Source: a virus
IMG/VR virus record: IMGVR_UViG_3300023184_000314
Span: 1 to 35,641 of that record
Length of the DNA stretch: 35,641 nt
Strand: one strand, 5' to 3'
Part shown: positions 1 to 35,641 of the stretch, in pieces
Position numbering within the stretch: the stretch's first letter is position 1
Layout: the number at the start of each line of letters is the position of its first letter
Position numbers and translations under genes: made by a program
The notes under the pieces: model-generated
Seen by the model: the letters and a program-made list of their open reading frames with translations, nothing else
The model's database searches: none
Told to the model about the DNA's origin: nothing

Positions 1-2
1 AG

Positions 3-119
3 AAAAAAGAACAGATCTTAAATGAAATTCTTGGCACTCCCCATCATTCTGGCGGGGAGTTGCTTTTTTATTGCCCAAAATGTAAACATCATAAACCAAA
101 GCCAGATACTAATTACTAG
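3..119 (+). pseudogene. 5' fragment of a DNA primase gene (zinc-finger start only)
   Basis: Reading the frame that starts at base 3 gives a short open stretch that ends at TAG 117-119. It contains EQILNEILGT, then GGELLFYCPKC, then KHHKPK. This matches the N-terminus of the primase at 890 (KILIDIFGT, GEELLFSCPKC), so it is the first half of a primase zinc finger that lacks its second Cys pair and everything after it. The fragment continues beyond the left edge of the window. At the DNA level it has diverged from the downstream copy, so it is not a recent local duplication. It stops one base before the ATG of the homing endonuclease (TAGTATG), so the endonuclease may be translated by reinitiation. 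Whether a full gene existed upstream cannot be seen. Confidence 0.75.
34..69 (+). terminator. Terminator-like hairpin inside the primase fragment
   Basis: ACTCCCC (36-42) and GGGGAGT (54-60) form a perfect 7-bp stem with an 11-base loop. A GC pair can be added across a one-base bulge, and six T follow at 64-69. The shape is that of an intrinsic terminator, but it lies in sequence that once coded for protein (GTPHHSGGELLF), so it may be coincidental. If active it would reduce read-through from upstream into the endonuclease gene. Confidence 0.45.
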
Positions 120-120
120 T

Positions 121-924
121 ATGAAAATAATTAGTGGAATTTACTGCATCAAAAATATAGTAAACAATAAAATGTATATTGGTTCGTCTGTAAATATTGC
201 AAAAAGATTTAGATACCATATTTGGAAGTTAAAAAATAATAAACATCATTCTTTTTTGTTGCAAAATGCATGGAATAAATATGGGCAAAATAGTTTTGTA
301 TTTGAAATATTGCAAGAAACAGAAGTTGATTTTTTGATAATTGAGGAACAAAAATGGCTAGATGAAAAGAAAGTGTATCAACCAGAAAATGGCTATAATA
401 TAGCAAACATAGCAGGAAGTCCGCTTAATTTATTTACAGAAGAAACAAGAAAAAAAATATCTTTAGCAAATAAAGGAAAAATTACAACAGAAGAAACGAA
501 AAGAAAAATGAGTCAATCTCATTCTGGCAAATGTCTTTCCAACGAACACAAGAAGGCAGTCAGTAATGGAAAGAAAGGAAAAAAGTTTTCAGAGGAGCAT
601 AGAAAGAATTTAAGCCAAGCACAAACAGGTTTAACGAGAAATTTTACACAACAACACAAGCAAAAACTAAGTGAATCAAAAAAAGGCTTAAAACTTTCAC
701 ACGAACACAGAAAAAACATAGGAATTAAAAGTAGAGGTAGAAACTCTAAGATAACTGAAGAAATTGTAAAAGAAATTATTTCTCTATATGAAACAGGCAA
801 CCATTCAACGCGAAAATTGGCAGAAATTTTTAAAATATCAAAAAGTAATATACACAGCATAATATCCGGAAATACTTGGAAATATTTAAATGACACAAAT
901 TTACAAGGAAAAAATACTAATTGA
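121..924 (+). CDS. GIY-YIG homing endonuclease with NUMOD3-type repeats
   Basis: This is a 267-residue DNA endonuclease of the Seg-like or intron-encoded type. Residues 6-8 (GIY) and 19-21 (YIG) form the GIY-YIG catalytic core, followed by an Arg in FRYH and a Glu in LIIEEQKWLD. Next come about six short repeats of the NUMOD3 kind (for example TEETRKKISLANKGK, TEETKRKMSQSHSGK, SEEHRKNLSQAQTG), which bind DNA. The C-terminus is a helix-turn-helix segment (STRKLAEIFKISKSNIHSII). I chose the ATG at 121: the same frame is open from 22, but the extra residues are an out-of-frame reading of the primase fragment. There is no clear ribosome site before 121, and the TAG of the fragment is one base away. 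The last residues read into the start of the next gene, overlapping it by 35 bases. No intron RNA core is evident, so it looks free-standing. Confidence 0.9.
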   Translation: MKIISGIYCIKNIVNNKMYIGSSVNIAKRFRYHIWKLKNNKHHSFLLQNAWNKYGQNSFVFEILQETEVDFLIIEEQKWLDEKKVYQPENGYNIANIAGSPLNLFTEETRKKISLANKGKITTEETKRKMSQSHSGKCLSNEHKKAVSNGKKGKKFSEEHRKNLSQAQTGLTRNFTQQHKQKLSESKKGLKLSHEHRKNIGIKSRGRNSKITEEIVKEIISLYETGNHSTRKLAEIFKISKSNIHSIISGNTWKYLNDTNLQGKNTN

Positions 925-1834
925 CATATTTGGGACTTATCAAAAACAAGGAGAAGAACTTTTATTCTCTTGTCCTAAATGTGAGAATTCTTCAAAAAAT
1001 AAACTCTCCTGTAATCTGCGTAAAAACGTTTTTAAATGTTGGGTATGTAACTTTACGGGAACTTCTCTAACAAGGCTGGTGAAGCGTTATGGTTCGTTTA
1101 AACACAAACAAGAGTGGGCTATGTATGATGACAAAATTGATTTGTCTTCCACTTCTCTTGCAGATACTTTATTTGGACAACAAGAAGCACCTGAAACACT
1201 GCTTAATCTCCCTAAAGAATTTATTACCTTAACTGGTAAACATAATTCTTCAAATAATGTTGCGATCCGCTATTTGTATGAACGCGGAGTAAGTAAACAA
1301 GATATTCTGAAATGGAAGATTGGGTATTGCCCAGATGGAGAATATGCTGGACGTATCATTGTTCCAAGCTTCAACCTTGAAGGAAGAATAAATTATTTTA
1401 TTGGCCGTTCTTACCGTGATGATTGGATGAAGTATAAAAATCCTCAATTACATAAAAATTCAATAATCTTTAATGAACTTTATGTTGATTGGGATAGCGA
1501 TTTAACCTTGACAGAAGGGGTATTTGACGCTATTGTTATTGGAAATGCAATACCACTTCTTGGTTCAACCTTGCCAGAAACAAGTAGATTGTTCCAGGAA
1601 GTAGCAAAACATGATACGCCAATATACGTTGCTCTAGATCCGGATGCGGAGAAAAAAGCAAAAAATTTAATTAGAGATATGTTACAATATGGAATTGAAC
1701 TTTACAAAATTGATGTAAGGGGCTTCCAAGATGTTGGCAGCATGACCAAGGACGAATTCGCAGAAAGAAAAAGTTCTGCAATTCCCATGACCACAGATAG
1801 TTTATTTAAATACCAATTACAAGGAATAGCATGA
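890..1834 (+). CDS. DNA primase, small TOPRIM type (T4 gp61-like)
   Basis: The 314-residue protein should make RNA primers for lagging-strand synthesis with the phage helicase. It begins with a zinc ribbon: C28 and C31 (CPKC), then C50 and C53 (CWVC). The TOPRIM catalytic domain follows, with the Glu in LTEGVFDAI near residue 208 and the acidic pair in VALDPDAEKKA near residue 250. The size is close to T4 gp61 (about 340 residues). The ATG at 890 lies inside the 3' end of the endonuclease gene and the upstream GGAAA is a weak ribosome site, so translation may depend on coupling. Its N-terminus duplicates the fragment at 3-119. The stop codon overlaps the next start (ATGA). Confidence 0.9.
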   Translation: MTQIYKEKILIDIFGTYQKQGEELLFSCPKCENSSKNKLSCNLRKNVFKCWVCNFTGTSLTRLVKRYGSFKHKQEWAMYDDKIDLSSTSLADTLFGQQEAPETLLNLPKEFITLTGKHNSSNNVAIRYLYERGVSKQDILKWKIGYCPDGEYAGRIIVPSFNLEGRINYFIGRSYRDDWMKYKNPQLHKNSIIFNELYVDWDSDLTLTEGVFDAIVIGNAIPLLGSTLPETSRLFQEVAKHDTPIYVALDPDAEKKAKNLIRDMLQYGIELYKIDVRGFQDVGSMTKDEFAERKSSAIPMTTDSLFKYQLQGIA

Positions 1835-1974
1835 AAGTATATGTTGTAATAGAAGTTTGGTACAGCAACACTGATTTAGTGGGTTGTTTTAGAAGAAAAG
1901 AAGAAGCAGAAAGTTTTATAAACAAGCAAGCAAATTCACGTAATTTTTCTATTGTAGAAATGGATGTAAAATGA
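1831..1974 (+). CDS. Small unknown protein, 47 residues
   Basis: The open frame starts with ATG overlapping the primase stop (ATGA at 1831-1834) and ends with TGA overlapping the next ATG (1971-1974), the classic spacing of a translationally coupled phage gene. The product begins MKVYVVIEVWYSNTD and then has a basic, charged middle (CFRRKEEAESFINKQ). The pattern is that of a short beta hairpin followed by one helix. I recognise no family. Tight coupling on both sides is the main evidence that it is real. Confidence 0.65.
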   Translation: MKVYVVIEVWYSNTDLVGCFRRKEEAESFINKQANSRNFSIVEMDVK

Positions 1975-4900
1975 TTAAGATCGCACAAATTAGTGACACA
2001 CATATTCGAAACTTAAAGTATCACGAAGAATATCGTGAAGTATTCAATAAAATCTTCTCTTCTCTCAGAGAAGAAAAGCCCGATTACATTGTTCATACTG
2101 GCGATATTGCGCACACAAAAAATCAAATCTCACCAGAATTTGTGGAAATGTGTTCTTGGTTTCTCAAAGAACTTGCAGATATTTCACCAACGTATGTGAT
2201 TCTTGGTAATCATGATACAAATTTAAAGAATGATACTCGGCAAGATAGTATCACTCCAATCATTAATGCTCTAAATCATCCAAATTTACTTCTTTGGAAG
2301 TACTCAGGAGAAAGAATCATTAATGACAAACTTGCTTTTAATGTTCTTTCGCTGATTGACGAAGACAAATGGGTTAAACCAAGCGATACAAACCGTATTA
2401 ATATCGCTCTTTATCATGGAGCGATTGCCGGTGTGTCAACTGACATCGGTTATACACTTGAACATTCAGACCATGAACTTTCTATCTTTGCAGAATTTGA
2501 TTATGCTTTGCTTGGAGATATCCATAAGACTAATCAAATTGTTGATACAGAAGGTCGCGTTCGTTATCCAGGTTCAACTATTCAACAGAACCATGGAGAA
2601 ACTGATGACAAGGGTTTCCTAATCTGGGAAATTGAAGATAAAAATAAGTTTGATGTTCGCCACATTGTCATTCCGCATCCTCGCCCATTTGTGACAATTA
2701 AACTTAACGAAGCTGGTAAATTTGATGAAAGCTTGCAAATTAAGCCAGACGCACGCATTCGTGTTGTTTGCGAGCATAATCTTTCTGTAAGTGACATTCG
2801 TAAGTCAATTGATGTAATCAAGGTTAAATTTATTCCAGAAAGTGTAACCTTCTTAAATAAGGCCACAGAAAGAATTGATATTAGCGATACAATCAAAAAG
2901 ATTGATACAGAAGATTTGCGTAATATACAAACGCAAGAAAAACTATTACGTGAATATCTTAAAGATTTTAATCCAAAAGAAGAAGTTTTGCAAAAAGTGT
3001 TTGAGATTAATAAGAAGTATAATACTACCGCCGAAGAGAACGAAGAGGTTTCTCGTAATATTCGTTGGTCACTTAAGTCTATTAAGTGGGATAATCTTTT
3101 TAATTATGGAACTAATAATAAAGTTGATTTTGACAAGCTAGAAGGTGTCGTCGGTATTTTCGGTAAAAACTTCTCAGGCAAATCAAGCATCATTGATAGC
3201 TTACTTTGGGCAATTCAAAACTCAACGAGCAAAAACGTTCGTAAAAATGTAAACATCATTAATCAAAATCAGCAGAGTGCTAAATCAGAAGTTCAAATTT
3301 CTATTGATGATAAACTTTATATCATTGAAAGAACTGCCGAGAAGTATCTCAAGAAACTTGCAGGCGAAGAAACACTTGAAGCAAAAACAGATGTTTCATT
3401 TTCTGTTTGTGATGCGAATGAACAGGAAGATTGTATTACATATGAAAAAGGTAATTTAAACGGCCTTGATCGTAATGAAACAGACAAGAACGTTCGTAAA
3501 CTGTTTGGAACATTAGAAGATTTTCTTTTTACCTCCATGGCTTCACAAATGGGCTCTCTTGACTTTATTAACGAAGGTTCAACTCGTCGTAAAGAAATTC
3601 TTGGAAAATTTCTTGACCTTGAGCTTTTTGCCAAGAAGTATAAACTATCAAACAATGACGCCACTGAACTCAAGTCAGCACTAAAACGTCTTGAGAGCAA
3701 AGATTTTGACAAAGAAATTGCAGAAACACTTATTCGCGCTTCAGAAGCTAAAAAGCAAGCAGAATCGCAAACTCATGAGTGTGAAGAATTAAAAGAAGAT
3801 ATATTAAAGCTATCAGATAGTGTCAATCATATTAATCTTGAAATTGCTTCTTTTCCAAAAATAGAAGTAGTTGATATTGATCTTGTAAAATCTTCTTTAA
3901 ATAAAATAGAAGAAGATATTGTAGGGTGGCAAAAAACTATTAGCACAAACACAAAATTTGTTGAAGAAAAGCAAGTGGCATTAGAAAATGCCGCTAAACT
4001 TATCTCTGATATAAAAGTTGACGAACTTAATAAAAATAAGCAAATGCTGGCAGATAAGAGCAAAGAACTAGAAAAAGCATTACGTGAAATAACTGATATT
4101 GAAAAAGATATCTTACGCGATCAAATGGCTATCAAAATTCTTGATGAAGTACCTTGTGGTGATAGTTTTCCAACTTGTAAATTCTTGACTGATGCTTTTA
4201 CTAAAAAAGATGGCCTGGAAAAGAAAAATGAACTTGTAAAAATTTCAAGTAACAAAAAGCAACAACTTGAAAAAGAGATTGAGAAGCTAAATCCAGACGA
4301 GATAGAAAAATCAATTTCAACGCGTAATCTTATTCTGGAAAAAATCCGGAACATGGAAACAATCATTTCTAATAAAAAATTGGAATCTGAGAAACTAAAT
4401 GGTAAAATTATTATTTCTCAAAATTTAATTGAGAAATTAGAAAAGAAAATTGAAGATTATTACAAGAATGAAGAAACTGCTTTAATATTAAAAGATTTAA
4501 GTCATAAAAAGCAACAATTATTGACAGAAAAAACCGAACTTGCAAAGAACTTGTCTGAATGTGAAGCTAGCATTATAAAATTACATCGGGACTATGGCTC
4601 ATTAGAACAAAAATACGCAGACTTACAGGATTCAAAAAGTGAGCTTCTAAGATTAAGAGATGAGTACACTGCAATCGCTATGTTTGAAAAAGCAATGCAC
4701 AGTAACGGTATCAGCTATGATGTTATTAGAAAGAAGCTACCAGTAATAAATGAAGAGATTGCAAAAATTCTATCAAATATAGTTAATTTTGAAATCTTTT
4801 TTGAGGACGACGGAAAGAAATTAGATATCCTAATCAAACATCCAAAATATGATGCACGTCCACTTGAACTTTGTTCAGGTGCTGAAAAGAGTCTTGCTGC

Positions 4901-5144
4901 TATGGCTATTCGTCTTGCTTTAACTAAAATAACATCATTACCTGTCGGAGATGTATTTATATTAGATGAACCAGCAACGGCTCTTGACGAGGAAAATATG
5001 GAAGGCTTTATGCGTATAATTGATATGTTGAAATCACACTTCAAGACAATCATACTTATTTCTCACTTACCAGAATTAAAAGACGTTGCTGATCTACAAA
5101 TAACCATTGACAATGTTGATGGTTATGCGCACGTGGAGGCTTAA
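1971..5144 (+). CDS. Fused Mre11/Rad50-type recombination nuclease (T4 gp47 + gp46)
   Basis: One 1057-residue chain holds both halves of the SbcCD/Mre11-Rad50 complex, which processes DNA ends for recombination-dependent replication. Residues 1-190 are the metallophosphoesterase nuclease: D9-T-H, G44-D, G79-N-H-D, H149 and G182-D-I-H. The ATPase half starts near residue 370, with Walker A GKNFSGKSS at 398-406. A long coiled coil follows, with a hook-like apex C729-GDSFPT-C736. The ABC signature LCSGAEKS lies near 967 and Walker B VFILDEPATALDE near 1000, and ISHLPELK follows. In T4 these are two genes of about 340 and 560 residues. The hook Cys are six residues apart instead of the usual CxxC, so zinc binding there needs a different geometry. 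No frameshift or stop separates the halves. Confidence 0.93.
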   Translation: MIKIAQISDTHIRNLKYHEEYREVFNKIFSSLREEKPDYIVHTGDIAHTKNQISPEFVEMCSWFLKELADISPTYVILGNHDTNLKNDTRQDSITPIINALNHPNLLLWKYSGERIINDKLAFNVLSLIDEDKWVKPSDTNRINIALYHGAIAGVSTDIGYTLEHSDHELSIFAEFDYALLGDIHKTNQIVDTEGRVRYPGSTIQQNHGETDDKGFLIWEIEDKNKFDVRHIVIPHPRPFVTIKLNEAGKFDESLQIKPDARIRVVCEHNLSVSDIRKSIDVIKVKFIPESVTFLNKATERIDISDTIKKIDTEDLRNIQTQEKLLREYLKDFNPKEEVLQKVFEINKKYNTTAEENEEVSRNIRWSLKSIKWDNLFNYGTNNKVDFDKLEGVVGIFGKNFSGKSSIIDSLLWAIQNSTSKNVRKNVNIINQNQQSAKSEVQISIDDKLYIIERTAEKYLKKLAGEETLEAKTDVSFSVCDANEQEDCITYEKGNLNGLDRNETDKNVRKLFGTLEDFLFTSMASQMGSLDFINEGSTRRKEILGKFLDLELFAKKYKLSNNDATELKSALKRLESKDFDKEIAETLIRASEAKKQAESQTHECEELKEDILKLSDSVNHINLEIASFPKIEVVDIDLVKSSLNKIEEDIVGWQKTISTNTKFVEEKQVALENAAKLISDIKVDELNKNKQMLADKSKELEKALREITDIEKDILRDQMAIKILDEVPCGDSFPTCKFLTDAFTKKDGLEKKNELVKISSNKKQQLEKEIEKLNPDEIEKSISTRNLILEKIRNMETIISNKKLESEKLNGKIIISQNLIEKLEKKIEDYYKNEETALILKDLSHKKQQLLTEKTELAKNLSECEASIIKLHRDYGSLEQKYADLQDSKSELLRLRDEYTAIAMFEKAMHSNGISYDVIRKKLPVINEEIAKILSNIVNFEIFFEDDGKKLDILIKHPKYDARPLELCSGAEKSLAAMAIRLALTKITSLPVGDVFILDEPATALDEENMEGFMRIIDMLKSHFKTIILISHLPELKDVADLQITIDNVDGYAHVEA

Positions 5145-5366
5145 GTGGATATGGCAAGATATAAACAAGAAATACTAGATAAACTAGTAGGAAAGGCAGT
5201 AAGCAGAAAACTTTTAGTTTGGCTTGTTGCAACAATCGGTGTTCCTTTACACTTCATAACTGGAGAAGACTGGATGCAGATAAGTATAATTTATATCGGT
5301 TCTCAAGCTGCCTCCAGCTTTATGTTGGAATATGCAAAAATCAAAAAAGGTGGTCAGCAAGTATAG
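5145..5366 (+). CDS. Small two-span membrane protein, holin candidate
   Basis: The 71-73 residue product has a basic N-terminus (MARYKQEILDKLVGK) and two hydrophobic stretches (about LLVWLVATIGVPLHFI and ISIIYIGSQAASSFML) separated by a short acidic turn, and ends in KIKKGGQQV. Two spans with a short turn and charged ends fit a small holin, but many other phage membrane proteins look the same. GTG at 5145 and ATG at 5151 are both possible starts: GGAGG at 5135-5139 lies 5 bases before the GTG and 11 before the ATG. It follows the nuclease gene immediately and heads a run of four membrane or secreted proteins. Function is inferred from shape and context only. Confidence 0.7.
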   Translation: MDMARYKQEILDKLVGKAVSRKLLVWLVATIGVPLHFITGEDWMQISIIYIGSQAASSFMLEYAKIKKGGQQV

Positions 5367-5466
5367 CTGGTTACTTAAAATTAAAAGTTGGTTCTACGCC
5401 GGTATAATATTGATCGGCGTAGTTTCCATTTTAATAGAAATACTTTCGGAGAAAAACTACAAATGA
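5332..5466 (+). CDS. Single-span membrane peptide, 44 residues
   Basis: This frame starts with ATG inside the end of the preceding gene (35-base overlap) and stops with TGA overlapping the next ATG (ATGA at 5463-5466). The product has a strongly basic head (MQKSKKVVSKYSW) and one hydrophobic segment (YAGIILIGVVSILIEIL), which fits the positive-inside rule for a membrane peptide. The overlap with the start of the spanin-like gene suggests coupling. No clear ribosome site precedes 5332. A perfect 8-bp inverted repeat lies within it (5394-5422). It could be part of the lysis cassette; I know no family for it. Confidence 0.55.
   Translation: MQKSKKVVSKYSWLLKIKSWFYAGIILIGVVSILIEILSEKNYK
5394..5422 (+). 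other. GC-rich hairpin within the small membrane ORF
   Basis: CTACGCCG (5394-5401) and CGGCGTAG (5415-5422) form a perfect 8-bp stem with a 13-base loop. T-rich but interrupted sequence follows (TTTCCATTTT). The hairpin stands out in AT-rich surroundings. It may be a weak terminator or attenuator between the two-span protein and the spanin-like gene. Confidence 0.4.
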
Positions 5467-5837
5467 AATTTTTAAATTCAACCTTAGAGACGTTTAAAAA
5501 ATTTTGGTATATCTTTGCTATAATTGGCTTAACTGTTCTTGTTATAGTAGTAGGATTTATTGACAATTCTAAAATGGCAGGCGTCACAAATACAATAAAA
5601 GACATTATTATTGGCTATAAGGATCAAGTTAAAACAATAGACAAATTAGCCAATAAGAAGTCTGCTAAGGACAAACAAGAATTCCAAACATATGAAGAAA
5701 GAGCAAAAGAATTACAAGACAAAAGAGACGCAGATTTAGCAAAAGTAAATGCAAAAAAGATACAATTGGTTGAAGAATTAAAAGATGAATCTGCAGATGA
5801 ATTGGCAAAGAAAATGAAAGAAGAATTTAAACTATGA
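5463..5837 (+). CDS. Membrane-anchored coiled-coil protein, inner-spanin-like
   Basis: The 124-residue product has a short cytoplasmic N-terminus (MKFLNSTLETFKKFW), one membrane span (about residues 15-33, IFAIIGLTVLVIVVGFI), and a charged, helical remainder rich in Lys, Glu and Ala, with a predicted coiled coil over about residues 50-120. This is the topology of an i-spanin, which bridges the inner membrane to an outer-membrane partner at lysis. I chose the ATG at 5463, overlapping the stop of the preceding 44-residue frame; CGGAG at 5447-5451 is a plausible ribosome site. The frame is open further upstream, but only from a TTG. Other periplasm-facing helical proteins cannot be ruled out. 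Confidence 0.75.
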   Translation: MKFLNSTLETFKKFWYIFAIIGLTVLVIVVGFIDNSKMAGVTNTIKDIIIGYKDQVKTIDKLANKKSAKDKQEFQTYEERAKELQDKRDADLAKVNAKKIQLVEELKDESADELAKKMKEEFKL

Positions 5838-6262
5838 GAATATTATGTTTTATGACATCGTTATTGCTATGCTCTACCTCATTAGCTCAAGTTTCTCTCA
5901 CAAAAGACCAGCCAGCACCAGAAGACGGCGTCTTTCTTACAAAAGAACAAGCAGCAAAAGTAATAGCTGAAAAACAGGCTGCAGAGCAAATTTGCAAAAT
6001 ACAACAAGAGTCATCGTACACACAGATTAAAATAAAATGTGAGTATGAAAAAAATTTACTGAGAAATGAATTATCTTATGAAAAAAGTAAATTTACTGAT
6101 ATAAGTAGGTTAAGAGATGTTCAGGACGAAAAGTTATACCAAAGAATTGGTGATAGTGGTGATAATTTATATTGGTTCGTTGGTGGACTTGCTGTTGGCG
6201 GCGCCATCACAATTGCTGGCACCATAGGTGTCGTATCTATTCTTAATCAGGTAAACCCATGA
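5834..6262 (+). CDS. Secreted protein with C-terminal membrane span, unknown
   Basis: The 142-residue product starts with a signal peptide (MRILCFMTSLLLCSTSLAQ) with a likely signal peptidase I site after SLA. The Cys at residue 13 is preceded by Leu, not a small residue, so a lipoprotein signal is unlikely. The middle is charged and helical (LTKEQAAKVIAEKQAAE), and near the C-terminus a hydrophobic glycine-rich stretch (WFVGGLAVGGAITIAGTIG) could cross a membrane. Its start overlaps the stop of the spanin-like gene (ATGA). A role with it in lysis or envelope disruption is inferred from neighbourhood and topology. I recognise no family. Confidence 0.75.
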   Translation: MRILCFMTSLLLCSTSLAQVSLTKDQPAPEDGVFLTKEQAAKVIAEKQAAEQICKIQQESSYTQIKIKCEYEKNLLRNELSYEKSKFTDISRLRDVQDEKLYQRIGDSGDNLYWFVGGLAVGGAITIAGTIGVVSILNQVNP

Positions 6263-6660
6263 GTACAGATTGGGATAAAATCGCAGCAATAGAAAAAGCT
6301 GTAAAAGAAAAATATGGCGAGAACGCTATTCACAATCCAAAAGCAAATTGGAATGAAGAAAAAGAAAAAGATTATATAGAGCAAGTCAAGCAACAAGCGA
6401 AAATAATCTCAGAAAAAGCTGAAAATCAAGAAACAATTGAAGAAAACGGGTTTTTGTTAAAGAAAAAACTATTTACTACGAAAACCAGCAGGGTTTGTCC
6501 GGTAATAGAGTGTAAACGCTATTCTTTTAGCTTAAAAGATGATGTTTACGTAAATAAGTTTGATTGTTGTTATGAATGTTATATAAAATATGTTGAAGGT
6601 CGTGAAGACCTTTGGCAAAAAAGAAAGAAGGTGATGACAAATGGTAGTGACCAAACTTGA
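6259..6660 (+). CDS. Zinc-ribbon-like protein, unknown function
   Basis: The 133-residue product has a charged helical first half (IAAIEKAVKEKYGENAIHN and EKDYIEQVKQQAKI) and a Cys-rich second half: RVCPVIECKRY, then FDCCYECYIKYVEGRE. Two Cys pairs separated by about 20 residues could hold one zinc ion. It starts four bases before the stop of the preceding gene (ATGA). Its end overlaps the next gene by 20 bases, and that gene's ribosome site (AAGAAGG) lies inside it. I do not recognise the protein. Similar small zinc-ribbon proteins are common in T4-like phages. Confidence 0.75.
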   Translation: MSTDWDKIAAIEKAVKEKYGENAIHNPKANWNEEKEKDYIEQVKQQAKIISEKAENQETIEENGFLLKKKLFTTKTSRVCPVIECKRYSFSLKDDVYVNKFDCCYECYIKYVEGREDLWQKRKKVMTNGSDQT

Positions 6661-6832
6661 AGAAGTATTAAAAGTATTAGAAACTTGTAAAGCAGACGCC
6701 GTAAAAGTTGATAAGGGAAACCGTTCAGCAGCTACTCGTCTACGTAAAGATGCTGCAGCAGTTGCAAAACTATTAAAAGAGCTTCGTGCTGTTGCTCTAG
6801 AGACTGTTAAAGAATCTAAGAACAAAGAATGA
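6641..6832 (+). CDS. Histone H1-like small basic protein
   Basis: The 63-residue product is Lys- and Ala-rich: MVVTKLEEVLKVLETCKAD, then NRSAATRLRKDAAAVAKLL, then KESKNKE at the end. The NxSAxTRxRK core followed by a helix is like the short histone-H1-like proteins annotated in many T4-superfamily aquatic phages and in Bacteroidetes. Such proteins are thought to bind DNA, but a function in phage has not been shown to my knowledge. AAGAAGG at 6625-6631 is a good ribosome site for the ATG at 6641. The family call rests on a short motif and composition. Confidence 0.7.
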   Translation: MVVTKLEEVLKVLETCKADAVKVDKGNRSAATRLRKDAAAVAKLLKELRAVALETVKESKNKE

Positions 6833-6859
6833 ACAAACTACTTGAGGAGACGGTATTAA

Positions 6860-7390
6860 ATGGCTGAATTAATGGATGTAATAAATGGAATTTCACAAGT
6901 AATGGCGCAAACCTATGATGGTGCCCGCGATGAAAAAGGGGAACTAATAAAAGTAGGTCTACGTCGTGAAGAAGTTGCTGCATTCACAAGCTGTGATTGC
7001 CGTCTCCTTGATGGATTTAGGGCGAGGGTAACGCACCATGCTGATAAAGATGGTTCGTTCCCTATTTTGATTATCAGTTATCAATCAGAGCTAAAATTAG
7101 AAGAAGCTCATAGCCCAAAATTGGGTGCTGATGTTGAGGGTTATATCGCTGAGTCTTTGAAATATCTTAAAAAAGAATTCAAAAAAGTATCAGGCAAAGA
7201 ATTATCTGTTGAAAAATACGGTGATATTAATATGCTTGTTGAAGAAACCTCAAAAATAAGAGTATTTGTGACTGCACAATGTCGCTATAAGATTGGCGGA
7301 GTTGATATGCCAAAACTAGAAAACCCATCAGATGTTGATCGTTCTAAGCAATTTCAAAAATGGCTTTCATTAGGTGGATTTAAAAAATGA
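6860..7390 (+). CDS. Conserved-looking phage protein of unknown function, 176 residues
   Basis: A strong ribosome site (GAGGAGA) precedes the ATG. The product has no signal peptide or membrane span and a mixed alpha/beta pattern, with strands around GFRARVTHHAD and FPILIISYQSEL, a helix around YIAESLKYLKKEFKKVSG, another strand around KIRVFVTAQCRYKIGG, and the tail FQKWLSLGGFKK. Its stop overlaps the ATG of the EF-hand gene (ATGA). It lies where a small terminase subunit can be found in T4-like phages, two genes before the large subunit, but I see no helix-turn-helix or coiled coil to support that. Function unknown. Confidence 0.8.
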   Translation: MAELMDVINGISQVMAQTYDGARDEKGELIKVGLRREEVAAFTSCDCRLLDGFRARVTHHADKDGSFPILIISYQSELKLEEAHSPKLGADVEGYIAESLKYLKKEFKKVSGKELSVEKYGDINMLVEETSKIRVFVTAQCRYKIGGVDMPKLENPSDVDRSKQFQKWLSLGGFKK

Positions 7391-7692
7391 AAATAAACAA
7401 ATCACGTTTATTACAAATAATTCGCGAAGAAGTTGAACTTCATGAAAAAAATACTATAGAATTAGATGAAGTAGAATTGGGAACATTTGCTGATGCCGAT
7501 AGTAATAAAGATGGCAAACTTTCAAAAAAAGAAAGAAACAATGCAATTAACATTGCAATTGCTGCTGATAAAGAAGCTGGCAATTTAGAGGAAGAAGAAG
7601 GTCCACAGGAAGACCAGCTATTTGCCACCAACAAGCCTCACAAATTAATAGAACCAGATAAAAAAAGCAAGCTAGAAATTCGAATAAGATGA
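7387..7692 (+). CDS. EF-hand protein with prohead-targeting-like N-terminus
   Basis: The 101-residue product opens with MKINKSRLLQIIREE, a pattern shared with the proteins at 13287 and 13850, followed by LDEVELGTF, which resembles DEVDEALGTF at 13287. Residues 38-49 (DSNKDGKLSKKE) are a canonical 12-residue EF-hand calcium loop: D1, N3, D5, G6, L8, S9, E12. The rest is acidic and low in hydrophobic residues. A cut after IRE at residues 12-14 would fit the [IL]xE rule of T4-type prohead proteases. I infer an internal head or core protein that may bind calcium. Only one EF-hand loop is present, so binding may need pairing. Confidence 0.8.
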   Translation: MKINKSRLLQIIREEVELHEKNTIELDEVELGTFADADSNKDGKLSKKERNNAINIAIAADKEAGNLEEEEGPQEDQLFATNKPHKLIEPDKKSKLEIRIR

Positions 7693-7695
7693 TAT

Positions 7696-9294
7696 ATGAA
7701 TTATGGACTCACAAAAGAACAAGTAAGAGATGAAGTAAAGAGGTGTGGTAAAGACCCCATATACTTTATCACGAATTTTTGTAAAATTACGCATCCAGAA
7801 AAGGGAACCATCCCTTTTTCTCTTTATGGCTATCAGCAAGATACCATAAAAGATTTTGAAGATTATCGATTTAATATAGTTCTTAAAGCCCGCCAGTTAG
7901 GTTTATCAACAGCAGTCGCAGGTTATATTGCTTGGATGCTTCTTTTCCGTCGTCAAAAGAGCGTTCTTGTTGTGGCAACAAAACTTGACGTTGCCGCCAA
8001 TCTTGTTAAAAAAGTTAAAAAGATGATAAAGAACGTACCGGATTGGCTACGTATTGCTGAAATCAGTATAGACAATAGAAACAGCTTTGAATTAAACAAT
8101 GGTTCATGGATTAAAGCATCTTCAACCAGCGAAAGTGCCGGTCGTTCAGAAGCTCTCAGTTTGCTTGTAATTGACGAAGCTGCATTCGTTGATGGTATGG
8201 AAGAACTGTGGAAAAGCATATTCCCCACACTATCAGCCGGTGGTCGTTGTATAGCCATTTCAACACCTAATGGCGTCGGTAATTGGTTTCATGAAACATA
8301 TACAAATGCTGAGAACAATTCAAACGATTTTCGCGCTATTAAATTAAACTGGGATGCTCACCCAGAACGAGATCGTGAATGGTTTGAATCTGCTACTCGC
8401 AATATGAATAGGCGAGATATTGCACAAGAATATGAATGCTCTTTTAATGCATCTGGTGAAGGTGTCATTAATTCTCAAGATCTTGAAGAAATAAGAAAAA
8501 ATGTTTTAGAGCCAAAATATCGTACTGGTTTTGATAGAAATTATTGGATATGGGAAGAAGCTAAAGCAGAATTTACATATTTGATGGTCGCTGACGTTGC
8601 TAGAGGCGATGGTAAAGATTATTCTGGATTTCACATCATTAAACTAGAAACAATGGAACAAGTCGCTGAATATCAAGGAAAACTATCGCCAGATATTTAT
8701 GCCGACATGTTATTGCAAACCGGCAAAGAATATAATAACGCATTACTTGTTGTTGAAAATAACAACATTGGATTTAACGTATTAGAGAAATTGATTGAAA
8801 GGAGATATCCAAATCTTTATTATTCAGTAAAATCAACTCATGAATATGTAGAACAAGTTCAAGCAGAATCTATGACTAATAGTGTTCCTGGCTTTACCAC
8901 GACGCAAAAGACTCGTCCACTTATTGTTGCAAAGCTTGAAGAGTTTATTAGAAATAAAATAATTAAAACATACTCAAATCGTCTAGTAGAAGAGTTATCA
9001 ACTTTTATATGGAATAATGGAAGACCTGAAGCAATGAGGGGACGGAATGACGATTTGACAATGTCGTTAGCTATAGCTTGTTGGGTACGAGATACAGCAC
9101 TAACAACATCGCAGAGAGATGTTGAGTATACAAAGGCAATGTTTAATGCTATAACCATGACGAACACAAGAGTTCAAACTAAAATTCAAGGTCAGATCGG
9201 ATATAATAAAAATTATTCGCTAGACAAAGAACGTGTTAACACAAAAGAGTTAAAAGAATTTTATAAAATGTATGATTGGCTTTACAAGGGATAA
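7696..9294 (+). CDS. 17: Terminase large subunit, DNA-packaging ATPase/nuclease (T4 gp17-like)
   Basis: The 532-residue motor pumps DNA into the prohead through the portal and cuts it. ATPase motifs: Walker A-type ARQLGLST (65-72), Walker B LLVIDE (D160, E161), coupling motif STPNG (189-193). The RNase-H-like nuclease has D300 in MVADVARGDG, E354 in LVVENNNIG and D452/D453 in GRNDDLTMS. It is shorter than T4 gp17 (about 610) because the N-terminal region is reduced. The ATG at 7696 comes just after the stop of the EF-hand gene with no clear ribosome site, so coupling is likely. The portal gene follows after four bases. Confidence 0.96.
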   Translation: MNYGLTKEQVRDEVKRCGKDPIYFITNFCKITHPEKGTIPFSLYGYQQDTIKDFEDYRFNIVLKARQLGLSTAVAGYIAWMLLFRRQKSVLVVATKLDVAANLVKKVKKMIKNVPDWLRIAEISIDNRNSFELNNGSWIKASSTSESAGRSEALSLLVIDEAAFVDGMEELWKSIFPTLSAGGRCIAISTPNGVGNWFHETYTNAENNSNDFRAIKLNWDAHPERDREWFESATRNMNRRDIAQEYECSFNASGEGVINSQDLEEIRKNVLEPKYRTGFDRNYWIWEEAKAEFTYLMVADVARGDGKDYSGFHIIKLETMEQVAEYQGKLSPDIYADMLLQTGKEYNNALLVVENNNIGFNVLEKLIERRYPNLYYSVKSTHEYVEQVQAESMTNSVPGFTTTQKTRPLIVAKLEEFIRNKIIKTYSNRLVEELSTFIWNNGRPEAMRGRNDDLTMSLAIACWVRDTALTTSQRDVEYTKAMFNAITMTNTRVQTKIQGQIGYNKNYSLDKERVNTKELKEFYKMYDWLYKG

Positions 9295-9298
9295 ATAA

Positions 9299-11410
9299 AT
9301 GGCAGACAACAAACCAACAAACAAAAGTGACTACAGAAACATGCCGCCATCTAAAAGAGGGCAAATAAAGCAAGATCGTAGTCCTTACAACCCTGATAAT
9401 TCTCTCTTCAAGAGATTGACGAAGTTATTTTCTGGTCCAATCGTTAATCGTCGGCAACAGAATTACAAGAGCGAACGCCGCCGCCGTTTAGATAAATACA
9501 AATTTCAATCTGCGCAAGGACAGCAGTTTAAAAAATCTTCATATAATCCATTTGACTTTGTGCAATCACAAAGCATGGCAAATCAAAACCGTGCCGAAAG
9601 GTATGTTGACTTTGAGCAAATGGAATATACTCCAGAAATTGCATCAGCACTTGATATTTATGCCGATGAAATGACTACAAGTAATTCATTAGAAAAAGTA
9701 TTAACAATTGATTGCCCAAATGAAGAAATTAAAAATATTCTTAATGGTCTTTATTACGATATTTTAAATATTGAATTTAATCTTTTCGGCTGGTCTAGAA
9801 CAATGTGTAAGTTTGGCGATTTTTTCCTTTATCTTGATATTGACGATAAAGATGGAATTAAGAATGCAATAGGTATTCCTCCATATGAAGTTGAACGTAT
9901 TGAAGGTGAAGATGAAAAGAACCCAAATTATGTTCAATTCCAATGGAATAGCGGTGGCATGACATTTGAAAACTGGCAAATGGGACATTTCCGTATTCTT
10001 GGAAATGATAAATACGCTCCATACGGCACTTCTATGCTTGAAGCCGCTCGCCGTATTTGGCGCCAATTAAGCCTTCTAGAAGATGCCATGATGGCCTATC
10101 GCATTGTACGTTCAGCTGAACGTCGTGTATTTTATGTTGACGTTGGCAACGTTGCTCCAAATGATGTTGAACAGTTCATGCAAAAAGCCATGACTGCATT
10201 AAAACGTAATCAAGTTGTTGATGAAAAAACCGGTCGTGTTGATTTGCGTTATAATCCGCTTTCAATTGAAGAAGACTATTTTATTCCTGTTCGTGGGCAA
10301 CAATCTACAAAGATTGAAAGCCTTGCTGGTGGTCAATACACTGGCGACATTGAGGACGTTAAATATCTACGTGATAAATTATTTTCTGCTATTAAGATTC
10401 CACAATCATATCTTACGCGTGGTGAAGGTGGCGAAGAAGATAAAACAACTCTTGCTCAAAAAGATATTCGTTTTTCTAGAACGGTTCAGCGTCTTCAAAG
10501 GTCGCTTGTTAGTGAATTAGAAAAAATTGGTATTATTCATCTTTTCGTTCTTGGTTATAGAAACGAAGATCTTATAAAGTTTAAATTAAGATTAAATAAT
10601 CCAAGTAAGATTGCCGAGCTACAAGAACTTGAAACTTGGAAAACTAAATTTGATGTCGCTACTGCCGCGACTGAAGGCTATTTCAGCAAGCGTTGGGTTG
10701 CCAAGAAAATCTTTGGTATGTCTGATGAAGAATTCTTACGTAATCAACGTGAAATGTTCTTTGACTTTAAATTTAAAGCAGCTGTTGAAAAAGCTGGTAC
10801 AGAAGCTCAAGCTGCTGCCGGAGAACAAGATACAGGATTATCAGGTGGAGCAACTGGATTAGAATCATCTGGTGGTGCAGGTGGTGCCGCACCAGATGCA
10901 GGAGGAATAGACCTGAGTGCTATTTCCGGAGAACCAGAAGGAGGCGCTGGTGCAGCAGGTATGCCTGGAGAAGCCGGAGCGCCGACAGAAACCCCACCAG
11001 CAGGAAAAGAAAGTCCACTATTAGCAGCCCCAGGAAAACGAGATGATCGTTTAACTTCAACGCCAGCCTCACGTGGAAAAACCTATCTTCCAGTTAAATA
11101 TAGTGGCGGTGATAAGAGACCAAGTGGAGCAAGAACAAGAAGCTATCAATCTAAATTTAATAAAGAATTAAGTGGTGGATCAGAGAGAAATGTTTGGGGA
11201 AGTGGGACACAAAACTTATTTAGTCTAGGTAATGGTATTTATGAAGATTATGAAAATAATTATAATGATGAAATGATTACTGAGTTATCTGATGATAAGA
11301 ATCAAAACTTAATTGAAGAAAAAATCATGACGAATAATGATAGTTTGAAAAAATTATTAAGTTCTCTGGAGAAGAAAAATGCAACAAGGAAACAAAGTGA
11401 TGAAAAATAA
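9299..11410 (+). CDS. 20: Portal protein (T4 gp20-like) with long C-terminal extension
   Basis: The dodecameric portal is the DNA entry channel and the start point of prohead assembly. Gp20-type features in the first 490 residues include RYVDFEQMEYTPEIASALDI, a basic N-terminal stretch (SERRRRLDKYKF), MLEAARRIWRQLSLLEDAM, and the stem/wing part IKIPQSYLTRGEGGEEDKTT. The family core is about 520 residues, but this protein has 703. From about residue 500 it has a Gly-, Ala- and Pro-rich segment to about 580, then a polar tail with YEDYENNYNDEM. The tail is probably disordered and may contact scaffold or be processed. Its last 32 bases overlap the next gene. Confidence 0.95.
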   Translation: MADNKPTNKSDYRNMPPSKRGQIKQDRSPYNPDNSLFKRLTKLFSGPIVNRRQQNYKSERRRRLDKYKFQSAQGQQFKKSSYNPFDFVQSQSMANQNRAERYVDFEQMEYTPEIASALDIYADEMTTSNSLEKVLTIDCPNEEIKNILNGLYYDILNIEFNLFGWSRTMCKFGDFFLYLDIDDKDGIKNAIGIPPYEVERIEGEDEKNPNYVQFQWNSGGMTFENWQMGHFRILGNDKYAPYGTSMLEAARRIWRQLSLLEDAMMAYRIVRSAERRVFYVDVGNVAPNDVEQFMQKAMTALKRNQVVDEKTGRVDLRYNPLSIEEDYFIPVRGQQSTKIESLAGGQYTGDIEDVKYLRDKLFSAIKIPQSYLTRGEGGEEDKTTLAQKDIRFSRTVQRLQRSLVSELEKIGIIHLFVLGYRNEDLIKFKLRLNNPSKIAELQELETWKTKFDVATAATEGYFSKRWVAKKIFGMSDEEFLRNQREMFFDFKFKAAVEKAGTEAQAAAGEQDTGLSGGATGLESSGGAGGAAPDAGGIDLSAISGEPEGGAGAAGMPGEAGAPTETPPAGKESPLLAAPGKRDDRLTSTPASRGKTYLPVKYSGGDKRPSGARTRSYQSKFNKELSGGSERNVWGSGTQNLFSLGNGIYEDYENNYNDEMITELSDDKNQNLIEEKIMTNNDSLKKLLSSLEKKNATRKQSDEK

Positions 11411-12245
11411 ACACAACAAGAAAAGAAACACGGCTTTTCTGTATGAAGTGATTCTTCGTGAAATAACAAATTCATTATTGGAAAAAAATGAACAAAATAA
11501 AAAATTTCTTGTTAATGTCTGTAAGTCATTCTTCTCAAAAAATTTAACGTTAAAAAAAGAACTAGAACTTTATAAAGCAATAAATGAATCATACGAGATG
11601 CCACAAAATCTTGCAGATAAACTATTAAATGAAGCCAAGTATCAATATGAACTTTTAGATAAAAATAAAATTTTTAATGAACAAACAAAGTTAATTAATA
11701 TTTTAAATAAATTTTCAAATGGTAAAATTTTCAATACATTTGTTCCTGATTACAAAAATTTGGCTACCATTTCTCAAATCTTTAACAACACTGTTACTCT
11801 TAAAGAAAAAGTTCTTTTAGAAAGCACCGTTGTCGCAAAAATGATCTCCTCCCCAGAAAATGCTGAAATGGAAAAGTTACAAACTCTTGACGCCTTAACT
11901 TACAAGGTATTCGTTAAGAAATTTAATGAACAATATACTGACTCCTTATTATCTGAACAAAAAGAACTATTGACAAAATATGTCATGAGTTTTGCAGATA
12001 GTGGTATTGAATTTAAACTATTCTTAAATGAAGAGATAGAAAGAATAAAAGTATCTCTAAATCATTCATTAAAAACAAAACAAATAGTTGAAAACAAGTT
12101 CTTAAATGAAAAAACAAATGTTGTTCTGAAAAAAATAGAAGGATACAACAAAAGAAACATTGATCAGCAAATGGTTCAAGAAATACTAAAAATACAAAGC
12201 CTCGTCAAAGAAATAAACTCAGAGGAAACAAATAAAGATGGCTGA
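11379..12245 (+). CDS. Unknown helical protein in the head-assembly block
   Basis: The 288-residue product is almost wholly helical and Lys/Asn/Glu-rich, with a basic start (MKNKHNKKRNTAFLYEVIL, from the second Met) and conserved-looking NTAFLYEVILREIT. GGAGAAG lies just before the ATG at 11379, so I keep that start, which overlaps the portal gene by 32 bases; an ATG at 11400 is a possible alternative. No membrane span, Cys motif or catalytic signature is visible. Its place after the portal corresponds to the small prohead core genes 67 and 68 of T4, but it is larger and I cannot show homology. Its end overlaps the next start. Confidence 0.8.
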   Translation: MQQGNKVMKNKHNKKRNTAFLYEVILREITNSLLEKNEQNKKFLVNVCKSFFSKNLTLKKELELYKAINESYEMPQNLADKLLNEAKYQYELLDKNKIFNEQTKLINILNKFSNGKIFNTFVPDYKNLATISQIFNNTVTLKEKVLLESTVVAKMISSPENAEMEKLQTLDALTYKVFVKKFNEQYTDSLLSEQKELLTKYVMSFADSGIEFKLFLNEEIERIKVSLNHSLKTKQIVENKFLNEKTNVVLKKIEGYNKRNIDQQMVQEILKIQSLVKEINSEETNKDG

Positions 12246-12822
12246 TAATATCAATGTTAAGATTGTAGATGAAGATCCGCAACCAGATCAAGCTGGTGGT
12301 GAAGATTTTAGTGCGCCCCAAGAAAAAGAAAAGCCAAAACAAATTTTTACAATTAAATTAAAAGTAAGAACAACTCTTGCTGGAGATTTTATCGTTTCAG
12401 ACCACCCCGATATTGATATTGTTATAATGCCAGAAAAAAAGAAATTAATTGCTTTTTCAAAAGAGAATTTTGACGATCACATTTATCAAACACAAGATCG
12501 GCTAATGAAATACCTTGTTAAAAAAGGAATCATAATGCCTGATAGTATTGCCGGCAGTAATGTTTATGGCTCATTAGAATGTAAAATTCTAAGCTCTCCT
12601 CAAGAAGTACCAATTGACGAGTTGCTGTTAATGATTATTTCAAAATGGATTGAACAAGAGAAGCCATCATTCATTTATCAGAAAGCAGTTGACGATATCT
12701 ATACTGATAGAGTTACAGATCCTGATGATAAAGAAAGTTCAGAACTTGGCGACGTTGCTGCAGCGCCAGAAAAAGGCTCAGTTCCTATCCATCAAGTTCG
12801 TCGTTATGCTTATGGTATGTAA
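12238..12822 (+). CDS. Unknown protein, head-assembly block, 194 residues
   Basis: An acidic, Pro-rich disordered start (residues 1-35) is followed by a compact alpha/beta region with strands around IFTIKLKVRTTLAGDFIVS and IDIVIMPEKKKLIAF, and helices around IDELLLMIISKWIEQE. The tail is acidic and ends VPIHQVRRYAYGM. There is an 8-base overlap with the gene before, and the TAATG overlap at its stop couples it to the membrane protein that follows. No family recognised; a structural or assembly role is inferred only from position. Confidence 0.8.
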   Translation: MADNINVKIVDEDPQPDQAGGEDFSAPQEKEKPKQIFTIKLKVRTTLAGDFIVSDHPDIDIVIMPEKKKLIAFSKENFDDHIYQTQDRLMKYLVKKGIIMPDSIAGSNVYGSLECKILSSPQEVPIDELLLMIISKWIEQEKPSFIYQKAVDDIYTDRVTDPDDKESSELGDVAAAPEKGSVPIHQVRRYAYGM

Positions 12823-13130
12823 TGGGTAACTTACTGATTTTTATATTGAGTTGTGCTGGTTTAACACAAATATTGTGTTATGCCAGCATACTTAATTGGA
12901 TAAGACCAAAAAATGGATTACTTGGTGAATTATTTCACTGTAGTATGTGTACTGGATTTCATGTTGGTTATATAAATTTTATAATCTTTTGGTATGCTGG
13001 AGTCCATTTGTTTCCGCATTTTTATATTGGAACATTTGTTTATTCTTTAGTATCATCGTTTTGCAGTTATATTTTAGATAAAAGCTTTGGCGATGAAGGA
13101 ATAAACGTAAATTTCAAGAATAAAGGCTAA
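12822..13130 (+). CDS. Membrane protein with CxxCxGFxxG motif (DUF1360-like)
   Basis: The 102-residue product has three hydrophobic segments (about residues 3-25, 45-63, 66-85). The first ends before a loop with LFHCSMCTGFHVG, which resembles the CxxCxGFWxG motif of DUF1360-type small membrane proteins found in bacteria and phages. Function of that family is not established to my knowledge. The start shares an A with the preceding stop (TAATG). It is odd to find a membrane protein inside a head-morphogenesis operon, and it might tie prohead assembly to the inner membrane. That last point is speculation. Confidence 0.75.
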   Translation: MGNLLIFILSCAGLTQILCYASILNWIRPKNGLLGELFHCSMCTGFHVGYINFIIFWYAGVHLFPHFYIGTFVYSLVSSFCSYILDKSFGDEGINVNFKNKG

Positions 13131-13161
13131 TTAGAGAATATTTATAGAATAAGAGGTTTAT

Positions 13162-13290
13162 ATGAATTTAGTAAATCAAAATATTAAAAAATGGTTTCTT
13201 CCGCAAACCAACACAAGAAATTGTTGCAAAGGTAGCCATATCGTGCGGATTGTGCCCGCACTTCTATCTTTAAAGGAATCTACAAAATGA
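13162..13290 (+). CDS. Possible small protein, 42 residues
   Basis: ATG at 13162 is preceded by AGAGG (13152-13156) at a spacing of 5, and the stop overlaps the next ATG (13287-13290). The product begins MNLVNQNIKKWFLPQTNTR, has a CC pair and ends LLSLKESTK. It resembles no family I know. A GC-rich hairpin (13243-13261) lies within it. Signals for initiation and coupling are good, but composition gives little support, so the stretch may instead be a regulated leader. Confidence 0.45.
   Translation: MNLVNQNIKKWFLPQTNTRNCCKGSHIVRIVPALLSLKESTK
13243..13261 (+). other. GC-rich hairpin before the motif-bearing head protein gene
   Basis: GTGCGG (13243-13248) and CCGCAC (13256-13261) form a 6-bp stem with a 7-base loop, 25 bases before the ATG at 13287. 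No T-tract follows, so it is unlikely to be a terminator. It could affect translation of the downstream gene or be an RNA processing site. Confidence 0.4.
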
Positions 13291-13844
13291 AAATCACAAA
13301 AGAAAAATTACAAAAATTAATCCAAGAAGAACTGCAGTCAATGCAGGAAACCGATGAAGTTGATGAAGCTCTTGGAACTTTTTTCAAATCATTAGGCACA
13401 GGTGTTAGTGACGTAGCTAAAGCAGCAGCTTCCGGAGTTAGTGGAGCTATAAGCGCAGCTAAAGAAGCAAGTGCAAAGGCTGATGCAGAGTCTGCAAAAG
13501 TAAAAGAAGAAACAAAAAAAGCGGCAGATAGAGTGAAAACAGACGCAGATGTTGAAGTCGTAATACAAAGTATTTATAAACAAGTTTTAGGTGCCCTTAA
13601 TTCTTTAGATGCTTTAAGAAGTAAAATGATGACTTTACAAATGCCTTTAAAAACAGATACTCTTGATATTGTTTTGGTTATCAGACAATTATCATCGGCC
13701 CGCACCACTTTATTACATGCAGGCAAGGTACCAGAACAACTTCCGAAAGGTCAAGGCCCAAATGCATTTGATCAGACATCACGCAGACCTCCAAGATTAA
13801 CTTCAAAACCAAAAGCCAGTTTTGAAGAACAAGAGGAAGAGTGA
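13287..13844 (+). CDS. Putative internal head protein, Ala-rich, with targeting-like N-terminus
   Basis: The 185-residue product opens with MKITKEKLQKLIQEEL, the motif also seen at 7387 and 13850. Residues DEALGTFFKSLGTG match DEKLLSALKGIGKG of the next gene, so the two are related over about 40 residues. A long Ala-, Lys- and Ser-rich helix follows (AKAAASGVSGAISAAKEASA), then a helical domain and a Pro-rich acidic tail. A prohead-protease-type cut could fall after IQE at residues 12-14. No catalytic motif. I infer an encapsidated or core protein. Confidence 0.8.
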   Translation: MKITKEKLQKLIQEELQSMQETDEVDEALGTFFKSLGTGVSDVAKAAASGVSGAISAAKEASAKADAESAKVKEETKKAADRVKTDADVEVVIQSIYKQVLGALNSLDALRSKMMTLQMPLKTDTLDIVLVIRQLSSARTTLLHAGKVPEQLPKGQGPNAFDQTSRRPPRLTSKPKASFEEQEEE

Positions 13845-13849
13845 TTTAA

Positions 13850-14878
13850 ATGCGCCTTACCGAACAAGAAATAAAGCAAATTATAAAAGAAGAATTCGCC
13901 AATCTCGTCAACGAAGAAGAGATTGATGAAAAGCTTTTAAGTGCTTTAAAAGGTATTGGTAAGGGACTTTTTGACAAAGCCGCAGATTTTATGTCTGGCA
14001 AACCAAAACCAAACGCTTCTCAGGGCGTTGGTCGTTCATTTGCGAGATATAAAGTTCCACAAAAACAACCAATGGGGCAACCAGAAAAAAAACCTGATGC
14101 TCTGGTGCGGCGCAACGCATCTCAGGGTATGCAAACATCTGATTCTGATGCTGAGCAACCTGCTAATCATAAAGCCGCGCCATTTGGTTCAAGTTATTCA
14201 GTTGATGAACCAGAACAATTAGGCACAGGACAGCCAACTGACTCAGCACCGCAAGACATTAAATCTTCAGGTGACTTGCCACCGGGTAATTTACCAAAGC
14301 AATTGCCTGCGCCCGAAAGAATAGGCGTAGTTCAAGATTATGGAGATCTTTTACGTTCAACAATAGACGAGTCTTTTTCTCTGTTGAGACAAGAGGTAGA
14401 AAGAGATTTTATCAACGATCAACGTTTCAAGTCGTTAAATACATCACAAAAAAAAGAAACTTTAAACAATATTAATACGGTTTTAAAACACCTTGTAGGT
14501 ACAAAGCGAGTTTTACAAAATTCAACAATTGGTCCAATTACAAAAGATATAAAAGAAGAAAGAGAAAAAATGCCTTCTTATCAGCAGGTCGGACTTGAAC
14601 CTTGGTATATAAATAGTTTAATTATTACTACTAAAAAATATTTTAGTGGCAGAATACCTCAAAATATAGTAGAATATGTAATAACCACTTTGTTTAAACA
14701 AGGAAGATTAGCAATAAGTACAAGATTATATAACAAACTATTACACACAAATGATCCTGCAATCCGAAATCCACAAGATTTAGATAATCTTGAATCACAG
14801 CTACAGCAAGAATCTAAATCTTACGATAATTTTTATAATAACTGGAAAAGATATACAAAACCCGGAGTCAAAATATGA
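13850..14878 (+). CDS. Putative internal head protein, paralogue of the preceding gene's N-terminus
   Basis: The 342-residue product starts MRLTEQEIKQIIKEEF and continues EEEIDEKLLSALKGIGKG, related to the gene before. Residues about 45-160 are Pro-, Gln- and Ser-rich and probably disordered, with NASQG occurring twice. From about 165 the chain is a helical domain (DYGDLLRSTIDESFSLLRQE, then LNNINTVLKHLVGTKR) ending in NNWKRYTKPGVKI. A cut after IKE at 12-14 would remove the targeting segment. It overlaps the protease gene by ATGA at its stop. Inferred role: a head-interior or core component that the adjacent protease matures. Confidence 0.8.
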   Translation: MRLTEQEIKQIIKEEFANLVNEEEIDEKLLSALKGIGKGLFDKAADFMSGKPKPNASQGVGRSFARYKVPQKQPMGQPEKKPDALVRRNASQGMQTSDSDAEQPANHKAAPFGSSYSVDEPEQLGTGQPTDSAPQDIKSSGDLPPGNLPKQLPAPERIGVVQDYGDLLRSTIDESFSLLRQEVERDFINDQRFKSLNTSQKKETLNNINTVLKHLVGTKRVLQNSTIGPITKDIKEEREKMPSYQQVGLEPWYINSLIITTKKYFSGRIPQNIVEYVITTLFKQGRLAISTRLYNKLLHTNDPAIRNPQDLDNLESQLQQESKSYDNFYNNWKRYTKPGVKI

Positions 14879-15477
14879 ATAAGTTTTTATTGAGAGAGTA
14901 TTTTGAACTCTGCGAAGGTGGTGTTTGTCAAGACTTATTAACAGAAGCAGAAAAATCATTTGTTAAAAGTGGTGGCATGATGCTTACCGGTGTTATGCAA
15001 AGAGCCGATGCCAAGAATGGCAACGGACGGGTATACCCAGAAAACATCCTTCGTCGCGAAGTAGAAAACTATAAGAAGCTCGTTTCAGAAAATCGCGCAC
15101 TTGGAGAGCTTGATCATCCAGACGAGTCTGTAATCAATTTAAAGAACGCTTCTCATATTGTTACAGATATTTGGTGGAATGGCAAAGACGTAATGGGTAA
15201 GGTTAAAATATTAACAACTCCATCAGGCCAAATTCTTAAATCACTTGTTGAGAGTGGAGTTAAGTTGGGCATTTCAAGTCGCGGTCTTGGAAGTGTAAAA
15301 GAAAAAGCTGGATTAACTTATGTTGAAGATGATTTCCAACTTATTTGTTTTGATTTCGTCAGTGAACCTTCAACGGTCGGAGCATTCATGGGTCTTTCTG
15401 AAAGTAAAAAAACACCAAACATTTTCAACAAATCTGATAGAATCAATCGTCTTTTGAATGACATAATAGGTGATTAA
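14875..15477 (+). CDS. 21: Prohead core protease (T4 gp21-like)
   Basis: The 200-residue serine protease matures the prohead by cutting the scaffold, capsid and core proteins. Family signatures are GVMQRADAKNGNGRVYP near residue 40, the catalytic His in GELDHPDES (H81), and the Ser in LGISSRGLGS (S134 or S135), with an acidic partner probably in the FVSEPSTVGAF region. Length matches T4 gp21 (about 210). The N-terminus has LLTE followed by Ala at 21-25, which would suit self-cleavage. The start overlaps the preceding stop (ATGA) and the stop TAATGA overlaps the next start. Confidence 0.93.
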   Translation: MNKFLLREYFELCEGGVCQDLLTEAEKSFVKSGGMMLTGVMQRADAKNGNGRVYPENILRREVENYKKLVSENRALGELDHPDESVINLKNASHIVTDIWWNGKDVMGKVKILTTPSGQILKSLVESGVKLGISSRGLGSVKEKAGLTYVEDDFQLICFDFVSEPSTVGAFMGLSESKKTPNIFNKSDRINRLLNDIIGD

Positions 15478-15944
15478 TGAAAAAGAGTGAGTTAAAAGAT
15501 CTAATTAAACCAATCGTAAAAGAATGTGTTGAGGAGAGTGTACAAGAGATTCTTCTTGAAAGTGGTTTATTGTCTGCAGTTATAAAAGAAGTAATGAAAG
15601 GTGCTCTTCCGATGATTACGGAAGCATCAAATAAGTCAGCACCAACTAACGTACAGCCAGCTCAATTACAATCTAGACAGACAAAAATGCCACAAAACAA
15701 TGAATTATTGGAACAATTAAAAAGAGACAGAGACGAAATGGCAAGTGAATTTAAGAAACAAAATTCAGAAATGAACAAGTCTATGTCTTTTAAGGTTGGT
15801 GGAGTAGATGTATTTAAAGATACAAAACCTGCGCCAGCAAGCGTTCAAGAAAGTATAGCAAACCCATTGGGTGGAGTATCGCCAAACGATCCCGGTGTTG
15901 ATATAAGTAAAATATTTGGTAGAAAGAAATTTAATGTCATTTGA
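15477..15944 (+). CDS. Putative prohead core or internal protein, 155 residues
   Basis: The start MKKSELKDLIKPIVKECVEE is a variant of the basic-amphipathic N-terminal motif of the other head proteins here. Possible protease sites are LLE|S near residue 28 and ITE|A at 47-50. The middle is a charged coiled-coil-like stretch (ELLEQLKRDRDEMASEFKKQ), and the tail is Gly/Pro-rich, ending ISKIFGRKKFNVI. It follows the protease directly, with the ATG sharing a base with the stop. Function is inferred from motif and place. Confidence 0.75.
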   Translation: MKKSELKDLIKPIVKECVEESVQEILLESGLLSAVIKEVMKGALPMITEASNKSAPTNVQPAQLQSRQTKMPQNNELLEQLKRDRDEMASEFKKQNSEMNKSMSFKVGGVDVFKDTKPAPASVQESIANPLGGVSPNDPGVDISKIFGRKKFNVI

Positions 15945-15959
15945 CATTACGAGGAAAAA

Positions 15960-16163
15960 ATGAAAGTAAGTTTAGATGAAGTTGATGGTAACGTGGAAAA
16001 GATGATCAAGCGTTTTCTAAAGAAAACAAAAAAGATGAGAATTATTGAAGATTGTTATGATCGTAAATATTATTTAAAGCCTTCACAAATAAGACATACA
16101 ACAAGACGCGCAAAAGAAAGAGCGTTAGAAAAAGAAAAAGCCTCTGCTCCAAAAGAGGATTGA
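15960..16163 (+). CDS. rpsU: Phage-encoded ribosomal protein bS21 homologue
   Basis: The 67-residue product aligns along its length with bacterial bS21 (about 71 residues): VEKMIKRFLKKTKK corresponds to the first helix (ALRRFKRSCEKAG in E. coli), and YYLKPSQIR to FYEKPTTER, followed by a basic helix (RRAKERALEKEK). bS21 sits near the anti-Shine-Dalgarno part of 16S rRNA and helps start translation. Phage bS21 copies are known in aquatic phages and are presumed to enter host ribosomes and favour phage mRNAs. ACGAGGAA is a good ribosome site. It is the last gene before a strong terminator, within the late head cluster, so it may be made late. Confidence 0.85.
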   Translation: MKVSLDEVDGNVEKMIKRFLKKTKKMRIIEDCYDRKYYLKPSQIRHTTRRAKERALEKEKASAPKED

Positions 16164-16185
16164 TAGTCTGTAAAAAATAATTATT

Positions 16186-16252
16186 AAAAACCAGAAATAT
16201 TCAAGCTGCTAGAAATATAAATCTAAGCAGACTTGATATCTGGTTTTTTTTT
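16186..16252 (+). terminator. Strong intrinsic terminator after the head-assembly operon
   Basis: AAAAACCAGA (16186-16195) pairs with TCTGG plus the T-run (16239-16252). Inside, TCAAG and CTGC pair with CTTGA and GCAG with small bulges, and TAGA with TCTA, giving a long imperfect hairpin of about 20 bp. Nine T follow the stem. It ends the transcription unit that includes the bS21 gene. Confidence 0.85.
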
Positions 16253-16435
16253 ATAATTATTTAATCAATTATTAGGCATCACTGGGCATATTATTTGATT
16301 AAAAATCGTTAGAAACACAAGTGCCGTTTCACACGATATAATGGCATAGATTTTAATAAAAATTATTACTAATTATTGTTACATGATGTTGACTTATGTT
16401 GACATCTATGTTTTCTTTATTTAAGGAGTTTTTTA
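16253..16435 (+). promoter_or_regulatory. Intergenic region before the long fibre gene, probable promoter
   Basis: This 183-base AT-rich gap follows a terminator, so a promoter is expected. It has an inverted repeat TTTAATCAA (16260-16268) and TTGATTAAA (16295-16303), TATAAT at 16337-16342, two TGTTGAC copies around 16387-16403, and TATTTA at 16258 and 16418. AAGGAG before the ATG at 16436 is the ribosome site. I cannot tell which element is the promoter. Confidence 0.45.
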
Positions 16436-19400
16436 ATGTCAAAACAAAAAGGTTTTGCAGTTATTTCAGGTTCTAGCACAGTAGTCGCTAAAATCATGGA
16501 AAACGGCACGGTAGTATTCGGTGATCAAAAGCCAGTTAATATGCGCGTTAGCGGTACACTCGTTCTTGACCTAGAAGGTCAAGTAGGTGGTGCCGGTAAA
16601 GTTCTACATGTTGGCACAGATGGCAGTGCTTCATTAGCACAAGTTTCTGCAGCAAATGTTACCACCACCGGTGGTAGTAATGTTCAAGCTGTATTAAACA
16701 GCTTATCAAGTAGTCAAAGTACTGATTTCGGTTCTGTCAATACAAGAATGTCTACTGAAGAAGCTGCACGCGCTGCAGCTATAACTTCTGAAGCTTCTTC
16801 ACGTACAGCAGCTGACAACAGCCTCGCAGCACTAATGAGTTCAGAAATTGCTAGTGTTGATGCAATAATCACTAGTGAAGTTCTAAGTCTAGAAAGTAAA
16901 ATCAATGACGACATCAGTAGTCTAATCAATGGCGCTCCAAGCGTTCTTGATACATTAAAAGAACTAGCTGATGCAATCAGTGGTGATGCAAGTTTCGTTC
17001 AAACTGTTCTTAATCGTGATAATAGTTTAGAATCTGCAATTAGTTCTGAAGCTTCTGCTCGCGTTGTTGCTGATGCAAGTCTAGCAACTGCACTATCAAC
17101 ACAAGTTTCAACTGAAGCTTCTACGCGTGTTGTTTCCGATGCAAGTGTAACAACTGCATTGTCAACACAAGTTTCAAGTGAAGCTTCAAGAGCTACCGCT
17201 GCCGAAGGTTCATTAGCTACTGCATTAACAAATGCGGTTTCAAGTGAAGTTTCCTCACGCGTTAGTGGTGATGAAAGTGTTTCAAGTGCATTCTCAGCTG
17301 CAGTTTCAGCTGAAGCAAGTATGCGCACTGCAGCCGATGTTTTACTAGCTAGCGATCTAAGTTCAGAAGTAGTTGCACGTGAAAATGCAGTTAGTTCTGA
17401 AGCTGCAGCACGTACTGCTGGTGATGCAAGTGTAACAACTGCTCTAAACACTGCAGTATCATCAGAAGCTTCAAGTCGTGTTGTTGGTGATGATTCACTA
17501 TCAGCAAGAATTGATGCAATTGACAGTTTGCAAACTGTTGATCTTGCTTCAATTGAAACTCGTCTTTCAAACGAAGAAGATCGCGCAGATTCAGTTGAAT
17601 CAGCAATCAGTGCCGATCTAAGTTCTGAAACTGTTCGTGCACAATCAGCTGAAGCTGTATTAACTGCAGATCTTAGTACCGAAGTTGTTGATCGTCAATC
17701 AGCTGATACAAGTCTTCAAACTCGTTTATCAGCTGAAGAAGTTCGCGCTGCTTCAGTTGAAGGTGTTCTAAGTACAGACCTAAGCAGTGAAGCTGCCCGT
17801 GCTGCTTCAGTAGAAGCTGTATTAGCAGGCAGAATTGATGGTGTTCTATCAAACTCTGACCCAGCTGCTCTTGATTCATTGGCAGAAATTGTTGGTGCAT
17901 TCCAAAGTGCAGACGGCACAATAAATGGCGCTATCACAAGTCTTGCAACCGGTTTAAGTACAAGTATTTCTTCCGAAGCTTCACGCGCTGTAGCTGCCGA
18001 AGGTAGTCTTGCTTCTTCAATCAGTAGTGAAGCCTCACGCGCTGAAAGTGTTGAAGCAGTATTAACTGCTGCCGACAGCACCGAAGTTGCTGCTCGTCAA
18101 TCAGCCGATACAAGCCTGGATAGTAAACTTTCAACTGAAACTGCTCGCGCACAATCAGCTGAAACCTCACTAACAAGTGCTTTCTCAACTGCCGATGCAT
18201 CATTAGCTACAAAGATTGACGCAGATATTTCTACGGAAGCAGCTGCTCGTTCAAGTGCTGATAGTTCATTAGCTTCAAACTTAAGTTCTGAAGTTTCTAA
18301 CCGTACTTCTGCAGATGCAAGTGTCGTTGCGGTTCTAAGTAGTGAAATTGTTGCACGTGCAAGTGCAATTGATAACGAAGCAAGTATTCGTGCTGCTGCT
18401 GACGTAAATCTAGCATCTTCACTTTCAACAGAAATTGTTGATCGTGCAGCCGCTATCTCAACAGAAGCTTCTAGCCGTGTTACTGGTGATGCAAGTGTTG
18501 TTGCTCAACTTAGTACTGAAATTGCTGATCGTGAAGCCGCAATCAGCAGTGAAGCATCAAGTCGTGTTGCAGGTGACGAAAGCGTTGCAGCTGCTCTAAG
18601 CACTGAAATTGCTGATCGTCAAGCTGCAATCAGTAGTGAAGCATCAAGTCGTGTTGCAGGTGATGGTAGCCTACAAGCTGCACTAAGTAGTGAAGAATCA
18701 ATCCGTGTTGTCGGTGATGTTTCATTAGCCAGTGCAATCTCAACAGAAAAAGTCAGAATTGATGCAATCCTCAATGGTTCTATTGCTGATCTAGATCAAT
18801 TTGCTGAAGTTGTTGCTTATGTCGGTAGTTTAGATACAGCACAATCAAATGCAATCCTAACCAGTATTGCAAGTGTGAATGTAAGAGTTTCATCTGAAGA
18901 AAGTGCTCGCACAGCAGGTGATGGCAGTCTAACAACTCGCTTATCATCTGAAGAAAGTGCTCGTACAGCAGGTGATGGTAGCTTAACAAGTCGCTTATCA
19001 ACTGAAGAAGTTGCACGTGCTTCAGCAGATACTTCATTAGCAACTGCTCTTTCAGGCGAAGCTTCAAGAGCAACCGCAGCAGAAGGTTCATTAGCAACTG
19101 CTGTTTCAGCGGAAGCAAGTGTCCGCACTTCAGCAGATAGTAGCTTAACAAGCCGTCTATCAAGTGAAGAAAGTACACGTACTTCAGCTGATGCATCATT
19201 AGCAAGTAAACTAAGTGCCGATGTTTCTACGGAAGCTGCTGCACGTTTAGCTGCTGATGGAAGTCTAGCAACTGCACTATCAAGTGAAGCAAGTGTTCGT
19301 CTCGCTGGCGATAATTCACTTGATGCACGTGTTGATACATTAGAAGGCGTCCTAATCGTAGGCGCTGCTAATGAAATTGACATCAATGGTGGCCCAGGCG

Positions 19401-19717
19401 CTGTTGGTCTAAGTGGCACAATTACAATCGGTCTCCCAGATAACGTCACTGTCGCTGGCAACCTAACTGTAAATGGTAATGCTACACTCGGTGACAGTTC
19501 AGCCGATCAAGTAACAGTAAACGGTAAGTTCCAAGCTCCTAAGTTTACTGCTGCAACAATCCCAGCTGCATACCTAACCGGTGTTCAAACAGCACACAAT
19601 GGACATATGTTCTATCTTGATGCTGCAAATGATGCCGTTGCTGCATTCCCACAAGGCCAGAAATGGTACTTCTGTGAAGGTGGTGAATGGTTCGCAAGCC
19701 CATTTTATGGTGCTTGA
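16436..19717 (+). CDS. Long repetitive fibre protein
   Basis: The 1093-residue product has a short N-terminal domain (KGFAVISGSSTVVAKIMENG) resembling that of the 183-residue protein at 19842. Residues about 100-965 are low-complexity Ala/Ser/Glu repeats such as SSEESARTAGDGSLTTRL, in 18- and 22-residue units, as expected for a parallel helical bundle. Three breaks contain a tail-fibre-type motif such as INGAPSVLDTLKELADAIS. The C-terminus is beta-rich (NVTVAGNLTVNGNATLGD) and ends with QKWYFCEGGEWFASPFYGA. It is probably a trimeric fibre; whether on the tail or head is unknown. It sits between protease and scaffold genes, an unusual place for a fibre, and has its own terminator. Confidence 0.85.
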   Translation: MSKQKGFAVISGSSTVVAKIMENGTVVFGDQKPVNMRVSGTLVLDLEGQVGGAGKVLHVGTDGSASLAQVSAANVTTTGGSNVQAVLNSLSSSQSTDFGSVNTRMSTEEAARAAAITSEASSRTAADNSLAALMSSEIASVDAIITSEVLSLESKINDDISSLINGAPSVLDTLKELADAISGDASFVQTVLNRDNSLESAISSEASARVVADASLATALSTQVSTEASTRVVSDASVTTALSTQVSSEASRATAAEGSLATALTNAVSSEVSSRVSGDESVSSAFSAAVSAEASMRTAADVLLASDLSSEVVARENAVSSEAAARTAGDASVTTALNTAVSSEASSRVVGDDSLSARIDAIDSLQTVDLASIETRLSNEEDRADSVESAISADLSSETVRAQSAEAVLTADLSTEVVDRQSADTSLQTRLSAEEVRAASVEGVLSTDLSSEAARAASVEAVLAGRIDGVLSNSDPAALDSLAEIVGAFQSADGTINGAITSLATGLSTSISSEASRAVAAEGSLASSISSEASRAESVEAVLTAADSTEVAARQSADTSLDSKLSTETARAQSAETSLTSAFSTADASLATKIDADISTEAAARSSADSSLASNLSSEVSNRTSADASVVAVLSSEIVARASAIDNEASIRAAADVNLASSLSTEIVDRAAAISTEASSRVTGDASVVAQLSTEIADREAAISSEASSRVAGDESVAAALSTEIADRQAAISSEASSRVAGDGSLQAALSSEESIRVVGDVSLASAISTEKVRIDAILNGSIADLDQFAEVVAYVGSLDTAQSNAILTSIASVNVRVSSEESARTAGDGSLTTRLSSEESARTAGDGSLTSRLSTEEVARASADTSLATALSGEASRATAAEGSLATAVSAEASVRTSADSSLTSRLSSEESTRTSADASLASKLSADVSTEAAARLAADGSLATALSSEASVRLAGDNSLDARVDTLEGVLIVGAANEIDINGGPGAVGLSGTITIGLPDNVTVAGNLTVNGNATLGDSSADQVTVNGKFQAPKFTAATIPAAYLTGVQTAHNGHMFYLDAANDAVAAFPQGQKWYFCEGGEWFASPFYGA
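16740..19330 (+). repeat. Degenerate in-frame tandem repeats encoding the fibre shaft
   Basis: Coding repeats with units of 54 or 66 bases (18 or 22 residues) recur, most regular at 17174-17371 (22-residue units) and 18890-19320 (mostly 18). They are diverged at DNA level and stay in frame. Such repeats can recombine and change shaft length. They also produce long spurious open frames on the opposite strand. Confidence 0.85.
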
Positions 19718-19743
19718 TATAATAGTTTTTAATTAAACTATAA

Positions 19744-19772
19744 GCCGGTACCCGAAAGGGTGCCGGTTTTTT
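19744..19772 (+). terminator. Intrinsic terminator after the long fibre gene
   Basis: CCGGTACCC (19745-19753) pairs with GGGTGCCGG (19758-19766), nine pairs including one T-G wobble, around a GAAA tetraloop. Six T follow. It separates the long fibre from the short fibre gene. Confidence 0.9.
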
Positions 19773-19841
19773 ATTGTTAAATGCTATTTATTTGGTTGAA
19801 ACAATGTTTCAAGTTATATTTAGTGAAGAAGCAGGTATAAG

Positions 19842-20393
19842 ATGATCAAAGGCTTAAGCGTAGTAAACGGAACAACGCATGTCCATAAACTATTAAATAA
19901 TGGCATTGCAAGTTTCAGTGGCTCCGTTCAAATAACTGGAACATTATTGCCAGAAGGTGATGCCCAAAGAGATATAGGCTCTCCCCAAAATAGATGGGGA
20001 GATATTTATGTTCAACAAACTACAGTTGGTGCTATATTTGAAACTGGATTAACAACAGAAAATTTAGGAGAACATCCTACAGGAACAGTTGTTGTCTGGG
20101 AAAATGGAAAAGCAATTCCTTGTATAAAAATAGAAGATCATAGAGTTGTTGGTGCAACATTATATGGAAAAGATCAACCAATAATATTAGGCGCAGAATA
20201 TGTTTTAGTAACCGGTACAGTAAGATCTGGCGATTGGATCGTTACTAGTGAAAAAGTCGGTCATGGTTGTGCTGCAAAAACTAAAACAATATTTGGAACA
20301 AAAAGAGATTTATTCGGCAAAGTATTGGCGCAAGCATTAGAAGATGCCGATGGTGATAGCAATTTAATTAAATGTTTTATTAAGAAACTGTAG
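19842..20393 (+). CDS. Short fibre-like structural protein
   Basis: The 183-residue product begins KGLSVVNGTTHVHKLLNNG and SVQITGTLL, parallel to the N-terminus of the long fibre. RDIGSPQNRWGDIYVQ is a motif found near the ends of many phage fibres (ending in an NRWxxIYV pattern). The rest is beta-rich (GTVVVWENGKAIPCIKI, YVLVTGTVRSGDWIVTS) and resembles a fibre tip or decoration domain. It lies between a terminator upstream and a weak AT hairpin downstream, so it may be transcribed alone. Whether it attaches at the same place as the long fibre is inference. Confidence 0.8.
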   Translation: MIKGLSVVNGTTHVHKLLNNGIASFSGSVQITGTLLPEGDAQRDIGSPQNRWGDIYVQQTTVGAIFETGLTTENLGEHPTGTVVVWENGKAIPCIKIEDHRVVGATLYGKDQPIILGAEYVLVTGTVRSGDWIVTSEKVGHGCAAKTKTIFGTKRDLFGKVLAQALEDADGDSNLIKCFIKKL

Positions 20394-20427
20394 TTTTATG
20401 GTATGTTATGAAAAATAAAACTATTTA
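20391..20427 (+). terminator. Weak AT-rich hairpin at the end of the short fibre gene
   Basis: TAGTTTTAT (20391-20399) and ATAAAACTA (20415-20423) can pair over 9 bp. The first arm includes the stop codon. Only TTT follows, so termination would be weak. TATTTA at 20422-20427 overlaps the second arm and may instead be a promoter element for the scaffold gene. Confidence 0.35.
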
Positions 20428-20463
20428 ATTGAGTAAAAGTGTATTTTCAGGAGTATTTTTATA

Positions 20464-21711
20464 ATGAGTAGTTCAAAACTATTAGAGCAAGCCATAGTAG
20501 ATGCTCAAGCTCTACGAGATTCAGCGTTCAAAAGTGCACAAGCAACATTGTTAGAAAAATTTGCTCCGCAGGTTAAAGAAGCTGTTGAAAAACTATTAGA
20601 GCAAGAAGGCGATGAAGAACCAGGTATGCAAGGTTCTCCTGAAGATGCTCTTGCAGCACAAATCCCACCAGGAACAGATTTCGGTGGTGCACCAAAAGAT
20701 ACATCAGATAAAAACTATGTTTCTGGTAAAGCTAAAGACATCCCACGCGCTGCTATGGATGGTGAAAAACTTTGTCCATGCCCTGATGATAATGAAGAAG
20801 TTACTCTTGAATTGAATCTATCTGAATTGGCAGATCAATTAAGAATGGGTATGGAAGCAGAAGAAGTTGAAGAAGACATGAATATGCAACCAATGTTAGG
20901 TGGTATGCAAAACCAGCCGCCAGCTGCAGGTGGTACAGGACTTTCTGAAAGTTTAGAATTAGACGAAGAACTACAAGAAGAAGCAGAAGGCGAACTAGAA
21001 GAAAATATTGCAGTAAATCTTGATGAAGTTTTCTCTGAGTCCGAACATAAAGATGATTTAGAAGAAGAAGTACAAGAAGGTAAAGGAAAGAAAAAATGGA
21101 ATGCACAACAACATGCGGCTGCCCGCAGCGACAATCCTGAGCAGGCTTTAGCAAATTCGGAAGAAAAATCAAAAAATGTGAGAAGTTTTCTCGCTGATAA
21201 AAAAGCAGAAGCAGCTGCTAAACAAAAAACAAACGAATCAACAGTAAAACAATTGATGAGCACATCTGCCCAATTGTTAAAAGAACACCAGAATACAGTT
21301 AATCTGGTTGAAAAGAAAGATTCACAAATCAAAAAACTTTTGGAAGAAAACAAAAAATTCTCTTCCACTTTAGAAGAAATGTCAAGTGCATTTAAGAAAC
21401 TTGAAGAAGTCAATCTATTAAATGCGACACTCTTCTATCAAAATCAGGTCTTGAAAAGCGCCTCCTTGAATGAGCGACAAAAAACACATATTGTCGAAGC
21501 TATTTCAAAGGCTGATTCTGTAAATGAAGCAAAAACTGTCTATCAAACATTAATCAATTCAGTGGGTGGTCATGCAAAAGAAGAACGTTCACCAAAATCA
21601 CTGAATGAAGCGATTAATAAAAATAGTTCATTCCGTTTGCCTCATAAACAAGCAGAACAACCAAACGATCCAAATAAAGATCGCTGGTTAAAATTAGCCG
21701 GTATCAAATGA
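20464..21711 (+). CDS. 22: Prohead core scaffold protein (T4 gp22-like)
   Basis: The 415-residue product is acidic and helical, as expected for a scaffold that fills the prohead and is then digested. There is an N-terminal helix (KLLEQAIVDAQALRDSAFK), a long acidic segment about 120-210, a coiled coil about 260-330 (QIKKLLEENKKFSSTLEEMS), a helical block with LNERQKTHIVEAISKADSVN, and the typical end WLKLAGIK. Several [IL]xE sites (such as LNE|A) would allow degradation by the protease. It is larger than T4 gp22 (about 270). The capsid gene follows 28 bases later. Its initiation region, AGGAGTATTTTTATAATGAG, is nearly the same as the sheath gene's. Confidence 0.88.
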   Translation: MSSSKLLEQAIVDAQALRDSAFKSAQATLLEKFAPQVKEAVEKLLEQEGDEEPGMQGSPEDALAAQIPPGTDFGGAPKDTSDKNYVSGKAKDIPRAAMDGEKLCPCPDDNEEVTLELNLSELADQLRMGMEAEEVEEDMNMQPMLGGMQNQPPAAGGTGLSESLELDEELQEEAEGELEENIAVNLDEVFSESEHKDDLEEEVQEGKGKKKWNAQQHAAARSDNPEQALANSEEKSKNVRSFLADKKAEAAAKQKTNESTVKQLMSTSAQLLKEHQNTVNLVEKKDSQIKKLLEENKKFSSTLEEMSSAFKKLEEVNLLNATLFYQNQVLKSASLNERQKTHIVEAISKADSVNEAKTVYQTLINSVGGHAKEERSPKSLNEAINKNSSFRLPHKQAEQPNDPNKDRWLKLAGIK

Positions 21712-21739
21712 TACCAAATATATTCACAGGAGTTTTAAA

Positions 21740-23416
21740 ATGTCAGTCATCAAAAAATTAACAGAAGGTATTATAAAGCGCGATCTTGAAAAAGAAGGCA
21801 GCGCATTATTAAGTAAGTGGTCAGACACAGGTCTATTAGAAGGTATTGGCGATGATCGTGCGAAAGCAACGATGGCTCGCCTACTTGAAAGTCAAGCTCA
21901 AGAATTACTACGTGAAGCGAACACAATGTCAGGAGGTGATGTTGAAGGTTTCGCTGCAGTTGCATTTCCAATTGTCCGCCGCGTTTTCGGTAGCTTAATT
22001 GCTAACGAACTCGTTAGCGTACAGCCAATGAGTTTACCAAGTGGTCTTATCTTCTTCCTTGACTTTACGTTTGATCGTACTCGTTCAGGCGCAGTAAGTG
22101 GTAGTTCACTATTCGGTGGTGGTCGTGTAGCCAGCCAACTCACGGGCGGTGTTGATCTCAGTGGTCTAAATGCTGAAAATTCCCTCCGTGCTCTAAACAA
22201 CGGCTACTCACTAGCAACCGGTTCAAACCCAACTGCTTCTTGCGTTCTAAAAGATAGTGGTACATTCGGCACTGGCGATGTATCAATTGATCAAGCTTGC
22301 AGATACGATATGGACGTTGTTAGTGGTTCAGAAGTTGCCGTATTTGTTGTTGCAACGTCACTATTAACAAATCTAGATCGCAGCAACTTAATTGCTGTTT
22401 CAGGTACGTTTGAAAGTGGTTCACTTGTTCGTCGTCTATCAGCACAAAGTGATGCTAATGGCGTGTTTATGGCTGGTGAATCATTTACTCACGTTCGTCT
22501 AGTTGTTGTTGGCACAGGCGCAACAAGTCTTGCAACTGGTAATCGTGCATTAACTTGGCCACTACGTGACGAATTAGGCGCCGGTACTTCACCACTCGGT
22601 AGTATCGCAGCAGTAAGTGTCACTCTAGAAGGTGAAGCAAACATTCCAGAAATTGACATCAAAGTTGACAGTGTCGCTGTAACCGCTAAGAGCCGCAAGC
22701 TCAAAGCCAAGTGGACACCAGAACTCGGTCAAGATCTAAATGCTTATCACAATCTTGATGCCGAAGTTGAACTCACAAGTATCCTATCAGAACAAATTGG
22801 TCTTGAAATTGACCAAGAAATGTTAGGTGAACTTGTTCGTGGTGCAACCGCTGCAACACTATACTGGTCACGTCGCCCAGGTAAATTCCTTGATCGTACA
22901 ACCGGCTTACCAATTGCCGGTGGTGCAAACAATGAATCACTACTCGGTGCTGACTTTACCGGTAACGTCAGCATGTGGTACGAAACACTCGTTGAAACAA
23001 TCAATGATGTAAGTGCTGCTATCCACCGTAAGACGCTTCGTGGCGGTGCAAACTTTGTTGTTTGCGGTCCAGAAGTTGCTAACATCCTTGAATTCACCAG
23101 CGGATTCCGTGCAAACGTAGTTCATGATGATGCCAAGGGCACAATCGGCGCAGTTAAAGCCGGTTCAATCAGTAAGAAATGGGATGTATTCGTTGATCCA
23201 TATTTCCTACGTAACGTTGTTCTTGTAGGCCGTAAGGGCAGTAGTTTCCTCGAAAGCGGATTCGTATATGCTCCATACGTCCCACTCCAAGTTACACCAA
23301 CCATCTTTGGTACTGAAGACTTCGTACCACGTAAAGGCGTTATGACCCGTTACGCTAAGAAGATGGTACGTCCTGACATGTACGGATTAGTGGTGGTCCA
23401 GGATATGGTAGGTTGA
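21740..23416 (+). CDS. 23: Major capsid protein (T4 gp23-like)
   Basis: The 558-residue HK97-fold capsid subunit has an N-terminus that resembles T4 gp23: ALLSKWSDTGLLEG (T4 LLNKWKPLLEG) and MARLLESQAQELLREA. The likely maturation cut is after LRE at residues 57-59, before Ala, as T4 gp23 is cut after LTE before Ala at residue 65. Later features are VRRVFGSLIANELVSVQPMS, the long C-terminal domain with RKTLRGGANFVVCGPEVANI, and the end FVPRKGVMTRYAKKMVRPDM. It is slightly longer than T4 gp23 (521). AGGAG precedes the ATG. No separate vertex protein (gp24) is seen in the window. Confidence 0.95.
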   Translation: MSVIKKLTEGIIKRDLEKEGSALLSKWSDTGLLEGIGDDRAKATMARLLESQAQELLREANTMSGGDVEGFAAVAFPIVRRVFGSLIANELVSVQPMSLPSGLIFFLDFTFDRTRSGAVSGSSLFGGGRVASQLTGGVDLSGLNAENSLRALNNGYSLATGSNPTASCVLKDSGTFGTGDVSIDQACRYDMDVVSGSEVAVFVVATSLLTNLDRSNLIAVSGTFESGSLVRRLSAQSDANGVFMAGESFTHVRLVVVGTGATSLATGNRALTWPLRDELGAGTSPLGSIAAVSVTLEGEANIPEIDIKVDSVAVTAKSRKLKAKWTPELGQDLNAYHNLDAEVELTSILSEQIGLEIDQEMLGELVRGATAATLYWSRRPGKFLDRTTGLPIAGGANNESLLGADFTGNVSMWYETLVETINDVSAAIHRKTLRGGANFVVCGPEVANILEFTSGFRANVVHDDAKGTIGAVKAGSISKKWDVFVDPYFLRNVVLVGRKGSSFLESGFVYAPYVPLQVTPTIFGTEDFVPRKGVMTRYAKKMVRPDMYGLVVVQDMVG

Positions 23417-23440
23417 TCTTTAAATAAAGCCTATATAAAG

Positions 23441-23464
23441 AAGCCCCTTCACAGGGGCTTTTTT
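23441..23464 (+). terminator. Intrinsic terminator after the capsid gene
   Basis: AAGCCCCT (23441-23448) and AGGGGCTT (23453-23460) form a perfect 8-bp stem with a TCAC loop, followed by T through 23464. Confidence 0.9.
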
Positions 23465-23486
23465 ATTTGTTAGAATATTTACCTAT

Positions 23487-23546
23487 ATGCAAGCAATTTA
23501 TGAAATACGTAATAAAATAAATAATAAAAAATCTTGGAAAGAATAA
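23487..23546 (+). pseudogene. Possible remnant of a GIY-YIG endonuclease gene
   Basis: A 19-residue open frame reads MQAIYEIRNKINNKKSWKE. The part AIYEIRNKINNK looks like the first strand and turn of a GIY-YIG domain, which normally continues with YIGSS. Here it ends after eight more residues. It lies between two terminators after the major capsid gene, a known kind of place for homing genes. The match is only about 12 residues in AT-rich DNA, so chance is possible. Confidence 0.35.
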
Positions 23547-23583
23547 CATGGTCGGCTGATATTAACCGGTTCACAGCCTGAAT

Positions 23584-23614
23584 GAAACCCGCTAGAAATG
23601 GCGGGTTTCTTTTT
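23584..23614 (+). terminator. Second intrinsic terminator upstream of the neck gene
   Basis: GAAACCCGC (23584-23592) and GCGGGTTTC (23601-23609) form a perfect 9-bp stem with an 8-base loop, followed by five T. It lies 120 bases after the capsid terminator with no clear gene between. Confidence 0.88.
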
Positions 23615-23626
23615 ATATAAACTATT

Positions 23627-23634
23627 TATAAATA
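23627..23634 (+). promoter_or_regulatory. T4-type late promoter element TATAAATA
   Basis: TATAAATA is the exact -10-like core of T4 late promoters. It follows a terminator and precedes the ATG at 23660 by about 25 bases, leaving room for a short leader with GAGG (23645-23648). With the preceding bases it forms the palindrome TATTTATAAATA (23623-23634). It would drive the neck and tail genes. Confidence 0.65.
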
Positions 23635-23659
23635 AGTTATCAATGAGGTACCACAATAA

Positions 23660-24976
23660 ATGTCAGTTCCAGTTTTAACGCCAAAAAGCCAAACCAGTGC
23701 AATTATATTGCCAGCAACTGGAACATTTTCTAGAGTAACAAGCAATCTACCTATAGGTGTATATACAAATAGCCTTGATTTTATAACCGGTGCAGTAGAC
23801 CAAGTTGCATATACCTATAAAATGATCGGCGGTGATGTTCTTGATATTGAAATAACAGAAGGACAAATATATGCAGCATATGAAGATGCTACATTAACTT
23901 ATTCTTATTTTGTAAATCTTCATCAAGCAAAGAATTCACTTGGTAACATGCTTGGTTCTCCAACAGGCACATTTAATAGTGATGGTGAAATAAAAAGTGG
24001 AAGTGCTCTTTATAATCTCGTTAGTAGTTCTGGTCCAATAAATCTTACATACCCAATGTATGACATTACTGCAATTCGTGATGTTGCTGATGCGTTTTCG
24101 CATGAAGCAGGCGTCGGCGGTAAAGTAGATATTTACTCCGCTTCTTTTGATTCAATTCCAGAAGTACAAGATTATGATTTACAACAAATAGTTGAAAATT
24201 TAGTTAGTGATACAAACTCTTCATTTTTTGGAAAGATTTCGTCGGGTTCTAGAATAACAGTTCGTAAGGTTTATTATAAATCTGCCCGTGCCATGTGGAG
24301 ATTCTATGGCTATTATGGTGGTTTAAACGCCGTAGGCAATCTTTCAACATATGGTCAGTATGCTGACGACAGTACGTTTGAAGTAATCCCAGCATGGCAC
24401 AATAAACTCCAAGCAATGGCATATGAGGATAACATCTATACTCGCATTTCTCATTATGCGTATGAAGTAAAAAATAATAAATTAAGATTATTTCCAACTC
24501 CAAGTTCAGGAGATATAGCTCATTTGTGGTTTGAGTTTAGTGTAGGAGCAGGAAGTGGTGCAAATGTTGGTATAGGCATCATGTCTGGTTCTTCATACCT
24601 TGAAGCAAGTGGCAAAGACTCAAGAATCGGTGGTGTTAATAACATCAATACTCTTCCTTTTTCAAACATTCCTTTTGAAAATATAAACTCAATTGGTAAA
24701 CATTGGATTCGTCGTTATGCTCTTGCTGTAGCTAAAGGTATGCTTGCAGAGGTGCGTTCTAAGTTTCAGACCATCCCAATACCGGGTGAAAGCGTAACGT
24801 TGAATGGGGCTGATTTAAGAGCGCAGAGTAAAGAAGAAAAAGACGCTCTTCGTGACGAACTATTGAAGATACTTGAAGATACAGATTATACCACATTAGC
24901 AGAAAAACGTACTGCTATGTCTGATAATGCAAACAAGATACTTAGTGCTATTCCAAACGTTATATTTGTGGGTTAA
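23660..24976 (+). CDS. Neck / head-completion-type virion protein
   Basis: The 438-residue product is mostly beta-rich and soluble. Its C-terminal part contains KHWIRRYALAVAKGMLAEVR, then IPIPGESVTLNGADLRAQ and a charged helix, a pattern I associate with head-tail connector proteins in T4-superfamily and related phages (an IPGxxxTLNGxxL turn between two helices). It is the first gene after the capsid and a promoter, and the neck-like protein at 24983 follows after six bases. It is probably part of the head-tail junction, in the role of T4 gp13/gp14, but direct homology to either is not shown. Confidence 0.75.
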   Translation: MSVPVLTPKSQTSAIILPATGTFSRVTSNLPIGVYTNSLDFITGAVDQVAYTYKMIGGDVLDIEITEGQIYAAYEDATLTYSYFVNLHQAKNSLGNMLGSPTGTFNSDGEIKSGSALYNLVSSSGPINLTYPMYDITAIRDVADAFSHEAGVGGKVDIYSASFDSIPEVQDYDLQQIVENLVSDTNSSFFGKISSGSRITVRKVYYKSARAMWRFYGYYGGLNAVGNLSTYGQYADDSTFEVIPAWHNKLQAMAYEDNIYTRISHYAYEVKNNKLRLFPTPSSGDIAHLWFEFSVGAGSGANVGIGIMSGSSYLEASGKDSRIGGVNNINTLPFSNIPFENINSIGKHWIRRYALAVAKGMLAEVRSKFQTIPIPGESVTLNGADLRAQSKEEKDALRDELLKILEDTDYTTLAEKRTAMSDNANKILSAIPNVIFVG

Positions 24977-24982
24977 TTATAA

Positions 24983-25786
24983 ATGGCTAAAAAGAAAGTA
25001 GATCAAAAAAAATGGACTCAGCCTGAACAGCCACCTCCTCCCATGTTTTTGGGGAAGAAAGAAAGAGATTTAACTAAGCAAATTAACGATGAGTTAATTG
25101 AAAGAGTAATAGGACAAACTATTATTTACTTTCCATTAAATATAAAAAATAGCGATTTTCATCCTCTTTATGGTGAAGCAATAAATAAAACGTTTTTAAG
25201 ACCTATCATAATAAAAGCATTAATAAAGATTGATGAACATCAGACTTCAACAGAAGTTTATGGTCTTGATAAAAGTTCAAAAATAACAGTAAATTTTCAC
25301 AAAAGAAGATTGACAGAAGATCAAGATTTATTTGTTAGAGAAGGTGATGTTATTTTTTATGGTTTAAATTTTTATGAAATCGTAAAGCTAGCAGAACCAA
25401 GAACATTATTCGGACAAATTGATCATAAATTTGAAATTCAAACTACATGCATCAGAGTTAGAGATGGCTTTTTCAATGAGCCTGTTGCTCTTTTGCAAAT
25501 AAGAGAAAAATATAGACAAACACAAGAAAGTATAATTGATATTATAAACAACACAACCGTTGAAGGTGCGTGTGGTGGAAAGATACAATTAATTTCTGGA
25601 AAAAGAACTAGTTCTCAACGTTCTCAATTTTTAGATTACGTAAATAATCCACTAGATTATGAAGGTTGTATCGTATATTTAACAGAATTAGATGAAGATG
25701 AAATCTTTGGAGATTTTGATCAAATAGATAAGTTTTACTTTAATGAAGGTGGTGCTTGGTACGTTAGTCAATTCTTCGCTTTGTGA
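24983..25786 (+). CDS. Neck protein candidate with C-terminal YFxEGGxW domain
   Basis: The 267-residue product starts with a basic, Pro-rich tail (AKKKVDQKKWTQPEQPPPPM). Residues about 25-150 look like a stopper or neck domain (DLTKQINDELIERVIGQTII, then DLFVREGDVIFYGLNFYEIV). Residues about 200-267 are a separate small domain (IQLISGKR, IVYLTELDEDEIFGDF, KFYFNEGGAWYVSQFF) that matches the whole of the next gene and the end of the long fibre. The head-tail junction role is inferred from order between capsid and sheath genes. Confidence 0.72.
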   Translation: MAKKKVDQKKWTQPEQPPPPMFLGKKERDLTKQINDELIERVIGQTIIYFPLNIKNSDFHPLYGEAINKTFLRPIIIKALIKIDEHQTSTEVYGLDKSSKITVNFHKRRLTEDQDLFVREGDVIFYGLNFYEIVKLAEPRTLFGQIDHKFEIQTTCIRVRDGFFNEPVALLQIREKYRQTQESIIDIINNTTVEGACGGKIQLISGKRTSSQRSQFLDYVNNPLDYEGCIVYLTELDEDEIFGDFDQIDKFYFNEGGAWYVSQFFAL

Positions 25787-25795
25787 GGTTTTAAT

Positions 25796-26029
25796 ATGGC
25801 AGAAATTTTATATGGTAGATTTAAACATATCTCAGGAAAGAGAGACAGCCCAGATCGTCTGCTTTTTTTAGACATGGTGGAAAATGCTGGTAATTATAAA
25901 GCATATATTATTTATCTAAAAGATATAGATGAAGATGAGATGTATCTACCGTTTGATGATGCTAAAACTTTTTATATAAATGAAGATGGCGTATGGCATC
26001 CTACAGATTTTCACAATCAAGTATTTTAA
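25796..26029 (+). CDS. Stand-alone small domain, homologous to the preceding gene's C-terminus
   Basis: The 77-residue product aligns with the last 67 residues of the protein before it: HISGKRDSPDRLLFLDMVEN with LISGKRTSSQRSQFLDYVNN, YIIYLKDIDEDEMYLPFD with CIVYLTELDEDEIFGDFD, and FYINEDGVWHPTDFH with FYFNEGGAWYVSQFF. A short gap (GAGGTTTTAAT) separates them. This is a tandem copy that has diverged. It could be a small virion or decoration protein; no function is known to me. Confidence 0.78.
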   Translation: MAEILYGRFKHISGKRDSPDRLLFLDMVENAGNYKAYIIYLKDIDEDEMYLPFDDAKTFYINEDGVWHPTDFHNQVF

Positions 26030-26047
26030 GAATAGGAATTATAAAAT

Positions 26048-26902
26048 ATGTCAGATCAGTCAGAATATGAAAGAAGAGGTCTTGAAAAAAATCAAGTTTC
26101 TATTGAGCCTTCAACGATAGAAACAATAGACCTATCAATTTATCAATGGCTTGATAAATCAATGAATGTCCATTCTAACACAAATCGTGGATGGAAAAAA
26201 GTTCCTATTGTATGGGTGACCGGTGAAAGAGCGCATCAAATAAAATTTAATAGAACTCTTAGAGATGTTAATGGCAATTTTATATTACCAGTTATAACTT
26301 TACAAAGAGAAACTATAGTAAAAAGTTTATCTAAAAAAGGTACATTTTACGCGAATGTACCGGCAGATGATTTTCGCGGTGGAGTTGTAACAGTTACAAA
26401 ACAAATATCTCAAGAAAAATCAAATAATTATGCTAAAAATAATAATAACAGAAAATATGTTCAGTATAATGTAAAAGAAAAAAATGAGAAAGTTGTTTAT
26501 GAAGTCACAAAAATACCTCTTCCTGTGTATATTGATGTAAAATATACAATAACAGTTAACACTGAATACCAACAACAGATGAATGAGATAATACAACCAT
26601 TCATGACTTATACGGCTGGCATAAACCATTTCATGGTTGGTCAAGAAGAGCATAAATATGAAGCTTTCTTTGAAAGAGATTCTTCATTTAAAAATGGTGG
26701 AAATATAACCAAATTAGAAAATGAAAATCGCTTATTTACAACAGACTTTTCTATTAATGTATTGGGTTATTTACTGGGCGGCGGCGCAAATTCTGAAAAA
26801 CCAAAAATAGTTGTTTCTGAAACAATTGTAGAAGTTAAAATACCAAAAGAGAAAGAAATGTTCCAGGAAACAACAGAAGTAGATAAAAAGAACTATTATT
26901 AA
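26048..26902 (+). CDS. 15: Tail terminator / proximal sheath stabiliser (T4 gp15-like)
   Basis: The 284-residue product has the gp15 layout: a segment ending KKVPIVWVTGERAHQIKFNR (T4 has a VPITYASKEH stretch at the matching place), a middle with LPVITLQRETIV, then KIPLPVYIDVKYTITVNTEY, QQMNEIIQPFMTYTAGINHF, and a C-terminal beta part with FTTDFSINVLGYLLG. T4 gp15 is about 270 residues, caps the top of the tail and holds the last sheath ring. It lies just before the sheath gene. An insert of Lys/Asn-rich sequence (about residues 120-150) is probably a loop. Homology is by pattern, not by computation. Confidence 0.75.
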   Translation: MSDQSEYERRGLEKNQVSIEPSTIETIDLSIYQWLDKSMNVHSNTNRGWKKVPIVWVTGERAHQIKFNRTLRDVNGNFILPVITLQRETIVKSLSKKGTFYANVPADDFRGGVVTVTKQISQEKSNNYAKNNNNRKYVQYNVKEKNEKVVYEVTKIPLPVYIDVKYTITVNTEYQQQMNEIIQPFMTYTAGINHFMVGQEEHKYEAFFERDSSFKNGGNITKLENENRLFTTDFSINVLGYLLGGGANSEKPKIVVSETIVEVKIPKEKEMFQETTEVDKKNYY

Positions 26903-26939
26903 AATATAGTGCTTTGTTACTTTTGAAAAGAAATCTTAC

Positions 26940-26945
26940 TATTTA
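26940..26945 (+). promoter_or_regulatory. Candidate late promoter element before the sheath gene
   Basis: TATTTA in the context CTATTTACCTA lies 41 bases before the sheath ATG in a gap of 78 bases. The same hexamer occurs 37-42 bases before the starts at 20464, 23660 and 29870. It may be this phage's version of the late promoter core. Confidence 0.4.
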
Positions 26946-26980
26946 CCTAAGAAATACATGCTGTATAGGAGTATTTTATA

Positions 26981-29830
26981 ATGAGTGGTGCAAATAAGTA
27001 TCGTTTCGTTTCCCCCGGAATTCAAATAAAAGAAATTGACAAATCACAAGTCAATAATGGTAATGACGCTGTCGGACCAGTTATAATTGGCCGCTCCCGT
27101 CGCGGTCCAGGCATGGTCCCAGTAAAAGTTCGTTCATATGAAGAATTTGTTCAAATATTCGGTGAACCTGTTCGCGGATCAACTGATGGTGATATTTGGA
27201 GAGAAGGAAACTTAACCGGTCCTGCGTATGCATCATGGGCGGCTAAAGCATATTTAGCTAACTCAAGTCCTATTACATTCGTGCGCTTAATGGGTTCAAA
27301 ACACCCAGAAGCTAATGCACAGGGTGCTGCTGGTTGGAAAACCGATTTCAGCATCACAACTACAGTTACTGCAAGTGGCGGTGGTGCATATGGCCTATTC
27401 GTCGTACCATCAAGCTCAAATGCACAAGTTACCGGTGCACTAGCTGCAGTGTTTTATGTTAACAGTGCCGCAGGTCTAGCTCTTGTTGGTCAAAATGCTT
27501 CAGGTACCATGACAACCGGTTCTGCTGCTTTCATTAAATCAATTGGAAACAATTTTGAATTTAGAATGAAGATTGTTGAAACCAATAATGTAAATGATAC
27601 ATCACCATTATTAGATACATCTTTCAACTTTGATAAAACATCAGACAAATATATCCGTAAGGTATTTAATACCAATCCTACACTAGTCAATACAAGTATT
27701 ACTAATGTAGACAATGTTGAAAAATACTGGCTTGGCGAAACGTTCACAGATTTCTTAAACGACAATGTTTCTGGTGGCGCTAGTGGTGCCGCTTATGCCT
27801 TTATTGCCGGACTAAAGAGTGCCACTGCAGATCTTTCTGACTTTCAATTAGTAGCGCAAGCAGCCAAAACCGGTTGGACGTTTTCACAAGATCTTAGCAC
27901 TGTAACTGGTTCATACAATCCACAAAACATGTCTAAATTGTTTAGATTTGTTTCTCTGGGTGGAGAAGGTTCTGGCGATTGGACACAACGTTCATTAAAA
28001 GTCGCAATAAAAGATATTAAATCTTCTCCAACTCCATTCGAAAAATACGGTTCATTTACCGTAGAAATTCGTAAGACAGATGATAATGATGCTCAACCAG
28101 CAGCATTAGAAGTGTTCACAAACTGTAATATAAATCCCAATTCAGAAAATTATGTTGCCAAGAGAATTGGCGACAAGTATCTTGAATGGACAGATGATAC
28201 TCTAACCGGTGAAAAAAGACACAAAGTATTTGGAAACTATGATAACGTTTCAAAAATTGTCCGTGTTGAAATGAATTCACTAGTTGAAGATGGCGGTGTT
28301 GATCCAGAATCAATCCCATTCGGTTTTCTCGGTCCTGTCAAATATAAATCAGTATCTTTTAGTGGTTCAAACGCGTTAATTGGTACTGATTTACTTAAAA
28401 CCGTAGGTCAAATTCCACTCGCTCCATCAGGTACACTAGGTTCAGTTGATGTTACCGGTATATCTGCCATAACTGCATCAATAATCTTCCCAGAATTGAA
28501 GATGAGAGTCTCAAGTTCACAAGCTGGTGTACTAAATGACCGTGATACATATTTCGGTGTTGTAAGTAATGTTGGAACCCGCGCTCAATTTAATGAAGAA
28601 TATGTTGATCTCGTAAGAATCAAACCATTTAACTTAGACACTTTCATACCAACTGGTTCATTAACGGAATATTCAACCATCTTCACTTTAGATGATGTTA
28701 ATGAAGTTTCAGGTGCTGCTGGTAAATTCTTCTGGCAAAGCAACAGCCGTGTTGGTGGTACATCAATAACTGCTGTTAATAGTTCTTATAAGAGTCTATT
28801 AGGTAAGGGTGTTGATAAATTTGTCATGCCTATGTTTGGTGGCTTTGATGGTTTGACTGTAAAAGAAAAAGAACCATTTGCCAATCGCGTATTAGGTCTA
28901 ACTGAAGAACCAAGAAATAATTCTGCTTTATACAGCGTTCAAAAAGCTATAGACATTATTTCTGATCCAGAAGTTGTTGAGATGAATCTTGTAACAATTC
29001 CTGGCGTAACCAATACTACAGTTACAAACAATTTGTTAGAAACTGCTAAAACGAGAAACGACACTCTTGCTATAATTGATATTGAAGGTGGTTACAAACC
29101 ATCAACAGAAGAAGCTACAGCAGAACGTTCAAGAGTCGGCAATGTAAACACTGCAGTAACCTTGATAAAAGCAAGATCCTTGAACAATAACTTTGGCTGT
29201 ACTTATTACCCATGGGTATCAATTGACGCTGGTAGTGGTATCCCATTATGGGTTCCACCATCTGTTGTGGCTCTCGGCACAATGGCAAGCAGTCAAGAAG
29301 CAACCGCTGTATGGTTTGCGCCAGCCGGATTTAATCGTGGTGGTTTAAGTAATGGTTCATCAGGCTTAACTGTTCTTGATGTTCGCGAAAGACTAAGCCT
29401 CAAACAACGTGATGCTCTATATGAAGTAGGCGTTAACCCTATTGCTTCATTCCCAAGTGAAGGTATTGTAATCTTTGGTCAGAAGACATTACAAGCAACT
29501 TCAAGTGCGCTTGACCGTATCAACGTTCGTCGTCTTGCAATCTATCTTAAAGATAAAATTGCCAAGATTTCAAAAGGTATCTTGTTTGACCCAAATCTAC
29601 AAGTTACATGGAATCGTTTCCTTGCTCAGGTTAACCCATTAATGGCTGATACTCAGGCTCGTTTTGGTTTAAGTGATTATAAAGTTGTTCTTGATAACAC
29701 GACAACTACACCGGATTTAGTTGATCGTAATATAATGTACGCCAAAGTATATATTAAACCAGCACGTGCAATTGAATTTATTGCAATAGACTTTATTATT
29801 ACAAATACCGGTGCAAGTTTTGACGAGTGA
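26981..29830 (+). CDS. 18: Tail sheath protein (T4 gp18-like), enlarged
   Basis: The 949-residue contractile sheath subunit begins with the family's N-terminal pattern (FVSPGIQIKEIDKSQVN, then VGPVIIGRSRRGPGMVPVKV, EEFVQIFGEP and SWAAKAYLANSSPITFVRL). The conserved C-terminal half carries SPEVVEMNLVTIPGVTN-type sequence (here SDPEVVEMNLVTIPG), WVPPSVVALGTMA and QARFGLSDYKVVLDN. T4 gp18 has about 660 residues; the extra 290 are mainly in the middle (about 130-520), Ser/Gly-rich and beta-type, and likely decorate the outer surface. AGGAGTATTTTATAATGAG is its initiation region. Confidence 0.94.
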   Translation: MSGANKYRFVSPGIQIKEIDKSQVNNGNDAVGPVIIGRSRRGPGMVPVKVRSYEEFVQIFGEPVRGSTDGDIWREGNLTGPAYASWAAKAYLANSSPITFVRLMGSKHPEANAQGAAGWKTDFSITTTVTASGGGAYGLFVVPSSSNAQVTGALAAVFYVNSAAGLALVGQNASGTMTTGSAAFIKSIGNNFEFRMKIVETNNVNDTSPLLDTSFNFDKTSDKYIRKVFNTNPTLVNTSITNVDNVEKYWLGETFTDFLNDNVSGGASGAAYAFIAGLKSATADLSDFQLVAQAAKTGWTFSQDLSTVTGSYNPQNMSKLFRFVSLGGEGSGDWTQRSLKVAIKDIKSSPTPFEKYGSFTVEIRKTDDNDAQPAALEVFTNCNINPNSENYVAKRIGDKYLEWTDDTLTGEKRHKVFGNYDNVSKIVRVEMNSLVEDGGVDPESIPFGFLGPVKYKSVSFSGSNALIGTDLLKTVGQIPLAPSGTLGSVDVTGISAITASIIFPELKMRVSSSQAGVLNDRDTYFGVVSNVGTRAQFNEEYVDLVRIKPFNLDTFIPTGSLTEYSTIFTLDDVNEVSGAAGKFFWQSNSRVGGTSITAVNSSYKSLLGKGVDKFVMPMFGGFDGLTVKEKEPFANRVLGLTEEPRNNSALYSVQKAIDIISDPEVVEMNLVTIPGVTNTTVTNNLLETAKTRNDTLAIIDIEGGYKPSTEEATAERSRVGNVNTAVTLIKARSLNNNFGCTYYPWVSIDAGSGIPLWVPPSVVALGTMASSQEATAVWFAPAGFNRGGLSNGSSGLTVLDVRERLSLKQRDALYEVGVNPIASFPSEGIVIFGQKTLQATSSALDRINVRRLAIYLKDKIAKISKGILFDPNLQVTWNRFLAQVNPLMADTQARFGLSDYKVVLDNTTTTPDLVDRNIMYAKVYIKPARAIEFIAIDFIITNTGASFDE

Positions 29831-29832
29831 TA

Positions 29833-29838
29833 TATTTA
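29833..29838 (+). promoter_or_regulatory. Candidate late promoter element before the tube gene
   Basis: TATTTA sits 37 bases before the tube ATG in a 39-base gap, only three bases after the sheath stop. See the recurring element described for 26940 and 23627. Confidence 0.35.
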
Positions 29839-29869
29839 GTAATATAAACTATAAAGAGGAATTATAACA

Positions 29870-30502
29870 ATGAGTTTAATATGGACACAAGCAAGCTTAG
29901 AACCAAAACGTAAATTTAGATATTTAATTGATTTTTCTGGTGATACAACAGATCCACAATTACAAACATCTTTAAAAGATTTTCGTTTTCTTGCTCAAAC
30001 ATGTGAACGTCCCGGTGTAAAAGTCGGTTCAACTCCGCATCAATATTTTGATAAAACTTATTTTCATCCTGGTCGTGTAACTTGGGAGCCAAATCCTATT
30101 AATATTAAATTAGTTGATATTGCTGCAAAAGCCGAACAAGCTACCGATACGAATCAAGCTCTATTGAAGGCATTTGTTCAATCTGGATTGCAGGTATTTA
30201 GTGGAGATAATGAATTTAGAACAATAGGAAAAGAAAGAGCTGTTGGTGCCCTTGGAAGTGTTAAAATTAGTGTTCTAGGTTCTCTGACTGATGCAACTAC
30301 TTTGATAGAGCCAAGTGGTTTGGCACAAGGTCAGGGAGTTGTTGAAATTTGGACTTTAAAAAATGCTTGGTTAGAATCGTTTAAACCAGATGCGCTTGAT
30401 TATAGTTCAGAAGATATTTTAACTGTGACCATTCAAGTAAGATATGATTGGTGTTCACTTGAAACACCAGCTTTACCTGGTAGTACATTGTTAGCGAAAT
30501 AG
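29870..30502 (+). CDS. 19: Tail tube protein (T4 gp19-like)
   Basis: The 210-residue tube subunit is recognised by order after the sheath and by its pattern: KRKFRYLIDFSGD, LKDFRFLAQTCERPGVKVG, then a beta-rich C-terminal half with VVEIWTLKNAWLESFKPDAL and VTIQVRYDWCSL. The NAWLESFKPDALDYSSED type segment is typical of phage tube proteins. T4 gp19 has about 163 residues, so this one has inserted loops (about residues 85-130). AGAGGAATTATAACAATG carries a good ribosome site. Confidence 0.92.
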   Translation: MSLIWTQASLEPKRKFRYLIDFSGDTTDPQLQTSLKDFRFLAQTCERPGVKVGSTPHQYFDKTYFHPGRVTWEPNPINIKLVDIAAKAEQATDTNQALLKAFVQSGLQVFSGDNEFRTIGKERAVGALGSVKISVLGSLTDATTLIEPSGLAQGQGVVEIWTLKNAWLESFKPDALDYSSEDILTVTIQVRYDWCSLETPALPGSTLLAK

Positions 30503-30511
30503 AGGTGATAG

Positions 30512-31381
30512 ATGAATGATAGAGATAATGAACGCAGACTGCAATTAGCAGCTGAAGACCAAGTCTCTACAAATGTAGTTGCAAGCGGCGGGCTTAAGTC
30601 AAAATTAGACTTGGCCTTTGCCGCTCCAACTCTTTTTGTAGAACTTCCATCAAAAGGTAAATTCTATAAACCAGGGAATTCCTTACATGGAAAAGAAACT
30701 TTAGAAATAAAGTTTATGACAGCCAAAGAAGAAGATATTCTTACTTCAAAGGCTCTTATCAAGAAAGGAATAGTTCTTGATAGGTTATTAGAAAGTGTTC
30801 TTGTTGATAAATCTGTAAGTACATCTGACTTATTGGTTGGAGATAGAAATGCTCTCCTGATTGATTCAAGAATTTCAGGATTTGGAAGCAAATATGTTAC
30901 AAGTGTGGGGTGTCCTGCTTGTAATACCGTTGCAAAACACTCTTTTCTATTAGATGAAAATAAAAAATTATCTGATGGAACTGTCCCAGAACACTTAGCA
31001 GATAAAATTAAGCATATTGAAGGCAAGTTATTTTCAATTATCCTTCCACAAACAGGTGTGGATATCCATATCCGCTTGATGGATGGTTCTGATGAAAAGG
31101 CCATCATGCAAATAACTGAAGCAAATAAAAATAGCACTGTTGACAGTAGCAATACACAGCAATTGAAATTGCTAATTGATTCTGCAGAAGGTGAAAAAGA
31201 TAAAAAGCTCATATCTCAGTTTGTTGATATTATGCCGGTAAGAGATTCAAGATTCTTGAAAGAAGCATACAAAGCTATTACACCAAATGTTGATTTAACT
31301 CAACAATTTGAATGCAAAGCCTGTGAGTACAGTGCAGATATCGAGGTTCCATTTAATTTGGAATTCTTTTGGGTTAAGTGA
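30512..31381 (+). CDS. Baseplate hub-type protein (T4 gp26-like), two Cys pairs
   Basis: The 289-residue product has the gp26 family pattern FVELPSKGKFY, then LEIKFMTAKEEDILTSKALI. A zinc-ribbon-like set is formed by CPAC near residue 135 and CKAC near residue 270, with a long domain between. It ends EVPFNLEFFWVK. T4 gp26 is about 208 residues. It lies between the tube and tape measure genes, where many phages code tail assembly chaperones, and a second frame overlaps its last 74 bases. AGAGGTGATAG is the ribosome site. Confidence 0.82.
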   Translation: MNDRDNERRLQLAAEDQVSTNVVASGGLKSKLDLAFAAPTLFVELPSKGKFYKPGNSLHGKETLEIKFMTAKEEDILTSKALIKKGIVLDRLLESVLVDKSVSTSDLLVGDRNALLIDSRISGFGSKYVTSVGCPACNTVAKHSFLLDENKKLSDGTVPEHLADKIKHIEGKLFSIILPQTGVDIHIRLMDGSDEKAIMQITEANKNSTVDSSNTQQLKLLIDSAEGEKDKKLISQFVDIMPVRDSRFLKEAYKAITPNVDLTQQFECKACEYSADIEVPFNLEFFWVK

Positions 31382-31556
31382 TGAGTACATTGAAAGTGTG
31401 TATGAAATGTTTTTTGCCCTCAAATATCATGGAGGGTGGAGTTTTACAGAAGCCTACAACTTACCAATACCAATACGTGACTGGTTTGTCAAGCGTCTGG
31501 TGAAACAGAAAAAAGAAGAAGCTGACCAGATGGAAAAAGCTTCTCGCGGAAGATAA
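31308..31556 (+). CDS. Small tail protein overlapping gp26, start uncertain
   Basis: The conserved-looking part is SDEYIESVYEMFFALKYHGG followed by WSFTEAYNLPIPIRDWFVKR and a charged tail. It resembles a small protein family found after gp26 in T4-like phages, with a YN[LM]P motif. The open frame begins with ATG at 31308, deep inside the gp26 gene and with no ribosome site; GTG 31398 and ATG 31407 would lose conserved residues. The frame is +1 (or -2) to gp26, and conserved sequence begins right where gp26 ends, so it may be made as an extension of gp26 by frameshift near TTCTTTTGGGTT (31363-31374). Confidence 0.7.
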   Translation: MNAKPVSTVQISRFHLIWNSFGLSDEYIESVYEMFFALKYHGGWSFTEAYNLPIPIRDWFVKRLVKQKKEEADQMEKASRGR

Positions 31557-31563
31557 AGAAAAT

Positions 31564-31612
31564 ATTATACCTTGCTACTAAATAATAATGTAGCAAGGTA
31601 TAATTTTATTTA
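31564..31612 (+). terminator. Strong intrinsic terminator before the tape measure gene
   Basis: ATTATACCTTGCTAC (31564-31578) and its exact complement GTAGCAAGGTATAAT (31590-31604) form a perfect 15-bp stem with an 11-base loop, followed by TTTATTT. AAGGAATC then serves as the ribosome site for the next gene. The tape measure gene lies within 15 bases of it, so a promoter must lie in or beyond the hairpin, or read-through is used. Confidence 0.85.
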
Positions 31613-31625
31613 AGGAATCTATTAA

Positions 31626-34343
31626 ATGGCTGATGATATTCGTAAACTAGTTGAAGAGCTGATGAAACAACAATCAGAAAAACAACAAGAACTGTCTCAA
31701 GAGACAGAAGCGAGAGTAAGAAGTATCTTAAGAGATTATAAAGACATAAAAAAAGTTCAAGAAGAATTAAATAAACTTATCAGTGAAGGCAATAAAAAAT
31801 ATGAAGACGTAGATGAAAAAATTAAAATAGCAAAAGAAAACAAAAATGATTTAGTTGATGCCGAACGAGTTATACTTGAATTACAAGAAGAACACGCTGA
31901 ACAATTAAAAAGTCAGTTTCAAATTAATCAAAAAGCTTATCTACAAGTACTTGAGCAGATTAAACTTAAAAAGGAAATTGTTGAAAAAGGCGGCGAGGCA
32001 GCAAAACAAGCTACAGAAGATTTAAAGTATCTAGAAGCAAAACGAAAAATATTAAAAGACACAACCTTTGACCAAGGTCGTGAAATAGAAAAATTAGAAA
32101 AACAAAAGAAGCTTAAAGAAGGTATACTTTCTATAGGTAAAGAAATATGGCAAGTTTCCCAACAATATGGAAGCGAATTAGAAAAACATATTATTTCAAT
32201 AAGCAAATCAAATGGTGGGTATGCCGGTCTTTTAGGTAATTTAAGAGAAGCTGGTAGACTATCACAAGCAGCAACATTGGGCACCGGTATAACGGGTCCG
32301 GAAAACATGAAAGCTCTTGAGGCACTATCAGAGGGGTTTATAGGTCTTTCAAATTATTCAGCGCAATCAATATCTAATATGCAGGTTGCCACTGCGCAAT
32401 TAACAAAAGTTGGAGTTAGTTCTGCATCAGCCGCAAAAGGTTTTGACACTCTTGTTATAGCCATGGGCAAAACTCCAGAACAAGCAAGAAAGATAGAAGA
32501 AAGCTTTGTTCAAATGGCTGCAAAAAATCGTCTTGCTCTCAGTGCAGTAAGCCAGGCATTTGCAGAAAACTCAAGTCGTTTTGTTGGTTATGGCGAACAA
32601 ATGACAAAAGTTCTTGCTGGTCTTTCAGAACAATCACTGAAAACTGGTATTGCAATTAGTAAACTTGTTGGAATAGCACAAGGATTTGATACATTTGAAG
32701 ATGCAAGTAGAAAAGTTGGTAATTTAAATACATTATTGGGCGGTGATTATTTTAATAGTATTGAACTCTTAACTGCAAGCGATGAAGATAGAATAAGATT
32801 GTTAAAAGAAGGCGTTGCAGCAAGTGGAATGCAATTTGAAAGTATGAACCGTTTTCAAAAAATGGCAATTGCAAATGCAGCTGGAATTAGTGATTTAAAT
32901 GAAGCAGCAAAATTATTTGGCCAAACATCGCTTGAAAATACAAGACAACAATCACAATCTGCAGACGTACAAAAAACACTTGCAGAACAAGCTGCAAGTG
33001 TAAGCTTGGGAATGGATAAATTACAAAGCACATTAAATGGTTTATTTATTGCATTGGATCCTGTTATAGAAGGTTTCAGAATCCTAGTTGATTTGTTGGT
33101 TTTTTTACCAAATTTAGCTTCAAAAATAGGCGGAACATTTGGACAAGTTGTGAGTGCTATAACGAGTGTTGGAATATTTGTTGGTTTACTTGCAATAAAA
33201 AATCGATTTCTTGGTGGAAGTTGGAATTATATAGCAAAAAGTATTGCAAAAGCTACTGCACAGCTGGTAGCATGGAAAGCTACTAATGCACCCGGTAGTG
33301 GCATGGAAGGTATATCAAAATTTAAACATGGACCAGCATCTGTTCCGGGTGCTGCTGCAGGCGCCGCTTCTCCTGCAACAAGCGCAACTAGTGGACTCCT
33401 TTCTAATGCCGGAAACATGTTAAAAGCGGCCGGTGCAATATTGTTGTTTGCGGCAGCATTATATGTTCTTGCTAAAGCATTACAGGAACTTAGTAGTAAG
33501 GAAATAAATGAACAAGGCATTGCAATCGCTGTTGTTTCTATTTTTGCTCTTATTGGAGTGGCAAAGCTTTTAGAAAGAGTCGGTGTATCTTTTGCTACTG
33601 GTTCAATTGCTATAATACTAATTGCTGGTTCGTTATTCTTGCTTGGAGTAGCTCTTAATAAATTTAGTGGAGTTGATTGGAAAATGGTTGCTGGTATTGG
33701 TGTTCTAATCCTTAGTCTTGGACTTGCTATAGCAGGATTTGGCATGGCATTCAGTGGACCACAAGCTATTTTTATTGCAATAGGTATAGCAGCTATTCTT
33801 GCTATAGCGGTTGCTCTTCTTATTTTAGGCAATTCATTAGAAAAAATATCAACTTCATTTAAAACATTATCAGAATTAAAAAACATAGGTGAGTTTTCAA
33901 GTGGTTTAATAAGTTTCTTAGGTGACTTAGCAAACACAAGTTTATCTCCAATAAATGATCTTGCAAATGCTATTGGATTATTAGCAGAAAATTTACAAAA
34001 ATTAGCTTCTGTGTCTGCAAACATGTCTTTGAATGTTACGGGTAACGCTAAAACAGTGCTAAATGAAACAGTAGGTGCTGCAGCATCGGCTGTAACCAAA
34101 ACTGCAGATGCTGTATCTTCAGCTGCAGCAGCAAGGTCATCACAAGCACTAATCCCAGCACAACAAACAACAGCGTTTGTTCCTCTTATTGTTCAAATAG
34201 ATAAGAAAACTATAGTTGAAATTCTACAAAAAGATATAGAAGGTATAGCAAGGGGTCAAGCTGAGAATACCCTTGAGTCAGTTGGAATAGTACAAAGTGC
34301 ATATCAAGTTCAAAATCGCGTAGCAGCAAATTCAACAAAATAA
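31626..34343 (+). CDS. Tape measure protein
   Basis: The 905-residue product sets tail length and is later ejected. The first 170 residues are charged helical coiled coil (EEHAEQLKSQFQINQKAYLQ). A helical, Ala/Ser/Gln-rich middle follows. Residues about 490-530 and 605-725 are hydrophobic spans (AIIIL-type, such as LIGVAKLLERVGVSF and AIFIAIGIAAILAIAVALLI), and the tail is Ala/Thr-rich. This mix is diagnostic of tape measure proteins, T4 gp29 being the counterpart. At about 0.15 nm per residue a tail near 135 nm is implied (inference). It follows the gp26-type genes and precedes baseplate genes. Confidence 0.93.
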   Translation: MADDIRKLVEELMKQQSEKQQELSQETEARVRSILRDYKDIKKVQEELNKLISEGNKKYEDVDEKIKIAKENKNDLVDAERVILELQEEHAEQLKSQFQINQKAYLQVLEQIKLKKEIVEKGGEAAKQATEDLKYLEAKRKILKDTTFDQGREIEKLEKQKKLKEGILSIGKEIWQVSQQYGSELEKHIISISKSNGGYAGLLGNLREAGRLSQAATLGTGITGPENMKALEALSEGFIGLSNYSAQSISNMQVATAQLTKVGVSSASAAKGFDTLVIAMGKTPEQARKIEESFVQMAAKNRLALSAVSQAFAENSSRFVGYGEQMTKVLAGLSEQSLKTGIAISKLVGIAQGFDTFEDASRKVGNLNTLLGGDYFNSIELLTASDEDRIRLLKEGVAASGMQFESMNRFQKMAIANAAGISDLNEAAKLFGQTSLENTRQQSQSADVQKTLAEQAASVSLGMDKLQSTLNGLFIALDPVIEGFRILVDLLVFLPNLASKIGGTFGQVVSAITSVGIFVGLLAIKNRFLGGSWNYIAKSIAKATAQLVAWKATNAPGSGMEGISKFKHGPASVPGAAAGAASPATSATSGLLSNAGNMLKAAGAILLFAAALYVLAKALQELSSKEINEQGIAIAVVSIFALIGVAKLLERVGVSFATGSIAIILIAGSLFLLGVALNKFSGVDWKMVAGIGVLILSLGLAIAGFGMAFSGPQAIFIAIGIAAILAIAVALLILGNSLEKISTSFKTLSELKNIGEFSSGLISFLGDLANTSLSPINDLANAIGLLAENLQKLASVSANMSLNVTGNAKTVLNETVGAAASAVTKTADAVSSAAAARSSQALIPAQQTTAFVPLIVQIDKKTIVEILQKDIEGIARGQAENTLESVGIVQSAYQVQNRVAANSTK

Positions 34344-34358
34344 GGATAAGGTAATTTT

Positions 34359-35045
34359 ATGGTTAACATTCCAAATACAAATGAAAGAGCGCAAATAAAA
34401 ATAAAATCTCTTGCTCATAACATTGGTGAAATTTCTTTTTTTCCTTACGATTTTGAATTTGACGATTCATATAAACCAGAATGGGGTTCATATGAAGCAT
34501 TCGGAAGAATGGATCCAATAATGACCTATAAGAGAACAACGAGAGAAGTAAATCTTAGTTTTAATGTAGTTGCAGAGAATGCTCAAACGGCAAGTGATAA
34601 TTTTGATTATTTACAACTTCTTATTTTTTGTTTATATCCTAAATATAGTGATTTTGAAAATAATTTAAACGAATTAAAAGCAAAATCAGAAGGTCTTAGA
34701 AATATACTTGCGAATTCTACTGCCCCGGCCTTAGCTCAAGAACCAATACAACAAGAAATACAAAAATCAGAAGAACAAATAACAAATTTCAAAGAACTTT
34801 CAAATTTTGGTGTTCAAGTCATGCAAAAATCTCCATTGTTTCAAATATCTTTTATGAGTTTATTAAAAAATAATGAATTTGTTGCTGCCATTACCAGTTT
34901 TAAACATAAATTAAAATTTGATGCAGCTGATACAAGTTTTTCTTCAGACGGAAGAGTTATACCGGGTGAATTTAACATTAGCATGTCATTTAAAGTATTA
35001 CATACAGATGTTCCTGGTTCTTCTCTTAGATTAAATTATTTTTAA
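34359..35045 (+). CDS. Baseplate or tail-tube adaptor protein candidate
   Basis: The 228-residue product has a beta-rich first half with ISFFPYDFEFDDSYKPEWGS, GRMDPIMTYKRTTREVNLSF and NVVAENAQTASDNFDYLQLL, then a helical insert (Gln/Glu-rich) and a beta-rich end with VIPGEFNISMSFKVLHTD. A P-W-x-x-x-GRxDPIxTYxxTTRxxxLSF string is common in small tail/baseplate junction proteins encoded after the tape measure. T4 gp54 and gp48 would be the counterparts in place, but I cannot show homology. A short gap with a ribosome site (AAGGATAAGG) separates it from the tape measure gene. Confidence 0.75.
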   Translation: MVNIPNTNERAQIKIKSLAHNIGEISFFPYDFEFDDSYKPEWGSYEAFGRMDPIMTYKRTTREVNLSFNVVAENAQTASDNFDYLQLLIFCLYPKYSDFENNLNELKAKSEGLRNILANSTAPALAQEPIQQEIQKSEEQITNFKELSNFGVQVMQKSPLFQISFMSLLKNNEFVAAITSFKHKLKFDAADTSFSSDGRVIPGEFNISMSFKVLHTDVPGSSLRLNYF

Positions 35046-35060
35046 TTAAAGGTATTTTAG

Positions 35061-35402
35061 ATGACAATAAAAAGATATAAAAATAGAAAAACTAAATACA
35101 ATGATAGTGAATTAATTCAAAAAATATTAGACATTAAAAATATTCAAGGAATAAGGCATTATACATCTGGGCAGATTAAAATGCCAACTTATTTAGATAG
35201 AATAAATATCAAAACAGTTGGAGCAGTTTGGAAAAGAGGAGATCGCTTGTCTAAGTATGCAGAAAAATATTACAATGATCCACAGTTATGGTGGATTATA
35301 GCACTATATAATAGCAAACCAACTGATGCTCATTTTGTTATAGGTGATGTTTTTTACATACCTACTGATTTAAATAATTTGTTTCAATATGTGGAAATAT
35401 AA
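35061..35402 (+). CDS. 53: Baseplate wedge protein with LysM-like fold (T4 gp53-like)
   Basis: The 113-residue product has the gp53/LysM-type segment RGDRLSKYAEKYYNDPQLWW, then IIALYNSKPTDAHFVIGDVF and YIPTDLNNLF. The GDRL, DPxLWW and G-x-x-F-x-IP pattern is typical of gp53 wedge proteins, which are about 200 residues in T4, so this one is a shorter, single-domain form. It follows the candidate adaptor with a 15-base gap and is followed three bases later by the next baseplate gene. Confidence 0.8.
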   Translation: MTIKRYKNRKTKYNDSELIQKILDIKNIQGIRHYTSGQIKMPTYLDRINIKTVGAVWKRGDRLSKYAEKYYNDPQLWWIIALYNSKPTDAHFVIGDVFYIPTDLNNLFQYVEI

Positions 35403-35405
35403 AAT

Positions 35406-35641
35406 ATGAGTGAAGAAGACGAAAAATTAAATACTAGAAGAATAGTAAATCAATCTGCTTTGATGCAAAACATTGACATATTAAAGGATGCACAATTTTA
35501 TCCAATTGCTACTGGACCATTTGTTAACGGCATTTCTTTAGATGATGCAGGAGACCTTAGTAACTCTGGTACTACGATAAATAAGCTTTATAATTTTAAA
35601 AATTTCATTAGAGCTTATAACAAACTAACTGCGGCTTCTTT
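35406..35641 (+). CDS. Partial structural gene, cut by the window edge
   Basis: ATG at 35406 opens a frame that runs to the window end (78 codons and two bases). It begins MSEEDEKLNTRRIVNQSALM and continues AQFYPIATGPFVNGISL. The first part is charged and the next is hydrophobic, without a recognised motif. It is likely a baseplate gene by position. The family cannot be called. Confidence 0.7.
   Translation, partial: MSEEDEKLNTRRIVNQSALMQNIDILKDAQFYPIATGPFVNGISLDDAGDLSNSGTTINKLYNFKNFIRAYNKLTAAS

Follow-up and report, generated by a model that had tools for sequence, protein, structure and literature searches.

The opening bases of this viral contig raise the question of why the start of a DNA primase gene occurs twice, once on either side of a homing endonuclease gene. 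The window, meaning the whole stretch of DNA that was analysed, is the whole of a linear virus record (35,641 bases), which is apparently a fragment, and it encodes tailed-phage head, tail and replication proteins. It also holds, at 16436–19717, a gene for a 1093-aa protein that consists mostly of imperfect repeats like SSEASRTAADASLATALSTE and is apparently fibre-like. A sequence-only reading had proposed that the endonuclease homed into the primase gene and that a second, diverged primase 5′ end rescued the gene afterwards.

A chimeric primase gene beside a GIY-YIG endonuclease

The left end of the window is organized as follows:

1–102, + strand: orphan 5′ end of the resident primase (KKEQIL...KHHKPK codons); 100% DNA identity to L045, 99% to L002
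103–119, + strand: linker closing the orphan frame (PDTNY; TAG at 117–119); read from the sequence, missing in L002 and L045
121–924, + strand: GIY-YIG homing endonuclease with a NUMOD3 motif and a C-terminal helix-turn-helix, 267 aa; Pfam and PHROG matches
890–1019, + strand: carried (rescue) primase 5′ end, about 43 codons; 57% DNA identity to the resident end
1020–1834, + strand: resident primase body, in frame with the carried 5′ end; 100% identity to L045 up to the end of that contig, 96% to L002

The orphan is truncated on its left by the contig end, and the left joint lies at 102/103. Bases 1–102 encode KKEQILNEILGTPHHSGGELLFYCPKCKHHKPK and are followed by five more codons and the TAG, the translation of frame 3–119 being KKEQILNEILGTPHHSGGELLFYCPKCKHHKPKPDTNY and then the stop. 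As the earlier reading had noticed, the endonuclease ATG (121) stands one base beyond this stop, and an intact primase restarts after the endonuclease; its coding sequence (890–1834) specifies 314 aa and matches the PHROG DNA primase family at 9.5e-43. The orphan, the endonuclease and the primase occupy three separate frames with stops. The same reading placed the break after KHHKPK and ahead of a conserved Cys pair, in agreement with resident homologues, which read ...KHHKPK and continue directly into LSCNLRKNVFKCWVC, so that the break in the window falls between two Cys pairs.

The similarity of the orphan fragment to the restored N-terminus exceeds chance and marks them as homologues (tblastx, 57% over 28 aa, E 1.4e-9), yet only 5 of 32 aligned codons are identical between the carried and resident ends, and the longest exact shared run is 7 nt. 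Read from its sequence, the primase at 890–1834 is a chimera of a foreign 5′ end and the resident body, the old 5′ end having been left upstream of the endonuclease. The carried end keeps the Cys pairs and is in frame with the body, so a full-length and presumably functional primase could be made. The single base between orphan stop and endonuclease start and the 35-nt overlap between the primase start (890) and the endonuclease end (924), which are in different frames, would suit coupled translation. The overlap had also been noted previously, and was taken for a recombination joint that replaced the endonuclease's own end. This proposal is not supported, because the helix-turn-helix is complete, only about the last 12 residues fall in the overlap, and the right joint lies inside the primase, at about 1005–1020.

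The endonuclease-free allele for which the earlier reading had suggested a search was found in two relatives. The primase start is uninterrupted in L002 (93% aa identity over the whole protein) and in L045, whose contig stops within the gene. Both match the orphan at 99–100% and the body at 96–100%, but match 890–1019 at only 55–57%. In a tree of the N-terminus, limited to 46 columns and with a long branch, a grouping of the carried end with L002, L045 and the orphan was rejected (AU p 0.011). No donor of the carried 5′ end was found, the nearest sequences in this tree being L004, L006 and L012, again at the end of a long branch. Because empty alleles exist, and because the resident 5′ end, the resident body and the foreign 5′ end can be told apart, homing at the KHHKPK codons with restoration of the gene is strongly supported. 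Among the primase loci examined, we saw neither an unrelated complete primase upstream nor relatives in which the fragment is a normal separate gene.

The window endonuclease matches Pfam GIY-YIG at 3e-9 and NUMOD3 at 2.8e-8, has the C-terminal helix-turn-helix, and matches the PHROG homing endonuclease family at 3.5e-41. The conserved motifs of the GIY-YIG catalytic domain are present: GIY, YIG and the aligned Arg, Glu and Asn positions are common to this enzyme and those of L138 and L140, described below. Neither a close relative of the endonuclease, in viral contigs or phage records, nor a second copy of the exact window cassette was found. Its identity to the L225 enzyme and the enzymes of related primase cassettes is about 36%, which indicates the same kind of cassette and not a copy of the same one. 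By analogy with these, the window endonuclease is itself probably mobile.

Recurrence of end-replacing cassettes in other phages

A second phage group is interrupted at the same zinc-finger site. The loci L225 and L226, which are those of L354 and L355 and come from two samples, were joined by L356, L357 and L358 when we searched with related endonucleases. In L354, L356, L357 and L358, an orphan primase 5′ fragment, a small Arc-like ORF and a GIY-YIG endonuclease are present together with a full primase that has a diverged N-terminus, and the orphans again end between two Cys pairs (CPYC/CPFC..HHKKK.S.NF..). Uninterrupted relatives of this group are L303, L304, L306, L308, L317, L322 and L328. 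Compared with the empty L304, L354 shows 94% identity in the orphan and 97% in the body, but only 57% aa identity in the carried N-terminus. A promoter-like sequence, judged by eye, precedes the restored primase in L354.

The Arc-like ORF (PHROG 8e-6) lies at 3865–4035, precedes the endonuclease and overlaps its start, and is 80–100% identical in amino acids among L354, L356, L357 and L358; it is perhaps a repressor belonging to the element. A motif, MK(I/L)(T/N)KxxLxxIIxEEL, flanks the primase cassettes of this group (L225 at 3521, L357 in the region of 2645), and the same motif starts several unrelated small genes of the window (7387–7692, 13287–13844 and 13850–14878).

Comparison within the group bears on what is transferred. 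The endonucleases of L354 and L356 are 87–91% identical in DNA whereas the primase bodies are 58–67% identical, a disparity indicating that the nuclease moved between lineages. Since the nucleases are far more alike than the primase bodies across L354 and L356–L358, the rescue end most likely travels with the nuclease. L356 and L357 share 93–98% identity in the nuclease and 98% in the spacer, but 77% in the carried end; carried ends that differ more than the nucleases imply that recombination can separate the two, and that they do not always move as one block.

A separation of this kind may be seen in L313, whose primase locus has no endonuclease and no upstream orphan. Its primase body is 99% identical in amino acids to that of L317, and positions 3985–4147 equal the carried end of L357 exactly over 163 nt, at the same offsets from the L357 primase ATG (4619). 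The exact stretch begins 16 nt upstream of the ATG and reaches the Trp codon within the second Cys pair, and its flanks match other phages. The most economical interpretation is that L313 either acquired a copy of the rescue end by itself or lost a nuclease it once had. By either route it would be resistant without carrying the nuclease, and its primase 5′ end is possibly a resistance allele spreading on its own.

The mirror arrangement, at a 3′ end, was found in another gene. In L138 (the same phage as L007 and L008, from two samples) and L140 (the same as L011), a related endonuclease, 39% identical in the alignment, lies between an intact SbcC-like gene and an orphan whose first codons are those of the Walker-B motif (IFILDEPATALDEEN...). 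At this insertion site, the SbcC gene of the window itself has no interruption. Over the compared stretch, the L140 orphan agrees with the window protein at 60 of 60 positions and the fused 3′ end at 54 of 60; furthermore, the fused ends of L138 and L140 share MILDEP and NIDGY variants that are missing from the orphans. We read the 3′ end of the SbcC-like gene as replaced in both loci. Two degenerate copies of the start of the target site (TATTTATTTTAGATGAGCC-like) are found between the restored SbcC stop and the endonuclease, at 5108–5170 in L138 and at the same place in L140; they may be what earlier insertions left behind.

The arrangement of an endonuclease gene with a foreign-ended full gene on one side and the orphaned native end on the other is thus found in the window, in L354–L358, and in L138 and L140, with uninterrupted alleles in close relatives: L002 and L045 for the window, L304, L317 and L328 for the second group, and the window itself for SbcC. 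Beyond this set with uninterrupted alleles, further loci are candidates:

L181 (head-tail connector): candidate 5′ type; orphan fused in frame to the endonuclease
L151 (sulfotransferase-like): candidate 5′ type; orphan fused in frame to the endonuclease
L265 (late sigma factor): candidate 3′ type; the copies differ by 7 synonymous codons and 0 amino acids
L300 (NrdB): candidate 3′ type
L112 (RuvC-like): candidate 3′ type

An unsupervised scan for flank duplication returned 6 of 133 testable unique endonuclease genes and 12 of 276 control ORFs at E ≤ 1e-3, and by itself did not separate the two sets. It yields false positives, since neighbouring genes of other kinds whose ends are shared produce similar flanks too; each case was therefore assessed on its own, and those relied on have uninterrupted relatives. 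All positive loci are viral contigs from metagenomes, and none of the 18 GIY-YIG loci of isolated phages (L406–L423) has the end-replacing arrangement, so that no cultured example of it was found.

A proposed homing route and its rivals

We consider it highly probable that the window holds a homing cassette without an intron but with a rescue end of its own, namely a GIY-YIG endonuclease together with diverged primase coding sequence from upstream of the target. In this proposal, the nuclease would act on insertion-free primase genes, cutting at the conserved zinc-finger codons near CPKCKHHKPK/LSCN (the slash marks the break). A cassette-bearing genome would serve as the repair template: its orphan 5′ fragment would pair with the left side of the break, and the primase body with the right. 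The nuclease and the rescue 5′ end would thereby enter the recipient together, and the recipient's old 5′ end would stay upstream as an orphan ending at a stop. The different DNA spelling of the rescue end would prevent self-cutting and hinder loop-out between the copies; the carried end should accordingly be resistant to its own enzyme.

The best of the rival explanations, although improbable, separates these steps: the endonuclease broke the primase first, and an independent recombination later supplied the diverged 5′ end. Two such events would end in an identical arrangement in the window, a stepwise origin of this sort is needed for the first cassette of each kind, and the carried end and nuclease of the second group have partly separate histories. 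Against this, the nuclease and carried end occur together at the same site in four further lineages, the mirror form exists in another gene, and a phage with a broken primase would presumably die or pay a cost until the gene was rescued. The separate, later rescue in the sequence-only reading is therefore a second part of it that we do not retain, the carried end being better explained by this recurrence, and by the 3′ cassettes, as part of the cassette itself.

Very unlikely is an assembly artefact, in which the resident 5′ end of an endonuclease-free strain was misjoined to an endonuclease-bearing contig. The orphan does occupy bases 1–102, at the very edge of the contig, and the left joint comes 102 nt into the window; the L045 contig ends (4246) near the same place, 119 nt beyond the last difference. 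These contig ends would fit the coexistence of both alleles in one sample, with the assembler breaking there. However, the same layout lies inside contigs in L354–L358, the same form recurs in contigs of two samples for L354/L355 and for L007/L008, and the chimeric gene at 890–1834 is independent of the orphan.

Slightly less credible still is a history in which the primase 5′ end was duplicated locally, the copies diverged and the endonuclease landed between them. Two homologous copies are indeed adjacent, but this history predicts that both are about equally close to L002 and L045, whereas the observed identities are 99–100% and 55–57%; we rejected it on this asymmetry and on the AU test given above. 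Finally, although GIY-YIG endonucleases are often intron-borne and some of the isolate loci examined are annotated so, a group I intron or an intein carrying the endonuclease has a negligible chance of being correct, since the primase is complete without the orphan, no Rfam match, as a conserved ribozyme core would give, was obtained at gathering score, nor within 1–1400 at E up to 1, and the orphan and endonuclease lie in different frames with a stop between them, an arrangement that excludes an intein.

Relation to known mobile elements

The closest parallels come from fungi. Yeast WHO elements at FBA1 consist of an endonuclease that homes into a metabolic gene without splicing, the FBA1 3′ end being swapped for a diverged, cleavage-resistant copy and the old end remaining as an orphan beyond the endonuclease (Coughlan et al. 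2020, PMC7282813). The gene halves have discordant histories, and cleavage and allele-specific resistance were demonstrated experimentally (PMC7282813). The phage cassettes share with them the lack of splicing, the diverged replacement end, the orphan old end and the discordant gene halves. WHO elements, however, reside in the yeast nucleus, use an HO/intein-type endonuclease with a zinc finger and always replace the 3′ end, whereas the phage cassettes use a GIY-YIG enzyme, replace the 5′ end in primase and the 3′ end in other genes, and are known from sequence alone. With its GIY-YIG enzyme and replaced 5′ end, the window cassette would work alike but is not a WHO element proper.

In fungal mitochondria, mobile ORFs (Allomyces atp6; Glomus atp6, atp9, cox2 and nad3) carry foreign C-termini, with an endonuclease ORF between the inserted foreign end (64–81% DNA identity to relatives) and the native end (91–98%), and the hybrid gene is transcribed (Beaudet et al. 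2013, PMC3630166). The window cassette resembles them in placing its endonuclease between a foreign gene end and a native one; they are mitochondrial and concern C-terminal ends only, while the window type replaces a 5′ end.

Among phages, the free-standing seg and mob endonucleases of the T4 type are intron-less and cut neighbouring essential genes with co-conversion of flanks, and the seg genes, like that of the window, encode GIY-YIG enzymes (PMC2988022, in excerpt). According to the same excerpt, they lie between genes or split a gene into two working pieces (the mobE and mobA insertions), and a carried gene end is not described. The excerpted phage accounts deal with endonucleases located between genes, with introns and with split genes, and do not describe carried ends (PMC2988022, PMC10448857). 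In the openly licensed literature, we found no description of end-carrying homing elements in phages, or of a 5′-end version anywhere. The proposed mechanism would thus match that of WHO elements and fungal mobile ORFs, known for 3′ ends; new here would be the phage setting, the GIY-YIG enzyme, both polarities and the 5′-end version.

We think it reasonably likely that phages hold a widespread natural class of home-and-rescue elements, in which GIY-YIG endonucleases invade important genes at codons for conserved motifs and bring along, in altered DNA spelling, the end they cut off, 5′ or 3′, and whose rescue end can spread alone as a resistance allele, as in L313. Replacing the part that is cut off would give a homing endonuclease another way to occupy an important gene, one that involves neither intron nor intein nor gene splitting, and such cassettes may explain chimeric phage gene ends with discordant histories. 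HomeR, an engineered Cas9 home-and-rescue gene drive in Drosophila, likewise targets an essential gene and supplies a re-coded rescue (PMC7968924). The likeness is an analogy of logic only, HomeR being laboratory-made and not a relative, but the phage cassettes would offer a natural, testable counterpart to such drives, including the counter-move to be expected, in which a resistance allele spreads in the nuclease's absence.
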